From positions 620,353-684,352 of the forward strand of contig DAIDHW010000001.1 in NCBI GenBank assembly GCA_027451865.1: a DNA stretch of 64,000 nt, written 5' to 3'. Positions 1-64,000 of the stretch are shown here, one piece after another. The stretch comes from Leptolyngbyaceae cyanobacterium clean351. GTDB taxonomy: Bacteria; Cyanobacteriota; Cyanobacteriia; DAIDHW01. A program made the translations under genes and the position numbers. A model generated the notes under the pieces. It was not told the DNA's origin. It searched no databases and saw only the letters and a program-made list of their open reading frames with translations. How positions within the stretch are numbered: the stretch's first letter is position 1; each line of letters begins with the position of its first letter.

Positions 1-589
1 AATCCCCCACCCGCTCTGGGTACACTTGCCCGTAAGTGGAGAACGCATACATATCACTAATCGAGCTGAGGGTATAGTACCTGGGGTCCCTGACTTGCGC
101 CCGGAAATCCTCCTCCATTTGGGCAAAGCGCTCCGGGTCTTGGTAAAGGCTAAGGAGAAACTGGCAAAAGTTCTCAAGAGCTGCGTAGCTGCGCACCCAG
201 GTCAGACAAGGTATAGTCTCTGGGAAGGCAAAGTCGTACTTTTGCCAACGTCCCAGACTCACCGGGGCGTAGAGCAGCACATCTGAATCCAGGCTGACCA
301 ACTCGCCCAGCTGGTGAGAGGCCATAAAGTCCCGGAGGATGAACCAGCGTTGGAAGCAGAATAGTTCGTAGGATTCAGAATTGCAACTGAGATGCTGGTA
401 GACCCGGGCAAATTCCGTTGCTCCCTGATCGTACTCGGCAAGCAAGTAGTGGTCTACACCCTGGTAGCGATTAGTGTGGTCGCCAATCAGTACTACTGGG
501 GAATCAGGATTGGTGAACCTAGCCTGGGCTAGGGTATAACCTAGGTAGTAATTGTTCTGGCGGTGGACGAAAATTAGGGGTACAGCCAT
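1..589 (-). CDS. Glycosyltransferase-like protein, 3' end cut by window
   Basis: The reading frame starts at the ATG at 589 and stays open for 196 codons to the left edge, so the C-terminus is missing. The protein begins MAVPLIFVHRQNNYYLGYTL and contains SLDSDVLLY near residues 104-112. That is a DxD-type metal/nucleotide-sugar motif preceded by hydrophobic residues, as in GT-A glycosyltransferases of capsule or exopolysaccharide loci. I infer transfer of a sugar from a nucleotide sugar; donor and acceptor cannot be told. A methyltransferase or other Rossmann-like protein is less likely because of the LDSDVLL context. Confidence 0.6.
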   Translation of the reverse strand, partial: MAVPLIFVHRQNNYYLGYTLAQARFTNPDSPVVLIGDHTNRYQGVDHYLLAEYDQGATEFARVYQHLSCNSESYELFCFQRWFILRDFMASHQLGELVSLDSDVLLYAPVSLGRWQKYDFAFPETIPCLTWVRSYAALENFCQFLLSLYQDPERFAQMEEDFRAQVRDPRYYTLSSISDMYAFSTYGQVYPERVGD

Positions 590-645
590 GGGTTAAGATT
601 CCTTCACCGAACCCACCGCTGGCCCATGGGAAGGCAGAGCCAAGG

Positions 646-1029
646 TCAGGGGTGCTTGGGCGGCGGTAGAGACATGGTCAATGGCGAACCCGGAAAGGGT
701 AGGGTTTGCGGCCGGACCTGGCACTGCTTTAATTCCTGGTAGCTCAGCCAATGAATACAATCTACAGGACAAGTGTCGATGGCCTCTTGGATTAATTCCA
801 CCGGGTCGCCATTCTGATTTACCACCCGGGAGCGACCGTATTCAGGTTCGATCAGGAAAGTATTGCGGGCCACATGGGCACAGTGTTTGCAGCCTATACA
901 GGTCACTTCATCCACGTAGACTCCCCGCTGGCGCAGCGACCCTCCCAACTCCGGCTCAGAACCAGGGCCGGGATGTCTGAAGCGCTGGCTACCCCCCAAC
1001 TCTGGTTCGGCTCCGGTGCGCTCGTCCAC
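646..1029 (-). CDS. 4Fe-4S ferredoxin-like protein
   Basis: This 127-residue protein has CIGCKHCAHVARNTF around residues 42-56 and CPVDCIHWL around 87-95. That gives the CxxCxxC...C cysteine set for one 4Fe-4S cluster in a single-cluster ferredoxin. The first ~35 residues carry a repeated EPELGGS element of unknown role. The start is GTG at 1029, overlapping the stop of the upstream ycf35-like gene as TAGTG, which suggests translational coupling. The order DUF2997, Ycf35, ferredoxin is a recurrent cyanobacterial arrangement. I infer electron transfer; the partner is unknown. Confidence 0.85.
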   Translation of the reverse strand: MDERTGAEPELGGSQRFRHPGPGSEPELGGSLRQRGVYVDEVTCIGCKHCAHVARNTFLIEPEYGRSRVVNQNGDPVELIQEAIDTCPVDCIHWLSYQELKQCQVRPQTLPFPGSPLTMSLPPPKHP

Positions 1030-1415
1030 TAGCCGCCCCAGCGCTCAAGGACTAACCGAACTGCTCCTTCAGTAGTTCGTTCCTGGGCAGTGACTTGAAA
1101 ACCCTGGGTGCTACCGGTGTGCAGGATCGCCTGCAAGGCATAGGTTTGGGTAACCCGGCTCAGGAAGCGATCAACACTCCAGGGTTGCTGCCAATACTGG
1201 AGGTCAGCTACCAGTTCGTAGGCTTCCCCATACCAACTAAACCCCAAGTCAAAGCCGTTGGTCTGGGCAATAACCAAGTCTGCCGTTTCGGTTTGGCCTC
1301 GATAGCCACGTACGGGAGCCGGGCCAGGGGTCCAGGCGATCCCCAGCTCGGTCAAGGCTTGCTCCAGGTACTGACGATTGCGAATCTGGGTTTTGATCTG
1401 ACTAAAGTGAGACAT
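1029..1415 (-). CDS. ycf35: Ycf35 family protein (DUF1257)
   Basis: This 128-residue protein starts MSHFSQIKTQIRNRQYLEQA, the typical start of the DUF1257/Ycf35 family found in cyanobacteria and red-lineage plastids. The full family length is present, with conserved aromatic stretches (GFSWYGEAYELVADLQYW). The biochemical function of the family is not established. It is the middle gene of a three-gene operon with the DUF2997 protein upstream and the ferredoxin downstream. Confidence 0.85.
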   Translation of the reverse strand: MSHFSQIKTQIRNRQYLEQALTELGIAWTPGPAPVRGYRGQTETADLVIAQTNGFDLGFSWYGEAYELVADLQYWQQPWSVDRFLSRVTQTYALQAILHTGSTQGFQVTAQERTTEGAVRLVLERWGG

Positions 1416-1445
1416 GGGGTTGATAATCCTAGGGGGTTTAAAAAG

Positions 1446-1643
1446 TTACCACTCGGAAACGGATTGCCGCAGGGGCACAGTTTGGGGGCACCGGAAGCTC
1501 TCGGGGGTAGGTTCACTGCGCAACACGTGACCCAGTTGGGCTTCGATTTGGGCTGTCACTTCAGTACAAGAGGGACCAGCAACACCCCTAACCAGCTCCT
1601 GAACTCGCCCGTCAGGGTAAACAATGAACTCTAAGGTTTCCAT
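1446..1643 (-). CDS. DUF2997 family small protein
   Basis: This is a 65-residue protein when started at METLEFIVYPDGRVQE (ATG at 1643), which matches the usual DUF2997 N-terminus. A longer frame from 1658 adds only five residues. It contains a cysteine in SCTEVTAQIE, as relatives do. Function is unknown. It heads the DUF2997-ycf35-ferredoxin operon, suggesting a shared redox-related role. Confidence 0.75.
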   Translation of the reverse strand: METLEFIVYPDGRVQELVRGVAGPSCTEVTAQIEAQLGHVLRSEPTPESFRCPQTVPLRQSVSEW

Positions 1644-1869
1644 GACTGGGAGTCTCACGCAGAGATAATTAGTCTTGTGTCTTAATTGACTCTAAAAGTA
1701 ACATAAGTTCTTGGTTACAGTTGAGACAAGTAGGTAATTTTTAGTCTTTCTTAACGTTTGCTACCCCTCGACACCCCCTGCTAATCCGCCGCTGGCAGAG
1801 GGGCTGACTGGGGGATAATGGAGCATCAGTAATCCAGTGCGACCAAGTAGGCAATCAATAAATCAGGCC

Positions 1870-2877
1870 ATGAATCAAGAACAAACAACCCATCCTCCCG
1901 CCCCAGTAGGCATTCTCGGCTTTGGGGGCCTCGGCAAAGCTGCAGCTCTAGTGCTTGCCCCCAAACGGGAAATGAGCTGGGTGGCGGTGGCAGACCACCA
2001 GGGTTACGCCTACGACCCCGCCGGCCTAGATGCTCTCCAGTGTGGGGCCCTTGCCCGCGCCCAGGGGTCGGTTGGCTACCTGAACCCTGGTGGGGTTTTA
2101 ACCGACCAAGGCATTGAGAGCTTACTTGGCCTAGGTAACCGGGTCGAGGGTTATTTCCTGGCTCTGCCCAATTTGCCCAATACCTTTATGGCCACAATAG
2201 TACAGAGGATCATTGCCGCTGGGTGGCGGGGGGTCTTAGTCGATGCCCTCAAGCGCACTAGTGCCATGGAACAGTTGTTCGATCTGGCCCCCCAGTTGCA
2301 GCAGGCTGGCATTACCTATGTCACCGGTTGTGGGGCCACCCCAGGACTGTTAACCGCCGCCGCTGTGCTAGGGGCCCAGAGCTATGCCCAGGTCCATCAA
2401 GTGGACATCACCTTCGGGGTGGGGATCGCCAATTGGGAAGCCTATAAGGCTACCATCCGGGAGGATATTGCCCATTTGCCTGGCTACACCGTGGAGCGAG
2501 CCATGGCCATGAGCGAGGCAGAGGTGAGTGAATTACTAGACCGAACCCAAGGCCGGCTTTGCCTAGAGGGGATGGAGCACGCTGATGACCTGATTCTCGA
2601 GCTAGCCGGGATTTGTCCGCGGGACCAGGTCCGGGTAGGTGGGATAGTGGATACCCGCAGTGCGGCTAAGCCCATCAGCACCCACGTCAAGGTTACGGGC
2701 CGGACCTTTGAGGGGAAAATCTCTACGCACACCTTTACCCTCGGGGATGAGACCAGTATGGCGGCCAACGTCTGTGGCCCGGCCTTCGGCTACTTGAAGA
2801 CTGGGTTGGGGCTACACCGCCAGGGAATTTATGGGTTATTCACCTGCGCAGACTTGATGCCTCAATTTGTCCGCTAA
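1870..2877 (+). CDS. bioU: Saccharopine-dehydrogenase-like oxidoreductase, probable BioU
   Basis: The N-terminal Rossmann motif reads [13 protein letters not shown] (about residues 13-25 from the ATG at 1870). The body matches the cyanobacterial saccharopine-dehydrogenase-like family ([31 protein letters not shown]). In the best-known member, BioU, a catalytic lysine is consumed while converting 8-amino-7-oxononanoate to the diamino intermediate of biotin synthesis. The lysine in [13 protein letters not shown] is residue 128, close to the reported Lys124. The family assignment is firm; the BioU function is inferred. An in-frame GTG at 1837 is an alternative start. bioF lies at 37250-38449. 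Confidence 0.65.
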
Positions 2878-3030
2878 ACCAATAGCGGAGTTTTAAGGTC
2901 CTAAGGGATAACTAACTGGATCGCTGGCGACCGTAATCGTGCCTTTGCACCTTGGATCTAGCATCAGAATTTGAGATTGTTTATCCTGGGTGGAATTGCC
3001 CCTGACCAGTAGCCAGAATCTAACCCCCCT

Positions 3031-3336
3031 ATGCCTAACCCAGTTTCGTCTCTAGGCCCTATCGAACCCCAAGTCATTGCCATCCTTAAGGATCTGACTG
3101 TTGACTGGGAATTAGACTCTCAAGAAGAGATCACCTCTTCCACCCACCTGATGGCAGACTTGGCCTTTGAGTCTCTTGACATTGTGCAGCTGGTGGTGGC
3201 CATTGAGAAGAAGTTCGGCCGCCAAGGCTTACCATTTCCAGAGCTATTTATGCGGGAGGGAGACTACGTGGACGATTTAACAGTGGGGGAACTGGTGCGG
3301 TTCCTAGAAGTCCACTTGTCTCAAGGAGAGGCGTGA
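3031..3336 (+). CDS. Acyl carrier protein-like
   Basis: This 101-residue acidic helical protein contains DLAFESLDIVQLVVAIEKKF around residues 43-62. This is the phosphopantetheine-attachment region of acyl carrier proteins, with Ser48 as the likely modified residue. The usual DSL is ESL here. It is longer than the housekeeping ACP (~80 residues), and no fatty-acid synthase genes adjoin. It is followed at once by an alkaline-phosphatase-superfamily gene and then an alpha/beta hydrolase, so a dedicated acyl-carrier role in a small lipid or natural-product pathway is inferred. Confidence 0.8.
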   Translation: MPNPVSSLGPIEPQVIAILKDLTVDWELDSQEEITSSTHLMADLAFESLDIVQLVVAIEKKFGRQGLPFPELFMREGDYVDDLTVGELVRFLEVHLSQGEA

Positions 3337-3341
3337 CAGTC

Positions 3342-4901
3342 ATGGCCAAAGTCTTGATGATCGGTATTGACGGAGCCACCTTCACCCTTCTAGACCCGTT
3401 CATGGAGTCCGGGGTGATGCCTTACCTCAAGAGTCTAGTAGCCCGGGGGACCCGTGGCTACCTAATGTCCACCGCCAATCCCCTTACGCCCCCCGCCTGG
3501 GTGTCCATGGTCACCGGCCGCTCTCCCGAGGCCCACGGGGTCTTTGACTTTATGCACCCCCTGCCTATGGCTGATGGGGTCTACATGCTGCTGAACGACT
3601 CCCGTAATCTGCGCTGTGAAACCATCTGGTCTATGGCCAGTCGCCAGGGCAAGCGGGTTACTTCCCTAAATTTCTACGGTATGTCTCCCCCAATGGCAGT
3701 GGATGGGTACCTGATTTCCGGGTTTGTGCCCTGGAAGCACCTGCGCAGTGCCACCTACCCCCCTAGCTTTTTCCCCACCCTCAAGCAGCTGCCTAACCTG
3801 GACTATAAGCTGCTCGGCTTTGATGTCTCCGAGGAAAAGAAGTCAATCCAAGGCATCGCCCCCGAGGAGCACGAGGCATGGATCCTCAAGCACAGCCAAC
3901 GAGGCCAAGCTTGGTATCACTGCCTGGCCCACCTGATGGCTACGGACTCCACCGACCTAACGGCAGTGGTCTTTGATGGTCCTGACAAGCTTCAACATCT
4001 CTTCTGGCGTTATCTGGACCCTGCTTTGACTGGGGGTTTTGACACTCCCTGGGACCTCCATCTACGGGAATTGTGTCTGCGCCACTACCAGGAACTAGAC
4101 GAGATTATCCGACAGCTAGTGGAGAGGGCGGGGGAGGACACTAATGTGATCTTCACCTCTGACCACGGGTTTGGCGCCACCACGGAGGTGGTCTACTTGA
4201 ACGAATGGCTCGCCCGCCAGGGTTACCTGCGTTGGCGAGAGGGGCGGGAGGTAGAGGCGGTAGAGGGCAAACTAACGGCCAACCGCCTGAAGGAACACCT
4301 GATGACCGTAGACTGGTCCGCCACCTGCGCCTACTGTCCTACCCCCAGTAGCAATGCCATCCATCTCAAAGGGGTCCCCCCGGAAGAGTACGGGGAATTC
4401 TGCCACAAGCTGCGTCAGGAGTTACTAGATTACCGTCATCCCGAGGATGGGGGGCAGGTGTTTGTCGGCGTGGACATCAATGCCGCCCGCTTGGTAGGAG
4501 AGCCCTGTATTGAGTACGCCCCCGACCTAGTGGTGCGTCTGCGCGATGGCGGGTTTGTTTCCATCCTCCCGGCCCCGGCGGTAGTGATTCAACGAGTCTA
4601 TCCCGAGGGGACCCATCGCCCCAACGGTATTTTCATTGCCTGTGGCCCCGATATCCGGAGAGGGCAGCAGGTAGACCCCCTGTCAATTCTGGACATTACC
4701 CCTTTGATCCTTCACTTACTTGACCTACCAGTACCCGCAGACCTGGAGGGGCGGGTGCCTGTCGAGGTCCTCAATCACGCGGCCACGGTCAGGCGAGGGG
4801 GACTGACTCAAAACCACCAGACACTCGAATCCGCAGAAATGTCTGAGGAGGACCAAGCGGTGCTCTTAGCCCAACTGCAGCAGTTGGGGTATATGGATTA
4901 A
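3342..4901 (+). CDS. Alkaline phosphatase superfamily phosphodiesterase/nucleotide pyrophosphatase-like
   Basis: A protein of about 519 residues starting MAKVLMIGIDGATFTLL. IDGATF and NPLTPPAWVSMVTGRSPEAHG fit the metal-binding Asp and nucleophile Thr/Ser of the type I phosphodiesterase/nucleotide pyrophosphatase fold. FDGPDKLQH and TSDHGFG supply further metal-binding Asp and His residues. A GTG at 3333 overlaps the ACP stop and is an alternative start; the Shine-Dalgarno-like AAGGAG ends at 3328. The substrate is unknown. Tight linkage to the carrier protein suggests work on a carrier-bound or phosphorylated lipid substrate. Confidence 0.8.
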   Translation: MAKVLMIGIDGATFTLLDPFMESGVMPYLKSLVARGTRGYLMSTANPLTPPAWVSMVTGRSPEAHGVFDFMHPLPMADGVYMLLNDSRNLRCETIWSMASRQGKRVTSLNFYGMSPPMAVDGYLISGFVPWKHLRSATYPPSFFPTLKQLPNLDYKLLGFDVSEEKKSIQGIAPEEHEAWILKHSQRGQAWYHCLAHLMATDSTDLTAVVFDGPDKLQHLFWRYLDPALTGGFDTPWDLHLRELCLRHYQELDEIIRQLVERAGEDTNVIFTSDHGFGATTEVVYLNEWLARQGYLRWREGREVEAVEGKLTANRLKEHLMTVDWSATCAYCPTPSSNAIHLKGVPPEEYGEFCHKLRQELLDYRHPEDGGQVFVGVDINAARLVGEPCIEYAPDLVVRLRDGGFVSILPAPAVVIQRVYPEGTHRPNGIFIACGPDIRRGQQVDPLSILDITPLILHLLDLPVPADLEGRVPVEVLNHAATVRRGGLTQNHQTLESAEMSEEDQAVLLAQLQQLGYMD

Positions 4902-4956
4902 CTAGGCCAACCTTAAGGCCGGCGTGGATATTAAGACCTAGGGAGACAAGAAGGTC

Positions 4957-5841
4957 ATGGGAAGGATTGGGGTAGACGTGGGTGTGGATCTACACTATCA
5001 GGCGGAGGGTAGCGGGGAGACCGTGGTCTTGATCCACGGTTTGGGAGCTAATCTAGCCTTTTGGTATCCCTTTGTCTTTGCTCACCTAGAGCGTGACTAT
5101 CAGGTTATATCCTACGATCTGCGGGGACACGGACTTAGTTCTCTCCCCCCCTCTGGCTATGGGCCAACAGCAATGCTCCAAGACCTCCGGATGCTTCTAG
5201 AACGGCTGGAGATTCCTAGAGCCCACTTGATCGGACATAGCTACGGCGGCCAGTTGGCCTTGCGCTATGCCATCGATCACCCCACACAGGTGAACTCCCT
5301 AGTCATACTTGATAGTCACCTAGCTTGTTTACAGTCCCCCGTCCGCCTCCGAGACTGGCCTTACTGGCAAAAGTGGAAACAAGACCTGCTCAGAGACCAA
5401 ATCCCCCTGCCGGAGGAAGATGCGTTGATTGACTTCCAACTGCTCAGCCACCTGAATGAATTGGCTTGCCTCCGAGGTCAGCCTTCGGTACACAACCGGC
5501 GCCTAGGTCAGAGGGCGGGGCGACGCTGGCAGACCCTGATGCGGAAAACCACCGCTGTTTGGGAACTAGGCCAGGAGTTCGTCGACTGCAGCGACCTGCG
5601 GCGGCTCCAGGTACCCACCTTGGGTATCTACGGCGAATTTTCCCACTGTCTGCCTAGCGCCCAGGCCCTAGGCGCGTGGGCTCCCCACACCCAAGTGGTA
5701 GTGCTTAACCGAGCAGCCCATTTTTACCCGGTCAGCCAGCCAGGGCGGTTCTTGCCCTTGGTTCAGGAGTTCCTCCAAGCTCGGCCACTTGGGAGAGCAG
5801 AAACGAGAAAGGATGACTTTAGGTACCTAGCCACAGTTTAG
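4957..5841 (+). CDS. Alpha/beta hydrolase
   Basis: This 294-residue protein has the alpha/beta-hydrolase hallmarks VVLIHGLGAN (oxyanion HG, residues 25-34), DLRGHGLS and the nucleophile elbow GHSYGG around residues 91-96. A distal His lies in NRAAHFYP. It follows the carrier-protein and phosphodiesterase genes on the same strand after 55 bases, so a thioesterase or lipase step in that cluster is possible but not shown. Confidence 0.85.
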   Translation: MGRIGVDVGVDLHYQAEGSGETVVLIHGLGANLAFWYPFVFAHLERDYQVISYDLRGHGLSSLPPSGYGPTAMLQDLRMLLERLEIPRAHLIGHSYGGQLALRYAIDHPTQVNSLVILDSHLACLQSPVRLRDWPYWQKWKQDLLRDQIPLPEEDALIDFQLLSHLNELACLRGQPSVHNRRLGQRAGRRWQTLMRKTTAVWELGQEFVDCSDLRRLQVPTLGIYGEFSHCLPSAQALGAWAPHTQVVVLNRAAHFYPVSQPGRFLPLVQEFLQARPLGRAETRKDDFRYLATV

Positions 5842-5907
5842 AGGAGATGACTTTAGGGAGGTTTTCTGCTAGGGTGATAGTAGTGTACAAGCCACAGGGT
5901 ATACTGC

Positions 5908-6339
5908 TTGATTGCCACTTCCCTGCCTACCATCGCCCGTAAGTGGGATAGCTTGAGCTTCACGTCCACTCTTTACCTGTGCCCCGTACTAGACCTGCTC
6001 CTGCGGGAAGTTCCCCGTCCTTGGCAGGCAGAACTGCGACTAGGCCTGCAGGAGGCCCTAGTCAACGCAGCTAAGCACGGTAACAATCTGGACGCTGCTA
6101 AGACTGTGTCCGTAAGGTTTTCTGTGGGAGGCAACTCCTGCTGGTGGGTGATTGCTGACCAGGGCAAGGGCTGTGGCCCAGACGCTTGTCCCACTCTGCC
6201 AGTGGAGACGGAGGAGGGGGGCCGAGGCCTCTACATACTCCACCAAGTATTCGACTGGGTGGACTGGAACCAGTGGGGCCGAGAATTGACCCTGGGAAAG
6301 CGTTTGGGTCGCCCTGGTCATCGGGTCCTAGTATCTTGA
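5908..6339 (+). CDS. Anti-sigma regulatory factor-like ATP-binding protein (HATPase_c, RsbW type)
   Basis: This 143-residue protein has the stand-alone histidine-kinase-like ATPase fold. LGLQEALVNAAKHGNN (residues ~47-62) is the N box, and VIADQGKGC followed by GGRGLYIL is the G-box region. These are typical of RsbW/SpoIIAB anti-sigma kinases. The start is TTG at 5908, chosen because the conserved LSFTSTLYLCPVLDLLL region follows about 17 residues in. It overlaps the convergent gene at 6328 by 12 bases. The partner is unknown. Confidence 0.75.
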   Translation: MIATSLPTIARKWDSLSFTSTLYLCPVLDLLLREVPRPWQAELRLGLQEALVNAAKHGNNLDAAKTVSVRFSVGGNSCWWVIADQGKGCGPDACPTLPVETEEGGRGLYILHQVFDWVDWNQWGRELTLGKRLGRPGHRVLVS

Positions 6340-6588
6340 GGGGAGGCGGGGATTGTGACCACCGCCACAAGGAGGAGCGCTCAGGCTCCCTTCCAACCAG
6401 GCAGCGGCCTGTTTGAGTCGGCTGAGGGCTTCTTCGTGATTTCCCCGCACCAGAAACACCAAGGCGGCGGCCACCTGCTCCTGCGCCCGGGCTTGGGGAT
6501 CAGCCTTGAGGCGGTGCCAATCCTGATCCCGGATCCTCAGGCGCTCTAGGAGACAGCTGACTAATTCTAAGTTGTCCATATCATCCAT
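6328..6588 (-). CDS. Cyanobacterial DUF6439-like small protein
   Basis: From the ATG at 6588 this is an 86-residue helical protein (MDDMDNLELVSCLLERLRIR) with DWHRLKADPQARAQEQVAAA and ALVFLVRGNHEEALSRLKQA. It ends in a Pro/Cys/Gly-rich tail. It resembles the cyanobacteria-specific DUF6439 family, whose function is unknown. It is divergent from the gene starting at 6614, with only 25 bases between the two starts. Confidence 0.55.
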   Translation of the reverse strand: MDDMDNLELVSCLLERLRIRDQDWHRLKADPQARAQEQVAAALVFLVRGNHEEALSRLKQAAAWLEGSLSAPPCGGGHNPRLPSRY

Positions 6589-6613
6589 GACTTGCGCCTT
6601 ACTAGGTAACCCC

Positions 6614-6931
6614 ATGAACCCCGAACCATTCCCTACCCCCCTTCTGACTCGGGATGGACGCACCTTCCCAGAAGCTATCGCCGACCTAGAGCAAGCTCTA
6701 GGAGAACTTAAACAAGTCTACGACCTATGTGCCCAATCTCCTCAGTCCCCCCGACAAAACCAGAAACTATTGCAGCAACTAGCCCGTGCTGAAGGGGAAT
6801 TGACTGACCTAGATGTAGAACTAGCAGCCCACTTATACCCCTCAGGGTTGCGGGAACTGTTCTGGCAAATCGTCCGCTTTACTGGACTCGGAATTATTCT
6901 GGGTTGGATGCTCAGGTCTTGGGGAGCATAA
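6614..6931 (+). CDS. Small membrane-anchored hypothetical protein
   Basis: A 105-residue protein from the ATG at 6614 (MNPEPFPTPLLTRDGRTFPE). A helical, charged N-terminal part (EAIADLEQALGELKQVYDLC) is followed by a single C-terminal hydrophobic segment (FTGLGIILGWMLRSWGA) likely to anchor it in a membrane. I recognise the general pattern from cyanobacterial hypothetical proteins but no named family. It ends three bases before the tRNA-Leu gene on the opposite strand. Confidence 0.6.
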   Translation: MNPEPFPTPLLTRDGRTFPEAIADLEQALGELKQVYDLCAQSPQSPRQNQKLLQQLARAEGELTDLDVELAAHLYPSGLRELFWQIVRFTGLGIILGWMLRSWGA

Positions 6932-6933
6932 GA

Positions 6934-7015
6934 TGCGGACGGAGAGACTTGAACTCACACACCTTGCGGTACTAGAACCTAAATCTAGCGCGTCTACCAA
7001 TTCCGCCACGTCCGC
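6934..7015 (-). tRNA. tRNA-Leu (UAG anticodon)
   Basis: The minus strand folds as a class II tRNA. The acceptor GCGGACG pairs with CGTCCGC, followed by discriminator A. The anticodon loop TTTAGGT (anticodon TAG) is closed by CTAGA/TCTAG. The long variable arm and TTC-containing T loop fit tRNA-Leu. The CCA end is not encoded. Confidence 0.93.
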
Positions 7016-7110
7016 TTCCACCCCGGAGAGCTACACTCTAGGTTGACATAGCTTGACTATTCTAACACAACCGAGGCTGTAAAAAACGACACTGCCCTCT
7101 GGGACTTGAG

Positions 7111-7467
7111 TCAATCCCACACAGGCTTAGCCTGCTGCCGCAACACTTGATTGATCATCGGCCCTAGGCCTACTCCTAAAAGAGTCGGTACCTGGTAGCC
7201 CTCTAAGCGACGCACCACTTTCCCTTCGGCAAATAGCAGTAGGGTGGGCAGGCTCAAAATCCGCAGTTGGTTAGCTAGGCGGAGACACTCATCCGCATTG
7301 ATGTTGACCACTGTTAACTCTCGGGGGTGTTCCGTGGCAACCTGGAGTAGCAGGGGGCTTAGCCGCCGACATAGGCTGCACCAAGGGGCCCAAAAGTTTA
7401 CTAGCACGGGACGGGGAGAGCTTAAGACTTGCTGGTTAAAATCCTTTTCTTGTACAGAAAACACCAT
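7111..7467 (-). CDS. Thioredoxin-like protein with WCSLC active site
   Basis: This 118-residue single-domain protein has the thioredoxin fold signature VLVNFWAPWCSLCRRLSPLL around residues 21-40 and the cis-proline region ILSLPTLLLF. Both active-site cysteines are present, but the usual WCGPC is WCSLC, which should change redox potential and target choice. The length matches classical thioredoxins. I infer a disulfide reductase or isomerase function in the cytosol; no signal peptide is seen. Confidence 0.9.
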   Translation of the reverse strand: MVFSVQEKDFNQQVLSSPRPVLVNFWAPWCSLCRRLSPLLLQVATEHPRELTVVNINADECLRLANQLRILSLPTLLLFAEGKVVRRLEGYQVPTLLGVGLGPMINQVLRQQAKPVWD

Positions 7468-7606
7468 TAACCCCTCAGGATGGCTGCGGTTGGGATCATG
7501 ATACCAGCATGTTACCTTTCGGTACAGCCTAATTTACTCGACCACCTGGCCGCCGCAGGACCCCAAATACCCATAGGCTTGGGGTGGCGGAGAATGCTTA
7601 GCTAAA

Positions 7607-8560
7607 ATGACAACTATGATTGAAGTAGAACACCTCAAGAAAACCTACGGCACCACCACCGGGATCACCGACGTTAGTTTTTCCGTCGCCCGGGGGGAGA
7701 TTTTGGGCTTTCTCGGGCCCAATGGAGCTGGCAAAACTACCACCATGCGGATCCTCACAGGCTACTTACCGGCGGACCAGGGAGAAGCACGGATTGACGG
7801 CCTAGAAGTGCACGAGGACCCCATGGGGGTGCGGCAGCGGATTGGTTATCTGCCCGAAACGCCCCCCCTTTACCCAGATATGACGGTAGCTGATTTCCTG
7901 CTATTTGTTGCCCAGATCAAGGGAGTGTCCAGATCCGAGCAGCAGCAAAAAGTAGCTGTAGCCCTAGAGCGATGTGGCTTAGGGGCTAAAAGGCAAGTGT
8001 TAATCCGCAAGCTTTCTAAGGGATTCCGGCAGCGAGTCGGGATCGCCCAAGCCATCGTCCACGAACCCCCTGTGATGATCCTCGATGAGCCAACAGTTGG
8101 TTTAGACCCCAGGCAAATCATTGAGGTCCGGGAGTTGATCCGCGGCTTGGCCGGGGACCACACTATAATCCTGTGCAGTCATATCCTACCAGAGGTGAGT
8201 ATGACCTGCGACCGGGTAGCGATCATTCACCAGGGGCAGGTTGTAGCCACTAATACCCCCGCCGGTCTCCTCAGCCAGCTTGAGGGGGGAGTACAGTTTA
8301 ATCTAGAGGTAGCGGGGGACCCTGGGTTGGTCCGCCAGGTGCTGACGGGCCTAGAGGGGGTCCAGACCACCACCCTAGACCACCTCCCGTCCGGTTTAAT
8401 AACCGTACATCTGCATGCTACTGCTGCCACAGTCGGCCCCCACGCGGTCGCAGCCCTAGTCCAGGCCGGCATAGCTATCCATGAGGTGAGCCGCACCCAG
8501 GCCACCCTCGAGGATGTATTTTTAAGGCTGACTACTACGGAAGGGAGCCCTACCCCCTAA
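7607..8560 (+). CDS. ABC transporter ATP-binding protein (GldA/CcmA type)
   Basis: This 317-residue ATPase has Walker A GPNGAGKTTT (~37-46), signature LSKGFRQRVGIAQA (~134-147), Walker B VMILDEPTVGLDP (~155-167) and switch His in CSHILPEV. A C-terminal accessory domain follows. It is of the DrrA/NodI/GldA exporter class. The permease gene follows after 5 bases, so the two form an exporter. The DUF4340 gene that often accompanies Gld-type exporters lies apart at 16497. Confidence 0.93.
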   Translation: MTTMIEVEHLKKTYGTTTGITDVSFSVARGEILGFLGPNGAGKTTTMRILTGYLPADQGEARIDGLEVHEDPMGVRQRIGYLPETPPLYPDMTVADFLLFVAQIKGVSRSEQQQKVAVALERCGLGAKRQVLIRKLSKGFRQRVGIAQAIVHEPPVMILDEPTVGLDPRQIIEVRELIRGLAGDHTIILCSHILPEVSMTCDRVAIIHQGQVVATNTPAGLLSQLEGGVQFNLEVAGDPGLVRQVLTGLEGVQTTTLDHLPSGLITVHLHATAATVGPHAVAALVQAGIAIHEVSRTQATLEDVFLRLTTTEGSPTP

Positions 8561-8565
8561 GCCCC

Positions 8566-9351
8566 ATGCCTAAGATTCTCGTCATCTATCGCCGTGAACT
8601 GCACTTCTACTTTGCTTCCCCCTGGTCCTACACGATTGCCGGGGCTTTCTGGTTATTGGCGGGCTTCTTTTTCGTATCCATGCTTCTGGGGCCTCAGGGG
8701 GTAATAGCCCAAGCCCTCCTGCGGGACCGCCTAGCTGGAGACGGGGTGCCGCCCCTGGATGTGGCCTACCAATTTTTACAGTTGTTTTTGAGTTTGCTTG
8801 GCACCCTTGCCCTGTTTGTGCTGCCGATGTTGTCCATGGGCCTGTACACCGGAGAACGCCAGCGCGGCACCCTGGAACTATTGGCCACTTCCCCGGTAGC
8901 CACCTGGGCAGTAGCGCTGGGGAAGCTCTTGGCGGTTTTAACCTTCTTCACTTTCATGATCACTCCCTTACTAGGGTGGGAAGTGATTGCCCTGAGTACC
9001 GCCAGCCCCCCCTTCAACCTAGGCTGGTTAATTTTGGGACACCTCGGTCTGCTCCTCCTCGCTGGGGCAGTGCTCTCCCTGGGGATGTTTATCTCTTCCC
9101 TGACGGAGAGCACAATTCTTGCTGGGGTGCTCACCTTTGGCCTGACCTTAAGCCTGTGGCTGGTAGACCTGCTCACCCAGGGCTGGGAGGGCACCGGGGG
9201 AGATTTCCTTCAGCACCTCTCCCTAGTCAAAAGCTACAACACCTTTGTCCAGGGCATTCTCGACGTGAGTAGCCTGGGGGTCCTCCTGAGCTATATTTTC
9301 TTGGGGGTTTTCCTCACCAGTCAATCAGTTGAGTCCTTACGCCGCTCCTAG
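8566..9351 (+). CDS. ABC transporter permease (ABC-2/GldF type)
   Basis: This 261-residue integral membrane protein has about six hydrophobic segments ([54 protein letters not shown] at the end). [17 protein letters not shown] is the conserved cytoplasmic loop of ABC-2 permeases. It pairs with the upstream ATPase. Its stop shares the bases CTAG (9348-9351) with the stop of the convergent GUN4-domain gene. Confidence 0.9.
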
Positions 9352-9812
9352 GTGACTATCTGCTCTTTCCAGGCAGGGTGGTTGAGCAGGGAGGCCATGG
9401 TACGCACCCCCCGCAATTGGTTGGAGAGGGGCAGATGACCCCGGGGGGCGGCCAGGCTCCAGGTGAATCCTTGGGGGTAGCGGGTCCAGGTGTTACCACT
9501 TTTCCAACCAATGCGCGGCCACAACTTCTCCCAATCCTCCCCCACCCCACGCCAGATATCTCGCTGGACCGAAAACCCAAACTTGCCCCCCGAGTGTTGG
9601 CGCCACAGGGAATCAACGGTTTGTAGGTCTAGGATGGGGAATTTCTCCACCTCGGTAAAGTAGAGCCAACCCCGCCCGACTGCCTGGGGGCCGGCTAGTT
9701 CGCATAGTTTAGCTAAAGTCAGTTGGTCAGCCGCCTGGAAGTCCTGGACAGCTAACAACCCTTGTAGGGGAAGGTAGTCAATTCCCCGAGCCGAATTCAA
9801 TCCACTATCCAC
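9348..9812 (-). CDS. GUN4 domain-containing protein
   Basis: From a GTG at 9812 this is a 154-residue single-domain protein. [40 protein letters not shown] and VQRDIW match the tetrapyrrole-binding GUN4 fold. It lacks the N-terminal helical bundle of the Mg-chelatase cofactor Gun4 (~230 residues), so it is a GUN4 paralogue rather than certain Gun4. The GTG overlaps the stop of the upstream gene by 8 bases (GTGGATAG). A longer frame from 9878 would add a poly-proline stretch and is unlikely. Confidence 0.85.
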
Positions 9813-10353
9813 GGGCAGTGTGTTGCTCAATGCGGTTGATAATGGCGGTGGTGGAGGTGGGAATTTCCACTTGCACAAGCACCACCCGGCCCCCGTAGGC
9901 GCTCACCAGGGGCGCTTCAGGGAGTGAATCTATTGTATAGTCTCCGCCCTTGGCGTAGAGATCGGGTTTGAGGTGAACAACCAGCTCAGCGGCCGTGGGT
10001 TCCTCAAAAATGACTACAGCATCCACGGAGCGCACTGCTGCCAAGACCTCTGCCCGTTGGGCCTGGGGAACTAGGGGCCGGGGCACCCGCCCGGGGACAG
10101 CAGGCTTGATGGCCTGGACCGAGTGGTCACTATTAAGCCCCACCACCAGGGTTTTACCTAGGGCCCGGGCCGCCGCTAGATACCGGACGTGGCCAGCGTG
10201 CAGCAAATCAAAACAACCGTTGGTGAGCACTAGGGGTCGCCACTGGTCTGGGTGGGCAGATACCTGGTGGACTAGGTCGGTCAAGAAGTAAAGTCGTTCA
10301 ACCAAAATCTGAGCTGTCTCCGACTGATTTCCCTTATATAATACGGGTTTCAC
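9805..10353 (-). CDS. D-glycero-beta-D-manno-heptose-1-phosphate adenylyltransferase-like nucleotidyltransferase
   Basis: This 182-residue cytidylyltransferase-fold protein has [15 protein letters not shown] (HxGH nucleotide-binding motif, ~45-59), [10 protein letters not shown] and [11 protein letters not shown]. This is the arrangement of the HldE C-terminal domain (RfaE2), which makes ADP-heptose. There is no kinase domain here. The substrate could be another sugar or polyol phosphate. It overlaps the GUN4-domain gene downstream, so the two are probably co-transcribed. Confidence 0.8.
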
Positions 10354-10402
10354 GCCGGCCCTCTCCCGCCGGTGCCCCTAGCTCTTTCATCCCCTATTGC
10401 CC

Positions 10403-11833
10403 ATGTACACCCAGATTACTCCTCCCTCTACCGGGGAACGGATCTCCTTCCACAACGGTGAGCCTCAGGTACCAGACCAGCCAATAATTCCCTTTATCCG
10501 GGGGGATGGGACAGGAGTTGATCTTTGGCCAGCCGCCCAACACGTGCTAGACCAGGCGGTGGCGGCGGCCTACGGTGGCCAGCGCCAGATCCACTGGTTC
10601 AAGGTCTACGCTGGCGATGAGGCCTGCGAACGCTACGGCACCTACCAATACCTGCCCGAAGACACCCTAGCGGCAATTCGCGAGTACGGGATCGCCATCA
10701 AAGGTCCCCTGACAACCCCCATTGGTGGGGGGATTCGCTCCTTAAACGTTGCCCTGCGGCAAATCTTTGACCTTTACGCCTGTGTACGCCCCTGCAAGTA
10801 CTACAGTGGGATACCTTCCCCCCACCGTCACCCGGAAAAGCTCGATGTAATCATCTATCGGGAGAATACTGAAGACCTGTACTTAGGGATCGAGTGGCGA
10901 GCCGGCAGCCCCGTCGCTGAGCAGCTGATTAACCTCCTGAACGAGGAGCTGATCCCTGCTACCCCAGAGCACGGCCAGAAGCGGCTGCGCCTAGACTCGG
11001 GCATCGGTATTAAACCCGTCAGTAAAACCGGCAGCCAAAGGCTGGTGCGTCGGGCTATCCAGCACGCTCTGCGCCTGCCGCCTGCCAAGCAGCAGGTCAC
11101 CCTGGTGCACAAGGGTAACATCATGAAGTACACCGAGGGGGCCTTCCGGGATTGGGGCTACGAACTGGCAACAACGGAGTTTCGCGCCGCCTGTGTCACG
11201 GAGCAGGAGTCCTGGATCCTCGATAACCAGGCACGCCATCCCCACCTATCCCTAACCGACAATGCCCGCCTGATCGAGCCTGGATACGATAGTCTGACCC
11301 CTGAAAAACAAGCCCAGGTATGTGCCCAGGTAGCCCAGGTCCTCGAGGCCCTAGGTGAAACCCACGGTCATGGCCAGTGGAAACAAAAGGTAATGGTCAA
11401 TGACCGGATTGCCGACAGCATCTTCCAGCAGATCCAGACTCGCCCAGACGAGTACTCCATCCTCGCTACGCTCAACCTGAATGGTGACTACCTTTCCGAC
11501 GCCGCTGCCGCCATTGTGGGGGGGCTGGGAATGGGCCCGGGGGCGAATATAGGTGATACTTGCGCCATCTTCGAGGCCACCCACGGCACCGCCCCCAAAC
11601 ACGCCGGCCTAGACCGGGTCAACCCCGGCTCTTTGATCCTCTCAGGGGTAATGATGCTCGAGTACATGGGTTGGCAGGAAGCAGCTGACCTGATCAAGCA
11701 GGGACTAGGGGCAGCCGTAGGCCAGGGCCAAGTCACCTACGACCTCGCCCGGCTGATGGAGCCTCCTGTCCTCAACCCCCTCAAGTGTTCAGAATTTGCC
11801 CAGGCAATTGTTCAGAACTTTTCTCCTACCTAG
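10403..11833 (+). CDS. icd: NADP-dependent isocitrate dehydrogenase
   Basis: A 476-residue protein that oxidises isocitrate to 2-oxoglutarate, supplying the carbon skeleton for ammonium assimilation. It shows the phosphorylation/substrate loop [14 protein letters not shown], the arginine set in [24 protein letters not shown], and the metal-site region [33 protein letters not shown] contacts NADP. ATG at 10403 is preferred over TTG at 10397. The length matches the cyanobacterial enzyme, which is longer than E. coli Icd. Confidence 0.96.
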
Positions 11834-11836
11834 GAG

Positions 11837-12181
11837 TCAGTACCGGGGCAGAGCTGGGTCCACCTGGAGGGCGTAGGCGTCTATACCCCCCGTGATGTTC
11901 TTCACGTTAGTAAACCCTTGCTGGGTGAGCCAATGGCACATCTGGGCAGAACGGACACCGTGGTGGCACAAAACCCAGGTTTCCTGGTCTGGCCGCAGGT
12001 AGGTGAAAATATCTCCCCCCCAACGGGGGTAGGCACTCAGGGGCAGGTGGATAAATCCAGGTAAATGTACTAGTTCAAGCTCCTGGGGTTCTCGCACGTC
12101 TACTAGCTGCACCGGGCCCCCCGACCCGTGGAGGTAAGAGGCTAACTGCTGGACGGTAACCCAGGGGAGGGGGTTATTCAT
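11837..12181 (-). CDS. Rhodanese-like domain protein
   Basis: A single rhodanese domain of 114 residues with VQLVDVREPQELELVHLPG (~24-42), the active-site loop VLCHHGVRSAQM carrying the catalytic cysteine at ~72, and the closing helix LTQQGFTNVKNITGGIDA. It probably transfers sulfane sulfur or senses it. It lies 3 bases after the CRR7-like gene and is probably in an operon with it. Confidence 0.9.
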   Translation of the reverse strand: MNNPLPWVTVQQLASYLHGSGGPVQLVDVREPQELELVHLPGFIHLPLSAYPRWGGDIFTYLRPDQETWVLCHHGVRSAQMCHWLTQQGFTNVKNITGGIDAYALQVDPALPRY

Positions 12182-12184
12182 GGG

Positions 12185-12445
12185 CTAGGCCTCGAGACGG
12201 ACAGCATACCACTGGAGGTAGGTATGTCCTCCCCTTTGGAGCTCGCAACTGGTAGCCACTAGCCGGCAACTTTGCGCCGCGGGAGAAGGGAGGGTACGCA
12301 GGTCTGGGGGAATGTCCTCGGGAGGCAAGTTAGCTAGCACCCCTGCTAACTTGGCTAATAATTCTGCCTCAGGCAAAAACTGGTCCGGTTGACCGGCCTC
12401 TAGCACTACGTAGGTATCGGTTTCGTACAGACGCCGGTTGACCAC
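12185..12445 (-). CDS. CRR7-like chlororespiratory reduction protein
   Basis: This 86-residue protein has YVVLEAGQPDQFLPEAELLA near the N-terminus and ends LQWYAVRLEA, which fits the chlororespiratory reduction 7 family. In plants CRR7 is needed for assembly of the chloroplast NDH complex, and cyanobacterial homologues are presumed to act on NDH-1. The assignment rests on recalled family sequence features. The gene is divergent from plsC and upstream of the rhodanese gene. Confidence 0.7.
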   Translation of the reverse strand: MVNRRLYETDTYVVLEAGQPDQFLPEAELLAKLAGVLANLPPEDIPPDLRTLPSPAAQSCRLVATSCELQRGGHTYLQWYAVRLEA

Positions 12446-12501
12446 AACTAGAATCTAAATGGCTCATCTGCTCACACTCTAGCGCACTGTGACCCTAGTC
12501 T

Positions 12502-13167
12502 ATGGCTGACTCCCTACCCTCAATCAACCCCTGGTTGGCCGCCCTGGTTTATCCCCTAGGCCGCTACCTGGTTTTGCCCTTGTACTTTGCCTCGATTCAG
12601 GTGGAAGGACGCGAACATCTGCCCTGTCAGGGTCCCCTAGTCTTAGCTCCTAGCCACCAGTCCTACTGGGACGCTCTGATGGTGGGTTACGCCGCTGGCA
12701 AAGACATCACCGGCCGGCACCTGCGCTTCATGGTCAGCACCAACGAGATGGGGGGTCTCCAAGGATGGCTGATCCGGCACCTAGGGGGATTTGCCCTTGA
12801 CCCTGAACGGCCAAGCGTAGCCAGTCTGCGGCAGGGGGTAGGGGTGCTAGTCCAAGCAGAAGTGCTGGTGGTTTTCCCTGAGGGTGGTGAATTCGTCCGC
12901 GACCGGGCTTCCCAGTTACATCAGCTCAAGCCTGGTCTGGCTCGCCTAGCCCTCCAGGCCGATGCTACGGCCGGGGGAGTCCAAATTGTGCCCATGGGCA
13001 TCCGCTACACCCCCTCTATTCCCCGCTGGCGGACCCGGGTCCAGATCCGTATAGGCCCACCCTTAGCCGTAGCCGACTACCACCAGGGGCCAGCGCGCCA
13101 AAGTGCTCAAAAAATCACCGAGGCTCTAGCAGCAGCCCTCAAAGCCCTAGTGGAGCAACTGGGATGA
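12502..13167 (+). CDS. plsC: 1-acyl-sn-glycerol-3-phosphate acyltransferase (PlsC family)
   Basis: This 221-residue protein has the acyltransferase HX4D motif in SHQSYWDALMV (~50-60) and the substrate-binding VFPEGGEFVRD (~124-134). These are diagnostic of lysophosphatidate acyltransferases. The first ~30 residues are hydrophobic and likely place it at the membrane for phospholipid and glycolipid synthesis. Cyanobacteria carry several paralogues, so the exact acceptor is not certain. Confidence 0.88.
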   Translation: MADSLPSINPWLAALVYPLGRYLVLPLYFASIQVEGREHLPCQGPLVLAPSHQSYWDALMVGYAAGKDITGRHLRFMVSTNEMGGLQGWLIRHLGGFALDPERPSVASLRQGVGVLVQAEVLVVFPEGGEFVRDRASQLHQLKPGLARLALQADATAGGVQIVPMGIRYTPSIPRWRTRVQIRIGPPLAVADYHQGPARQSAQKITEALAAALKALVEQLG

Positions 13168-13172
13168 GTTAA

Positions 13173-13811
13173 CTAGCGAGCTCCCCCCGACAAGTCCTCC
13201 GGCAGCTGCGCCCCAGCCAAAACTGCCCCCGTCAGCTTCACCATCACCCGAGTACCGATTTTTACTAACGCCCCCCGCAGGTCCGCCCCACACAGGTCCG
13301 CCCCGCTCAAGTCCGCTCCGATCAAGTCAGCCTCGCGCAGGTCCGCCCCCCGGAGGTTGGCCTGGAGGAGATTGGCTCGGAACAACTTAGCGTGAAACAA
13401 ATTTGCCCCCTCCAAGTCCACCCTGTGTAAGAAAGCATCGCTCAGGTCAGCGTAGGAGAGGTCGGCTCCCTTCATTACCCGGCCGGAAAGGTCCCGTTCC
13501 CGCAGGTTAGCACCGTGGAAGTTACAACCCGACAGATCCGGGTGGTGGGGTCGGGAAGGACCAGGGGTAGGAGGGGGAGTGGGGCAATGGGGAGCGGGGG
13601 GGGAAACTGTCACGTGACGGCGCAGGTAGTCCCGAGCCTGGTTAATCTCCTGGAGCTTAGCTAGGGCTTTTTGATACAAACGTTGGTTATCCGGAGGCAT
13701 TCGGTCTGGGTGCCAAACAAAAGCTAGGTCACGGTAAGCCTGGTTGACCTCCGCCAGGGAAGCCCCTGCAGTCAAGCCCAAAACCTGGTAGTAGTGGGAG
13801 AGGTGGTCCAT
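13173..13811 (-). CDS. J-domain protein with pentapeptide repeats
   Basis: The first ~65 residues are a J domain (HYYQVLGLTAGASLAEVNQA, with the HPD triad in FVWHPDRM), which stimulates DnaK ATPase. A proline-rich linker follows. The remaining ~120 residues are pentapeptide repeats of A(D/N)Lxx type (ADLSYADLSDAFLHRVDLEG), forming a right-handed beta-helix. ATG at 13811 has GGAG nine bases upstream and lies 4 bases after shc. The domain mix suggests an adaptor recruiting a Hsp70 to a specific client. Confidence 0.88.
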   Translation of the reverse strand: MDHLSHYYQVLGLTAGASLAEVNQAYRDLAFVWHPDRMPPDNQRLYQKALAKLQEINQARDYLRRHVTVSPPAPHCPTPPPTPGPSRPHHPDLSGCNFHGANLRERDLSGRVMKGADLSYADLSDAFLHRVDLEGANLFHAKLFRANLLQANLRGADLREADLIGADLSGADLCGADLRGALVKIGTRVMVKLTGAVLAGAQLPEDLSGGAR

Positions 13812-13815
13812 AACC

Positions 13816-15726
13816 TCACTCCCAATCAAGCTGCTGTCTCAGAGCCCGGTAGCGACCCAGGGCCGTTAAGGGAAAGTGCTGCTGGTACAAATGGTACTTC
13901 AAGTAAAAGTGACCCGGGAAACCCGTACCGGTAAAGTAGGCCTCATCCCAGGTGCCCTCAGGGGTCTGGGTTTTTAGCAGGTAGGTGACTCCCTGATTGA
14001 GGGCAGAGACTTGGTAGCTTCCTAGGGCATCCCCGGCTGCCAGCAAACCGATCAGGGCCCAGGCGGTTTGGGATGCGGTACTAGGTCCCTGGCCCTTGAG
14101 GTGGGGATGGGTGTAGCTTTGACAGGTTTCCCCCCATCCCCCATCAGGGTTTTGGCAACTGACGAGCCACTCAGCTCCCCGGCCGATCTCTAGGCGGCAC
14201 ACCTGGGGTGCCCCTAGGGCCAGGGCCACCAGGACTCCACTGGTGCCGTAGATGTAGTTAACCCCCCAGCGGCCAAACCAGCACCCCGCCGGGAGTTGCT
14301 CCCGTCGCAGATAGTCTATGGCCCGCTCCAGGCGGTCCGGACTCAGAGCATAGCCGAGACGCCCAACCATCTCCAGGACCCGGGCGGTCACATCGGCCGT
14401 ATTGGGGTCGATCATCGCCCGCAGATCCCCGTAGGGTAAGTCGTTGAGCCAGTCGGCGTTGTTATCCAGATCAAAGGCGGCCCAGCCCCCAGGGCTGCAC
14501 TGCATGCTGAACACCCAATCTAAGCCCCGTTCCATGGCCTGGCGTTTGCGGGCCTCCTCCTCTCCAACAGCGATAGCCTCCAGGGCCATGATCACCACTG
14601 CCGAGTCATCCACATCTGGGTAGAAACGGTTTTGAAACTCAAAGGCCCAACCCCCAGGACGGGTAGTGGGATTCTTGACTGACCAGTCCCCTGGGTCAAG
14701 GATTTGCTCCTGCAGTAGCCAGTGACCAGCCTTGACTAGACTAGGATGGTCGGGGGCAAGGCCAGAATCTACTAGGGCGCGCACTACCAGGGCCGTATCC
14801 CAAACTGGAGACACGCAGGGTTGAACTCGGTAGGTGGTGTCAGTTTCAATCACAAACCGGTCTACAGCTGCCAGACCCCGGTGTACCTCCGGTGCCTGGG
14901 GATGGTAATCAAGACAGCGCAGGGCCAACAGGGAGTTGAGCATAGCCGGAATGATCCCCCCCCAATCACCGGTGGCTTCCTGGTGCTCCAAGATCCACTT
15001 CTCGGCTGCCTGCAAGCCAGCTGTGCGCAGGGGCACAAAGTCCAAGCGCTCCCCTAGTTTAAATAGGCCATCCAGCACCAAAAAGACATCTGTCCAGGCG
15101 TGGGTAGGGGGTAGCTCGTAGCGGCGCTCCCCCGGCGGTTCCCGGTAAAGCTCTTCCAGGGTAACCCCGGGCCGGACCGGAAATACCGGCTTGCGGTCTA
15201 GGACGATTAGCAACGGCACAGTACTGCCCCGGGCCCAGCTAGACATTTCATAGATACTCAAGCCCGTCTGGGGGGGGATGAGCATAAACCAGGCCGGTAA
15301 AGAGGGTATCCCCTCCCAGGGGTAACAGCCAATCAGGGCCAGATGTAGCTTGGTAAATACCCGCGCCCGGGTAATGCCGCCCCGCTGGAGAATGAATTCC
15401 CGAGCGGCAACTAACTGGGGGTCCGTAGGGGGGACCCCCAATAACCGCAGCCCTAGGTAGGCCTCGATGGAGGTACTTAGTTCTCCCCCGTCACCGTAAA
15501 ATAATTCCCAGCCGCCGTGGGAGCGCTGCTGGGAGCGGATATAGGTTTCGGCCTTGGCCAGGGGGCGCTGGGTGTCAGTACCCCAAATCTTGTGCAGCAG
15601 GACCACCTCGGCAGTCATGGTCACGTTGGACTCTAGCTCCGCCCACCAGTAACCAGCAGGATTTTGGATAGAGAGGAGGTAGCGCTGACTATTTTGGATA
15701 GCTTGGTTAAGATCCTCCACAGGCAA
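13816..15726 (-). CDS. shc: Squalene-hopene cyclase
   Basis: This 636-residue terpene cyclase converts squalene to hopene for hopanoid membrane lipids. The protonating acid motif DVDD is at residues 371-374. Several QW motifs are visible (GDWGGIIPA; SPGGWAAFDLDNNADW; NPDGGWGETC; TPEGTWDEAYFTG). Length is normal for the family. The J-domain gene follows 4 bases downstream and is probably co-transcribed. Confidence 0.96.
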   Translation of the reverse strand: MPVEDLNQAIQNSQRYLLSIQNPAGYWWAELESNVTMTAEVVLLHKIWGTDTQRPLAKAETYIRSQQRSHGGWELFYGDGGELSTSIEAYLGLRLLGVPPTDPQLVAAREFILQRGGITRARVFTKLHLALIGCYPWEGIPSLPAWFMLIPPQTGLSIYEMSSWARGSTVPLLIVLDRKPVFPVRPGVTLEELYREPPGERRYELPPTHAWTDVFLVLDGLFKLGERLDFVPLRTAGLQAAEKWILEHQEATGDWGGIIPAMLNSLLALRCLDYHPQAPEVHRGLAAVDRFVIETDTTYRVQPCVSPVWDTALVVRALVDSGLAPDHPSLVKAGHWLLQEQILDPGDWSVKNPTTRPGGWAFEFQNRFYPDVDDSAVVIMALEAIAVGEEEARKRQAMERGLDWVFSMQCSPGGWAAFDLDNNADWLNDLPYGDLRAMIDPNTADVTARVLEMVGRLGYALSPDRLERAIDYLRREQLPAGCWFGRWGVNYIYGTSGVLVALALGAPQVCRLEIGRGAEWLVSCQNPDGGWGETCQSYTHPHLKGQGPSTASQTAWALIGLLAAGDALGSYQVSALNQGVTYLLKTQTPEGTWDEAYFTGTGFPGHFYLKYHLYQQHFPLTALGRYRALRQQLDWE

Positions 15727-15798
15727 TGCTCCTCTAACTGAAAAGGGGTAAGGCCTTGATTATAAGCCTTTGCCAGGGGGAGACCGCACAGCTGTTGC

Positions 15799-16344
15799 CT
15801 AGACTCCCAAGCGCTGCGTCTCCCCGGTTAGGGTGACGAAGTACTGGTCTACCCCCAGGGATGGATAGCGCTTTTGAATGGCCCGCGCTGCCCGGTGGAG
15901 ATACTCGGCGTGTATATGGCGCTCCCGCTCTGGGTCTTGGGCCAGGCGGGAACCAAACCGGGCAGCGTAGGCTCCGCAGTCTTGATGGTCAAGAATAATC
16001 ACCCTTTGAATCTGGTGCAGCTGATGGGCGAGGGCCAGTTGGTCCCAAAATGCGGTGGCGTCACAAGGGTGGGGAAAGTCAGCCAGAGCCAGGGAAGCCC
16101 CCGCTAAAGCCGTCCAGTCGTACTGACCCTCCAGGTTCAGAGCCTGCATGAGTATTGTTTCCCGACTCACAAACCGGAAATCGATGCAACTGAGCACCAA
16201 GGCCCGGGCTGCCTGACTACTAGCCTGGGCGGGGAGGTGAAACCCAATCACTCCTAAGCTAGGGAGCAGCAGCCGCAAAAGCTGCCGCCGCCCCAGAGGG
16301 GTACCGCCACCAGGTGGCATACTAACGGAGTTTAGAGGTCTCAT
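15799..16344 (-). CDS. Exported beta-carbonic anhydrase-like protein
   Basis: A 181-residue protein. Residues ~18-42 look like an export signal: RRQLLRLLLPSLGVIGFHLP followed by AQAS. The mature part has SCIDFRF, corresponding to the Cys-x-Asp-x-Arg of beta-carbonic anhydrases, and LDHQDCGAYAARF, corresponding to His-x-x-Cys. These give a plausible zinc site. The protein is shorter than typical beta-CAs and the rest diverges, so CO2 hydration is inferred only. Confidence 0.6.
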   Translation of the reverse strand: MRPLNSVSMPPGGGTPLGRRQLLRLLLPSLGVIGFHLPAQASSQAARALVLSCIDFRFVSRETILMQALNLEGQYDWTALAGASLALADFPHPCDATAFWDQLALAHQLHQIQRVIILDHQDCGAYAARFGSRLAQDPERERHIHAEYLHRAARAIQKRYPSLGVDQYFVTLTGETQRLGV

Positions 16345-16496
16345 GTGGTGCTCACCCTCGTCAGGAAAAAGAGTTTGTGTCAGCTAAGGTCGATCATTCA
16401 GGATACAGTGTGGTCATGGCCCGGGGGAGCTGGCTATACTATTCGACACGTTGCCCCGTTAGCCTCGGGACCGGTAATTTCCCCATCCCTGACCTG

Positions 16497-17111
16497 ATGC
16501 GATCAATTAAGACCATGGGAGCTGCAGCGATTAGGCCTTTAATCACAACTGCCCTATTAATCCTAGCGGCCCTGGGCTTGGCGGCCCTTGTCTACTTTCG
16601 TGAGGCTCCCCAAGTCGAACATATATTCTGCTTTACCCCCCAGGATGTGGTCGGCTTAACCCTCACCACCCCCCAGCAGACCCTCGAACTACGGCGCCAA
16701 GGACCAGACCAGTGGGACCTCCAGAAGACCCCGGAGCCAGTCACAGCGGCCAATTCTGCCACGGTCACCTACCTACTAACTCTCCTGACTACCACTGAGC
16801 CAGGGCGATTTAGGGCGCACCCGGAGGGTTTGGTCGTCAGCAGCTCCGATTGGCCCCAGTTCGGGCTTGCTAAACCCCAGGCCGCCCTAGATATTCGCCT
16901 GCGGGACAATTCCATCCATACTCTAGTCTTGGGAAATCCCAGCTTTGATGGCCAATTTGTCTACGGCGTCCTTGACCCTCCCCCTCAACCCAAGGAACTG
17001 CAAGTCACCCTGGTACCCATGGCACTCCAAACCGCTCTAGGGCGACCCCCAGAAGACTGGCAGGCACCGGCGCCGCAGCCTGAGTCAGCCAGTCCTGCTG
17101 CGAGCTCTTAA
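16497..17111 (+). CDS. DUF4340 domain protein, membrane-anchored
   Basis: From the ATG at 16497 (MRSIKTMGAAAIRPLITTAL) a ~204-residue protein has one N-terminal membrane segment (LLILAALGLAALVYF). A soluble region follows with paired motifs VVGLTLTTPQQTLELRRQG and LRDNSIHTLVLGNPSFDGQF, typical of DUF4340. Such proteins often accompany Gld-type ABC exporters, and one lies at 7607-9351. An upstream extension to 16377 looks non-coding. Function is unknown. Confidence 0.7.
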   Translation: MRSIKTMGAAAIRPLITTALLILAALGLAALVYFREAPQVEHIFCFTPQDVVGLTLTTPQQTLELRRQGPDQWDLQKTPEPVTAANSATVTYLLTLLTTTEPGRFRAHPEGLVVSSSDWPQFGLAKPQAALDIRLRDNSIHTLVLGNPSFDGQFVYGVLDPPPQPKELQVTLVPMALQTALGRPPEDWQAPAPQPESASPAASS

Positions 17112-17131
17112 CTCTGAAGGAGACCGAGGCA

Positions 17132-18094
17132 ATGGTATCGCTTTGGGGATTATTAATCATCACCGGAGTGGGGTTGATCGTTTGGGGAGCGGAAACCTTT
17201 GCCGAACACCTAGGCCCCGCGGCCGTTCGTCTGAGAGTCAGTACTTTAGCCCTAGCTCTGCTGCTAGCTGGGGCAGAACCAGAAGAGTTAGCTACCGCCG
17301 TCACCGCATCTCTGCGGGACCTGCCAGCGGTGGCTATTGGTGATGTGGTGGGGGCCAACATCGCCATCTGCCTCGTTGCCCTAGGGGTGGGGGCCTGGAT
17401 TGCCCCCCTCCCCTTCAATACCCGAGTCCGGCGGTACGGGCTGCTCGGCCTACCCCTTGGCCTAGCCGCTGGTGCCTGCCTGTGGGATGGGCAGGTAGGC
17501 CGGCCCGAGGGGCTGCTGCTCGTGGGCTTATACATCCTGTTTGTGGTTGTGATCGGCTGGGCAGAGCACCAGGTACCCGCCCTGGGAGAAACCGGGGAAA
17601 TTCAGGAGGCCCTAGAAACCTCCCGCCTCAGCCCCCTCGGCCCCAACCTGTTGTGGGTCTTAGCCGGTTTAGCAGCGATGGTTTCGGGGTCAGTTCTGCT
17701 AGTGGAGTCAGTTCGGCAAATTAGTGCCGGGGAGGGTTTCCAACTTCAACTGTCCCTAACCCTAGTCGGCTTTGCTACTGCTTTTGAACTGGTGGTGCTA
17801 GCCTGGTCAACGGCCCGACGAGGGGCTAGTGAGGCGGCTGTAGCTGGGGTGGTGGGGTCCTTCGCTTACAACGTGACCATGACCCTGGGCATGGCAGCCC
17901 TAGTGCGGCCCCTGCGGGTTGCTGAGCCAGGCCGATTGCATCTGCCCTTAGCGGCAATGGAAATTGCCCTGGGTTTAGCCCTGCTGTTAGCCCTTCCCAG
18001 GGGCCGCCTGGACCGGCGAGCCGGGGGGATTTTGCTCATCACCTATCCCGTGCTCATGGTCATCCTCACCAGCAACCTAAAGCTCATGCCCTAG
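17132..18094 (+). CDS. Sodium/calcium exchanger family membrane protein
   Basis: This 320-residue protein has about ten hydrophobic segments in two homologous halves, as in CaCA antiporters. The alpha-1 region reads AGAEPEELATAVTASLRDLP and continues AIGDVVGANIAICLVALGVG. The alpha-2 region reads GFATAFELVVLAWSTARRG then VAGVVGSFAYNVTMTLGMAA. The glutamates (PEEL; FEL) and Asn residues of the ion path are kept, but the usual GTSLPEL wording is altered. The ion is unknown. The gene follows the DUF4340 gene after 20 bases. Confidence 0.8.
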   Translation: MVSLWGLLIITGVGLIVWGAETFAEHLGPAAVRLRVSTLALALLLAGAEPEELATAVTASLRDLPAVAIGDVVGANIAICLVALGVGAWIAPLPFNTRVRRYGLLGLPLGLAAGACLWDGQVGRPEGLLLVGLYILFVVVIGWAEHQVPALGETGEIQEALETSRLSPLGPNLLWVLAGLAAMVSGSVLLVESVRQISAGEGFQLQLSLTLVGFATAFELVVLAWSTARRGASEAAVAGVVGSFAYNVTMTLGMAALVRPLRVAEPGRLHLPLAAMEIALGLALLLALPRGRLDRRAGGILLITYPVLMVILTSNLKLMP

Positions 18095-18106
18095 GGCCTA
18101 GAACCT

Positions 18107-18127
18107 CCCTAGCCACTCTGGCTAGGG
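18107..18127 (+). terminator. Stem-loop after the exchanger gene
   Basis: A perfect 9-bp inverted repeat CCCTAGCCA / TGGCTAGGG encloses a 3-base loop (CTC), 13 bases after the exchanger stop. No T-run follows, so it may be a weak terminator or an RNA 3'-end protecting hairpin rather than a classical intrinsic terminator. Confidence 0.5.
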
Positions 18128-18165
18128 GTATGTTAGATTGTAAAGGATTGTAAAGAATACCCCCC

Positions 18166-18363
18166 ATGGCAGTTATTCTTGCTGTTGTGCTTTTGATGCT
18201 GTCCTGGGCGATCCACCTGTTGCAGGAAGCTATGACCCGGAGGGAATTTTCCTTCTGGCTAGCGGGAGTGTTAGTGGCGGTGGCATCGGCAGCGACGGTA
18301 TATGTATACCTAATGATTCACAACTGTCTTTCCCAACTGAACCAGTTACACCCTGGTTTTTGA
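18166..18363 (+). CDS. Small two-segment membrane protein
   Basis: A 65-residue protein with an N-terminal hydrophobic segment (MAVILAVVLLMLSWAIHLL), a short charged turn (QEAMTRREFS) and a second hydrophobic segment (WLAGVLVAVASAATVYVYLM). No family is recognised. The tandem GATTGTAAAG copies just upstream (18136-18156) may form part of its promoter. Composition and codon use fit a real small gene, but conservation would need to be tested. Confidence 0.5.
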   Translation: MAVILAVVLLMLSWAIHLLQEAMTRREFSFWLAGVLVAVASAATVYVYLMIHNCLSQLNQLHPGF

Positions 18364-18390
18364 ACTGAGTTCCTGCTAGGCCCAGCTCGG

Positions 18391-18729
18391 TCAGTGAATC
18401 TGCTCAAGTAAATGCCGCCGCTTCTGTTCGAACTCTAGTTCGGTAATTAAACCCTCCGCCCGCAGCCGGTCTAGTTCACGGATGCCAGCAGTGATCCCCT
18501 GGACAGCTTCACCGTACTCCAGTCGACGGGGAGTCAGAAAGTACCAAAGAGCTTCTAGGGCGCTGGCTACCTGGGGAATCAAGGCCAGAGGAGAGCAGGA
18601 CAAGCCCAAGTATACTAGACCCCAGCCGTACTGGCCGAGATAGAACTTGTGCCAGCCGCTCAGGGGGAGGAGGGCCCCCGCCCCTGCGAGGAGAGCGGTG
18701 ACCAGGGGACTTCTAGGCTTCTGATCCAT
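18391..18729 (-). CDS. TM2 and SHOCT domain protein
   Basis: A 112-residue protein from the ATG at 18729. It has a TM2-like pair of hydrophobic segments (AGAGALLPLSGWHKFYLGQY then LGLSCSPLALIPQVA) and a C-terminal SHOCT-like helical hairpin (RELDRLRAEGLITELEFEQK). Function is unknown. The start lies inside the last codons of the carotenoid oxygenase gene (17-base overlap), so translation is probably coupled. Confidence 0.75.
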   Translation of the reverse strand: MDQKPRSPLVTALLAGAGALLPLSGWHKFYLGQYGWGLVYLGLSCSPLALIPQVASALEALWYFLTPRRLEYGEAVQGITAGIRELDRLRAEGLITELEFEQKRRHLLEQIH

Positions 18730-20164
18730 AGAGTGAGGGGACAAAACTGCCGTGTAAGCCGTAGGGGACCGCGTGACGGAGGGTCAAGCGAGCCAAGGGG
18801 CCGCGGGAAAAGTCGGCCGCATCAAGAATGACTAGAAAGGAGCGCTCCTGGGCGGCATCGTAGCCTAGGGAGAGGATCCAGCCCTCCTCTTCCCCAGGAC
18901 CGCGGGGGACAAACACTGGTTCCCCGACAAATCCCCGTGGCGCCGCACTCCAGACTTGCTCTTGGCCGGTGGCTAGATCGAATTTCATCAAGGCCTGGAG
19001 GGGGGCGTTCCCAGTAGGGTTATGGGCAGCGCCAGCGTAGAGGTAACGATAGGGTTGGCCTACGTAGTCCGGGTGCAGGGTCGGAAACTCACAGCAGCGG
19101 TTCCCCAAGGGCCGGCGCTGGACTTGACCGGTAGTTAAATCGAGCTGAAAGCGCCATAATTGACCAGGGTCAAGAGCATCGAAGTTGGTGTGGCGAAAGT
19201 CCTGGTTAGGGTCTACCCCGGGTAGGGAGGCGTAACAGATGGAGTCAACGGTTATTTGGTCAGGTTGGTTTTCCCAGGCGTTAGCGTGGTGAAAAACAAA
19301 CCCTGCCGGCGTCTGCAGAATTTGGGGTTTACCCTGGCCAGACCGGGGAATCACGAGGACCCGGGTGGGCTCTTGGGTACGAAACTCCAAGCATTCCCCG
19401 GCACCCCGCCAGCCCAACAGAAATGGTAGGGGGTTGAAGCGGACTGGATTTTGAAAAAACAGGCAATAGTTGGGGGTAAGGGCAAAGTCATGGATGAAGG
19501 CAAACCCCCCTACCGGGTGACTGTGGCGATTGACCAGGTGACCGGCTGCGTCTAGTTCGTAGAGGGTGATGACCGAGGACAGGCCAGTCTGGATGGCGAA
19601 GTCCACCAGCCGGGGTTCGCCGTTTACCCGGTCAATCCGGGGATGGGCAGCCAGGGAGCTTCCCAGAATTCCATCCAGGGTATCTAGGCCCAGGGTTTCC
19701 AGGGTGGCCGGGTCAAGGCGGTAGGGCAAGGCTGCCTCCCACAGCGCCAACAGTTTTCCCCCCCAGTAAACCACGTGGGTATTGGCAATATTTTTCAGGC
19801 GCAGGTCAAAGGCGTTAGCCAGCCAACCCCCGGGCTTAGGGGTACCAAAGACACCCCGGTAGAGGAACTTACCCGCTTTCTGCTCTGCCAGGTAACCAGC
19901 GGTGCGCACGTAGCGATTGCGGAAGTGGACTCGACCGTCTTTAAAGGTAAAGGCACAGATCATGCCGTCTCCATCAAAGGGGTGCTGGAGGCTTTGGCCA
20001 CCCCGCTCAAGCAACCCAGGCCCGTTGCGAAATAGGGTACCGCTCAAACCGGCCGGGATGGTTCCCTGGACGTCATCAATCCAGTAGCTGTGCTCTTGGG
20101 CAAGGGAACAGTATCCCCCACGCCAGTCTGCCAGGGTGTAGGAGGGAGGGTTGATGGTTTGCAT
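18713..20164 (-). CDS. Apocarotenoid oxygenase (RPE65/CCD family)
   Basis: This 483-residue protein closely follows the cyanobacterial apocarotenal-15,15'-oxygenase pattern. It has GTLFRNGPGLLERG, HPFDGDGM and DLRLKNIANTHVVYWGGKLL. The four iron-binding histidines are seen in SLAAHPRID, FAFIHDFAL, FVFHHANAWE and YGLHGSFVP. It should cleave apocarotenoids to retinal. It lies 13 bases after the folate-transporter-like gene on the same strand. Confidence 0.92.
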   Translation of the reverse strand: MQTINPPSYTLADWRGGYCSLAQEHSYWIDDVQGTIPAGLSGTLFRNGPGLLERGGQSLQHPFDGDGMICAFTFKDGRVHFRNRYVRTAGYLAEQKAGKFLYRGVFGTPKPGGWLANAFDLRLKNIANTHVVYWGGKLLALWEAALPYRLDPATLETLGLDTLDGILGSSLAAHPRIDRVNGEPRLVDFAIQTGLSSVITLYELDAAGHLVNRHSHPVGGFAFIHDFALTPNYCLFFQNPVRFNPLPFLLGWRGAGECLEFRTQEPTRVLVIPRSGQGKPQILQTPAGFVFHHANAWENQPDQITVDSICYASLPGVDPNQDFRHTNFDALDPGQLWRFQLDLTTGQVQRRPLGNRCCEFPTLHPDYVGQPYRYLYAGAAHNPTGNAPLQALMKFDLATGQEQVWSAAPRGFVGEPVFVPRGPGEEEGWILSLGYDAAQERSFLVILDAADFSRGPLARLTLRHAVPYGLHGSFVPSLYGSEA

Positions 20165-20177
20165 AGGAAGGGGGGAG

Positions 20178-21509
20178 TTAGTTGGGAATCAGTTGGGCGC
20201 GGGGCGATTCTGGAAGCTGCTCCAGGGGAAGACGGGTTTCCGGGAGACTCGCGGGCAGCCACCCCAGAAAAGCTAAGGGTAAAAGGGCACTGAGGTTAGC
20301 GATCACGACCAGGTTCCCCAGGGCCGAGAAATCCCCCTCGGTAATTCCTAACCAGTGGGTCAGGAGGGCCCCGAGCTCGTGGGACACCAGGCCCGCTCCG
20401 TTACTGACGGACATTAGCAGGGCAAACAGAGTCGCTTCGATCCCCGGAGGACACAGACGGGCTGCCAGCACGAGCACCGGCATGTAAGCAATTTGACTCA
20501 TGACCGTTAACACCAGGCGGTCCCCGAGGCTAAACCAGTGGTCATCAATCCCCAAAGCCCGGTTGGTGTGAGTTACCAGCAGCAACACCGACAAACCTAA
20601 CAGGGAAGAGAGCACTGTCCCCCAACCAAAAATCACTCGGAAGGGGACGTCCTTAAGAAAACGCTGAAACAGCCAGATGCCGACCAAAGAGGCAATACTC
20701 CCCACCATCCGCACCTGTCCTAGGAACTCGGGGGTGAAGCCGAGCTCGTTGGTGCTGAAGAAGAAGAACGCCGAGTCGGCGCTCGGAGTTGCCTGCCAAA
20801 GGAAGAGAAATAGGGTAGGCAAAAGAATTGATTTTTGGGAGAGGGCTTGGCGGAGCTGCCGCAGGTGGGGTTTGAGGGCAATGGCCCCGTCCCCAGAACT
20901 TTTGCGGTCACTGATGAGCAGGGCCGAGCCACAGGTGAGCAGAGGGAAACCCGCTGTCAGGAGGAAAACCTGGTTGGGGGTCAGATAGAGAAGCAACAGC
21001 CCACTCAGGTAGGCAGTCAGGATACTCCCGACCGCAGAAGCTCCCCAGCACAGGGACTGGAGGGAACCCATAGCGGCAGTGGATTCGTGGCGGGCTCGTT
21101 CCACCACTAGGGCATCGACGATCACATCCCCGACCGCCACCGACAGGGAGCAAAGCACCATCACCAGGGTGGCGGTAGCCGAGTCCCGGACCAGGGTAGC
21201 CAGAGCCAACCAGCCGCAGCAACCAAGTAGGCCAGCCAGAATCAAGTAGGAACGGCGGTGGTATCCCCACAGGGGCAAGCTATCGGAGAAAAGACCAAAT
21301 AGGGGCTTGACTATCCAGGGTAGGGCAGCAATCCCCAGGAGGGCTGACACTTGGGCGGGGCTCAATCCGAGACTGTCTTTGAGGAAAAAGCTCACCGCCA
21401 GTCGGGCGATTCCCAGCACTCCTTGAACCAGATACACCAGGAGGATAGCTAGTAATTCAGGGGTAGGCTTATGACCAGCCAACAGGGTCTTGAGGAACCA
21501 ATTTGTCAT
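20178..21509 (-). CDS. BT1/FBT-family folate-biopterin transporter (MFS)
   Basis: A 443-residue membrane protein with 12 likely membrane segments. It carries the family's signature regions LPWIVKPLFGLFSDSLPLWG and VGDVIVDALVVERARHES near residues 65-85 and 125-145. These match the folate/biopterin transporter family shared by cyanobacteria, plastids and trypanosomatids. I infer folate or pterin transport. It heads a probable operon with carotenoid oxygenase and the TM2/SHOCT gene. Confidence 0.88.
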   Translation of the reverse strand: MTNWFLKTLLAGHKPTPELLAILLVYLVQGVLGIARLAVSFFLKDSLGLSPAQVSALLGIAALPWIVKPLFGLFSDSLPLWGYHRRSYLILAGLLGCCGWLALATLVRDSATATLVMVLCSLSVAVGDVIVDALVVERARHESTAAMGSLQSLCWGASAVGSILTAYLSGLLLLYLTPNQVFLLTAGFPLLTCGSALLISDRKSSGDGAIALKPHLRQLRQALSQKSILLPTLFLFLWQATPSADSAFFFFSTNELGFTPEFLGQVRMVGSIASLVGIWLFQRFLKDVPFRVIFGWGTVLSSLLGLSVLLLVTHTNRALGIDDHWFSLGDRLVLTVMSQIAYMPVLVLAARLCPPGIEATLFALLMSVSNGAGLVSHELGALLTHWLGITEGDFSALGNLVVIANLSALLPLAFLGWLPASLPETRLPLEQLPESPRAQLIPN

Positions 21510-21587
21510 GCCAGCTCTTTCGTAAACAAATATTAATTACCCCCCATACTAAACCTGAATCAGCAGCCTTGCCTAGCGGGGGCGCAC

Positions 21588-23093
21588 TCAGGGGGGGGAA
21601 GGAGGAGAAATCCGGGTGCGGCGGGGGTCCCCAAACCGGCGCTTGAGGCTGCGCAGGTCTCGCTTGATCACCTTGAGGAGCTCCCGGCGTTCCTGGAGAT
21701 ACCTTTGCAGCTGGCCTGCTCGGGAAACTAGCTGTGCTTGTTCCTGTTCAAGGGCCGCTTGTTCAAGGCTAATTAGTTGCCCTAGGGGAACCGCCAGAAC
21801 CGCCTCCACCTGCTCAACACTCAGTTGCAGCTGTTCGCCCAGGGCGGCCTTAGCAGCAACCCGGTCCCGAGCCTGGCGCAGCACGAGGATTACCTGGTCA
21901 AGGTTTTCTAGAGCTCGTAGGATTCCCGCCACCACCTGCTGGCGGGTTTGAGTTTGCCCGAGCTCGTAGGTATAGCGGCGGCGCAGGGTCTGCTCCCGAA
22001 ATTGAATAAATTCTTCTAGGATTTGCTTGAGGGTCAGCTGTCGGGGTTGGCCGTCGACAATAGCCAGGAAAATAACCCCGAAGTTGCTCTCTAGGGCAGT
22101 TTGCTTGTGCAGCTGCATGAGGACCTCAGGGGGGTTTACCTCCCGCCGCAGTTCTAGCACTACCCGCATTCCCTCCCGGTCACTTTCATCGCGCAGGTCA
22201 GCGATACCCACCAGGTGCCCTTCCGTGACCAGTTGAGCTACCTTTTCAATCCAAGCTGCCTTATTAACCGCGTAGGGGAGCTCCTCTACCACCATGAGAG
22301 TGCGCTGCTGCCGGCCGCGCTTGCCCTGCTCTAGGTGAGTGCGGCCGCGAACGGTGATAGTCCCTCGGCCGGTGGTGTAGGCCTCGCGGATTCCCTGGGG
22401 GTTGATGATCTCTCCACCCCCCGGAAAGTCCGGCCCGGGGATGAGTTGCAGAAGTTGCTCAGCCCCTAGGTCTGGATGGTCAATCAGGGCGATCAACCCC
22501 TCCACCACCTCCCCTAGGTTGTGGGGGGGGATGTGGGTGGCCATCCCCACGGCAATCCCGGTGCTGCCATTCAGGAGCAAAAAAGGCAATTGGGCAGGTA
22601 ACACCTGGGGCTCCTGGTGGGAGCCATCAAAGTTAGGGGCATAATCCACTGCCTGGGGGCTCACCTCCGCCAAGAGAGCCTCATGGCTGATGCCGGCTAG
22701 GCGAGTTTCGGTGTAGCGCATGGCCGCCGCCGGGTCGTTGTCTAGGGAGCCAAAGTTACCATGGCCACCTAGGAGGGGATAGCGACAGTTAAAGTCTTGC
22801 ACTAGGCGCACTAGGGCATCGTAGACGGCCTGGTCCCCGTGGGGGTGGTACTTCCCCAGCACATCTCCCACTACTCGGGCGCACTTGCGGTAAGGGCGCT
22901 GGGGGGTCAAACCCAGTTCGTGTACCGCGTAGAGGATACGCCGATGAACAGGTTTTAGTCCATCACGCACATCCGGCAAGGCCCGACCGATAATGACGCT
23001 CATGGCGTATTCCAGGTAGGACCGCTGCATCTCCCGGTGCAGGGCTGTAGGTACTACCTGGTCCCCAAAGGAGAGCTTCAGTTGTTTAGCCAT
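21588..23093 (-). CDS. DNA gyrase/topoisomerase IV subunit A-like protein lacking the C-terminal domain
   Basis: A ~501-residue protein (start MAKQLKLSFGDQVV, ATG at 23093). It has the full breakage-reunion core: YAMSVIIGRALPDVRDGLKP, KYHPHGDQAVYDALV, the catalytic tyrosine in AMRYTETRLA, GIAVGMATHIPPHN and the tower/coiled-coil. It ends at RRFGDPRRTRISPPSPP, just where the beta-pinwheel DNA-wrapping domain of GyrA would begin. The C-terminal ~300 residues of a normal GyrA are absent, and the next gene leaves no room for them. The stop follows a run of eight C. Confidence 0.88.
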   Translation of the reverse strand: MAKQLKLSFGDQVVPTALHREMQRSYLEYAMSVIIGRALPDVRDGLKPVHRRILYAVHELGLTPQRPYRKCARVVGDVLGKYHPHGDQAVYDALVRLVQDFNCRYPLLGGHGNFGSLDNDPAAAMRYTETRLAGISHEALLAEVSPQAVDYAPNFDGSHQEPQVLPAQLPFLLLNGSTGIAVGMATHIPPHNLGEVVEGLIALIDHPDLGAEQLLQLIPGPDFPGGGEIINPQGIREAYTTGRGTITVRGRTHLEQGKRGRQQRTLMVVEELPYAVNKAAWIEKVAQLVTEGHLVGIADLRDESDREGMRVVLELRREVNPPEVLMQLHKQTALESNFGVIFLAIVDGQPRQLTLKQILEEFIQFREQTLRRRYTYELGQTQTRQQVVAGILRALENLDQVILVLRQARDRVAAKAALGEQLQLSVEQVEAVLAVPLGQLISLEQAALEQEQAQLVSRAGQLQRYLQERRELLKVIKRDLRSLKRRFGDPRRTRISPPSPP

Positions 23094-23346
23094 GGGAAAA
23101 AACCGGGTTAGCCGACCACTAGGGATCATAGCCTAGGTCTATCCTGAAGCCTGGATTTTTTGGTATTTAGGTATTGAAACATAAGCTGCTACCCCGCCCC
23201 CAAGTAACCTAACCTGGAGGAGTCAAGGCTAGTAGTTTAGAGATACTGATGGCGCTTCGCCCCTAATTAGGCTACCGTGTGTAGACGACTGCAGCCGGAG
23301 TCTGTCCCGATAACTAAGCCCCCGAGCCGATTTGCCATGACTCCCC

Positions 23347-23745
23347 ATGAAGAAGGTTTTGATCGTTGAAGATGACCCCCTCAATATCCGGGTCTTTACC
23401 AAGGTCCTAGACAAGTGGGGGGGGATTGAGAGTCGGCATACGGAAAATGTAACAGAGGTGCTAGAAGCGGCCGAGACAAGGGCAGTTGATTTGATCTTGC
23501 TCGATGTGTCCCTGGCTCACAGCGTCTACAAGGGCCGGACTGTAGACGGCATCGCCATTAGCCGCATCCTCAAGGGCGATCCCCGCACGGCAGCCGTCCC
23601 CGTGGTTTTGGTTACTGCCCACGCCATGAGCGGGGACCAAGACCACTTCCTGCGCGAGAGCGGTGCCGACGCCTACGTGGCTAAGCCGGTTACCGACCAC
23701 CAGGAATTCGTCGCCATCATTCACAACCTAATTGCCGGCTCTTGA
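23347..23745 (+). CDS. CheY/DivK-like response regulator
   Basis: This 132-residue single receiver domain has acidic pocket VEDD (residues 7-10), phospho-acceptor Asp in LILLDVSLA (~54), the Thr switch in VLVTAHAM and the conserved Lys in VAKPVTD. There is no output domain, so it should act by protein binding. The sensor kinase is not in the window. The lipase-like gene starts 4 bases downstream. Confidence 0.9.
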   Translation: MKKVLIVEDDPLNIRVFTKVLDKWGGIESRHTENVTEVLEAAETRAVDLILLDVSLAHSVYKGRTVDGIAISRILKGDPRTAAVPVVLVTAHAMSGDQDHFLRESGADAYVAKPVTDHQEFVAIIHNLIAGS

Positions 23746-23749
23746 ACCT

Positions 23750-24415
23750 ATGGGAGCACCAATTGTCATCTTGCCAGGTTATCTGGCGGGGGCGCAGGCC
23801 TACGAGCCTCTCCGTCAAGGGCTGATCAGCCAGGGGCACCCGGCAGTCACTGTTCCCCTACGCTGGTGGGACTGGCTGCCCACCGTGGGGGGACGGTCCA
23901 TGGAACCCATCCTCCGGGCCCTAGATGACACTGTCAAGGCCCTAGCCGGCACCAAACAGGTGAATCTGGTCTGCCACTCGGCCGGCGGCTGGATTGCTCG
24001 GATCTACCTGGGTGAGCAGCCCTACCGGGGTCGCCAGTGGGCCCGCCATCCCCAGGTGCAGCACCTGGTAACCCTGGGCACCCCCCACGTCAGTCAGGAA
24101 CCCTGGACGCGCAGTAACCTAGATTTCGTCAACCAAAACTACCCCGGGGCCTTCCATCCCGAGGTGAACTACATCTGTGTGGCTGGGAAAGCCGTATTTG
24201 GGAGTGGTTGGGACAACTGGGTAGCCTGCAATAGTTACCGTCTTACGGTTGGGGAAAGCACCTGCTGGGGGGATGGGATCACCCCTGTGGCTGCTGCCCA
24301 CCTGGCGGGAGCGACAAATCTGACCCTGGAGGGGGTTTACCATTCTCCCCGGCCCGGCCGGCTTTGGTATGGATCCCCAGAAACAACCCCAGCGTGGCTA
24401 GACCTCCTTAGCTAA
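23750..24415 (+). CDS. Lipase-like alpha/beta hydrolase
   Basis: A 221-residue protein from the ATG at 23750 (MGAPIVILPGYLAGAQAYEP). It has the lipase elbow LVCHSAGGWIARIY around residues 74-87, with Ser nucleophile, and TLGTPHVSQEP after strand 6. A C-terminal His is in GVYHSPRPG. It resembles cyanobacterial and plant triacylglycerol-lipase-like hydrolases. The substrate is unknown. It overlaps the convergent hfq by 8 bases. Confidence 0.8.
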   Translation: MGAPIVILPGYLAGAQAYEPLRQGLISQGHPAVTVPLRWWDWLPTVGGRSMEPILRALDDTVKALAGTKQVNLVCHSAGGWIARIYLGEQPYRGRQWARHPQVQHLVTLGTPHVSQEPWTRSNLDFVNQNYPGAFHPEVNYICVAGKAVFGSGWDNWVACNSYRLTVGESTCWGDGITPVAAAHLAGATNLTLEGVYHSPRPGRLWYGSPETTPAWLDLLS

Positions 24416-24629
24416 GGGGAATAATTTCCACGTAGGCTAGGGAGTGGAACCAAACCAGACGCGTCCGCTGGTCATCAGCTAAGAGACATAAACAATGGGG
24501 GTCCTGCCAACGGATCTTACCTTGTAGTTCTTCTCCCGTGGTCAACATCACCCTCACATGGGCCTTATCTCGCACCAGCATTTGCAGGTGTCGGACACTC
24601 GGCAGACCGGTCTCTAGTTCACTGGCCAC
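24408..24629 (-). CDS. hfq: Cyanobacterial Hfq-like protein
   Basis: A 73-residue Sm-fold protein (ETGLPSVRHLQMLVRDKAHV; LTTGEELQGKIRWQDPHCLC) matching the divergent cyanobacterial Hfq lineage. Hfq proteins form hexamers; in cyanobacteria the protein is linked to type IV pilus function more than to classical RNA pairing. Placement divergent from dapF, 50 bases apart, is a known cyanobacterial arrangement and supports the call. Confidence 0.85.
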   Translation of the reverse strand: MASELETGLPSVRHLQMLVRDKAHVRVMLTTGEELQGKIRWQDPHCLCLLADDQRTRLVWFHSLAYVEIIPLS

Positions 24630-24679
24630 AGTTTATCCTGCCTCCTGATAGCATATCTACACCCTAACGCCCCTGACCC

Positions 24680-25507
24680 ATGCCTCAGCAGTTCTGCAAA
24701 TACCAAGGCCTCGGCAATGATTTTATCCTGATCGACAACCGGGCCACCTGCACTCCCCTGGTTACTCCAGCCCAGGCAGTCCAGTGGTGTGACCGACACT
24801 TTGGGGTGGGGGCAGACGGGGTGATCCTGGCCTTACCGGGAGAGGGGGAAGCGGACTACACCATGCGGATCTTTAACGCCGACGGCTCTGAGCCAGAGAT
24901 GTGCGGCAATGGCATCCGATGTCTGGCCCAATTCTTAGCTAGCCACGGTGCCCAGCGGACCTGTCAGATCGCCACAGGGGCAGGGTTAATCCGCACCGAA
25001 GTCCGCACTGACCACCAGGTGACCGTAGACATGGGTAAACCCCGGCTAAGGGCCCAGGATATCCCCACCACCCTCGGGGCTCCAGACCAGCCCGTCATCG
25101 ACCTCCCCCTGAGCGCCGCCGGCCAAACCTGGTCAGTTACCAGCGTTAGTATGGGCAACCCCCACTGCGTGGTATTTGTCCCCGATCTGGCCGCCGTCTG
25201 TCTCGGGGAGCTTGGGCCTCAGTTTGAACATCACCCCGCCTTCCCCCAGCGCACCAACACTGAGTTTGTCCAGGTCCTGGCCCCTGACCTCCTGGCGGTA
25301 AAGGTGTGGGAACGGGGGGCCGGGGCTACCCTGGCCTGTGGCACCGGGGCCTGTGCAGTGTTAGTGGCGGCAGTGCTCAACCACCACAGCCCGAGGGCAG
25401 CTGTGGTCCGCTTACCAGGGGGGGATTTGGCGATCAGCTGGTCGACGGAGGATGAGCACCTGTTCATGACTGGGCCAGCCCTAGAGGTATTTAGGGGGGA
25501 AATTTAG
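24680..25507 (+). CDS. dapF: Diaminopimelate epimerase
   Basis: This 275-residue enzyme converts LL- to meso-diaminopimelate for lysine and peptidoglycan. It starts [20 protein letters not shown]. Both catalytic cysteines are present, in [13 protein letters not shown] and [13 protein letters not shown]. Length is normal. It is divergent from hfq. Confidence 0.96.
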
Positions 25508-25575
25508 GGGACTCCTTGCAACAAAACTTAAGTAACAAAATCCCTGTCTCGGGGTGCAAGCATAGTAGCCTAGGT

Positions 25576-25605
25576 TTGACAGCACCTGACGACAGTCGAT
25601 ATAAA
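25576..25605 (+). promoter_or_regulatory. Candidate sigma-70 promoter before psaE
   Basis: TTGACA (25576-25581) is followed after 18 bases by TATAAA (25600-25605). The predicted start would fall at the Shine-Dalgarno AGGAG (25610-25614), giving a very short leader, so it may be a chance match or the true start may lie elsewhere. Confidence 0.4.
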
Positions 25606-25623
25606 ACCCAGGAGAAGAAATTC

Positions 25624-25860
25624 ATGGCTATTCAGCGTGGTTCCAAGGTCCGCATCCTGCGCAAGGAATCCTACTGGTATAACGATATTGGCACGGTGGC
25701 TTCCATCGACCCGAGTGGGATCAAGTACTCGGCCATTGTTCGCTTTGACCGGGTTAACTACAGTGGCTACAGTGGTAGTGCCTCCGGTGTCAATACCAAC
25801 AATTTTGCCCTGAGTGAACTGCAAGAAGTAGCCCCTCCCGCTAAGAAAGCCACTAAGTAG
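25624..25860 (+). CDS. psaE: Photosystem I reaction center subunit IV (PsaE)
   Basis: This 78-residue SH3-like subunit on the stromal/cytoplasmic side of photosystem I supports ferredoxin docking and cyclic flow. [40 protein letters not shown] and [10 protein letters not shown] are diagnostic. An extra Gly/Ser-rich stretch ([10 protein letters not shown]) lengthens the loop before NTNNF. The tail is Lys/Ala-rich. ATG at 25624 has AGGAG 9 bases upstream; the frame upstream to 25516 is not conserved-looking. Confidence 0.96.
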
Positions 25861-25867
25861 ACCGCCA

Positions 25868-26710
25868 GTGCCCGAACTGCCGGAAGTAGAAACTGTCTGC
25901 CGCGGCCTAAACCAGCTGACCCTCCACCAACCCATTCGGGGGGGAGAAGTTCTCCTGGAGCGGACCTTGGCTTTCCCCCTTGACCCTGTAGCCTTCCTAA
26001 GCGGGCTGCAGGGTTTTGCCTTGAAAAGATGGCAACGGCGCGGCAAGTACCTGCTCGGGCAACTAGAAGGGGGGGGATGGTTGGTAGTGCATCTGCGCAT
26101 GACTGGCCAGTTGCTCTGGGTAACGGAACCCCAACCCGTAGCCAGGCACACCCGGGTGCGGCTTTTTTTTCCTGCTGACCGGGAGTTGCGCTTTCTAGAC
26201 CAGCGCACCTTTGGCCGCCTTTGGTGGGTGGGGGCAGCCCAGGATCTAGAGCAAGTCATCCCTGGACTAGCTCGTCTAGGACCTGAACCAGACAGCCCTG
26301 GCTTTTCGGCTCCCTACCTTCTCGAGGCTTTGCGTTCCCGCCGCCAAGCTGTCAAAACCGCCCTCCTCAACCAGGGTTTGGTCGCCGGCTTAGGCAACAT
26401 TTACGCCGATGAGGCTTTGTTTGTAGCCGGAATAAACCCGTTTACCCGGGGGATACAACTGAAACCGGCCCAGGTTAACCAGTTGTGGGAGGCTATCACC
26501 CAGGTACTGGGGCAAAGCATCAGTTTAGGGGGGACCACCTTTAGCACCTTCCTCAACCCCCATGGGGTAAACGGCAAGTACGGGGGGACTGCTTGGGTGT
26601 ACGGCCGCTTTGGCCAGCCCTGTCGGGTCTGTCAGACCCCCATTGAGAAATTGCGGCTAGGTGGTCGCTCAACTCATTTTTGTCCCCATTGTCAAGGTCC
26701 TGTTACCTGA
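25868..26710 (+). CDS. mutM: Formamidopyrimidine-DNA glycosylase
   Basis: This 280-residue base-excision repair enzyme removes oxidised purines such as 8-oxoguanine. It starts with PELPEVETV after a GTG start; Pro1 and Glu2 are catalytic. It contains VHLRMTGQLLW, the H2TH region with NQGLVAGLGNIYADEALF, and a C-terminal zinc finger (CRVCQ...FCPHCQ). It lies 7 bases after psaE, an operon-like spacing seen in other cyanobacteria. Confidence 0.95.
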   Translation: MPELPEVETVCRGLNQLTLHQPIRGGEVLLERTLAFPLDPVAFLSGLQGFALKRWQRRGKYLLGQLEGGGWLVVHLRMTGQLLWVTEPQPVARHTRVRLFFPADRELRFLDQRTFGRLWWVGAAQDLEQVIPGLARLGPEPDSPGFSAPYLLEALRSRRQAVKTALLNQGLVAGLGNIYADEALFVAGINPFTRGIQLKPAQVNQLWEAITQVLGQSISLGGTTFSTFLNPHGVNGKYGGTAWVYGRFGQPCRVCQTPIEKLRLGGRSTHFCPHCQGPVT

Positions 26711-27074
26711 TCTGAGGCTTTTCCAGGGGGTTTTGAGACCACACTCGGCCAAAGTGTAGTAAGATTTCTGCAGTTCCTGGCCAGCCTGGCTGCCAAGAAG
26801 GCGGGTGATGTGAGTCTCCGCTAGAAAACTCTCTACCCCAGAGTCAAAGTAGTCTCATGCGGCAGTCATCAGTTACCACAGTGAGCAACTCTCGTCAGAA
26901 GTCCTTGGGTCTTCCTTGGGAAAAGCTTACCGGTGACGCGAGTGTGCGGTGTGCGAGCACGCCAAGTGAACCAAGTCACCAAAACCTGAGGAGCATGGTA
27001 GCCCCTGGATTTCCCCCTTCCTTGATCCTGTACCCCCCCGTGCCTCAGGGCATGGGTCTAGTGGAGCGTCTTTG
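26711..27074. other. Intergenic region, no convincing gene
   Basis: This 364-base stretch between mutM and the response regulator contains an open frame (26857-27075, plus strand) that ends TGATG onto the regulator. Its composition is unlike its neighbours and it has no clear ribosome binding site. I see no RNA gene or clear terminator here. It may be a long leader for the response regulator. Confidence 0.4.
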
Positions 27075-27440
27075 ATGAGCACAGTTCTGGTCGTTGATGA
27101 TAGCCCGACCGTACGGGAAATGGTGTCTGAATTACTGGAGCAAAATGGGCTAGAAGTAGTGGTAGCCAACGACGGCGAAGAAGCTAAGGCGAAGATTGAG
27201 GCTAGTCCCCCTGACCTAGTGGTGATGGACATCATCATGCCGCGGATGAATGGGTATGAGTTATGTCGTTGGATCAAGACCGGAGTCAAGACCAAAGACA
27301 TCCCAGTGGTGTTGTGCTCTACCAAAAGTGAGGAGTTTGACCGCTACTGGGGGTTAAAACAGGGGGGAGATGCCTACGTTACTAAGCCCTTTTCAACCGA
27401 AGAGTTGCTAGATACCGTCAAGCGACTGCTGCCCAAGTGA
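27075..27440 (+). CDS. PixH/PilH-type CheY response regulator
   Basis: A 121-residue receiver domain (MSTVLVVDDSPTVREMVSEL) with Asp acceptor in LVVMDIIMPRMNGYELCRW. CSTKSEEFDRYWGLKQGGDA and VTKPFSTEELL follow. The EEFDRYWG motif is characteristic of the PilH/PixH/TaxP2 regulators that accompany cyanobacterial phototaxis and type IV pilus chemosensory loci. No CheW or MCP gene adjoins here, so its partner lies elsewhere. Confidence 0.9.
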   Translation: MSTVLVVDDSPTVREMVSELLEQNGLEVVVANDGEEAKAKIEASPPDLVVMDIIMPRMNGYELCRWIKTGVKTKDIPVVLCSTKSEEFDRYWGLKQGGDAYVTKPFSTEELLDTVKRLLPK

Positions 27441-27589
27441 GGGCCGGGGATGCGGTCGCCCCTTGAGTTGGGGTGGGCTTGCGGGTAGACTGACGACAGG
27501 TGGACCCCTGCCCCGATCCCCGGACTTGGGTGCAAAAATGTTAACATCGGCGCGTAAGAGTTCCTCGATATCGGGGCAAGATAATACCA

Positions 27590-28066
27590 GTGTCCAGCTC
27601 AGAATCCTCTTCCCATGTCACAAGACCCCAAAGAGCTCAGCTTCACGCCAATAAACCGTTCACCCGTGTGGAAGCGGGTGGAAGGATTGTCCGTGAGTAC
27701 AGCGGTTTTCTCCCCTGCTCCCGACTCGCCGGAAGACACATTCTTAGATGCGAGCACCTCCGGGACATTCCTGGCGAGGGATTTTCACCCTACCGAGTAG
27801 AGCCGGAATTTACCCACCAAATTTGGCTGTGGTACCGCACCAATGCCGAGCCGGACAGGCTAAATCTGGTGTTCCGGGGGCAGTTTAATTTCACTCTGGC
27901 TGATCACACCGAAGACTGGGTAGCTGCAGAGGTGACAGATTTCCTGGCGGAAATGCTCTGGGAAGCCAAACAACTTAAGCACGTCACCCGCAACGACCAA
28001 AGTGACACCTTTTGGATCAGGACGGTAGCCACCAAGTTGCAGAACCTGGCCGGGGAGCAGCCTTGA
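27590..28066 (+). CDS. Conserved-looking hypothetical protein
   Basis: The frame runs for 158 residues; the C-terminal two-thirds ([58 protein letters not shown]) look like a folded alpha/beta domain. The first ~50 residues are uncertain. Another frame from the ATG at 27615 overlaps that stretch and also looks protein-like, so the true start, or a frameshift near 27700-27790, is unresolved. No family is recognised. purM follows 31 bases later. Confidence 0.5.
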
Positions 28067-28097
28067 CCTCATTCCAGACCTGTTGAGCCTAGAAGCG

Positions 28098-29120
28098 ATG
28101 GATTATCAGCAAGCGGGAGTGGACGTGGTGGCGGGGCGCGCCTTCGTTCAAGACATTCGTGGCCTAGTGGAGCAGACTCGCCGACCCGAGGTCCTCGGCC
28201 GTTTCGGCGCCTTTAGTAGTCTTTTCCAGTTACCTAAGGGGTATCGGGAGCCGGTTTTAGTCTCAGGCACCGATGGGGTAGGCACCAAACTAAAGATCGC
28301 CCAAGCCATGGATTGCCATACCACTGTCGGCATCGACCTGGTGGCCATGTGTGCTAACGATGTGCTTACCGCGGGCGCCGAGCCCCTATTTTTTCTAGAC
28401 TACCTAGCCACAGGGGCGCTCGATCGCGACCGACTGACTCGAGTGGTGGCAGGTATAGCTGAGGGGTGTACCCTGGCGGGTTGTGCCTTGGTGGGTGGTG
28501 AGACCGCAGAGATGCCGGGGTTTTACGCTCCCGGCGAGTACGACTTAGCCGGTTTTTGCGTGGGGATTGTGAACAAACCCCAGATCCTCGATGGTCAGCA
28601 GGTCCAGATCGGGGACCAGTTAATTGGTCTTGCCAGCGCCGGGGTCCATAGTAATGGTTTTAGTTTGGTACGCCAGATTGTGGCCGACCAGGGTTTAAGT
28701 TGGAGCGACCGGCTGCCGGAGTTAGGGGGAAGCCTGGGGGAAGTGCTGCTGACCCCCACTCGAATCTACGTCAAAGCCGTACTAGCTGCCCGGTCGGCTG
28801 GCCTGGAGATTCGGGGCATGGCCCATATCACCGGGGGTGGTCTGCCAGAAAATCTCCCCCGCTGTCTCGGCCCCGACCAGGGACTAAGACTGATCCCAAG
28901 GGCTTGGCCAGTGCCCCCAGTGTTTACTTGGTTAGCAAAGGCGGGGCAGGTCAGTGCCCGGGACATGTATCACACATTCAACATGGGCATCGGTTTTGGA
29001 CTAGTGGTGCCCCCAGACCAGGGAGAGCAGGCCTTGACGTGGTTTACTAATCACGGCCATGAGGCCTACGTCCTAGGGACAGTAGTGGAAGGAGCAGGGG
29101 AGTTAGGAGGACTGCCCTAG
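28098..29120 (+). CDS. purM: Phosphoribosylformylglycinamidine cyclo-ligase
   Basis: A 340-residue AIR synthetase of purine synthesis. It starts [20 protein letters not shown] (ATG at 28098; the TTG at 28083 is an alternative). It shows [50 protein letters not shown] and [15 protein letters not shown], which form the ATP- and substrate-binding loops. Length is normal. Confidence 0.95.
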
Positions 29121-29180
29121 GAAATTCCAGGCAGGCAAAAATGTTAAGCTGGTCCTAGCACTCGACTTAGTACCTCCGCC

Positions 29181-31952
29181 ATGCTGAAAATGTTGCTGGG
29201 CAATCCCAACGCTCGCAAATTGAAAAAGTACCAGCCAATTCTCACGGAGATCAACCTCTACGAGGAGGAGATGCAGGGGTTGGCGGAAGAGCAATTGATG
29301 GCGAAGACGGGAGAGTTCAAGCAAAGATTGGACCGGGGGGAATCCCTAGATGACCTGCTGCCTGAAGCCTTTGCGGTGGTGCGCGAGGCTTCTCGACGGG
29401 TCCTGGGCATGCGTCATTTTGACGTGCAAATGTTGGGGGGGATGGTCCTACACGAGGGACAAATTGCCGAGATGAAAACCGGGGAAGGTAAAACCCTGGT
29501 GGCTACCCTGCCAGCTTATCTAAATGCCCTGACCGGTAAAGGGGTGCACGTGTGTACGGTTAATGACTACCTAGCCCGCCGGGACTCGGAGTGGATGGGT
29601 CAGGTTCATCGCTACCTAGGGCTTCAGGTTGGCCTGGTTCAAAACAGCATGTCCCCAGCGGAGCGGACCCAAAACTACGCCTGTGACATCACCTACACCA
29701 CTAACGGGGAACTGGGCTTTGATTACCTACGGGACAACATGGCCACCACCATGGAAGAGGTAGTCCAGCGACCCTTTAACTACTGCATCATCGACGAGGT
29801 AGACTCGGTACTCATCGATGAGGCTCGTACCCCTTTGATCATTTCCGGGCAGATGGAAAAGCCTACCCAGAAATACATCCGGGCCGCCCAAGTTGCCCGG
29901 GCCTTGAGGGTAGAGGAGCACTACGAGGTGGATGAAAAGGCCCGCAGTGTCCTGCTTAATGATGAGGGCTTTGAGGCGGCAGAGCAACTGCTAGAGGTCA
30001 AAGACCTGTTTGACCCCAAAGACCCCTGGGCCCACTACATCTTCAATGCCATTAAGGCCAAGGAACTATTTGTCAAGGACGTGCACTATATCATCCGCGA
30101 TGGAGAGGTGGTGATCGTCGATGAGTTTACGGGCCGGGTGATGGCCGGCCGGCGCTGGGGGGATGGACTGCACCAAGCGATCGAAGCCCAGGAGGGCATT
30201 GAAATCCAAAATGAAAGCCAGACCCTGGCCACCATCACCTACCAAAATTTCTTTCTCCTCTATCCCAAACTAGCTGGCATGACCGGTACAGCTAAGACCG
30301 AGGAAGCTGAGTTTGAAAAAATCTACAACCTAGAAGTTACCGTCATGCCCACCAATCGGGTGGCTAGACGCCATGACCTGGCCGACGTAGTCTACAAGAC
30401 TGAAGCTGCCAAGTGGCGGGCAGTGGCCCAGGAGTGCAGTCAAATGTACGAGGAGGGCCGGCCGGTGCTAGTAGGCACCACTAGTATTGAAAAGTCCGAG
30501 ATCCTCTCGCAACTGCTCACGGCAGCCAATATTCCCCACAACCTCCTCAACGCCAAGCCAGAGAACGTGGAGCGGGAGTCTGAGATTGTCGCCCAAGCCG
30601 GTCGCAAGGGGGCAGTCACCATTTCCACTAACATGGCAGGCCGGGGTACAGATATCATCCTGGGGGGGAACGCCGACTACATGGCTCGCCTGAAGGTGCG
30701 GGAGTTCTTTATGCCCCGGATTGTCCGCCAGGCTGACGAAAGTTTCTCTCCCCTGCCCGGTTTAGCCCTTGATGCTCCAGCCCGGGGCGGGGTGGGTTTC
30801 GGACCGGGGAATCGCAAGCTCAAAACCTGGCTTGCCTCCCCTCAAATTTTCCCTGCCCCCTTGGCTCGGGAGACGGAGCTAGCCCTGAAGGAGGCTGTAG
30901 ACTTCGCGGTCCAAACCTACGGCCCCCAATCCCTGGCAGAGTTGACGGCAGAGGAGCGAGTGGCGATCGCCGCGGAGAAAGGGCCAGTGAGTGATCCGGT
31001 AGTACAAAAGTTGCGGGAAGTGTACAACCTCATCCGCCGCGAGTACGAAACCTATACCCAAGTGGAGCACGACGAGGTAGTGCGCCTTGGCGGTCTGCAC
31101 GTGATCGGTACAGAGCGGCACGAGTCTCGGCGGGTAGATAACCAACTGCGCGGCCGCTCGGGACGCCAGGGGGACCCGGGGACAACTAAGTTCTTTCTCA
31201 GTCTTCAGGACAATCTGCTGCGGATATTTGGTGGTGACCGGGTAGCCGGACTGATGAATGCCTTCCGGGTAGAGGAAGATATGCCTATTGAATCGGGGAT
31301 TTTGACTCGCTCCCTAGAAGGGGCTCAAAAGAAGGTTGAGACCTACTACTACGACATTCGCAAGCAGGTCTTTGAGTACGACGAGGTGATGAATAACCAG
31401 CGCAAGGCAATCTACGCCGAGCGCCGGCGAGTGCTCGAGGGTCAGGACCTCAAGGAATTGGTGATTCGCTACGCCGAGCAAACTATGGACGAGATCGTCA
31501 GTGCCTACATCAACCCAGACCTGCCGGCGGAGGAGTGGGAACTAAGCAAGTTGGTGGCTAAAGTAAAGGAGTTTGTCTATCTGCTGCAGGACCTAGAGCC
31601 AGGGCAGCTAGAGGACCTGCAAATCCCAGAAATGCGGACTTTCCTCCACGAGCAGGTACGCATTGCCTACGAACTCAAGGAAGCGCAGATCGAACAGGTC
31701 CAGCCGACGCTGATGCGCCAAGCGGAGCGATTTTTTATCCTGAACCAGATCGACACCCTCTGGCGGGAACACCTGCAGCAAATGGACGCGCTGCGGGATG
31801 CGGTGGGGCTGCGGGGCTACGGCCAACGGGACCCGCTCATTGAGTACAAGAGTGAGGGCTACGAGTTATTCCTGGAAATGATGACTGAAATCCGCCGGAA
31901 CGTAGTCTACTCCATGTTCCAGTTCCAGCCCCAGGCCGCCCCAGCTAGCTAG
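29181..31952 (+). CDS. secA: Preprotein translocase subunit SecA
   Basis: This 923-residue ATPase motor drives proteins through SecYEG in the plasma and thylakoid membranes. It has Walker [14 protein letters not shown] (~100-112), the DEAD-like [19 protein letters not shown], the [11 protein letters not shown] helicase region, [15 protein letters not shown] and [10 protein letters not shown]. It lacks the C-terminal zinc-binding cysteine tail of E. coli SecA, as is usual in cyanobacteria. Its stop shares the bases CTAG with the convergent gene's stop. Confidence 0.97.
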
Positions 31953-32905
31953 GTGTCAGGTTGGGCTGGGGGCTGCTCGGTGGGTGCCGGCGCCTCAACC
32001 CCCGGTTTAGGGTCCTTAGACTCTTTCTGGGCATGCCAGTCGGTCTGCCGCCCGAACAGGGTGCCGATCTTATGTCCCACTTCAGCTCCCGTAGGACCAA
32101 GGAGCATCCGGCCCACCGCCCCGCCGACCACCGCTGAGCCGGTTTCCCCCATAAACGTCTCGGTAGTGGAAGCAAGCCATTCCCGGCTGCGCTCTACCAT
32201 ATCTTTAGACTCAGCCGCCGGATCCGGGGGCCTGGTGAGGTCTTCCCCCAGCTGGCCGCCGATTGTCCCCCCTACCACCGCCCCCATGGCTGCTCCTAGG
32301 GGCCCCAAGGCCGTCCCCCCCACGATCGCTCCCGCCACCTCTCCCATAGTCTCTCCTACCTTTTCTGCCCCACGCCGCTGCAGGGTTTCTTTAGCGTGTT
32401 CAAGGGCCAGGTCAGGGGCCTGGGCGATCTGGGCAGCCTCAGCCCCTAGGCGGGCCCCCAGAACACTACCAGTAAAGGCTCCCATCTGGGTACCCATTAC
32501 CGCCCCAGCCGGACCAAGGATGGCCGCTCCGGCCACGCCCCCTACCATACCGCCCACAACTTCACCCGCTGTCAGACCGACTATCCCCCCCCCGAGGGCA
32601 TTCAGCCTAGCCTCAACTTCCTTTTGATTGATGGGCAGGGGGGCAGCCGGGGCAGGGGCAGCTGGGGGCCCGAGCTTGGCCACAACCCGCTCTCCCACCT
32701 GGTCTGGGCTTAGACCAGGGGCAAGGTACTCCAACACCACAGCTGCAGCAGCCCGATTGAAGCGGACCTGTTGCACAGTTATCCCCTCTAGGGATTGGAG
32801 GAGGGCTTGGATCTCGGCTGGCGCCGTCTCATCTAAGCTGCGCACCCGTAGACGCAACCGACCGGGGCTAGAGTGGACTACCTGGGCGCTGAAAGGGAAA
32901 GACAT
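31949..32905 (-). CDS. HMA-like domain plus glycine-zipper protein
   Basis: From the ATG at 32905 (~318 residues). The N-terminal ~75 residues ([16 protein letters not shown]...[15 protein letters not shown]) resemble the metal-binding-like HMA_2 fold without the CxxC metal motif. The centre is a long series of Gly/Ala-rich small-residue segments ([28 protein letters not shown]-type repeats) that could insert into membranes as glycine zippers. The C-terminus is Pro/Glu-rich. Function is unknown. Confidence 0.7.
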
Positions 32906-33008
32906 AGGACTAACCACGGATGAATTTCCTCGGCCATCGCAGGGCAAGGACTCCTGCCCCACAGCACCAATGGATTAAATTCTAACTAACCCCAAACAGC
33001 TGTGGCCC

Positions 33009-33248
33009 TCAGTAATCAACTGGTGCGGCTGGACCTTGAAAATTTGCAGGGTCGCGCAGAAACCGTCTTGCTTCCTCCTCTAGGCGATGAACAAGAAACA
33101 CCTCCAGAGCACTGGCGTGACGCAGGGCCGCTAAATAACCATCCAGATAGGTCTGGAGCTGGTCAAAGCCGTACCCACGATGCCACAGTTCAACCAGGGC
33201 ATCGGTGAGTTTCTGGTAGAAACGGATGGTCAGGGTGTCTTGTAGCAT
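33009..33248 (-). CDS. DUF6761 family protein
   Basis: A 79-residue helical protein (MLQDTLTIRFYQKLTDALVE; LWHRGYGFDQLQTYLDGYLA; HRLEEEARRFLRDPANF) that matches a cyanobacteria-specific small family (DUF6761 as I recall it). Function is unknown. It stands alone between the HMA-like gene and a 220-base gap in which I see no gene. Confidence 0.75.
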   Translation of the reverse strand: MLQDTLTIRFYQKLTDALVELWHRGYGFDQLQTYLDGYLAALRHASALEVFLVHRLEEEARRFLRDPANFQGPAAPVDY

Positions 33249-33483
33249 GGGTCTTAATGGGCGAGAGGAATACCCTTAGCCTGGGGAGTGGTATCAGCAT
33301 GGCAAACGCCAAAATGCCCAGGTCTCTTAAATATAGCTCATATTTCTTATTGATTTATTCATGGTTCATAAAGCCCCATGGAGGACTGGAGCCTCCCACC
33401 TAGTCCAGGCAATTGACCCCTGTCGGGACCAGCGGTAGACTTAACTTCAGGAAGACTCCCGACCTAACATGTCTTTCTGGTCT

Positions 33484-33636
33484 ATGCCCCGAGCACCTCG
33501 CAAATCCGACCTGCCAAGTAAAATCTGTCCGGTTTGCCATCGCCCCTTCACCTGGCGTAAAAAATGGGCCCAGTGCTGGTCAGAGGTGAAGTACTGCTCC
33601 GAGCGCTGCCGTCGTCGCCGTCAACCATCTGCCTAA
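33484..33636 (+). CDS. DUF2256 small zinc-ribbon-like protein
   Basis: A 50-residue basic protein ([20 protein letters not shown], then [20 protein letters not shown], then [10 protein letters not shown]). CPVC and [12 protein letters not shown] supply metal-binding cysteines. This is the DUF2256 pattern, common in cyanobacteria and proteobacteria. An upstream in-frame ATG at 33469 would add five residues. It ends 6 bases before the asparaginase gene. Confidence 0.85.
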
Positions 33637-33642
33637 GGTTTT

Positions 33643-34572
33643 ATGTCAGTCCCCCTACCCAAGTTGATCGTCCACGGTGGAGCCGGTAGTTCCCTACAAA
33701 GTAAAGGCGGTGCCCCCGCCGTGCGCGAAGCTCTCTACCAAGTGCTGCTGCCGGTATACGACCAGCTTAGCCAGGGGCTACCGGCCCTAGAAGCAGTGGT
33801 GCGAGCCTGTCGCTTACTAGAGGATGACCCACGCTTTAACGCCGGTACTGGCTCAGTGCTCCAGAGTGACGGTCAGATCCGCATGAGTGCCAGCCTCATG
33901 GATGGCCCCCGGCGCCGCTTCAGTGGGGTAATCAATGTGTCGCGGGTGCAGCATCCCATTGACTTGGCCCTCGCTTTACAGTCTGGAGCCGACCGCACCC
34001 TGTCGGACCAAGGGGGAGCAGAACTGGCCCGGGAACTGGGTTTACCTCCCTACGACCCCCTGACTGAAGCCCGGCTACAGGAGTGGCTGCAGGAGCGCCG
34101 GGGCGAGAGTCGGCGGGCCATGGCTGGGGTGGTAGTAGAGAGCCCAGGACGGGGGACCATTGGGGCTGTAGCCCTAGACAACTACGGCCAGCTAGCGGCT
34201 GCTACCTCCACCGGCGGTAAGGGGTTTGAGCGCCTCGGCCGGGTGAGCGACTCGGCTACCCCCGCCGGTAACTACGCCTCCCCGGCAGCGGCAGTCAGTT
34301 GTACTGGCATCGGCGAAGACATTATCGAAGAGTGTTTGGCGGCCCGCATCGTCATTCGGGTGGAGGATGGAGCAGACCTAGAGACGGCCTTCCGGCGGTC
34401 CTTGGCGGGGTCTCAGGAGCGTGGCCGGGACTTGGGGGCGATTGGCATTGATGCCCGCGGCACCATTGGCTGGGGCAAAACCAGTCAAACCCTCCTGGCG
34501 GCCTATCACGATGGGGACACCCCAGGGGATACGCTGGGAATGGACCACAACTGGGGCACTGGGGTAGCTTAG
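33643..34572 (+). CDS. Isoaspartyl peptidase/type 2 L-asparaginase
   Basis: This 309-residue N-terminal-nucleophile hydrolase begins PKLIVHGGAGS. It self-cleaves before the Thr in RGTIGAVALD (about residue 170) to give alpha and beta subunits. DPRFNAGTGSVLQ and STGGKGFERLGRVSDSATP complete the substrate and ion sites. It degrades isoaspartyl dipeptides and asparagine, for example from cyanophycin breakdown. Length is normal. Confidence 0.92.
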   Translation: MSVPLPKLIVHGGAGSSLQSKGGAPAVREALYQVLLPVYDQLSQGLPALEAVVRACRLLEDDPRFNAGTGSVLQSDGQIRMSASLMDGPRRRFSGVINVSRVQHPIDLALALQSGADRTLSDQGGAELARELGLPPYDPLTEARLQEWLQERRGESRRAMAGVVVESPGRGTIGAVALDNYGQLAAATSTGGKGFERLGRVSDSATPAGNYASPAAAVSCTGIGEDIIEECLAARIVIRVEDGADLETAFRRSLAGSQERGRDLGAIGIDARGTIGWGKTSQTLLAAYHDGDTPGDTLGMDHNWGTGVA

Positions 34573-35730
34573 GTGATAGGGGGAATTGCGTTAATTGCTC
34601 TAGTGCTAGGGGGTTGGGGCGCCCTAGAGATCCAGTACCGCTGCCGGCCCCGGTCAATCCTGCAGGTCGGGGGAGACAAATGGGGCTTGACGGTGCTGGA
34701 CCCCCAGCATTACCAGATTACTGGGACGGTGGTGCTCACCAATAACAGCCACCGCCTGGAAGTGATGGTACCGGAGTTGACCGTGACGGTGAAATTGCTC
34801 TCCCAAGCTTCCCTCAGCGGTATCTCCCAGGCTTTGCGGGTGGTTTCTGACCATCCCGACGTCCCCCCCCGCCCCGACGGTTATTGGTTTGCCTACATTG
34901 TTAAGTCCCGCAAAACTACCCGAGCCCAGGTGACTGTCGACCTGCAGGGAGAACACTTAGCCGGGTTGCAAGCAGCCTGGATCAGAGTCCACTACGTAGC
35001 CTACGGTCCCCAAGGAAGGGTACCGGGGGTATGGCACGGGGTAGTTCCCCTGCAGTTTCCGGCTCCCCGGCCGCCGGCCTGGCGTCCCGCTGGCCCAGCC
35101 CAGGTCCTCCCCATTCACACTCACCTGTTAACCGCTGGGGATGACCCGGTAGAGGTGGTGCGGCGGTATGTTCTACCCTACGCCGGTCCGGCAGACATTG
35201 TCACCATGGGTGAGAGTCCGGTGGCTATTATGCAGGGGCGGTGGCGCCATCCTACCCAGGTGCATCCGGGCTGGGTAGCCCGCAGGCTATGCTACTACTT
35301 TCTGCCCACCTCCAGTTTAGCGACCGCCTGTGGTCTGCAAACCCTGGTCGACCAGGTTGGTCCGGTACGAGTCCTCCTTGCCTTTGCCATCGGCGCCCTG
35401 GCAAGGAAAATTCTCGGCCGCAAGGGGGTATTTTACCAGCTAGCGGGGGAGCAGGCCCGGCTGATTGATGACGTCACGGGCACCTTGCCCCCCTACGACC
35501 AATTCATTGTTCTCGGGCCCGAGGACCCCCAGGCCGTAGTCGACCGGATCGCGCAGGAGACGGGATTGGCGGCGGCGATTGTGGACGTGAACGACCTAAA
35601 AGCGGTTAAGATATTGGCAGCTACTAAGGATGTGTCCCATCCGCTGTTAGCTCAGGCCTTGGTAAGTAACCCAGCCGGGAATGGGGATGAGCAGACCCCG
35701 GTAGTCTTGATCAGGTCCATTGAACCCTAG
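34573..35730 (+). CDS. CofE-like (F420-0:gamma-glutamyl ligase domain) protein
   Basis: This 385-residue protein starts at a GTG directly abutting the asparaginase stop. It has an N-terminal membrane segment (IALIALVLGGWGALEI), a ~130-residue beta-rich region, and a C-terminal F420 ligase-like domain (PADIVTMGESPVAIMQGRWR; YDQFIVLGPEDPQAVVDRIA; AAIVDVNDL). Cyanobacterial members are annotated as F420 ligases, although a glutamylated F420 role here is not established. It may glutamylate another substrate. Confidence 0.75.
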   Translation: MIGGIALIALVLGGWGALEIQYRCRPRSILQVGGDKWGLTVLDPQHYQITGTVVLTNNSHRLEVMVPELTVTVKLLSQASLSGISQALRVVSDHPDVPPRPDGYWFAYIVKSRKTTRAQVTVDLQGEHLAGLQAAWIRVHYVAYGPQGRVPGVWHGVVPLQFPAPRPPAWRPAGPAQVLPIHTHLLTAGDDPVEVVRRYVLPYAGPADIVTMGESPVAIMQGRWRHPTQVHPGWVARRLCYYFLPTSSLATACGLQTLVDQVGPVRVLLAFAIGALARKILGRKGVFYQLAGEQARLIDDVTGTLPPYDQFIVLGPEDPQAVVDRIAQETGLAAAIVDVNDLKAVKILAATKDVSHPLLAQALVSNPAGNGDEQTPVVLIRSIEP

Positions 35731-35740
35731 GTTTACTCCC

Positions 35741-36874
35741 ATGCCCCCCTTAGAAGTGCGACCAGTCCGGTACCGGGATTTAGAAGCCGTACTGGCTCTG
35801 TTGCCCCCCGATGAGGCCGGGGAGGCGGGCGGGCGGCCAGTGCAGCAGTGGTTGGACAGGCTGCGGCGCCGCTTCTGGCTGGCGAAGCTTGCTCAGTTTT
35901 TCTCCCACCCTTGGCATTACCAGCTAGCAGCCCAGGTGGCGGAACGGGAAGGTCAACTCCAGGGTCTGATCCAAGTCTCCCCCATCAACGCCCGGCGCAG
36001 CGCTTGGCAGGTCGACCGGGTTTTGGTGCTCCCATCTGGCATGGAGGACTTGAGCCGGGGGGAAACGGGGTCTTTACTGCTGCGCCACTGCTTTCAACTG
36101 GTCTGGGAAGCGCGTACCTGGATAGCCGAGGTGGATGTCTCCTATCCTTCAGCCCTAGCCCTCTATCGGCAAAATGGGTTCCAGCCCTTAGCCCAGATCA
36201 CCTACTGGCAAATCCCCCCTGAACAATTAGTAGAGCTAGCCCGGGGAGAGCCGGACTTGCCTAATCTTTTACCGGTGAGTAACGCAGATGCCTCCCTGCT
36301 GTACCAGCTAGATATTGCCGCTATGCCTCCCCTAGTCCGGCAAGTCTTTGACCGAGACATGGCCGATTTCCAGCGGGGGATCCTGCGGAGCTTAGTGGAC
36401 CAGGTGCAACAGCAGCTAAACCACCAGGAGGTCTTCCAGGGCTACGTATTTGAACCCCAACGCAAAGCCGCCATCGGCTACTTCCGCCTGGTGGCCTGCC
36501 GCCACGGGGGTGAGCCTCACCAAGCCCAACTGACAGTTCATCCAGCCTACACTTGGCTATACCCGGAAATGCTCGCCCACATGGCACGGCTAGCCCAAAG
36601 GTTTCCCCCCCAGGGAATCCACCTTACCTCTAGTGATTACCAACCAGAACGGGAAGCTTACCTAGAGCAACAAGGAGCCCAGCGGCGCCATCACACCCTC
36701 CTGATGTCTCGGTCCGTATGGCATAAGATCCGCGAGTCGCGCTCTCTATCCCTGGATGGTCTTCAGCTTTCCGAGGTTCTCCAAAGCTTCCAACCTACCC
36801 AGCAGCCTATGCCGGGGCGCTTCTGCCCACCGGGTCCCCAGGAACATGCATCACATTGCCATCCGCACCGCTGA
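35741..36874 (+). CDS. GNAT-family N-acetyltransferase-like protein
   Basis: A ~377-residue protein (MPPLEVRPVRYRDLEAVLAL) with the GNAT fold. IQVSPINARRSAWQVDRVLV precedes the acyl-CoA region, and SYPSALALYRQNGFQPLAQ is the motif-B-like end. The second half looks like a degenerate repeat (AAIGYFRLVACRHGG...YLEQQGAQRRHHTLLM), so a tandem-GNAT architecture is likely. An upstream TTG at 35720 is possible. The substrate is unknown. It overlaps the VOC gene by 29 bases. Confidence 0.75.
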   Translation: MPPLEVRPVRYRDLEAVLALLPPDEAGEAGGRPVQQWLDRLRRRFWLAKLAQFFSHPWHYQLAAQVAEREGQLQGLIQVSPINARRSAWQVDRVLVLPSGMEDLSRGETGSLLLRHCFQLVWEARTWIAEVDVSYPSALALYRQNGFQPLAQITYWQIPPEQLVELARGEPDLPNLLPVSNADASLLYQLDIAAMPPLVRQVFDRDMADFQRGILRSLVDQVQQQLNHQEVFQGYVFEPQRKAAIGYFRLVACRHGGEPHQAQLTVHPAYTWLYPEMLAHMARLAQRFPPQGIHLTSSDYQPEREAYLEQQGAQRRHHTLLMSRSVWHKIRESRSLSLDGLQLSEVLQSFQPTQQPMPGRFCPPGPQEHASHCHPHR

Positions 36875-37262
36875 CATCCAGCGCTCCAGTGGATTTTACG
36901 CTGGTCTAGGATTTGCCATGGAGGAGCGCTTTACCACTGGGGGCACTTTGGCCTGCTGGATGATTGGTCTTGGCACCCGCCTTGAGCTGCTGCAAGTCCC
37001 TCGTCCCCGACCGGCAGCGGACGCCTTTGGTGAGGAAACCTACACAGGCTACTACCACATCAGCTTTGACCTGACCCAGATTACCGATGACTTGAGCACC
37101 TGGTTAGCTGCCCGGCAGGCAGACTTTCTCAAGCAGCAAGGGTTCCCCCTCAAAGTTCTCCTCTCTCCTCAGCAGCAGCTGATTGGCTCCCACGTCTACG
37201 AGGTAGCCTTTATCGCCGATGGGGATGGCTTGCCCCTCGAGTTGCTCCGGTGTCTGACCTAG
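36846..37262 (+). CDS. VOC/glyoxalase-like protein
   Basis: From the ATG at 36846 a 138-residue protein starts MHHIAIRTADIQRSSGFYAG, the typical first beta-alpha-beta module of the vicinal-oxygen-chelate fold. It ends VAFIADGDGLPLELLRC with the second module's Glu. The metal ligands (His3 or His2, Glu in ELLRC) are plausible. The enzymatic reaction is unknown. Its end overlaps bioF by 13 bases. Confidence 0.8.
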   Translation: MHHIAIRTADIQRSSGFYAGLGFAMEERFTTGGTLACWMIGLGTRLELLQVPRPRPAADAFGEETYTGYYHISFDLTQITDDLSTWLAARQADFLKQQGFPLKVLLSPQQQLIGSHVYEVAFIADGDGLPLELLRCLT

Positions 37263-38449
37263 GGGTCTATACCTGGCTTGAGTCGGCCATGAAGACCCTA
37301 GAGCGCGCCCATTGGGGCCGGCATGTCCTTGCCCTGGGGGACCGCCCGGGGCCGATAGTCCACCTGCAGGGACAACCCCTAGTCAACTTTGCCAGCAATG
37401 ACTACCTGGGCTTGGCGGGGGATGAGCGGCTCCTCGAGGCTGCCGTCGAGGCCGCCCGCCGTTATGGCACTGGGGCGACCGGCTCACGCCTACTCAGTGG
37501 TCAGCGGGAGATTCACCGGGAACTCGAGGAGGCCTTGGCGAAGCTGAAGCAAACCGAGGCCGCCCTGGTATTCAGTTCCGGCTACTTGGCAAACCTGGGA
37601 ACGATCGCCGCTCTGGTGGGTCCCCGGGACCTAATCCTCGCGGATCAGTACAATCATTCGAGCCTAAAAAACGGGGCCCGCCTGAGTGGAGCCCGCGTCA
37701 TCTCTTACCCCCACGGCGACACCACCTCCCTCCAGACAAGCCTAGAGCAGCACCGCAACCAGTACCGGCGTTGCCTGATCCTGACGGACGGCGTATTCAG
37801 CATGGACGGAGACCTGTGTCCCCTGCCAGTCATCCTGGACCTGGCCGCTCGCTTCCAGGTCATGGTCCTAGTCGATGACGCCCACGCCACAGGAGTGCTC
37901 GGGGCCAGGGGAGCGGGAAGCCTGGAGTTTTGGGGCTGCTCTGGTCAGGAGGTAGTGCAAGTGGGCACCTTGAGCAAAGCCCTAGGGAGTCTGGGGGGGT
38001 TTGTAGCCGGTTCTAGGCTCCTGATTGAATTTCTGCGCCACCGAGCCGCCACCTGGATTTACAGCACCGGCCTCTCACCGGCGGATGCGGGAGCAGCCCT
38101 AGCGGGAGTGCAGCTCCTCGGTGCAGAACCCCAACGTCGAGAGCGGCTGTGGAGCCTGCGCGGGGAGCTGCAGCAACTTCTAGCCGCCATGCCTCCTGCC
38201 TGGGAACTTACCCCCCTCCCTTCCCAATCGCCAATCCTCTGTTGGGGGGTGGCTAGTCCTGAACGGGCCCTGGCTTGGGGAAAGGCGCTGCGAGAGCGGG
38301 GGATTTTGGCCGCCGTGGTGCGCCCCCCCACGGTCCCGACTAGTCGGCTGCGGCTGAGTCTGATGGCCAACCACACCCGCACCCATTTAGAACATTTGAC
38401 CGAAGCTCTGCGGGTCAGTCCGGAGGAGGGACAATCCGTGCTATCTTAG
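37250..38449 (+). CDS. bioF: 8-amino-7-oxononanoate synthase (BioF)
   Basis: A PLP-dependent alpha-oxoamine synthase of 399 residues that joins pimeloyl thioester and alanine in biotin synthesis. It has NFASNDYLGLAGDERL, ATGSRLLSGQREIH, VLVDDAHATGVLGARG and the PLP lysine in GTLSKALGSLGGF. GTG at 37250 is used because YTWLESAMKTLERAHW resembles family N-termini; ATG at 37289 is the alternative. A BioU candidate at 1870 would act on the product. Confidence 0.9.
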   Translation: MSDLGVYTWLESAMKTLERAHWGRHVLALGDRPGPIVHLQGQPLVNFASNDYLGLAGDERLLEAAVEAARRYGTGATGSRLLSGQREIHRELEEALAKLKQTEAALVFSSGYLANLGTIAALVGPRDLILADQYNHSSLKNGARLSGARVISYPHGDTTSLQTSLEQHRNQYRRCLILTDGVFSMDGDLCPLPVILDLAARFQVMVLVDDAHATGVLGARGAGSLEFWGCSGQEVVQVGTLSKALGSLGGFVAGSRLLIEFLRHRAATWIYSTGLSPADAGAALAGVQLLGAEPQRRERLWSLRGELQQLLAAMPPAWELTPLPSQSPILCWGVASPERALAWGKALRERGILAAVVRPPTVPTSRLRLSLMANHTRTHLEHLTEALRVSPEEGQSVLS

Positions 38450-38488
38450 GCGGGGTGCAAGTAGAGAAGCGCAGAGACCACTAAAACT

Positions 38489-38989
38489 ATGACTCTTATC
38501 GACACTCAGGGGCGACTGTTTGGCAAGGTTAGCATTCTCGATGCGGGGGCAGCCTTAGTAATTCTCTTAGTAATTGTGGGGATAGTCTTTGCCCACGCCC
38601 CCCAGGTCCTGGGTAGCACCAAACCCGTGGAGGTAGATGTGGTGGTTAGGGGTCTACAGGCCAGCCATCCGCACCAACTTTTCCATCCCGGTGATAAGGC
38701 CAACCTAATCATCCGCAACCAACCCTACGGACAAATCGGCATCAAAGCAGTGCAGATGCTCCCCCGCACCGTCGCTGCTCCCCAACCTAACGGCTCCCTC
38801 AAGGCCTTGCCGGACCCCCGGCCGGAAATGCAGATCGTCAACGACTTCGTAATCACCCTAGCCGGCAACGCTACCATGACTAAACATGGGCCAGTATTGG
38901 GCAACAGCGACATCAAGGTGGGTACCCAGGTGGAGTTAGAAGGATTCTTGTTTGACTTTAATGGCAGTGTCATCGATGTTCGGATCTAG
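38489..38989 (+). CDS. DUF4330 domain protein
   Basis: This 166-residue protein starts MTLIDTQGRLFGKVSILDAG, followed by a membrane segment (AALVILLVIVGIVFAH) and a beta-rich exported domain (VEVDVVVRGLQASHPHQLFH; VGTQVELEGFLFDFNGSVID). This is the standard layout of DUF4330, common in cyanobacteria. Function is unknown. Confidence 0.85.
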   Translation: MTLIDTQGRLFGKVSILDAGAALVILLVIVGIVFAHAPQVLGSTKPVEVDVVVRGLQASHPHQLFHPGDKANLIIRNQPYGQIGIKAVQMLPRTVAAPQPNGSLKALPDPRPEMQIVNDFVITLAGNATMTKHGPVLGNSDIKVGTQVELEGFLFDFNGSVIDVRI

Positions 38990-39051
38990 CCCTGAGGTAG
39001 AATGGCTGGTGTCGGGCCAGCTGTCCTGACTGTCCCCCATAAAGGAATCCT

Positions 39052-39651
39052 ATGGCTTTTACTCAACCTGCTCTTCCCTACGACGTCAATGCCCTAGAAC
39101 CCTATATGTCGGCAAAGACTTTCGAGTTTCACTACGGGAAGCACCACGCCGCCTACGTAACCAACCTGAACAATTTACTCAAGGACAAAGCCCTAGGCAA
39201 CGAGCCCCTAGAAGAGGTGATTAAAGTCAGTGCCCAAGACCCCAGTTTAGCGGGGGTGTTCAATAACGCTGCCCAAACCTGGAACCACAGTTTCTTCTGG
39301 AACTGCCTGAAGCCAGGGGGAGGGGGAGCGCCCACCGGGGACTTGGCGGCTAAAATCAGCAGTGCCTTTGGCAGTTTTGAGCAGTTTGTCAGTGAGTTCA
39401 AAACCGCTGCCGCCACGCAGTTTGGGAGTGGCTGGGCTTGGCTAGTCCTCGAGGGTGATACCCTAAAAGTGACCAAGACCGGCAATGCTGGTAACCCCAT
39501 GGTCCAGGGTCAAACTCCCCTATTGACCTTGGATGTGTGGGAGCACGCCTACTACATCGACTTTCAAAACCGTCGTCCTGACTACATTCAAACCTTCCTA
39601 GACCACCTGGTAAACTGGGATTTTGCTGCTGAAAGACTAGCAGCCGCCTAG
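39052..39651 (+). CDS. sodB: Iron superoxide dismutase
   Basis: A 199-residue Fe-SOD that dismutates superoxide in the cytosol. The metal ligands are visible in FHYGKHHAAYV (His), AAQTWNHSFFW (His) and LTLDVWEHAYYID (Asp and His). The Fe-type pattern ATQFGSGWAWLV replaces the Mn-type GSGW context. A possible -10 TAGAAT lies at 38998-39003, and AAGGAAT precedes the ATG. Confidence 0.95.
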   Translation: MAFTQPALPYDVNALEPYMSAKTFEFHYGKHHAAYVTNLNNLLKDKALGNEPLEEVIKVSAQDPSLAGVFNNAAQTWNHSFFWNCLKPGGGGAPTGDLAAKISSAFGSFEQFVSEFKTAAATQFGSGWAWLVLEGDTLKVTKTGNAGNPMVQGQTPLLTLDVWEHAYYIDFQNRRPDYIQTFLDHLVNWDFAAERLAAA

Positions 39652-39659
39652 GAGATAGC

Positions 39660-39698
39660 GCCGGTCCTGGACCAGACTTTCTCGATCCAGGACCCGGC
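39660..39698 (+). terminator. Stem-loop after sodB
   Basis: A strong imperfect inverted repeat GCCGGTCCTGGA / TCCAGGACCCGGC, with one bulged base, encloses a 14-base loop. It begins 9 bases after the sodB stop. No T-run follows, so it is a candidate terminator or 3'-end stabiliser of the sodB mRNA. Confidence 0.55.
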
Positions 39699-39754
39699 CC
39701 CAGGGAATAAGGCAAAATACCCATCAGAGGATTTACCCAGGCATCGGAGTGCCC

Positions 39755-40195
39755 ATGATATTTTCAGCCCTGACCAACACGCTACTTAAGGCTAAGGACA
39801 CCCAGGGGTTGACCTTCACCGCCCTAGGCCACCTGCTTGAACGGGATGAGGTGTGGGTGGCGGCTTTATTCTACGGTCAAGCAAGGGCGAGCGAGGCTGA
39901 AGCTAAAACACTGCTGGCAGCCTTGGGACTGGAAATGTCTCTGGTAGGGGAACTAACGGCCTACCCCACTAAGGGTTTAGGCCCGGTTGTACCCACTGAC
40001 CCCCTGATCTACCGCTTCTACGAAATCCTGCAGGTGTACGGTTTTCCCTTGAAGGCAGTCATCCAGGAGCAGTTTGGGGACGGGATCATGAGTGCGATCG
40101 ATTTCACCCTTGGAGTCGAAAGGGAAGCTGACCCCCAGGGGGACCGGGTAAAAATCACCATGTCCGGTAAGTTCCTGCCCTACAAAAAGTGGTAA
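39755..40195 (+). CDS. cynS: Cyanate hydratase (cyanase)
   Basis: This ~146-residue protein converts cyanate and bicarbonate to ammonia and CO2. It shows the N-terminal helix bundle and the C-terminal catalytic part [15 protein letters not shown] (Arg and Glu of the active site), [14 protein letters not shown] (Ser) and [15 protein letters not shown] at the end. ATG at 39755 is used; GTG at 39749 would add two residues. No cyanate transporter genes adjoin. Confidence 0.93.
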
Positions 40196-40199
40196 CCCC

Positions 40200-40652
40200 C
40201 TAGGGGGGACTCTTGGCCATTAACCGGAGGAGCACGGCCTGAATCCGCTGTCTTAGGTGCGGGTCACGCTCCTGAGTAAGGGTGATTCGATTAAACTCCC
40301 GAGCGCTCAAACCGTTGCCCTCTACCAGGGTTTTAGATTGCCGGCAATAACCAAGGACCACCCGCCTTACAGGTGGAGATAGCTGTTGGATCCGGTCCAC
40401 TTGAGTACACAGAATAGCCGGCAGGTCTTGCCGCTTAAGGAGATTCCGGACCTCCCGTAAAGCCACCCGGCGGATAGTTTCGATCGCAAGCACTGCCCGG
40501 GCGTAGCTAGTCACCTCCCGGTCACTGAAAGTCTGGGCTCGAACTAGCCTGGGGTGACCAAGGAAGGTAACTAACCACCCCAGTACCAGCCCGGTCGTAA
40601 CCTTTAACCACACCCGCCGACCCCAATTCCCATTCCACCTGGAGCTGGTCAT
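40200..40652 (-). CDS. Exported DUF4168-like protein
   Basis: This 150-residue protein has an N-terminal signal or anchor (RRVWLKVTTGLVLGWLVTFL then HPRLVRAQ). Helical regions REVTSYARAVLAIETIRRVA and LSAREFNRITLTQERDPHLR resemble DUF4168 (periplasmic, four-helix). Function is unknown. It converges on cynS with 4 bases between stops. Confidence 0.65.
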   Translation of the reverse strand: MTSSRWNGNWGRRVWLKVTTGLVLGWLVTFLGHPRLVRAQTFSDREVTSYARAVLAIETIRRVALREVRNLLKRQDLPAILCTQVDRIQQLSPPVRRVVLGYCRQSKTLVEGNGLSAREFNRITLTQERDPHLRQRIQAVLLRLMAKSPP

Positions 40653-40670
40653 GTCGCCCTGAGAATCTAT

Positions 40671-41642
40671 TCAAGACATAAGACAGAGTTCGACTATTTT
40701 AGTTTCCCAAGTGGGTAATTCAGGAGATCCCTGTTTGAGGCTCAGTTCCAATTCCAACAGTTTGGCCAATAACCACCGCAGGCGCCCAGAGGGGAGCTGC
40801 CGCACCTCCTCGGCCAGGTGGGGGACCCGGCGAGGATTCCCCACCTCCACCTCCCGGGCAATGCCCTGGTTATCCTGCTCCCCATCCTCAAGGATCAGTT
40901 TGACCCATAACCAAGTGCGCACCTGACTAGTGAGGGTAGCCAAAATGCGCAGACTCGGTTCATTTCTAGCCAGGAGGTGGCGGATTAGGGTCAGGGCTTG
41001 GGGGCAGTCCTGAGCGAGAATAGCCTTAGCCAGGTGGAGACTATTTTGAGAGGTACCCGTCACCAAGGCCGTCACCGCCTCCCCAGTTAAGGGATGGACA
41101 GCACCGTAAAGGCTGAGCTTTTCTAACTCCATTTCTAGCTGACGGCTGCTGTTACCGACCGCCTGGGCGACCATGTCAGCTAGGGGCAAGCTGAGGGACA
41201 AGCCCTTAGCCCGGGCTCGCTGCTGCACCCGGGCCCGGATCTGGTCCGTTTGCCAAGGGGAAAGCAGGGCAAACTCCTCCCACTGCCCATGGGCCTGCAG
41301 CCACTTCACCAGCTTGAGGCGCGCATCTGGTTTCGGGCCGCTAGTAAACAACAACACCGTGGAGGTTGGCAGCTGGGCCAGCCGGGCCTCCAGGTCAGCC
41401 TGGCCTTTGTCTGCCCCCAATTGGTTCCAGTTGCACTCAGCCAACCAAACTAGACGACAACCGCCGCCAAAGGGAGGCACCTGGGCTTCCCCTAGGGCCT
41501 GCAGCAAAGCCCCAGATTGCTCCCCGGGGATCCGTTGGCAGTTAAAATTGATAAAGTCTGGATGTAAGACCTGTTGTTGGAGAGTCTTGACCGCCTGGGC
41601 CATCGCAAACTCATCTTCTCCCCAGTAACAGTAAATCGGCAT
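40671..41642 (-). CDS. holA: DNA polymerase III subunit delta
   Basis: A 323-residue clamp-loader subunit from the ATG at 41642 (MPIYCYWGEDEFAMAQAVKT). It has the HolA pattern VLLFTSGPKPDARLKLVKWL, QLEMELEKLSLYG and AILAQDCPQALTLIRHLLAR. It opens the beta clamp on primed DNA. It is divergent from the 2H phosphoesterase-like gene, 22 bases apart. Confidence 0.9.
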   Translation of the reverse strand: MPIYCYWGEDEFAMAQAVKTLQQQVLHPDFINFNCQRIPGEQSGALLQALGEAQVPPFGGGCRLVWLAECNWNQLGADKGQADLEARLAQLPTSTVLLFTSGPKPDARLKLVKWLQAHGQWEEFALLSPWQTDQIRARVQQRARAKGLSLSLPLADMVAQAVGNSSRQLEMELEKLSLYGAVHPLTGEAVTALVTGTSQNSLHLAKAILAQDCPQALTLIRHLLARNEPSLRILATLTSQVRTWLWVKLILEDGEQDNQGIAREVEVGNPRRVPHLAEEVRQLPSGRLRWLLAKLLELELSLKQGSPELPTWETKIVELCLMS

Positions 41643-41664
41643 AAAACAAAGTGGGTTACTTAAT

Positions 41665-42441
41665 TTGGACGACAATTTTCAAGGTTACCTAAATCGTATC
41701 GCTCGCCTAACCTCAGTCGAGACCTACAGGTTCCAGCTGCATAATATTCAAAATTCCCCTAAGTTTCGCTCTACTGCGGCCGGGCCCGAGCCCCTACCTT
41801 TTCCTGGCTACAGTGTGATCAGCCCCCCCTGGGGAGACCAGAGTAGTCCCCAGCCCTTCTATCAGGTTCTAGCAGACCTGCAAAAACAGCTCCAGGCGGA
41901 ACTAGGGGAGACGCTAATCACCGTCCCTCCAGCCAGCTTCCACGTCACCATCGCTGACCTGACCTGGGATCAGGCTTTTTTGGATGCCCAGGCTCTCCAT
42001 CCTCGGTTTGAAACCCACCTGCAGGCCGCCATCGGCTCCATTTTTGCGCACCCCCCCTTCTCCCCCCAGCGCCCCTGGTCCCTGCAGGCCCTGGGGTGTT
42101 TAGTCCTCCCCCGGGCCCTAGCCGTGGCTCTCATCCCCAGTGACGAGCAGATCTACGAGGAAATCACCCAGCTGCGGCGAGCTATTTACCAAGATTCCCG
42201 GATCATCACCCTGGGCATCGAACAGCAGTACGGGATCACGGCCCACGTCACCCTAGGCTACTTTGGTGCCATTCCCCCCGACTTAGACCGGCATCACCTG
42301 AGCTCACTCCTGATGGAGGTGAATCGGGATTGCCTGGTGACCGCCCCACCCCTTACCATTCCCTGGGCACAACTGCACAAGTTTGATGATATGACCCGCT
42401 ACTATCGTCAGCCTGACTGGCCGAGCCTAACCCTCGGCTAG
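41665..42441 (+). CDS. DUF1868 protein, 2H phosphoesterase-like
   Basis: This 258-residue protein has two HxTx motifs, SFHVTIADLTW (~92-102) and ITAHVTLGYFGAI (~191-203). These are diagnostic of the 2H phosphoesterase/RNA-ligase-like fold; the family is DUF1868. It starts at a TTG at 41665. The substrate is unknown, and a cyclic phosphodiesterase or nucleotide-processing activity is inferred. It overlaps the convergent hydrolase by 15 bases. Confidence 0.8.
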   Translation: MDDNFQGYLNRIARLTSVETYRFQLHNIQNSPKFRSTAAGPEPLPFPGYSVISPPWGDQSSPQPFYQVLADLQKQLQAELGETLITVPPASFHVTIADLTWDQAFLDAQALHPRFETHLQAAIGSIFAHPPFSPQRPWSLQALGCLVLPRALAVALIPSDEQIYEEITQLRRAIYQDSRIITLGIEQQYGITAHVTLGYFGAIPPDLDRHHLSSLLMEVNRDCLVTAPPLTIPWAQLHKFDDMTRYYRQPDWPSLTLG

Positions 42442-43209
42442 GAAGCAGGCCACCTCCTCAAACACTTGTTGACGCTCTCGGTCTAAGGTGATCACGTGGT
42501 TAGACTGCTCCAACCACACAAACCGCTTGCGCTCAGAACCTAGCTCCTGGTGCAACTCCCAAGCCCCATGGGGGTCAACTACCTGGTCCCGGCGCGACTG
42601 GATGGTCAGGACCGGACAGGTGATTCCGGGCAGCAGGGGCGGTAGCTGCCGGATTAGCTCATTGGCACTGCGCACCGCCCCCAGGTTGAAGGTCTTGAAG
42701 AACCCCACGGCAGTGGCCAAGCGGGCCATGGCCGGGTCGTTAATCGGACTGCTGAGGCGGGGCAGCTGGGTCACGAGTTTGCCAAGGGAGTTTAGGTAAA
42801 CCTCCAAGGGTAGAAGAGAATACCAGGGAGAGTACAGGCGCCGGTAGGGACTCAGAAGTACTAATTTTTCCACCGGGTAGTGCGCTGCCAGGTACAGCCC
42901 CAAACAGCAACCCGTGGAAAAACCGATTACCCCCCGCAGGGGATAGAGCCTCCCCAAGGCCTCGTAGGCGGCAACGACATGGGCGTACCAGGACTGCCAG
43001 GTGGAGGTGGGCATGACGGGGGTAGGCTGGTCGTGACCGGGGTAAACTACCGCCTGAACTGTAAAACCTTTACCGTGGAGGAATTCCCCCAGTAGCTGCA
43101 TTTCAAAGGGCCCTCCCCCTAGGCCGTGCAACAGCAGGTAAGCTGAGCGGGAGTTCCCGGCGAGAAAAAAGGGCTGATTGCGCAGATCTGCGGGTTGGCC
43201 GAGGGACAT
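42427..43209 (-). CDS. Carboxylesterase-like alpha/beta hydrolase
   Basis: This 260-residue protein has YLLLHGLGGGPFEMQLLGEF (oxyanion region), the nucleophile elbow VIGFSTGCCLG (~96-106), Asp in SRRDQVVDPHGAW and His in QSNHVITLDRE. The pattern fits the Est30/monoglyceride-lipase type of carboxylesterases. It lies 4 bases after trpB on the same strand. The substrate is unknown; a pimeloyl-ester role is possible but not shown. Confidence 0.82.
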   Translation of the reverse strand: MSLGQPADLRNQPFFLAGNSRSAYLLLHGLGGGPFEMQLLGEFLHGKGFTVQAVVYPGHDQPTPVMPTSTWQSWYAHVVAAYEALGRLYPLRGVIGFSTGCCLGLYLAAHYPVEKLVLLSPYRRLYSPWYSLLPLEVYLNSLGKLVTQLPRLSSPINDPAMARLATAVGFFKTFNLGAVRSANELIRQLPPLLPGITCPVLTIQSRRDQVVDPHGAWELHQELGSERKRFVWLEQSNHVITLDRERQQVFEEVACFLAEG

Positions 43210-43213
43210 AGGC

Positions 43214-44443
43214 TTAGGTGGGAGAACCCAAATCCCCGAGGGCTTTTACAACTGTCTGCACGTCCTTATCACCTCGTCCTGAGCAGTTGATCACTAGACG
43301 GGGATTGCCTGGGAGTTGAGGCGCTAGGGTTTCTAGGTAGGCAATGGCGTGGGCAGTCTCTAGGGCGGGAATGATTCCTTCCAGGCGTGAGAGCCGTTGG
43401 AAGGCCGCCAAAGCCTCCTGGTCAGTGACGCTGGCGTACTGGGCGCGGCCACTATCCTTGAGGAAGCTGTGCTCCGGGCCGACCCCGGGGTAGTCCAGGC
43501 CCGCACTAATGGAGTGGGCTTCTAGGACTTGGCCGTACTCATCCTGGAGTAGGTAGCTCATGGCCCCATGTAGAACCCCCAGCTTACCGAGGGTGAGGGT
43601 GGCCGCATGCTTATCCGTGCCGAGCCCCTGGCCGGCTGCCTCCACCCCAATGAGGGTGACTCCCGGTTCCCCCATAAACTCATGAAACAAACCCATGGCA
43701 TTGGAGCCACCCCCCACACAGGCTAGGAGCAGGTCAGGCAAGCCCCCCCACAGGTCCAAGCACTGCTGGCGGGTTTCCTTGCCAATCACGGCCTGAAAGT
43801 CTCGCACCATCATGGGGTAGGGATGGGGACCGGCCACGGAACCGAGGATGTAGTGGGTGTGCTCAACGTTGGTAACCCAGTCCCGAATTGCCTCGGAGGT
43901 GGCATCCTTGAGGGTGCCAGTACCCGCAGCTACCGGCTGGACTTGGGCCCCGAGCAGCCGCATGCGAAACACGTTTAGAGCTTGGCGCTCCATATCGTGC
44001 ACACCCATGTACACCACACACTCAAGACCAAACCGCGCACAGACCGTGGCAGTGGCCACGCCGTGCTGACCAGCCCCAGTCTCGGCGATAATCCGTCCTT
44101 TGCCCATGTGTCGGGCGAGGAGGACTTGGCCGAGGGCATTGTTAATTTTGTGGGCGCCGGTGTGGTTGAGGTCCTCACGCTTAAGGTAGATCAGGGGGCC
44201 TTGACCGTCGGGCCGGCGGTAGTGGGCCGTGAGCCGCTCGGCAAAGTAAAGGGGAGAGGGGCGACCAACGTAATCCCGCAACAATCCCTGCAGCTGAGCT
44301 TGGGCTGCCCCATCCTGTCGAAACCGACCGTAGGCCGCTTCCAACTCCTCTAGGGCTGGCATGAGGGTTTCCGGGACGTACTTACCACCAAAGAGGCCGA
44401 AGCGCCCCAGGGCATCGGGTTGGGCAGAAGAGAGGCTAATCAC
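43214..44443 (-). CDS. trpB: Tryptophan synthase beta chain
   Basis: This 409-residue PLP enzyme condenses indole with serine. It starts at a GTG and shows [18 protein letters not shown], the PLP lysine in [34 protein letters not shown], the phosphate loop GGGSNAMG and [10 protein letters not shown]. Length is normal. trpA is not adjacent, which is common in cyanobacteria. Confidence 0.96.
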
Positions 44444-44511
44444 AGAAATTAGGGGGTCGGAGGCGTATAGGGCCTATGATACCGCAAGGGGCACTTGGAG
44501 AAGAATTGGTC

Positions 44512-44540
44512 TTGCCTCCCTGACCGGGCTTATGTACAAT
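44512..44540 (+). promoter_or_regulatory. Candidate sigma-70 promoter for the tRNA
   Basis: TTGCCT (44512-44517) is separated by 17 bases from TACAAT (44535-44540) on the plus strand, about 90 bases upstream of the tRNA. Spacing is ideal and both hexamers are close to consensus. Confidence 0.5.
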
Positions 44541-44628
44541 CGGAAGGCGCCTTAAAAACCGGCCTTCCCCTGGTATCGCTTCGACGGCCAGAGAGAGGGA
44601 CCTCTGGTACTAGGTAAACGAAAAACTT

Positions 44629-44701
44629 GGCTCAGTAGCTCAGTGGTTAGAGCAGGGGACTCATAAGCCCAAGGTCGCAGGTTCAAATCCCGCCTGAGCC
44701 A
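44629..44701 (+). tRNA. tRNA with CAT anticodon (Met elongator, or Ile2)
   Basis: A 73-base cloverleaf with acceptor GGCTCAG/CTGAGCC, discriminator A, D arm GCTCAGTGGTTAGAGC, anticodon loop CTCATAA (CAT) and T arm GGTTCAAATCC. The CCA end is not encoded. CAT can mean elongator Met, or Ile if the first base is lysidine-modified. The anticodon stem GGGGA/GCCCA has non-Watson-Crick pairs at both ends. Confidence 0.88.
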
Positions 44702-44831
44702 TTAATCTTCACACCTCCTAGGCTTTTGACCAGGGGATTTTCCGGAGGGCTAGTACCTGTTCGGTGATTGGGGAATCCCACCCACCCCTGAGGGTCACAC
44801 ACCTCCAGGTCTTTCCCGACCATCAAGAAAC

Positions 44832-45617
44832 TCAGTTGATGCTCAGCTCATCACCGACCCGAAGGACTTTGCCCCCTTCGCTAGCCGGCACCCGGGTGTT
44901 AATTGCTAGCCGGTAGAAGTGATTAAAGCGGGACCGCTCAGACCAAACCGGCAGGGTTTCCTGGCGGCGGGTAACAAAGGTGCGCTGAAAGTCCGGGTCA
45001 GCAAGGCCAGTTTGGGAATTACGGGTGACTACAATGCAGCGCTGACAGGGGTTGACGCCGATAAAGCGCACCTTGCCGATGCGAAACTCCACCGTTCGGT
45101 CTGCCGCGGCAAATAGCTGGTCTTCCCAAAAGGCCGGCACGCCAGCAAGTTCGATGTTCGCCCGAAACCGCCGCCGCACCTCTTCCACCGCCAAGCCAGG
45201 ATACCAGGCGGCGACTGCCTCCAGGGTGGCGGTGCTGATAAGGGTGGGGCCAGGGGAGGCAGTATCGTCGGGGAAACCGCCCTCCAGGTTTTGGCCAACC
45301 GTGACCGGGAACCGGAAGTACTCCCCTAGCCAGTGCTCTAACCCTTGCCGGTCCTGATCGAGTCTAAATTGGGCTTTCCCATCACTCCCCTGGAGGGAAA
45401 CTAGGTTATTCTCCAGGTCAAACTGGGAACGTAGGGCGTGGATTTGGCAGTAACGCTTGCCATTGACGAAGTGGCCAGCCCGGTTAAAGATGGCAAACTC
45501 ACGGTCCCGCCGCAGGGCCCCGCTGCTAAGCACTGTAACTGTCTCTTGGGCAACTCGGTCTAGAGACTTAATTGGATAAACGAACAACTTGGCAACGGAG
45601 GGGATCAGATTGGTCAT
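44832..45617 (-). CDS. MOSC domain protein
   Basis: A 261-residue protein with N-terminal MOSC beta-barrel (SVAKLFVYPIKSLDRVAQET) and C-terminal MOSC domain. The conserved cysteine is in FIGVNPCQRCIVVTRN, the likely ligand for a molybdenum cofactor or sulfur. FRANIELAGVPAFWEDQLF is typical. The role may be sulfur carriage or N-hydroxylated compound reduction. It is the last intact core gene before the degraded junction. Confidence 0.87.
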   Translation of the reverse strand: MTNLIPSVAKLFVYPIKSLDRVAQETVTVLSSGALRRDREFAIFNRAGHFVNGKRYCQIHALRSQFDLENNLVSLQGSDGKAQFRLDQDRQGLEHWLGEYFRFPVTVGQNLEGGFPDDTASPGPTLISTATLEAVAAWYPGLAVEEVRRRFRANIELAGVPAFWEDQLFAAADRTVEFRIGKVRFIGVNPCQRCIVVTRNSQTGLADPDFQRTFVTRRQETLPVWSERSRFNHFYRLAINTRVPASEGGKVLRVGDELSIN

Positions 45618-45688
45618 TAGTCATTCCCCCAGGTAAATCCAGGCAACGGCTCTCCAACCCCCAGAATACAAGCCCGCAGCCCTAAACC

Positions 45689-45975
45689 CTAGAGATAGAA
45701 AATGCTTCTCGTATCCAGGGAACAACGCCGCAGCTCAGGGTCATCCCCAGTCACGAAGGTGTCACCGACATTCCCTTCATCACACTCCCAGACCGGACCC
45801 ATATCAGTGAAGTAAATATTATCAGAGCCTTATCAGGGTCCAGCCAGACCCCAGGGTCCGAGTCGGCCCCACAGGTCTTTACCGTAATCGATTGACTGAC
45901 CAGCACCACTTGCCTATTGTCCTAGAGCTGCCGGCAAGCCACTAACGATGACCAACCACGAAGTCTTGGCGAATT
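45689..45975 (-). pseudogene. Remnant of a small secreted protein
   Basis: On the minus strand a signal-peptide-like stretch (KKFAKTSWLVIVSGLPAALG) ends at a stop. A second frame then reads SQSITVKTCGADSDPGVWLD, and a third reads NIYFTDMGPVWECDEGNVGD and ends CSLDTRSIFYL. The last two frames rejoin as WLDPDNIYF if an 11-base segment, beside a repeated CTGATAA, is removed. I read it as a frameshifted gene for a small Cys-containing exported protein; no family is recognised. Confidence 0.45.
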
Positions 45976-45982
45976 TCTTCCA

Positions 45983-46339
45983 CTAGCCTAGGGGAGCACC
46001 TAAATAGAAGCGCGAACCAGACCGAACCGACCACAAGGTAGCCCAATAGGTAAACAGGTTAGTGGGGTAGAGCGGCACGGGATAGAAGCTCGCGGGTACA
46101 AAGAAAATATGACCCGGACGCCACCAGCCTTTGCGGTACAGGTACACAGAAGCGGCAATCGATAGGAGGAAGTAGGCAGCTAAAAAGCCAAAGGCTCCCA
46201 AGGTACCCACGTAGCCAAAGGCATCGGATGAGTCAATCCCCAGAACCGCCATCGCCGTGGGCACGGCAAACATCACCGCCGACAACAGATTAACCGTAAT
46301 GTGGGGAGTGAGATTCCGGTGATGGGCGCGCCCCAGCGC
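45983..46339 (-). pseudogene. C-terminal fragment of an amino acid permease (APC family)
   Basis: The open frame encodes HHRNLTPHITVNLLSAVMFA, then PTAMAVLGI, two or three membrane segments (FGFLAAYFLLSIAASVYLY) and a Pro/Tyr-rich end. This is the pattern near the C-terminus of APC-superfamily permeases, where an R-x-TPH-type motif precedes transmembrane segment 9. The N-terminal ~300 residues are missing, and a stop (46340-46342) closes the frame upstream. It is a truncated pseudogene. Confidence 0.65.
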
Positions 46340-46380
46340 TCAGACAGGGCAAGGGAAAAGAAACTGGTCATTGGTCCCAG

Positions 46381-46473
46381 GGAAGACGGATCAAGACCGC
46401 GGTCTCAGGCAACAGTGGCAAAACTGCCTTGTTTTATCCCGTCCACAAAGAGCTGTAGGGTTGACAGATCCAT
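46381..46473 (-). pseudogene. N-terminal fragment of a LysR-type regulator
   Basis: From the ATG at 46473 the frame reads MDLSTLQLFVDGIKQGSFAT then VA, an in-frame TGA, then DRGLDPSS. This matches the start of LysR winged-helix regulators, where an arginine normally stands in place of the TGA (a CGA to TGA change would do it). The rest of the gene is missing, and the sequence runs into the permease remnant. Confidence 0.65.
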
Positions 46474-46569
46474 CGTTGAATCCTAAGCATGAATCTGTGA
46501 CCTTGGCGTTGGCTAAACTTAATGACCTAACCCATCTAAATTCATGACTAATACGCAGGATAGTCATGT

Positions 46570-46578
46570 AAAGACAGG
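46570..46578. repeat. Left target-site duplication of the IS
   Basis: AAAGACAGG lies immediately outside the left inverted repeat, and the same nine bases lie immediately outside the right one (47668-47676). A 9-bp duplication fits IS4-family insertion. Confidence 0.85.
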
Positions 46579-47667
46579 CAGAAGTGTTGAATCTAGTCAC
46601 AAAACTTCATACTTCAACGAACGAGGTCGCCAGGTAGGAGATCATAGCTCCAGTGGACGATAGAACAGCGGCGACTTAATTCTAATTGCAAATAGCGAAA
46701 CTTATCCAACAATCGTTGTCCATAAAATGCCGGAATTTCCATCAACTGCAGAATCAGATAGGCAATCAACACCATATAGATTTGCATCGTCACTCCGTTG
46801 ACGTTCTTGGTGATCAAATGGTCGAGTTTAAGATGCATCTTCAAGAACTTCTACAGAATCTCGATCTGCCAGGGGTTACGATAAATCTCACCAATCTCTT
46901 CATTGGTCAATAGCTGTAAATTAGTCGCCAGCCGAAATTCACTGTGATTCTCTAAGTCACAAAACCACACAACCCGATAGCGCTCATGCTCTAACTCGGT
47001 TTTCATGTTGTTTTTAATCTGTACGACAAATCGGGTTTGAGTGGCACTTAATTCGTCGAGAAATTCCCAGCTTGCAAAGCCTCGATCCATTATTCCAACG
47101 CCATTTTTGGGAATAATACTATTTAGGGTCTCAGCAAAGCGAGCATCATGTCCTTGACCAAAATGAATCAAATATTCCTTGGATATCCCTGGGTTAAATT
47201 GAAACCATTGAGTAATTTAACCTGGTGATAGTCATGCTTCCAAAACAACTTGCTTGTCAGACTAATTACGGTAGAATCAATCGGAATCAGCATCTGAGCG
47301 GTAGCAGGATGTTGTCGCTTCAATCGCTCAATTAGCTCTATATAAATGCGGCAAAAGTTTTCCCCTTGCCGAGTTTTACAGGCTTTAGAAAAGGTTCAAA
47401 TGTCAACGGATATCCCGGCGTGCTTGAGCTGATAAAATAGATCTCTCATACTCATCAAACTCCTATCAAGCACAAAGGTCAGCCAGATTTCAAAGAACAA
47501 GCGTGTGTTCAAAACTGGGTAGTCATTCGGTGATAGTCGCTTCAGGAGAGACTTGATAATGTTTGGAAATGACGGTAACATCGGACGCCACTTTCTGGTC
47601 AGTAGGGAGTAGAATACCCTTTTTTGTCCCCTTTTCTTCTGCCTTAAGCTTTCTTTCAACACTTCTG
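46579..47667 (-). mobile_element. Inactive IS4-like insertion sequence, 1089 bp
   Basis: The element is bounded by the 13-bp inverted repeats CAGAAGTGTTGAA (46579-46591) and TTCAACACTTCTG (47655-47667). It is flanked by the 9-bp direct repeat AAAGACAGG. It holds one transposase gene on the minus strand, broken at several points. Removing the IS and one target copy restores a sequence nearly identical to the next tandem repeat unit at 47879, so the insertion site can be reconstructed from this window alone. It is less GC-rich than the core. Confidence 0.9.
46614..47662 (-). pseudogene. IS4-family DDE transposase, disrupted
   Basis: Pieces in order are MLKESLRQKKRGQKRVFYSL..., PIDSTVISLTSKLFWKHDYH (first catalytic Asp), GIMDRGFASWEFL (second Asp) and YRNPWQIEI...KFLK (the Y...E...K region with the catalytic Glu). 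Lesions are an in-frame TGA at 47396-47398, a one-base frameshift near 47170-47185 and an in-frame TAG at 46851-46853 where relatives have Trp. The YREK signature Arg is also replaced by Pro. The enzyme cannot be functional. Confidence 0.88.
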
Positions 47668-47676
47668 AAAGACAGG
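47668..47676. repeat. Right target-site duplication of the IS
   Basis: This AAAGACAGG copy directly follows the right inverted repeat and matches the copy at 46570-46578. Confidence 0.85.
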
Positions 47677-47878
47677 GAGTTATGGTTTGATTTACAGCAA
47701 CTATAGTTAGGCCAGGTTGCTCTCAGGAAGAGGTGGATTTATAAAGACTAACCTACCCAGGGGAATCGATCGACAGTTGCAAAATCCCCTCCCCGTTTCT
47801 GAGTCCTCTGAGGAGTGGCGATACAAATCCGTATTCATTGCCTAACTAGTTTTGCATTCGACGGGGATTCCGGCGTTT

Positions 47879-48106
47879 ACGCAGGATAGTCATGTAAAGA
47901 GAGGGAGTTATGATTTGATTTACAGCAACTATAGTTAGGCCAGGTTGCTCTCAGGAAGAGGTGGATTCATAAAAACTGACCTACCCAAGGGAATCGATCG
48001 ACAGTTGCAAAATCCCCTTCCCGTTTCTGAGTCCTCTGAGGAGTGGCGATACAAGTCCGTATTGATTGCCTAACTAGTTTTACAGTTGACGGAGATTCCG
48101 GCGTTT
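47879..48106. repeat. Tandem repeat unit 2 (228 bp)
   Basis: This uninterrupted copy of the 228-bp unit carries AAAGAGAGG where unit 1 has AAAGACAGG. The same blocks follow: TTTACAGCAACTATAG, TAGGCCAGGTTGCTCTCAGG, AATCGATCGACAGTTGCAAA and the palindrome-like GTCCTCTGAGGAG. A short open frame inside it (47967-48152, minus) looks spurious. Confidence 0.85.
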
Positions 48107-48254
48107 TATAGGCAAGGATTATTGGCCAAGTTTCCCTATTTGTGATTGGCATTGAGGCGTATCTGTTCTATTGTCCCCTGGAGATACAATCTCCTCCCTG
48201 ATGCCCTAGTTTTCCGAAGCGTGAAGTTTTATGCCTAGACTCAACACTTCTAAT

Positions 48255-48283
48255 TTGACAATTTTTAGAAAATATAATATAAT
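48255..48283 (+). promoter_or_regulatory. Perfect-consensus sigma-70 promoter upstream of drmD
   Basis: TTGACA (48255-48260), a 17-base spacer and TATAAT (48278-48283) form an exact consensus promoter in a locally AT-rich stretch. Transcription would start near 48290 and give a leader of about 187 bases before drmD. It lies next to an IS end fragment, so an IS-derived origin is possible. Confidence 0.75.
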
Positions 48284-48300
48284 TATACTGTAATTTTTAA

Positions 48301-48364
48301 TGGGCAGAGAGTAGAATGCTCTTTATTTATCCCCTTTCCCTTAAGCTTTCCTGCAACACTTCTG
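48301..48364. repeat. Solo fragment of a related IS right end
   Basis: The segment resembles 47602-47667 of the nearby IS: AGAGAGTAGAATGC against AGGGAGTAGAATAC, then CTTAAGCTTTC and CAACACTTCTG. It covers the first codons of a transposase (minus strand, LQESLR) and the inverted repeat, and then stops. It is the leftover end of another IS copy, sitting between the promoter and drmD. Confidence 0.75.
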
Positions 48365-48476
48365 GCATTAAAGCATTGAAATATTCAGAAACTTTAGAGA
48401 CATGCCTAATATTAACGGAGCAAGCCCTTAGGTCCGCAAAACACCATCCCACTCTACTCCCAGAGGCCTATTATTC

Positions 48477-51400
48477 ATGACTAGCGCAAGCGCTATTCGG
48501 GGTATTCCAGAGCAAGGCCAACTTGTGGCGGTCAGGGGCCAACGCTTCACGGTTACTGATATCAAAGCCTCCTCGTTGCCAGAGAGCTCCACTTTCACCA
48601 GCAGTCAAGCTGTCCAACATTTAGTTAGCCTGTCCTCAGTTGAAGATGATGCCCTGGGAGAAGAACTTCAAGTCGTATGGGAAATAGAACCGGGGGCAGT
48701 CATCTTTGAGCCCAGGGAACTGCCCTATCCTGACGGCTTCGATCCACCTGAACGTTTAGATGCTTTCCTCGATGCTGTCCGCTGGGGTGCGGCTTCCAGT
48801 GCTGATACCCGCAATATACAATCCCCTTTTCGCAGCGGCATTGATATTGAGGACTACCAACTTGACCCAGTTGTCAGGGCCATCCAGATGCCTCGGGTTA
48901 ATCTGCTGATTGCCGATGATGTCGGTCTTGGAAAAACGATCGAAGCAGGTTTAGTGGCCCAAGAGCTGATTTTGCGGCAGCGAGCCCGTCGCATTCTCAT
49001 CGTGTGCCCATCTTCTCTCCAGATTCAGTGGCATGATCAGATGCGCGATAAGTTCGGCCTTGATTTTCGGATTGTGAATAGTGACCTGTTGCGTCAACTG
49101 AGGCGCAGTCGAGGTCTTCACGTCAATCCCTGGACGCATTTTCCCCGCCTTATCACCTCGATCGACTTCCTGAAGCGCGACCGCCCCTTACGTCTGATGC
49201 GGGAGGTCCTGCCAGCCGAAGGCGAATCGGTTTACCCACGCCGATTTGACCTGATGATTGTTGATGAAGCGCATAATGTGGCTCCTGCTGGTGGTGGTAA
49301 TTATGCGGTTGACTCACAACGAACAGCAGCCCTTCGGTTGCTAGTACCCCACTTTGAACATAAGCTTTTTCTGACAGCAACTCCCCACAATGGCTACCCG
49401 GAAAGCTTTACCGCCCTCTTAGAACTGCTAGATTCCCAGCGTTTTGCCCGTGGTGTAGACCCCGATCGCCATCAGTTGCAGGTCGTCATGATCCGGCGGC
49501 TGAAGCAGGAACTCCCCCCCCGTTGGGACGGCAAACCCCGCTTCCCTAGGCGAGAGCTTGCAGCTTTGGAGGTGGATTACTCGGAAGAAGAACGCCAGGT
49601 TAACGATGCGCTGAAACGCTATACAGCCCTGCGATGCAATGGTGCGAAGGACGATAAGGTTGAACTAGCAGCCACAGAGTTTGTCCTCAAACTGCTTAAG
49701 AAGCGCCTGTTCTCATCCCCCCAGGCATTTTTGACTACGCTAGAGAAACACGAAAAGACAATTAAAGAAGGCAAAAAACGACCGGCCCGTCGCATCCCCA
49801 CGGTTGAAATCTTGCGCCGCCGATTCGAGCAGGTTGCAGAAGATAGTGATGATGATGACTTCATCGAGGAAACGACCAATGATGCGGTTTCTGAAACCTC
49901 ACTGCTGTTTCGAGAACTTAGCGCTGAAGAACAGGCACTCCTGACGTTCATGAAGCAGTGGGCTACACAAGCATCCTGCCGCCCTGACTCCAAGGCTCAA
50001 GAGCTGCTCCACTGGATTAATACCCACATCCGCCCCGGGGGGCAGTGGTCACATCAGCGAGTCATTATCTTCACCGAGTATCGGACCACTCAGAAATGGC
50101 TTCATGACCTCCTCGCTGGTCAAGGGCTCGCCCAAAATGAGCGCCTGATGACGCTCTACGGGGGCATGAATTCTGATGACCGGGAACAGGTTAAGGCAGC
50201 TTTCCAGGCAGGGCCTGAACTGTCGCATGTCCGTATCCTGCTGGCCACGGATGCAGCTTCAGAGGGGTTGGACTTACAGAATCACTGCTCCAACCTGATT
50301 CATTACGAGATTCCCTGGAATCCGAATCGCCTGGAACAGCGCAATGGTCGAATTGACCGGCATGGACAGCAGGCATCGGCGGTGATGATTTATCATTTTG
50401 TAGGTAAAGGCTACTCAAACTACAGTACAATTGGCACTCGTCCGGGTGATCTAGAAGGTGACCTGGAATTCTTGATGCGAGCGGCTTTGAAGGTCAATAC
50501 CATCCGTGAAGACCTCGGTAAAGTTGGCCCCGTGATCGCAAGTCAAGTTGAAGAGGCAATGCTCGGCAAACGAGTGACTCTCGATACTAGGCAGGCTGAG
50601 CAAGAAAGTGAACCGGTACGTCGCTTACTGAAATTTGAGCGTAAAGTCAAAGATCAGATTGAGCAGCTCAAAGAACAACTCCAGGAGACTCGCACCAATC
50701 TCAGACTCACACCAGAGCATATTGAATCGGTTGTTCGAGTGGGGCTAGAAGTTGCCCAGCAGCCGCCACTGCAAGCGGTATCAGGCTCAAAGGCGCTCTA
50801 CCATATTCCTCCCTTAGGGGGTAGTTGGTCAGCCTGTACCCAAGGATTAGCCCATCCCCACACTGGCGCAATCCGCCCGGTCACCTTTGATCCAGATGTG
50901 GCTCACGGGCGGGATGATATCGTTTTGGTTCACCTTAACCATCGACTCGTGCAGATGTGCCTGCGATTGCTGCGGGCAGAGGTCTGGGCGAGTGGCGTGC
51001 ATAAGTCGCTCCATCGAGTGGCTGCGCGTTTAGTCCCCAGTTCAGCCTTAGATTATCCAGCTGTGGTTGCCTTTGGCCGTTTGGTGGTGCTGGGGGGAGA
51101 CCAGCGGCGACTGCATGAGGAAGTTATTGCTGCGGGTGGCCGCATCAAGGAAGGTCGATTTAGACGATTCGATAGCCTGCTGGAAATGCGTCAGGTACTC
51201 AACGCTGTCCTGCCTGATCCCGTCCCCGCAGCAACCCGACAGCACCTAGTCAAGGAGTGGAATACCTATGCTGAACCCCTGATGCAAAGCTTAGATGTTC
51301 GTAGAGCAGAACGGGCCGCATCCCTGGAAAAGGCTTTGAGCGAACGCTGTGACAAGGAAGTAGCCGACATCACTGCCATCCTCAAGGAACTCAAGCAGAG

Positions 51401-51635
51401 CATCCTACAGGAATTAGAAGCAGGAAAAACCTCAACCGTTCAGTTATCACTCTTTAATCCCACCGAGCAAGACCAATTTGAACGCAATCGACACAGCTTA
51501 GAGGACCGACTCATCCAGATTCCCGATGAGATTGAACAGGAGTCAAAGCTCATTAGAGCTCGCTTTGCTAACCCAACCGCTCGTCTGTTTCCACTGGCGA
51601 TCACCTACCTTATCCCTAAGAAGTTTGCCCATTGA
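48477..51635 (+). CDS. drmD: DISARM SNF2-like helicase DrmD
   Basis: A 1052-residue SNF2/HepA-like translocase. It shows Walker A IADDVGLGKTIEAGL (~145-159), DEAH box VDEAHNVAP (~261-269), SLTATPHNG-type motif III (FLTATPHNGY), the helicase C domain (IIFTEYRTTQKWL; LLATDAASEGLDLQNHC) and motif VI QRNGRIDRHGQ (~621-631). DrmD is the marker protein of class 1 DISARM, which restricts phage DNA. It leads the operon, and the methyltransferase follows 12 bases later. Its DNA is less GC-rich than the core. Confidence 0.93.
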   Translation: MTSASAIRGIPEQGQLVAVRGQRFTVTDIKASSLPESSTFTSSQAVQHLVSLSSVEDDALGEELQVVWEIEPGAVIFEPRELPYPDGFDPPERLDAFLDAVRWGAASSADTRNIQSPFRSGIDIEDYQLDPVVRAIQMPRVNLLIADDVGLGKTIEAGLVAQELILRQRARRILIVCPSSLQIQWHDQMRDKFGLDFRIVNSDLLRQLRRSRGLHVNPWTHFPRLITSIDFLKRDRPLRLMREVLPAEGESVYPRRFDLMIVDEAHNVAPAGGGNYAVDSQRTAALRLLVPHFEHKLFLTATPHNGYPESFTALLELLDSQRFARGVDPDRHQLQVVMIRRLKQELPPRWDGKPRFPRRELAALEVDYSEEERQVNDALKRYTALRCNGAKDDKVELAATEFVLKLLKKRLFSSPQAFLTTLEKHEKTIKEGKKRPARRIPTVEILRRRFEQVAEDSDDDDFIEETTNDAVSETSLLFRELSAEEQALLTFMKQWATQASCRPDSKAQELLHWINTHIRPGGQWSHQRVIIFTEYRTTQKWLHDLLAGQGLAQNERLMTLYGGMNSDDREQVKAAFQAGPELSHVRILLATDAASEGLDLQNHCSNLIHYEIPWNPNRLEQRNGRIDRHGQQASAVMIYHFVGKGYSNYSTIGTRPGDLEGDLEFLMRAALKVNTIREDLGKVGPVIASQVEEAMLGKRVTLDTRQAEQESEPVRRLLKFERKVKDQIEQLKEQLQETRTNLRLTPEHIESVVRVGLEVAQQPPLQAVSGSKALYHIPPLGGSWSACTQGLAHPHTGAIRPVTFDPDVAHGRDDIVLVHLNHRLVQMCLRLLRAEVWASGVHKSLHRVAARLVPSSALDYPAVVAFGRLVVLGGDQRRLHEEVIAAGGRIKEGRFRRFDSLLEMRQVLNAVLPDPVPAATRQHLVKEWNTYAEPLMQSLDVRRAERAASLEKALSERCDKEVADITAILKELKQSILQELEAGKTSTVQLSLFNPTEQDQFERNRHSLEDRLIQIPDEIEQESKLIRARFANPTARLFPLAITYLIPKKFAH

Positions 51636-51647
51636 TAGAACCGCCGT

Positions 51648-54600
51648 ATGTCAATTGCCCGCCACCACGCTGAATGGTTGTCCCTAGTCGAAGCCTCGGG
51701 GCCATTCCTGAGCCTACAGGTGCTCATGGATGCCTTCCCGCAAGGCTTAGAAGCCCATGACTCGGAACAGTTTAAGGTGTTACGGCAAGCCTATGGGGAA
51801 TGGCTCGATGACCGTGAAACTCCAGGCATTCACCGAGCGTGGGTTGAGTGGGTACTCTCTGAAATCCTGGCATTTCCTGAAAAGGTATTGGTTGCCGGGC
51901 AAGAGATTCCGAGGAGCTTGCAAGTGACCATTACAGAGCACCAAGTCACGCTCCGTCCTGATTGGGTAGTCATCGATCCAACCACGAAGAAACCCCGATT
52001 ACTGATTCAAGTGATGCCGCCGGACCAAGGGTTAGAGAAAACCCTTAAGGATTCTCGCTGGAAGGCATCTCCGGCGACCGGCATGATGGAGCTACTCCAT
52101 GCCACAGATATCCGACTGGGGCTGTTGACGAATGGTGAGCAGTGGATGCTGGTCAACGCCCCTAGGGGTGAATCGACCGGTTACATCTCCTGGTACGGCA
52201 ACCTCTGGCTAGAGGAAAATCTAACCCTGCGGGCTTTTCGGACTCTATTGGGGGTTCAGCGGTTTTTCGGCGTCGAGGAAAACGAGACCCTAGAAGCACT
52301 CCTGGCTAAAAGCAAAGATGCCCAGCAGGAGGTGACCGACCAGTTAGGGCTCCAGGTGCGCAAAGCAGTGGAGGTTCTCGTCCAGGCACTAGACCGCATC
52401 GACCAGGACCGGCAACGCACATTGCTAGACGGCATTTCTGGGCCGGTGCTCTACCAAGCGGCGCTGACCGTCATGATGCGCCTGGTCTTCCTCTTTTCAG
52501 CGGAGGAGCAAGAACTGTTGTTATTGGGAGATCCTCTCTACGACCAGTTCTACGCCGTTTCAACCCTAAGGTCACAACTGCGAGAACAGGCCGATCAACA
52601 CGGTGAAGAACTCCTGGAGCGTCGCTACGATGCCTGGGCCAGGTTATTGGCCACCTTTCGCGCTGTGTTTGGCGGCATCCATCACGATGCGCTTCAACTT
52701 CCTGCCTATGGCGGTGACCTTTTCGATCCGGACCGGTTTCCCTTTCTAGAGGGCCGGTCGCTCAATACCCATTGGTTGGCAACGACTGCCGCCCCAATTC
52801 CCATCAATAACCGCACGGTACTGCATCTGTTAGAAGCGCTGCAAATCCTGCAGGTGAAGGTGCCTGGCGGTGGAGCAGAACCCCGTAAGCTATCCTTCCG
52901 GGCACTGGACATTGAACAGATCGGGCATGTGTATGAGGGTCTACTGGACCATACGGCAGCGCGAGCAACTACTACTATTCTGGGGCTAACGGGCACCAAG
53001 AACAAAGAACCGGAAGTTGCGCTGAATGACCTGGAGCAATTACAAGCCAAAGGGATAGACGCTTTGATCCGATTCCTGCATCAAGCAACGGGACGCTCTG
53101 AATCGGCTTTGCAAAAGGCACTCTCTGGCCCTCAGGGGGAGGAAAGGATTGACTGGGCATCGCGGGAAATGCAGCGTTTGCGGATTGCCTGCAACAATGA
53201 CCAAGGGTTGTTTGAGCGAGTGCTGCCCTGGGCTAAGCTGATTCGCCCCGATACGTTTGGCTACCCCACGGTGATTCCTGAGGGGAGTGTGTTTGTTACC
53301 CAGGGGTCAGACCGACGAGAGACGGGAACCCATTACACACCCCGCACTCTGACTGAGGAAATTGTGAAGTACACGCTAGAACCGCTCGTTTACACTGGCG
53401 TTGCCGAGGGAAAACCAAAGCAAGAGTGGCAACTGCGGTCGGCCGCAGAACTGTTACAGCTCAAGGTCTGCGACATGGCGATGGGCAGTGGTGCCTTTTT
53501 GGTGCAAGTGTGTCGGTACCTATCAGAACGGTTAGTGGAAGCCTGGGAGGAAACGGAGCGGCAACATCCCGGGCAAGTCGTAGTGGCTCCTGAGGGGACC
53601 TTGTCCGCTTTTCGACCAGAGGAATGCCCCATCCCTAAGGAGGCGGATGAACGGTTGGTGGTGGCACGGCGCATCATAGCCGATCGCTGTCTTTACGGTG
53701 TAGACAAAAACCCGTTAGCGGTAGAAATGGCGAAGCTATCGCTGTGGCTGATTACGCTGGCGAAGGGGCGACCGTTTACGTTTGTGGATCACGCGCTGAA
53801 GTGGGGCGATTCACTGTTAGGGATTACCCGACCAGAGCAAATCGAGTTTCTGAAGCTGAATCCTGAAAAAAAAGCAGTGCAACTGAGAACGGTGGCCGAC
53901 CGCTGGAAACCCTTTGTGCAACGGGCGATCGCCAAACGACAAGAACTAGAAAACTTTAGTGTATCGGATATTACCGATATTCAGAAAAAAGAACAGCTAA
54001 ACCGGGAGGCAGAAGCAGCCATTACCCATGTGCGGTATGTGGGTGATTTTTTGGTGGCAGAGGCGTTGGCGCAGGTGGGCAAAACTTCTGACCTGACGGA
54101 TAAGGAAATTCAGGTGTTGGCGGAGGAGGTGATTGAGGCATTGGATGAAGCCGATGCCGAGAAGCGCAACCGGGAGATTGCGGCGATTCTGGCAAACACA
54201 GAACGGATGATGAATCGGGGTAATCCAGAGAACCAACCGCCCCGCAAACCGTTTCATTGGCTGTTGGAATTCCCGGAGGTGTTTTTGGATATGCCCCCTC
54301 ATCCCCTAACCCCTTCTCCCACGCGGGGAGAAGGGGGACAAGAGGCTGTTTCTCCCCTGGCCCGTTCTGGGCGAGGGGTTGGGGGTCTTGGCTTTGATGC
54401 CATCGTTGGCAATCCACCGTTTCAAGGCGGACAAAAAATCACAGGAACACTCGGCACAGACTACCGGAATTTCCTGGTGGACTACCTGGCAAATGGTCAA
54501 CGAGGCAGCGCGGATCTTTGTGCATACTTCTTCCTGCGAGCCAATCAACTCACCAACAATCTTGGGGGATATGGTTTAGTTGCCACCAACACCATTGCCC

Positions 54601-56000
54601 AAGGGGATACCCGTGAAGTAGGGCTAGACCAATTAGTGGCAAATGGTTGTGTGATTCATCGGGCTGTACCGAGTCGTCCCTGGATTGGGGCAGCAAACTT
54701 AGAAGTGGCTTATCTTTGGCTGTGTAAACATCAATGGCAAAGTGAATACGTCTTAGACGAAAAGGTTGTTACCGGAATCACGCCATTTTTAACCCCACCG
54801 GGAAAATTTGTCGGCAAACCGTATCAGCTAATCGCAAATCAAAACAAATCATTTCAAGGTTCAATTGTTTTAGGCATGGGATTTGTTCTCACACCTGACG
54901 AGGCTCAGGCACTGATCGATAAAGATCCCAGAAATAAAGATGTCTTGTTTCCTTACCTGAATGGCGAAGATTTGAACTCACGCCCGGATCAATCTCCCAG
55001 CCGATGGGTGATTAACTTCCAGGATTGGGCGTTAGACGCAGACCATGATGACCCGAAGAAACCGAAAGGTGCGCCCTACGCGGCTGATTATCCTGACTGT
55101 TTGGCGATCGTGCGGGAGAAGGTGAAGCCTGAACGCCAACGCAGAAAAGAGAATGGTGAATATGCTTTGAGAAAACCGTTACCAGAAAGATGGTGGATTT
55201 ATGCGGAAAAACGTCCAGCACTCTATAGGGCGATCGAGGGGTGCGATCGGGTTTTAGTTATTGCAGCAACTAGCCGAACATTAGCGTTTGGATTCATACC
55301 ATCCAATATTATTTTTTCTAATGCAACAGTGGTTCTATCTTTTGATAAGGCTGATGCTTTTGCAGTTTTGCAAAGTATATTCCATGAATCTTGGTCGAGA
55401 GAATATGCTTCTTCTATGAAAGGGGATTTGCGATACACTCCTTCCGATTGCTTTGAAACCTTCCCCTTCCCCGAAAACACCGACACCCTAGAAACCATCA
55501 GCGAGCGCTACTACACCCATCGCCAGGCCATCATGCAAACCCGCCAGGAAGGACTCACCAAAACCTACAACCGCTTCCATGACCCCAGCTGCACCGACCC
55601 CGACATCCAAACCCTGCGCGACCTCCACATCCAAATGGACATCGCCGTCGCCGCCGCCTACGGCTGGCACGATTTGATTGGCCCTCATCCCCTAACCCAA
55701 GGAGAAGGGGAACAAGAGGATCGGCTCCCCAGAAGTGCCGGGGGTGTAGACGCGACAGTAGATCCCCGCAGGGTGGGCCTCCACCACGGCTTCCACGAAA
55801 CCAAACAGGGCCTCCGCTTCACCATCAGCGAAACCGCTCGCCGGGAAGTGCTCGATCGGCTGCTTGAGCTAAACCATCAACGCTACGCCCAAGAAGTTGC
55901 CCAGGGTTTACATGATCAGAAAAAGGCAAAAGGGAAAACCACCCAAAAGCAAAAAGTTACTGGAGACGACCCGCAGGACGAGCAAATCAGCCTGTTCTAG
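51648..56000 (+). CDS. drmMI: DISARM class 1 adenine methyltransferase DrmMI
   Basis: A 1450-residue N6-adenine methyltransferase of the Eco57I/PglX-like type. It has SAM-binding motif I CDMAMGSGAF (~607-616) and catalytic NPPF (residues ~922-925, in FDAIVGNPPFQGG). A target-recognition-like region follows, and the Lys-rich tail ends DEQISLF. In class 1 DISARM it marks host DNA as self. Two Pro/Gly-rich stretches, at ~884-915 and ~1345-1380, are encoded by palindromic repeat DNA that has invaded the gene in frame; the first lies just before NPPF. Confidence 0.93.
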   Translation: MSIARHHAEWLSLVEASGPFLSLQVLMDAFPQGLEAHDSEQFKVLRQAYGEWLDDRETPGIHRAWVEWVLSEILAFPEKVLVAGQEIPRSLQVTITEHQVTLRPDWVVIDPTTKKPRLLIQVMPPDQGLEKTLKDSRWKASPATGMMELLHATDIRLGLLTNGEQWMLVNAPRGESTGYISWYGNLWLEENLTLRAFRTLLGVQRFFGVEENETLEALLAKSKDAQQEVTDQLGLQVRKAVEVLVQALDRIDQDRQRTLLDGISGPVLYQAALTVMMRLVFLFSAEEQELLLLGDPLYDQFYAVSTLRSQLREQADQHGEELLERRYDAWARLLATFRAVFGGIHHDALQLPAYGGDLFDPDRFPFLEGRSLNTHWLATTAAPIPINNRTVLHLLEALQILQVKVPGGGAEPRKLSFRALDIEQIGHVYEGLLDHTAARATTTILGLTGTKNKEPEVALNDLEQLQAKGIDALIRFLHQATGRSESALQKALSGPQGEERIDWASREMQRLRIACNNDQGLFERVLPWAKLIRPDTFGYPTVIPEGSVFVTQGSDRRETGTHYTPRTLTEEIVKYTLEPLVYTGVAEGKPKQEWQLRSAAELLQLKVCDMAMGSGAFLVQVCRYLSERLVEAWEETERQHPGQVVVAPEGTLSAFRPEECPIPKEADERLVVARRIIADRCLYGVDKNPLAVEMAKLSLWLITLAKGRPFTFVDHALKWGDSLLGITRPEQIEFLKLNPEKKAVQLRTVADRWKPFVQRAIAKRQELENFSVSDITDIQKKEQLNREAEAAITHVRYVGDFLVAEALAQVGKTSDLTDKEIQVLAEEVIEALDEADAEKRNREIAAILANTERMMNRGNPENQPPRKPFHWLLEFPEVFLDMPPHPLTPSPTRGEGGQEAVSPLARSGRGVGGLGFDAIVGNPPFQGGQKITGTLGTDYRNFLVDYLANGQRGSADLCAYFFLRANQLTNNLGGYGLVATNTIAQGDTREVGLDQLVANGCVIHRAVPSRPWIGAANLEVAYLWLCKHQWQSEYVLDEKVVTGITPFLTPPGKFVGKPYQLIANQNKSFQGSIVLGMGFVLTPDEAQALIDKDPRNKDVLFPYLNGEDLNSRPDQSPSRWVINFQDWALDADHDDPKKPKGAPYAADYPDCLAIVREKVKPERQRRKENGEYALRKPLPERWWIYAEKRPALYRAIEGCDRVLVIAATSRTLAFGFIPSNIIFSNATVVLSFDKADAFAVLQSIFHESWSREYASSMKGDLRYTPSDCFETFPFPENTDTLETISERYYTHRQAIMQTRQEGLTKTYNRFHDPSCTDPDIQTLRDLHIQMDIAVAAAYGWHDLIGPHPLTQGEGEQEDRLPRSAGGVDATVDPRRVGLHHGFHETKQGLRFTISETARREVLDRLLELNHQRYAQEVAQGLHDQKKAKGKTTQKQKVTGDDPQDEQISLF
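54296..54392. repeat. Palindromic repeat inserted in frame in drmMI (copy 1)
   Basis: The block starts CCCTCATCCCCTAACCC (54296-54312). It contains a perfect 11-bp hairpin CCCCTTCTCCC / GGGAGAAGGGG (54310-54320 and 54326-54336) and an outer GGGGTTGGGGG arm. It encodes ~32 low-complexity residues (PHPLTPSPTRGEGGQ...RGVGGLG) between FPEVFLDM and FDAIVGNPPF. It resembles intergenic cyanobacterial repeats. Confidence 0.8.
55682..55790. repeat. Palindromic repeat inserted in frame in drmMI (copy 2)
   Basis: This copy shares CCCTCATCCCCTAACCC with copy 1, then GGAGAAGGGG and ACAAGAGG, with the central arm deleted. It encodes PHPLTQGEGEQEDRLPRSAG followed by a Gly/Val-rich stretch, and the reading frame stays open to the Lys-rich tail. 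The right boundary is approximate. Confidence 0.7.
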
Positions 56001-56081
56001 CTGTTCTATTTAGTAAACTGAAGTCAGAGAGCAGGAGACCAAGGCACGGTAGGCACCGTCAACCTCGGACGGGCTTTAACC

Positions 56082-56321
56082 GTGCGATCGCTAGCTCCCT
56101 CTCAGCAGGAAGCCGTGCTTGACTTTGCGCAATCGCCTTCTAGCCACGCTCAACAAACCCCACCGCCCCTCACACTTTCCCTCCAAGAAATTGCAAAGCT
56201 ACCAGTTCATGACCGCAATCAACTCCTCGCACCCTATGTTGCTGTAATGGCAGAAGACTTCCAGACCGATCCAGAGCTCACTGAATTTTCAGTACTGGAT
56301 ACAGAAGATTGGGATGATTAA
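56082..56321 (+). CDS. Putative antitoxin (DUF2281-like)
   Basis: A 79-residue acidic protein from a GTG start, containing LAPSQQEAVLDFAQS, LSLQEIAKLPVHDRNQLLAP and an acidic end FSVLDTEDWDD. The first element resembles DUF2281-type antitoxins. Placement 2 bases before a PemK-like toxin gene is the main evidence. The N-terminus is uncertain, because no ATG and no clear ribosome site are present. Confidence 0.6.
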   Translation: MRSLAPSQQEAVLDFAQSPSSHAQQTPPPLTLSLQEIAKLPVHDRNQLLAPYVAVMAEDFQTDPELTEFSVLDTEDWDD

Positions 56322-56323
56322 TT

Positions 56324-56683
56324 TTGTCTACTCCCAAGCGAGGTGAAATCTGGCTGGTTGATCTCAACCCCACAAGGGGGCAAGAAATTCAGAAAACTTG
56401 TCCTGTTGTTGTCATTAGCTCGGACGTTTATCAGCCAATTGCCCTCCGAATCGTCATCCCAATTACAACCTGGCAAGGGAAATTTATTGCTCGTCCCTTG
56501 ATGGTGAAAATTCCTCCGACCTCTGAAAATGGGCTAGACCGAGACTCGGCTGGTAATATCTTGCAGGTTCGCAGCTTATCGACTGAGCGCTTCGTCAAAC
56601 GCTTAGGGCAAATTGAGCCAGATGCTATGATCGAAATCCTTGCCGGTTTGGTGATCTATGTTGATTATGAAGGAACTCCCTAA
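56324..56683 (+). CDS. PemK/MazF-family toxin
   Basis: A 119-residue protein from a TTG start. KRGEIWLVDLNPTRGQEIQK is the canonical start of MazF/PemK mRNA interferases. CPVVVISSDVY, RIVIPITTW and QVRSLSTERFVKRLG complete the fold, including the Arg and Ser/Thr expected for RNA cleavage. It sits directly behind drmMI with its antitoxin, on the DISARM strand. Confidence 0.88.
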   Translation: MSTPKRGEIWLVDLNPTRGQEIQKTCPVVVISSDVYQPIALRIVIPITTWQGKFIARPLMVKIPPTSENGLDRDSAGNILQVRSLSTERFVKRLGQIEPDAMIEILAGLVIYVDYEGTP

Positions 56684-56907
56684 TGGCTGTCCGTTCGCTC
56701 ATTTTGGACACGCTTTTGAAATTATCACCAGCAGAATGAGGCTTATAGGGATCGCCAAAAATCGTTGACAAACAGGACTGGATATGCGACTCCCTCTCAC
56801 GCAGAAAAATCAGCTTGGGCTGGGCGGTCATGCAGTCACTACACATAGCGTATCTATAAAATTCGCAACCACTAGGAAAAATGAGCGAACCGACAGTAAT
56901 GGCTGCT
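56684..56907. other. Non-coding spacer after the toxin gene
   Basis: No gene is supported here. The stretch is moderately AT-rich and contains TTGACA at about 56764, without a matching -10 at proper spacing. With the methyltransferase remnant that follows, it makes a 465-base gap in an otherwise tightly packed operon. Confidence 0.5.
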
Positions 56908-57086
56908 GTGAGTCTGGATTGCCTGCTAGAACTACACTAGCAGCGCTACGCCGCCGAGGTAGCTCAGGGGTTGCATGACAAAAAGAAGGAAAAAGTACAA
57001 AGGCAAAAGGGGAAAAATCAGCCCAGCTAGATCCAGTCGGCTATACCGTCCAGGGCACTCTGTTTGGCGACCCCAACCCCACCTAG
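56908..57086 (+). pseudogene. Decayed tail of a second methyltransferase
   Basis: The frame reads SLDCLLELH, a TAG, then QRYAAEVAQGLHDKKKEK and a Lys/Gln tail. It is homologous to the DrmMI end LDRLLELNHQRYAQEVAQGL. After a shift it reads DPVGYTVQGTLFGDPNPT, like the C-terminus of many Eco57I-type enzymes. Codons differ widely from drmMI although the protein is similar, so it is an old paralogue fragment and not a fresh duplication. Confidence 0.75.
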
Positions 57087-57148
57087 GGCGAACTATTTTG
57101 AGTGGTTAACCCACAGATTGCCTCACTACTAGAACCACTGATCTACCG

Positions 57149-58060
57149 ATGCCCAACACCTTTTCGATTATTGATGTGCCGTTAGATGCCGCGCAAGCTC
57201 AAGAAGCGATGGGTACCAAATTTAAGTTTTGGTACACCCACCCCACCCTGGGTGAATGCCTCTTCAAAGCAGCCCGCCCCAACACCGGGGAAGATTGGTC
57301 AGAAAAAATCGCCGCTGAACTCTGCCAACTCCTCAATCTGCCCCATGCCACCTACGAACTCGCAACTTGGAACCAGCAACCTGGCATCATTTCACCCAAT
57401 CTTTTACCATCCAATACAGTACTACTGCACGGAAACGACATTCTCGCGGGTCTGGTTTCTAGCTATCCCAGATCCGAAGGCTACAAACTCTCTCAACATA
57501 CCCTTACCCTCGTTCTGACTGCGATGAAGCAACCGGGTTTACAGCTTCCCCCAAACTGGCAATCTCCTCCCGGCATTAATAGCGCTGTTTCGACCTTCGT
57601 TGGCTATCTGCTACTCGATGCTTGGATTGGTAATGGCGATCGCCATCATGAAAACTGGGGGTTTATGGTTCCTCAACAGGGAGGAATTCCCAAACTGGCT
57701 CCTACCTACGATCACGCGTCCTGCCTGGGGCGAGAATTATACGACCAAAAGCGGCAACAGTATCTTGATCAGAACACTGTTCAAAGCTATGCTGCCAAGT
57801 CTCGATCTGCCTTTTATCAACAAGAAAGTGATCGCAAACCAATGCTCACCTTCGATGTCTTCCAGGCTGTCGCCTGTGAGTATAAGCGATCGGCAACGCT
57901 GTGGCTCGATCAACTGGCTCAAATCTCCCCTCCCGAGATCCAGGATTTGCTCAATCGCATCCCCTCCGCCCGAATTTCTCAGTCTGCTCTAGAATTTGCC
58001 TACAAAATGATCGACTTTAATAGAGATAGACTATTACGTTTACGAGAGGATCTGACATGA
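57149..58060 (+). CDS. HipA-like serine/threonine kinase (HipA_C domain only)
   Basis: This 303-residue protein has the PI3/4-kinase-like fold of HipA toxins. The ATP-site lysine is in LGECLFKAARP (K40), the catalytic loop is IGNGDRHHENWGF (D164, N169) and the metal-binding Asp is in APTYDHASCLG (D188). It lacks the N-terminal HipA_N subdomain, which appears in the next gene instead. The stop overlaps the next start as ATGA. Its position inside the DISARM operon suggests a defence effector or regulator. The kinase target is unknown. Confidence 0.82.
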   Translation: MPNTFSIIDVPLDAAQAQEAMGTKFKFWYTHPTLGECLFKAARPNTGEDWSEKIAAELCQLLNLPHATYELATWNQQPGIISPNLLPSNTVLLHGNDILAGLVSSYPRSEGYKLSQHTLTLVLTAMKQPGLQLPPNWQSPPGINSAVSTFVGYLLLDAWIGNGDRHHENWGFMVPQQGGIPKLAPTYDHASCLGRELYDQKRQQYLDQNTVQSYAAKSRSAFYQQESDRKPMLTFDVFQAVACEYKRSATLWLDQLAQISPPEIQDLLNRIPSARISQSALEFAYKMIDFNRDRLLRLREDLT

Positions 58061-58815
58061 AAACCTTGTTCTTAGCTTGGCAAGATCCCAATTCCCGCAC
58101 CTGGTTCCCCATAGGCAAGCTAACCCAGGAGGAAGGACTGTACCACTTCACCTATCTCCAAGGCGCATTGACAGCTCAATCAGAAGCAGGTTTCTCTCCG
58201 ATCGTCTCCTTCCCAGACTTTCACCATCGCTACAGCTCGGCTGCTCTCTTTCCCCTCTTTGCCAATCGGCTACTCCGGCGATCGCGCCCTGAATACTCGG
58301 ATTTTCTCCAATGGCTGAACCTGCCGGAGGAGGCTAACGATCCCATTGCCCTCTTGTCTCGTAGTGGTGGTAGACGCAAAACCGATAGTTTTGAAGTGTT
58401 TCCTTGTCCAGAAAAAGATGAACAGGGCAACTATCATATTCACTTTTTTTCCCACGGACTGCGCCACTTTCCAGAAGAAACCCAGCACTATGTTCAAGAT
58501 CTTCCGCCGGGAACTCCCTTGTGGATTACCCATGATGTGCAAAATCCAGTAGATTCCCGTGCGCTAATTCTGAGAACCGAAGACCACCATTTTGTAGGCT
58601 ACTGTCCTCGTTATCTCACTCAAGATTTCTTCGAGCTAATTTGCCGACATCCTCAGAACGTCAGCGTTAAAGTTGAACGGGTCAATCCCGCCCCTACTCC
58701 ATTACAACTTCGCTTATTGTGTAACCTGACTGCTACCTGGCCCGATGGATTTGTACCTTTCTCAGGGCCAATGTATGAAGCGATCGCTCAAAACCTAGTA
58801 AAACTTCCAATCTAA
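58057..58815 (+). CDS. HipA N-terminal-like plus HIRAN domain protein
   Basis: This is a 252-residue protein. The first ~110 residues (FPIGKLTQEEGLYHFTYLQG; YSSAALFPLFANRLLRRSRP) resemble the HipA_N subdomain. The second half (GTPLWITHDVQNPVDSRALI then HHFVGYCPRYLTQDF) matches the HIRAN fold, known to bind DNA ends in DNA-repair helicases. It overlaps the kinase by ATGA and ends 3 bases before drmA. Kinase and HIRAN parts probably form one complex, with HIRAN perhaps sensing phage DNA. Confidence 0.75.
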   Translation: MKTLFLAWQDPNSRTWFPIGKLTQEEGLYHFTYLQGALTAQSEAGFSPIVSFPDFHHRYSSAALFPLFANRLLRRSRPEYSDFLQWLNLPEEANDPIALLSRSGGRRKTDSFEVFPCPEKDEQGNYHIHFFSHGLRHFPEETQHYVQDLPPGTPLWITHDVQNPVDSRALILRTEDHHFVGYCPRYLTQDFFELICRHPQNVSVKVERVNPAPTPLQLRLLCNLTATWPDGFVPFSGPMYEAIAQNLVKLPI

Positions 58816-58818
58816 ATT

Positions 58819-61800
58819 ATGGAACTGATCCACCTCCCCCCCTTGCTCCCTGGTACCCTCGACCTCAATGCCATTAACCAAAAGCTCCAGGCGGGAACGG
58901 CTCGGTTAGATTGGGGTGCGGTGGTCTCAGCACCCGAGGCAGTACTGGAGCAGTTGCTCAACGGCATTGGCCCAAACCATCTCGGTCTAGGGCTAGAACA
59001 AGGTGGGGCTGCCGAGCATGTTATTGATGCGATCGCTCGTTATTACCAAGGCCGCCCTCAACCCCCTACCCCTATTTGGGGACAGGAGGAGCCTGCTGGG
59101 GGTGAGGGTATCCCCGAAGACCACAGCCCCGCTATTTTGGGACAGGAAGAGGAGGACCCAGCCCCCGTCCGCCCCGGGAGAGAACCTGTTGGGGGTGGGG
59201 GTATCCTTAAGGACTACAGCCCCGCACAGCTGCGGGCAGAGTTGGAAGCCGCCATCATCAAGGACCTGTATGGGCCGGCGGGTCGGGAGGATGAAGAAGT
59301 TGAAGAATCCCGCGTCACAGAACGCTACCTAGTGGGGGTGCTAGCTCCTCAAATTCGCAATCAGAAGGGCGATGGGGAACCTGAGCAACACGATGGCATT
59401 GCGACCGCCGACAAGGAAAGTCCGGAAGAAGGCAGCACCGAAAGCAACGTCCCCTCTACCGATAGCATGTTCCCGTCTTCCCTGGGGATGACCTTCTGTG
59501 TCAGCCAAGAAGCGAAGGCCCTAGAAATTACGGCTTCCTGGGGTAGATACGAACGGCAAGCAAGTGAAATCAGCTTTACCGAACAAGGCAATCCAAAAAC
59601 GGTTTGGAAGCGGTATCCCCTGACTGGCACCGTCATCCAAGCACTTTCGCCAGAGGGGGATATTGACATTAGCCCCGTGCCTGATGAAGCTCCAGCCGTC
59701 CTACTGCGAGGACGTATCCGGCAACTTCCTGACAAGGATTGGATCGTTACCCTCTTCCTGGTCAATGGTCAAACCGAGCCGAACCAGTCTAAGGATACCG
59801 CCTGGCTCTTCCAGCCTGAAGTTGTTGTTCGTTCAGCAGATGCGGGGGCTGCCGCTATTTTTTTGAGAAAGCCGCTGGGAGAGTACTCTGGTGCCCTCGA
59901 TCCGGTGATTGAAGCCGAAAATCAGGCGATGGCCATGCTCTATCGCCACCATGTGGAGTTTGCCGTCGGCCATGGTGTTAGCGTTCATGCCACAGTCGCG
60001 CCTCAGAATCCCACCCGCGCAATCTGCCTCTCCACCAGCGTCATCCCGACCTACGAGGTTCCGGCTACAAAGCCACCGACGGTGCAGGAAATTCCTGAAC
60101 TAGAAGGGCTGGTTTTAGACATGAAAACCCTTGCACAAGTCACAGGTACGGAGCTACGGTCCGCTCTCCAACCCATCATTACCGCCTACGCCACCTGGAT
60201 TGCTCAGCAGCAAAACCGCATTGACGATCCTGATGAGGGACTCGCACCCTTGCGGGATGCCGCCGACAAAGCCCTTACCCACTGCCGCGAAGTCCTCAGC
60301 CGCATTGAAGAGGGCATAACCACCCTGGAAACAAATCCCCAAGCGGCCGCAGCCTTCCGCTTTATGAACCGGGCGATGTACCTGCAACGAATCCATACCC
60401 TCTATGCGGAACGTCGCCGTCGCAGCGAAACCCTGACCCTCGATGATATCGACGTACCCAAAAACCGCAGCTGGTATCCGTTTCAGCTTGCGTTTATTTT
60501 GCTCAACATCCCTAGCACCTCAGATCTCCACCACAGCGCCCGTTCTCACCCGACCGATGCTGTAGCTGATCTGCTTTGGTTTCCCACAGGGGGGGGTAAG
60601 ACGGAAGCCTATTTAGGTTTAACTGCTTTCACGATCAGCCTGCGTCGTCTCCAAGGTACGATCGCGGGTCGAGACGGCGAGCACGGGGTAGCTGTGCTCA
60701 TGCGCTATACCCTGCGGCTGCTTACTCTCCAGCAGTTTCAACGCGCCACAGCCCTCATTTGTGCTTGTGAAACCATTCGCCGCGAAAACGAATCTCAGTG
60801 GGGTAAAGAACCATTCCGCATTGGCCTATGGGTCGGGCTCAAAAATACACCCAATAAAACCGCAGACAGCGATGAAGCCATCAAGCAACATCGAGAATCT
60901 CGACCTCGGGGGAGTGGTTCACCTCATCAATTAACCAACTGCCCCTGGTGTGGCTCCAAAATTGAACCGGGAAGACATATTCGAGTCGATCGCTTTGAGA
61001 AGGGAACGGGGCGAACCCTCATTAAGTGCGGGGACAATCTCGGGAGCTGCGCCTTTTCTAAAGGGGAAGGACTGCCTGTGGTCGTGGTTGATGAGGAAAT
61101 TTATCGGCGTCTGCCCACCCTACTCATCGCCACCGTTGATAAATTCGCCCAAATGCCCTGGAAAGGCGAAGTGCAGATGCTGTTTGGTCAGGTCAATGGT
61201 TACTGCGAACGGCATGGGTTTCGCTCGTCAGACCTGGAAGATAAGGACCAGCATAATCGGTCTGGGAACTTACCTGCTGCCAAAACGATTCCCCACAGAA
61301 AGCTCCGTCCACCCGATCTGATCATCCAGGATGAGTTACACCTGATCAGTGGTCCTCTCGGCACCCTCGTGGGTCTGTATGAAACCGCTGTTGATCGGCT
61401 CTGTACCTGGGAAGTAGACGGTCAATCTATCAGACCAAAAGTCATCGCCTCCACCGCGACGATCCGTCAGGCGCAGGCGCAGGTTCACAATCTCTTCCTC
61501 AGAAAACTCAGCGTCTTTCCACCCCAGGGCCTCGACATCAGCGATAACTTTTTCTCGCGGCAGCGAGACACCAACCCGGCATCAGACCGCTATAGTCCGG
61601 GCCGGAGATACCTTGGCATCTGTGCCCCTGGTCGTCGGTTAAAGGCCACCATGATTCGGGTATACCTGGCAGCGCTGTCATCCTCACAGGCACTGTATGA
61701 AAAATATGGCAAAGACGCTGACCCCTGGATGACGTTGGTTGGTTACTTCAATTCCCTGCGTGAGCTGGGGGGCACTCGGCGGCTGGTCGATGATGACATT

Positions 61801-62709
61801 CGCACTCGCCTTGCCAGGATGGATGAACGCGGTCTAGCAACACGTCGTCTGCGAGCGATCGATGAGCTGACTTCCCGTAAAGACTCCACAGAAATCCCAG
61901 GGATTCTCGACCGCCTAGAAACCCCCTTTGACCCAGAGTTGCTGGCGGAAAATGAGGCCAGGCGAAAAGCCGGTCAAAAAGTAGATAGACCCGATCCGCT
62001 CGATGTCATCCTGGCAACTAACATGATCTCAGTGGGAGTCGATGTCCGGCGCCTCGGCATCATGGTGGCCTGCGGACAACCGAAAAATACGGCTGAGTAT
62101 ATCCAGGCCACCTCCCGGGTTGGCCGGACCTATCCCGGCCTCGTGATCACGGTCTACAACTGGGCGCGGCCGCGGGATCTTTCCCACTTCGAACGCTTTG
62201 AGCACTATCACGCCACGTTCTATCAGAACGTTGAGGCGCTGTCCGTTACCCCGTTTGCTCCTGGTGCCCTTTATCGAGGCCTCAGTGCTGTCCTGGCATC
62301 ATTAATTCGTCTGTCCGGCGAAGAATTCAACGGCAACGATAAAGCGGGAGCCATTGAACGCAATCATCCCTACGTACGAGCCGCTGTGGATGCGATCGTT
62401 CACAGAGCCGAACTTGTTGGTAATGCTCAGACAGGGCAACGCATTCGTGAAGAACTAGAGGTCAAGCTCGACCGCTGGCTGGCCCGCTCTCAGAAGCTAG
62501 TCGGGGGAGCCCAGCTCAAGTATCAAATCAAATCCAGAGATGGCACCTCTGTTAACCTGCTCAGTTCAGCGGGGAAAGCAACCTGGGATGATTTCACCTG
62601 TCTCAACTCACTGCGTAACGTTGAACCCACCGTTAACCTGGTACTGACCGATCAGCCTCCAGATGACGACTTTTCCCGCATACCACAGCCTTATCTTGAA
62701 ACTACATGA
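58819..62709 (+). CDS. drmA: DISARM helicase DrmA
   Basis: This 1296-residue superfamily 2-like helicase is a core DISARM component. It has Walker A WFPTGGGKTEAYLGL (K594, T595), the DExH-like IIQDELHLISG (~835-845), a zinc-ribbon-like CPWCGSKIEPG...CGDNLGSCAF and helicase C motifs ATNMISVGVDVRRLG and ATSRVGRTYPG. Residues ~79-135 are low-complexity Pro/Gly/Glu sequence encoded by repeat DNA. An eight-G run (60589-60596) lies in the Walker A codons. drmB overlaps its end. Confidence 0.94.
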   Translation: MELIHLPPLLPGTLDLNAINQKLQAGTARLDWGAVVSAPEAVLEQLLNGIGPNHLGLGLEQGGAAEHVIDAIARYYQGRPQPPTPIWGQEEPAGGEGIPEDHSPAILGQEEEDPAPVRPGREPVGGGGILKDYSPAQLRAELEAAIIKDLYGPAGREDEEVEESRVTERYLVGVLAPQIRNQKGDGEPEQHDGIATADKESPEEGSTESNVPSTDSMFPSSLGMTFCVSQEAKALEITASWGRYERQASEISFTEQGNPKTVWKRYPLTGTVIQALSPEGDIDISPVPDEAPAVLLRGRIRQLPDKDWIVTLFLVNGQTEPNQSKDTAWLFQPEVVVRSADAGAAAIFLRKPLGEYSGALDPVIEAENQAMAMLYRHHVEFAVGHGVSVHATVAPQNPTRAICLSTSVIPTYEVPATKPPTVQEIPELEGLVLDMKTLAQVTGTELRSALQPIITAYATWIAQQQNRIDDPDEGLAPLRDAADKALTHCREVLSRIEEGITTLETNPQAAAAFRFMNRAMYLQRIHTLYAERRRRSETLTLDDIDVPKNRSWYPFQLAFILLNIPSTSDLHHSARSHPTDAVADLLWFPTGGGKTEAYLGLTAFTISLRRLQGTIAGRDGEHGVAVLMRYTLRLLTLQQFQRATALICACETIRRENESQWGKEPFRIGLWVGLKNTPNKTADSDEAIKQHRESRPRGSGSPHQLTNCPWCGSKIEPGRHIRVDRFEKGTGRTLIKCGDNLGSCAFSKGEGLPVVVVDEEIYRRLPTLLIATVDKFAQMPWKGEVQMLFGQVNGYCERHGFRSSDLEDKDQHNRSGNLPAAKTIPHRKLRPPDLIIQDELHLISGPLGTLVGLYETAVDRLCTWEVDGQSIRPKVIASTATIRQAQAQVHNLFLRKLSVFPPQGLDISDNFFSRQRDTNPASDRYSPGRRYLGICAPGRRLKATMIRVYLAALSSSQALYEKYGKDADPWMTLVGYFNSLRELGGTRRLVDDDIRTRLARMDERGLATRRLRAIDELTSRKDSTEIPGILDRLETPFDPELLAENEARRKAGQKVDRPDPLDVILATNMISVGVDVRRLGIMVACGQPKNTAEYIQATSRVGRTYPGLVITVYNWARPRDLSHFERFEHYHATFYQNVEALSVTPFAPGALYRGLSAVLASLIRLSGEEFNGNDKAGAIERNHPYVRAAVDAIVHRAELVGNAQTGQRIREELEVKLDRWLARSQKLVGGAQLKYQIKSRDGTSVNLLSSAGKATWDDFTCLNSLRNVEPTVNLVLTDQPPDDDFSRIPQPYLETT
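59055..59220. repeat. GC-rich repeat inserted in frame in drmA (copy 3)
   Basis: It begins CCCTCAACCCCCTACCCC, close to the blocks in drmMI, followed by TTTGGGGACAGGAGG. It contains an internal direct repeat: GGGTGAGGGTATCCC then ACCACAGCCCCGC, against GGGTGGGGGTATCC then ACTACAGCCCCGC. It encodes two imperfect copies of a GGxGI-x-x-D-x-SPA element. The frame is preserved. Confidence 0.7.
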
Positions 62710-64000
62710 CTGGATCGACCTACAAACACAAAGTTGGTGAGCTACGCCCAAGCCAAATCCTCTTTACCTTTGGCATTGGCTCCATTGCCGATCTGCCCAA
62801 CCTGTCCGTCATGATCATGGGCCTCGAGGGCTGGGATAAAGGGCATACAGTCGAGTTGAGTGAAGAACGCCTCCTGGCGGCAGTTCGGCAGGAGTTGGGA
62901 TCGCAGGTTAGAGAACTGCGCTCTCCCCCACTGCCGCCTGAAGAGGACACCTTTAATCCCTTTGATGAAGCTGTTCGTATCGGCATTCCCGTTGCACCCT
63001 TTCCCACCTGGATGGTCTGTCCCTTTTGCCGCTTACTTGCTCCCCTACAATCAGGACTCTTTGAACTGAAGTCCCACCCTTATCGAATTAACGAAACGCG
63101 CTACGTTCACAAAAACTGCCCCAAGGCTAAAAAGCCTCCGGGGGTGATACCTTCCCGCTTCCTGGTTGCTTGCGAGCATGGTCATCTAGACGACTTTCCG
63201 TGGCATTACTTTGTCCACCGGGGACCCTCGGATTGCCAAGGCGTGTTGCGATTTGAGGAGTACGGCGTCACCGGTGCGGCCACCGATATTATGGTTCGCT
63301 GTCAGGGCTGCGATGTTAGACCACGCCAGCTATCTGAAGCATTTGGCGAAACAGGCAAACAAACGATGCCGAGATGTCGAGGTCGCCATCCACACATCCG
63401 AGGCTTTGATGAGTGTGACAAGCAGATGAGAGGAATGCTGCTCGGTGCTTCCAATAGCTGGTTTGCCATCTCACTCTCAGCCCTTTCTATCCCCGTCAAC
63501 TCTAATCAGTTAGCTCAGCTGATCCAAGAAAACTGGGCTGTCGTTGGTAAAGCCAATAGTCCTGAAACCCTTGGTATCCTCTTGGAGGCAATGCAGGCAA
63601 CTGGACAACTTCAAGCCTTCGCAAAATACTCAATTGACGAGGTCTGGACAGCTATCGAACAGCAGCGAGATGGTGGTGAGGATGACGATGTCCATGACCT
63701 CAAAACGCCAGAATGGCAAGTCTTCTCCTTGTCTGTTCCCCCCCAGAGCAGCCGAGAATTTCAGCTACGCCCCGTCGCTCCTCCCACCAGCTATGACCAG
63801 TATTTCAGTAAGACAGTTCTTGTAGAGCGAATTCGAGAAGTTCGGGCCCTAATCGGCTTTACACGTATCCAGTCACCGGGCGACTTCGATGATACTGGGA
63901 AAATTCCTGCAGAGTATAGGGCCCGTATTAGCCGCAACGACCCCCTCTGGGTGCCTGCAACTGAAGTCAAAGGTGAAGGCATCTTCCTGGAATTTAACGA
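62706..64000 (+). CDS. drmB: DISARM protein DrmB (DUF1998), 3' end cut by window
   Basis: The frame opens at ATG 62706, overlapping the drmA stop as ATGA, and is open for 431 codons to the window edge. It begins MTGSTYKHKVGELRPSQILF followed by TFGIGSIADLPNLSVMI. It has a cysteine pair MVCPFCRLL, CEHGHLDDFPWHYFVHRG, further CxxC pairs and VPATEVKGEGIFLEF. These are DrmB/DUF1998 features, and DrmB acts with DrmA. drmC (phospholipase D-like) would be expected downstream of this window. Confidence 0.93.
   Translation, partial: MTGSTYKHKVGELRPSQILFTFGIGSIADLPNLSVMIMGLEGWDKGHTVELSEERLLAAVRQELGSQVRELRSPPLPPEEDTFNPFDEAVRIGIPVAPFPTWMVCPFCRLLAPLQSGLFELKSHPYRINETRYVHKNCPKAKKPPGVIPSRFLVACEHGHLDDFPWHYFVHRGPSDCQGVLRFEEYGVTGAATDIMVRCQGCDVRPRQLSEAFGETGKQTMPRCRGRHPHIRGFDECDKQMRGMLLGASNSWFAISLSALSIPVNSNQLAQLIQENWAVVGKANSPETLGILLEAMQATGQLQAFAKYSIDEVWTAIEQQRDGGEDDDVHDLKTPEWQVFSLSVPPQSSREFQLRPVAPPTSYDQYFSKTVLVERIREVRALIGFTRIQSPGDFDDTGKIPAEYRARISRNDPLWVPATEVKGEGIFLEFN

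What the first reader, a model, noticed from the sequence alone, without database searches (positions are those of the whole stretch)
57149..58815. A split HipA kinase/HIRAN pair welded into a class 1 DISARM operon
Between drmMI and drmA lie a HipA_C-only kinase and a HipA_N+HIRAN protein. Junctions are ATGA (kinase/HIRAN), a 3-base gap (HIRAN/drmA) and ATGA (drmA/drmB), so all four should be translated from one message. Class 1 DISARM is usually drmD-drmMI-drmA-drmB-drmC. A HipA-type toxin kinase with a DNA-end-binding HIRAN domain could be a back-up that stops growth when DISARM fails, or a sensor that licenses it. All active-site residues of the kinase look intact.
Basis: partly seen in the sequence, partly recalled or inferred. 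Interest (0 to 1): 0.88.

Follow-up and report, generated by a model that had tools for sequence, protein, structure and literature searches.

The report
Kinase-HIRAN toxin pair inside DISARM operon
A known but untested kinase/DNA-end-binder pair (hipIN), which behaves in evolution like a toxin and its antidote, sits inside a cyanobacterial DISARM anti-phage operon, in a gap where related operons carry other, interchangeable toxin or defence genes.

Summary
The genes and the tight junctions are real. The kinase (57149-58060) and the HipS-like+HIRAN protein (58057-58815) are a known but experimentally untested pair: hipIN of Gerdes 2021, PADLOC PDC-M03. They overlap by ATGA, lie 3 bp before drmA, and drmA overlaps drmB. 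The 'one welded operon' picture is too simple: drmMI is separated from hipI by 1,148 bp holding mazEF, an inverted-repeat element and a decayed second drmMI 3' end, and drmC was not found in the genome. Elsewhere hipIN is mostly free-standing or phage-borne. Of 80 close relatives from a scan of about 85,000 species genomes, one (Nodosilinea LEGE 07298) lies between drmMI and drmA; in a separate Cyanobacteria sample, 0 of 28 neighbourhoods had DISARM. The drmMI-drmA gap is a cargo slot in cyanobacterial DISARM (10 of 11 loci hold at least 0.8 kb: VapBC, MazEF, XisHI, ApeA-like, PIN, short pAgo); two strains of one Planktothrix species carry different cargo. Kinase genes are often lost while HipN persists (10 cases), never the reverse (0 of 19), as expected for toxin and antitoxin. 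Best reading: an autonomous toxin-antitoxin/abortive-infection module co-expressed with drmAB as replaceable cargo, not a core DISARM part.

The parts
48477..51635 (+). drmD, SNF2-like helicase of class 1 DISARM (1052 aa)
   Evidence: NCBIfam DISARM_DrmD 1379 bits, PADLOC DrmD
51648..56000 (+). drmMI, MmeI/Eco57I-type adenine methyltransferase (1450 aa); its present C-terminus (...DEQISLF) differs from that of its closest ortholog in the sample
   Evidence: PADLOC DrmMI 1859 bits; comparison with L067
56082..56321 (+). mazE-like antitoxin, 79 aa from a GTG start, shorter at the N-terminus than relatives (99-110 aa)
56324..56683 (+). mazF/PemK toxin (119 aa)
   Evidence: Pfam PF02452 91.6 bits
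56687..56896 (.). 210-bp element with 19-bp, 95% complementary terminal inverted repeats (MITE-like); the only copy in this genome
56914..57101 (+). decayed second copy of the drmMI 3' end, with an in-frame stop; ends in a sequence 80% identical (51 bp) to the true 3' end of drmMI in G085 and 68% identical (202 bp) to drmMI of Nodosilinea LEGE 07298
57149..58060 (+). hipI: HipA-family kinase core lacking the HipA N-subdomain (303 aa); PDC-M03A; catalytic motifs intact
   Evidence: PADLOC PDC-M03A 381.6 bits, alignment, AF2 model and CtkA/HipT fold match
58057..58815 (+). hipN: N-terminal HipS-like domain plus C-terminal HIRAN domain (252 aa); PDC-M03B; putative antitoxin and DNA-end sensor
   Evidence: Pfam HIRAN 32.2 bits, Couple_hipA 19.8 bits; PDC-M03B 324 bits; fold matches to 7vkb_B (kinase-complex partner chain) and HLTF HIRAN-DNA
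58819..62709 (+). drmA, DISARM helicase (1296 aa)
   Evidence: NCBIfam DISARM_DrmAS 1424.7 bits
62706..64000 (+). drmB, 619 aa; continues past the window to C1:684917
   Evidence: assigned by conserved position after drmA and by homologs annotated DUF1998 at that position on plasmids; not scanned against family models itself

Best explanation
A complete hipIN (PDC-M03) module sits as interchangeable cargo in the drmMI-drmA slot of a cyanobacterial class 1-type DISARM operon, and is most likely co-transcribed with drmA and drmB. It most likely works as a toxin-antitoxin/abortive-infection unit. HipN holds HipI inactive through its HipS-like domain. The HIRAN domain senses free or single-stranded DNA ends, as made by phage entry, replication or DISARM/restriction cutting, and this frees the kinase. 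The kinase then phosphorylates a translation-related target, as HipA and HipT do, and arrests growth. It would act as a second line behind DISARM, and losing the operon would be costly (addiction). Shown: gene anatomy, predicted folds, intact catalytic motifs, asymmetric loss of the kinase gene, phage-borne copies, recurrence in the slot of another genome, and variable slot content. Inferred: antitoxin action, DNA-end gating, kinase target, transcription unit, and anti-phage effect.
For: Family: PDC-M03A/B; matches the hipIN description in PMC8262856. Folds: HipI to CtkA/HipT/HipA; HipN to a kinase-complex partner chain (7vkb_B) and HLTF HIRAN. TA signature: in 386 sampled Cyanobacteria all 19 intact HipI genes have HipN next door, while 10 HipN loci have no intact HipI (sign test p=0.002); in the species-genome scan 33 of 76 usable loci have a broken or missing kinase beside full-length HipN. 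Mobility: pair on Vibrio tailless temperate phages next to an integrase, on 35 viral contigs with both genes present, and HipN on plasmids. Slot: drmMI-drmA gaps of 0.8-14 kb in 10 of 11 loci, against drmA-drmB gaps mostly under 100 bp; contents include TA, ApeA-like, XisHI, PIN, GIY-YIG and short pAgo genes. hipIN in this slot also in Nodosilinea LEGE 07298. Packing: -4, 3, -4 bp.
Against: No experiment on any HipN was found in the searchable literature, so antitoxin action and DNA binding are untested. The HipA_C and Couple_hipA Pfam scores are below gathering thresholds. The promoter scan found no sigma-70-type site on the + strand, so the start of the message is unknown. The missing drmC leaves DISARM activity in this genome uncertain. 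The toxin-loss asymmetry fits any toxic kinase, whatever its trigger. The loss counts treat related genomes as independent.
Confidence: 0.62

Rival explanations
1. Chance passenger: hipIN landed here as a selfish addiction module and contributes nothing to DISARM or phage defence; it is kept only because losing HipN while HipI remains is toxic.
For: Free-standing in nearly all relatives; 0 of 28 other sampled neighbourhoods have DISARM genes. Kinase frequently decays. The gap also collects mazEF, a MITE-like element and relics.
Against: The drmMI-drmA slot holds mostly toxin and defence genes rather than random genes; hipIN recurs in this slot in Nodosilinea; the 3-bp gap to drmA ties its expression to drmAB; both genes are intact here.
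Confidence: 0.25
2. Integral component: HipIN is a DISARM regulator, with HIRAN sensing DNA ends and HipI phosphorylating a Drm protein to license or restrain DrmAB.
For: Tight packing with drmA; DrmAB itself is gated by DNA with 5' overhangs (PMC9142583) and HIRAN domains bind DNA ends (PMC8262856), so they could read the same substrate.
Against: Most DISARM operons lack it and hold unrelated cargo in the same place; compact operons in Deinococcus and actinobacteria have nothing there; hipIN is common without DISARM.
Confidence: 0.08
3. The pair is a dead or decaying relic, like the eroded mazE and the drmMI relic next to it.
For: Relics and an apparently shortened mazE lie directly upstream; many relatives have broken HipI; drmC not found.
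Against: Both ORFs are full length with all conserved motifs and confidently modelled folds.
Confidence: 0.05

Closest known systems
hipIN modules (HipI kinase + HipN HipS-HIRAN putative antitoxin), Gerdes, Baerentsen & Brodersen 2021 (PMC8262856)
   Same: Small kinase core without N-subdomain-1, followed by a HipS-like+HIRAN protein; kinase first, partner second
   Different: DISARM is not mentioned in that paper; here the pair is packed 3 bp before drmA
PADLOC PDC-M03 (phage defence candidate; PDC-M03A/B)
   Same: Both proteins match the models strongly (381.6 and 324 bits)
   Different: PADLOC lists it as a system of its own; here it is nested in another system
HipBST (HipT kinase, HipS antitoxin)
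   Same: Kinase split from its N-terminal subdomain, which acts as antitoxin; HipI and HipN models match HipT-type kinases and a kinase-complex partner chain (7vkb)
   Different: No HipB adjacent; the partner carries a HIRAN domain; gene order kinase then partner
Class 1 DISARM (drmD-drmMI-drmA-drmB-drmC)
   Same: drmD, drmMI, drmA, drmB in order
   Different: drmC not found; mazEF and hipIN lie between drmMI and drmA
ShdA homologs embedded in DISARM-like operons of Pseudomonas (PMC10270631)
   Same: Precedent for a separate defence gene inside DISARM operons
   Different: Different protein (RmuC domain), different host lineage
diDNase-HIRAN-HipA clusters of Gram-positive bacteria (PMC11706625)
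   Same: HipA-domain and HIRAN-domain genes side by side, predicted to be anti-phage
   Different: Linked to a dinucleotide nuclease, not to DISARM

Membership tests
hipIN / PDC-M03 | Small HipA-type kinase core with catalytic motifs, lacking HipA N-subdomain-1 | tested here: met
   PDC-M03A 381.6 bits; motifs in alignment; CtkA/HipT folds
hipIN / PDC-M03 | Adjacent downstream gene with HipS-like + HIRAN domains | tested here: met
   PDC-M03B 324 bits; HIRAN PF08797 above cut-off; kinase-complex partner 7vkb_B and HLTF HIRAN folds
hipIN / PDC-M03 | HipN neutralises HipI; HIRAN binds DNA | not testable with these tools
   Needs expression and binding assays; predicted only (PMC8262856)
Toxin-antitoxin module | Toxin dispensable, antitoxin not: loss is one-sided | tested here: met
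   19 of 19 intact HipI have HipN; 10 HipN without intact HipI; 33 of 76 loci with broken or absent HipI
Toxin-antitoxin module | Toxicity of HipI and rescue by HipN | not testable with these tools
Class 1 DISARM | DrmD, DrmMI, DrmA, DrmB present in order | tested here: met
   DrmB assigned by position and homology to plasmid DUF1998 genes
Class 1 DISARM | DrmC (PLD nuclease) present (required by PADLOC DISARM type I, PMC9252829) | tested here: not met
   No match in the 98.8%-complete genome with the DrmC model that best fits the Nodosilinea homologs
drmMI-drmA cargo slot (descriptive class proposed here) | Gap between drmMI and drmA filled with variable toxin/defence genes | tested here: met
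   10 of 11 cyanobacterial loci with at least 0.8 kb, varied contents

The most novel reading that the evidence does not exclude
The drmMI-drmA slot makes DISARM a platform that co-expresses interchangeable growth-arrest effectors with the DNA-end-reading DrmAB complex. hipIN would be the case in which effector and sensor read the same infection signal (DNA ends), so that DISARM processing of phage DNA triggers the HipI kinase when clearance fails.
Probability: 0.15. Interest if true: 0.8.

Novelty: new variant of a known kind. Interest (0 to 1): 0.5.

Why it matters
It replaces a one-off curiosity with a testable rule: cyanobacterial DISARM operons keep a specific site, just before drmA, for swapping toxin, abortive-infection and nested defence modules. 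It also gives comparative evidence that the untested hipIN family behaves as toxin and antitoxin. If slot cargo is co-expressed with DrmAB, DISARM strains could combine DNA targeting with conditional dormancy, as is known for other layered defences, and swapping the cargo becomes a clean experiment.

Tried and rejected
An NCBIfam accession was not accepted by the genome search; PADLOC models were used instead. 'PDC-M03' appears in no searchable paper. The Ofir 2018 DISARM paper is not held. A co-inherited, single-origin hipIN-DISARM unit was considered: HipN from the window and from Nodosilinea fall in one 7-member clade (support 100), but Nodosilinea groups with free-standing copies (support 90 and 94), so a single origin in DISARM is not supported. 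The MITE-like element as a mobile carrier of the pair was dropped: it is single-copy and lies outside the pair. The order-level genome search held only the window's own species. hipIN as a regular partner of the downstream Hma genes was considered, because one plasmid carries both (L050), but only 1 of 28 neighbourhoods shows it.

Full report
OBSERVATION. The ORFs are as described. hipI (57149-58060, 303 aa) and hipN (58057-58815, 252 aa) overlap by ATGA; hipN ends 3 bp before drmA (58819-62709), and drmA overlaps drmB by ATGA. DrmD (48477-51635), DrmMI (51648-56000) and DrmA are strong PADLOC hits, and DrmD and DrmA are strong NCBIfam hits too. Pfam alone is weak for the pair (HipA_C 26.5 bits against a cut-off of 30.5; Couple_hipA 19.8 against 22.5; HIRAN 32.2, above cut-off). 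PADLOC PDC-M03A/B models match at 381.6 and 324 bits. AF2 models are confident (mean pLDDT 89.0 and 88.5). The kinase matches H. pylori CtkA, HipA and Legionella HipT; HipN matches 7vkb_B (the small partner chain of a bacterial kinase complex) with one part and the human HLTF HIRAN domain, including DNA-bound forms, with another. Conserved kinase residues K40, D164, N169 and D188 are present.

WHAT WAS MISSED. Between drmMI and hipI lie 1,148 bp: mazE with a short N-terminus (GTG start at 56082), mazF (56324-56683; Pfam PemK 91.6 bits), a 210-bp element with 19-bp inverted repeats (single copy in the genome), and a decayed drmMI 3' end at 56914-57101. The last 51 bp of that relic are 80% identical to the true drmMI 3' end of the closest DISARM relative in the sample (G085/L067), and 202 bp are 68% identical to drmMI of Nodosilinea LEGE 07298. 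So the ancestral drmMI probably ended about 47 bp before hipI, and mazEF came in with a second drmMI 3' end. The same theme appears in Nodosilinea LEGE 07088 (L085), where mazEF is flanked by drmMI-tail pieces. Insertion at the drmMI 3' end with duplication of that end would explain how cargo enters without breaking drmMI; this is inference. drmC, present after drmB in both Nodosilinea genomes, is not found in this genome.

THE PAIR IS A KNOWN FAMILY. Gerdes et al. 2021 (PMC8262856) described hipIN: a small HipI kinase followed by HipN, a HipS-like domain fused to HIRAN, proposed as antitoxin and possibly binding ssDNA. HIRAN-HipA neighbours have also been reported next to dinucleotide nucleases and predicted to be anti-phage (PMC11706625). 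I found no experiment on HipN.

TOXIN-ANTITOXIN SIGNATURE. 386 cyanobacterial genomes were searched independently with HipN and HipI models. All 19 intact HipI genes have HipN adjacent; 10 full-length or nearly full-length HipN loci lack an intact HipI (positions compared from the two tables and; sign test p=0.002). In 80 loci from a scan of about 85,000 species genomes, HipI is intact in 43, degraded in 20 and absent in 13, with 4 at contig edges. Related genomes are not independent, so these are patterns rather than exact probabilities. On 35 viral contigs both genes are present every time, and Vibrio tailless temperate phages carry the pair beside an integrase.

IS IT TIED TO DISARM? Of 28 other HipN neighbourhoods from the sample, none has DISARM genes within about 10 kb or the contig end. 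Of the 80 species-genome loci, one does: Nodosilinea LEGE 07298, where a 14.4-kb insert between drmMI and drmA holds an HNH-type protein with a short pAgo, hipIN, a second DrmD-type helicase, a GNAT, an RNase III-like protein and a UvrD-helicase fusion, followed on another contig by the rest of drmA, drmB and drmC (GNAT and RNase III names are from sequence inspection). A second, Nodosilinea LEGE 07088, has hipIN next to mazEF and a drmMI-tail relic, but its drmA is on another contig. HipN from the window and these two fall in one clade of seven (support 100) that also holds four free-standing copies; Nodosilinea groups with two of those rather than with the window. So entry into DISARM happened at least twice, or once with later escapes.

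THE SLOT. In 11 cyanobacterial loci with drmMI and drmA together, counting the window and Nodosilinea LEGE 07298, the gap is 118, 812, 1049, 1510, 1702, 1777, 2747, 2818, 4048, 5510 and 14391 bp, while drmA-drmB gaps are mostly below 100 bp. Contents include VapBC plus MazEF (L067), XisHI (L066), an ApeA-like HEPN protein (L072, PDC-S58/ApeA), and HigA or PIN modules with IS200-type genes (L079, L081). Small gene names here are partly from sequence inspection. On plasmids, two Planktothrix agardhii strains carry different cargo in this gap (a GIY-YIG nuclease gene; a small gene plus PIN), Oscillatoria carries XisHI, and Microvirga carries an ATPase and a methyltransferase. Deinococcus, Nocardia and Rhodococcus operons are compact. 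ShdA homologs inside DISARM-like operons of Pseudomonas are a published precedent for extra defence genes in DISARM (PMC10270631).

MECHANISM. Shown: anatomy, predicted folds, motif conservation, one-sided loss, mobility and slot variability. Inferred: HipN inhibits HipI through its HipS-like domain (by analogy with HipS/HipT); HIRAN binding to DNA ends relieves inhibition; HipI phosphorylates a translation factor and arrests growth; hipI-hipN-drmA-drmB form one message, since no + strand promoter or terminator was seen by a crude scan and 3 bp leave no room before drmA. DrmAB is itself activated by DNA with 5' overhangs (PMC9142583), so both could read infection-derived ends, but no evidence links them physically.

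VERDICT. Partly confirmed: a known TA-like defence candidate in a DISARM cargo slot. The rule about the slot and the toxin-loss asymmetry are the useful new points.

Noticed in passing
L003:1010-12528 (G000:C1:685309-696827), downstream of drmB: A full Hma-type defence system (HmaA helicase, HmaB methylase, HmaC ATPase), with a PIN gene and a Uma2-like gene interspersed, follows the DISARM genes directly.
   Followed up: partly
window 54297-54390 and 55683-55760 (inside drmMI): Two in-frame stretches beginning PHPLT that look inserted into drmMI, one just before the NPPF methylase motif; only the second was compared with an ortholog (L067), which lacks it. DrmA has a similar-looking repetitive stretch near residues 88-150.
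   Followed up: partly
G000:C3:93518-96562 (L082): A second, divergent DrmA-DrmB pair (about 35% identical to the first) in the same genome, with no drmD or drmMI match within the 20-kb stretch.
   Followed up: no
L085:775-1740: In Nodosilinea LEGE 07088 mazEF is flanked by pieces of the drmMI 3' end, as in the window; suggests cargo insertion with long target duplication at the drmMI 3' end.
   Followed up: partly
L099, L101, L117, L121: In-frame internal deletions of the HipI kinase core in several cyanobacteria, leaving short ORFs next to intact HipN.
   Followed up: no
L178:7018-8732 (Vibrio phage PQ189286): hipIN pair with ATGA overlap beside the integrase gene of a small tailless temperate Vibrio phage.
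   Followed up: partly
L170:2723-5494: An HNH-containing APAZ-like protein and a short pAgo nested inside a DISARM operon of Nodosilinea LEGE 07298.
   Followed up: partly
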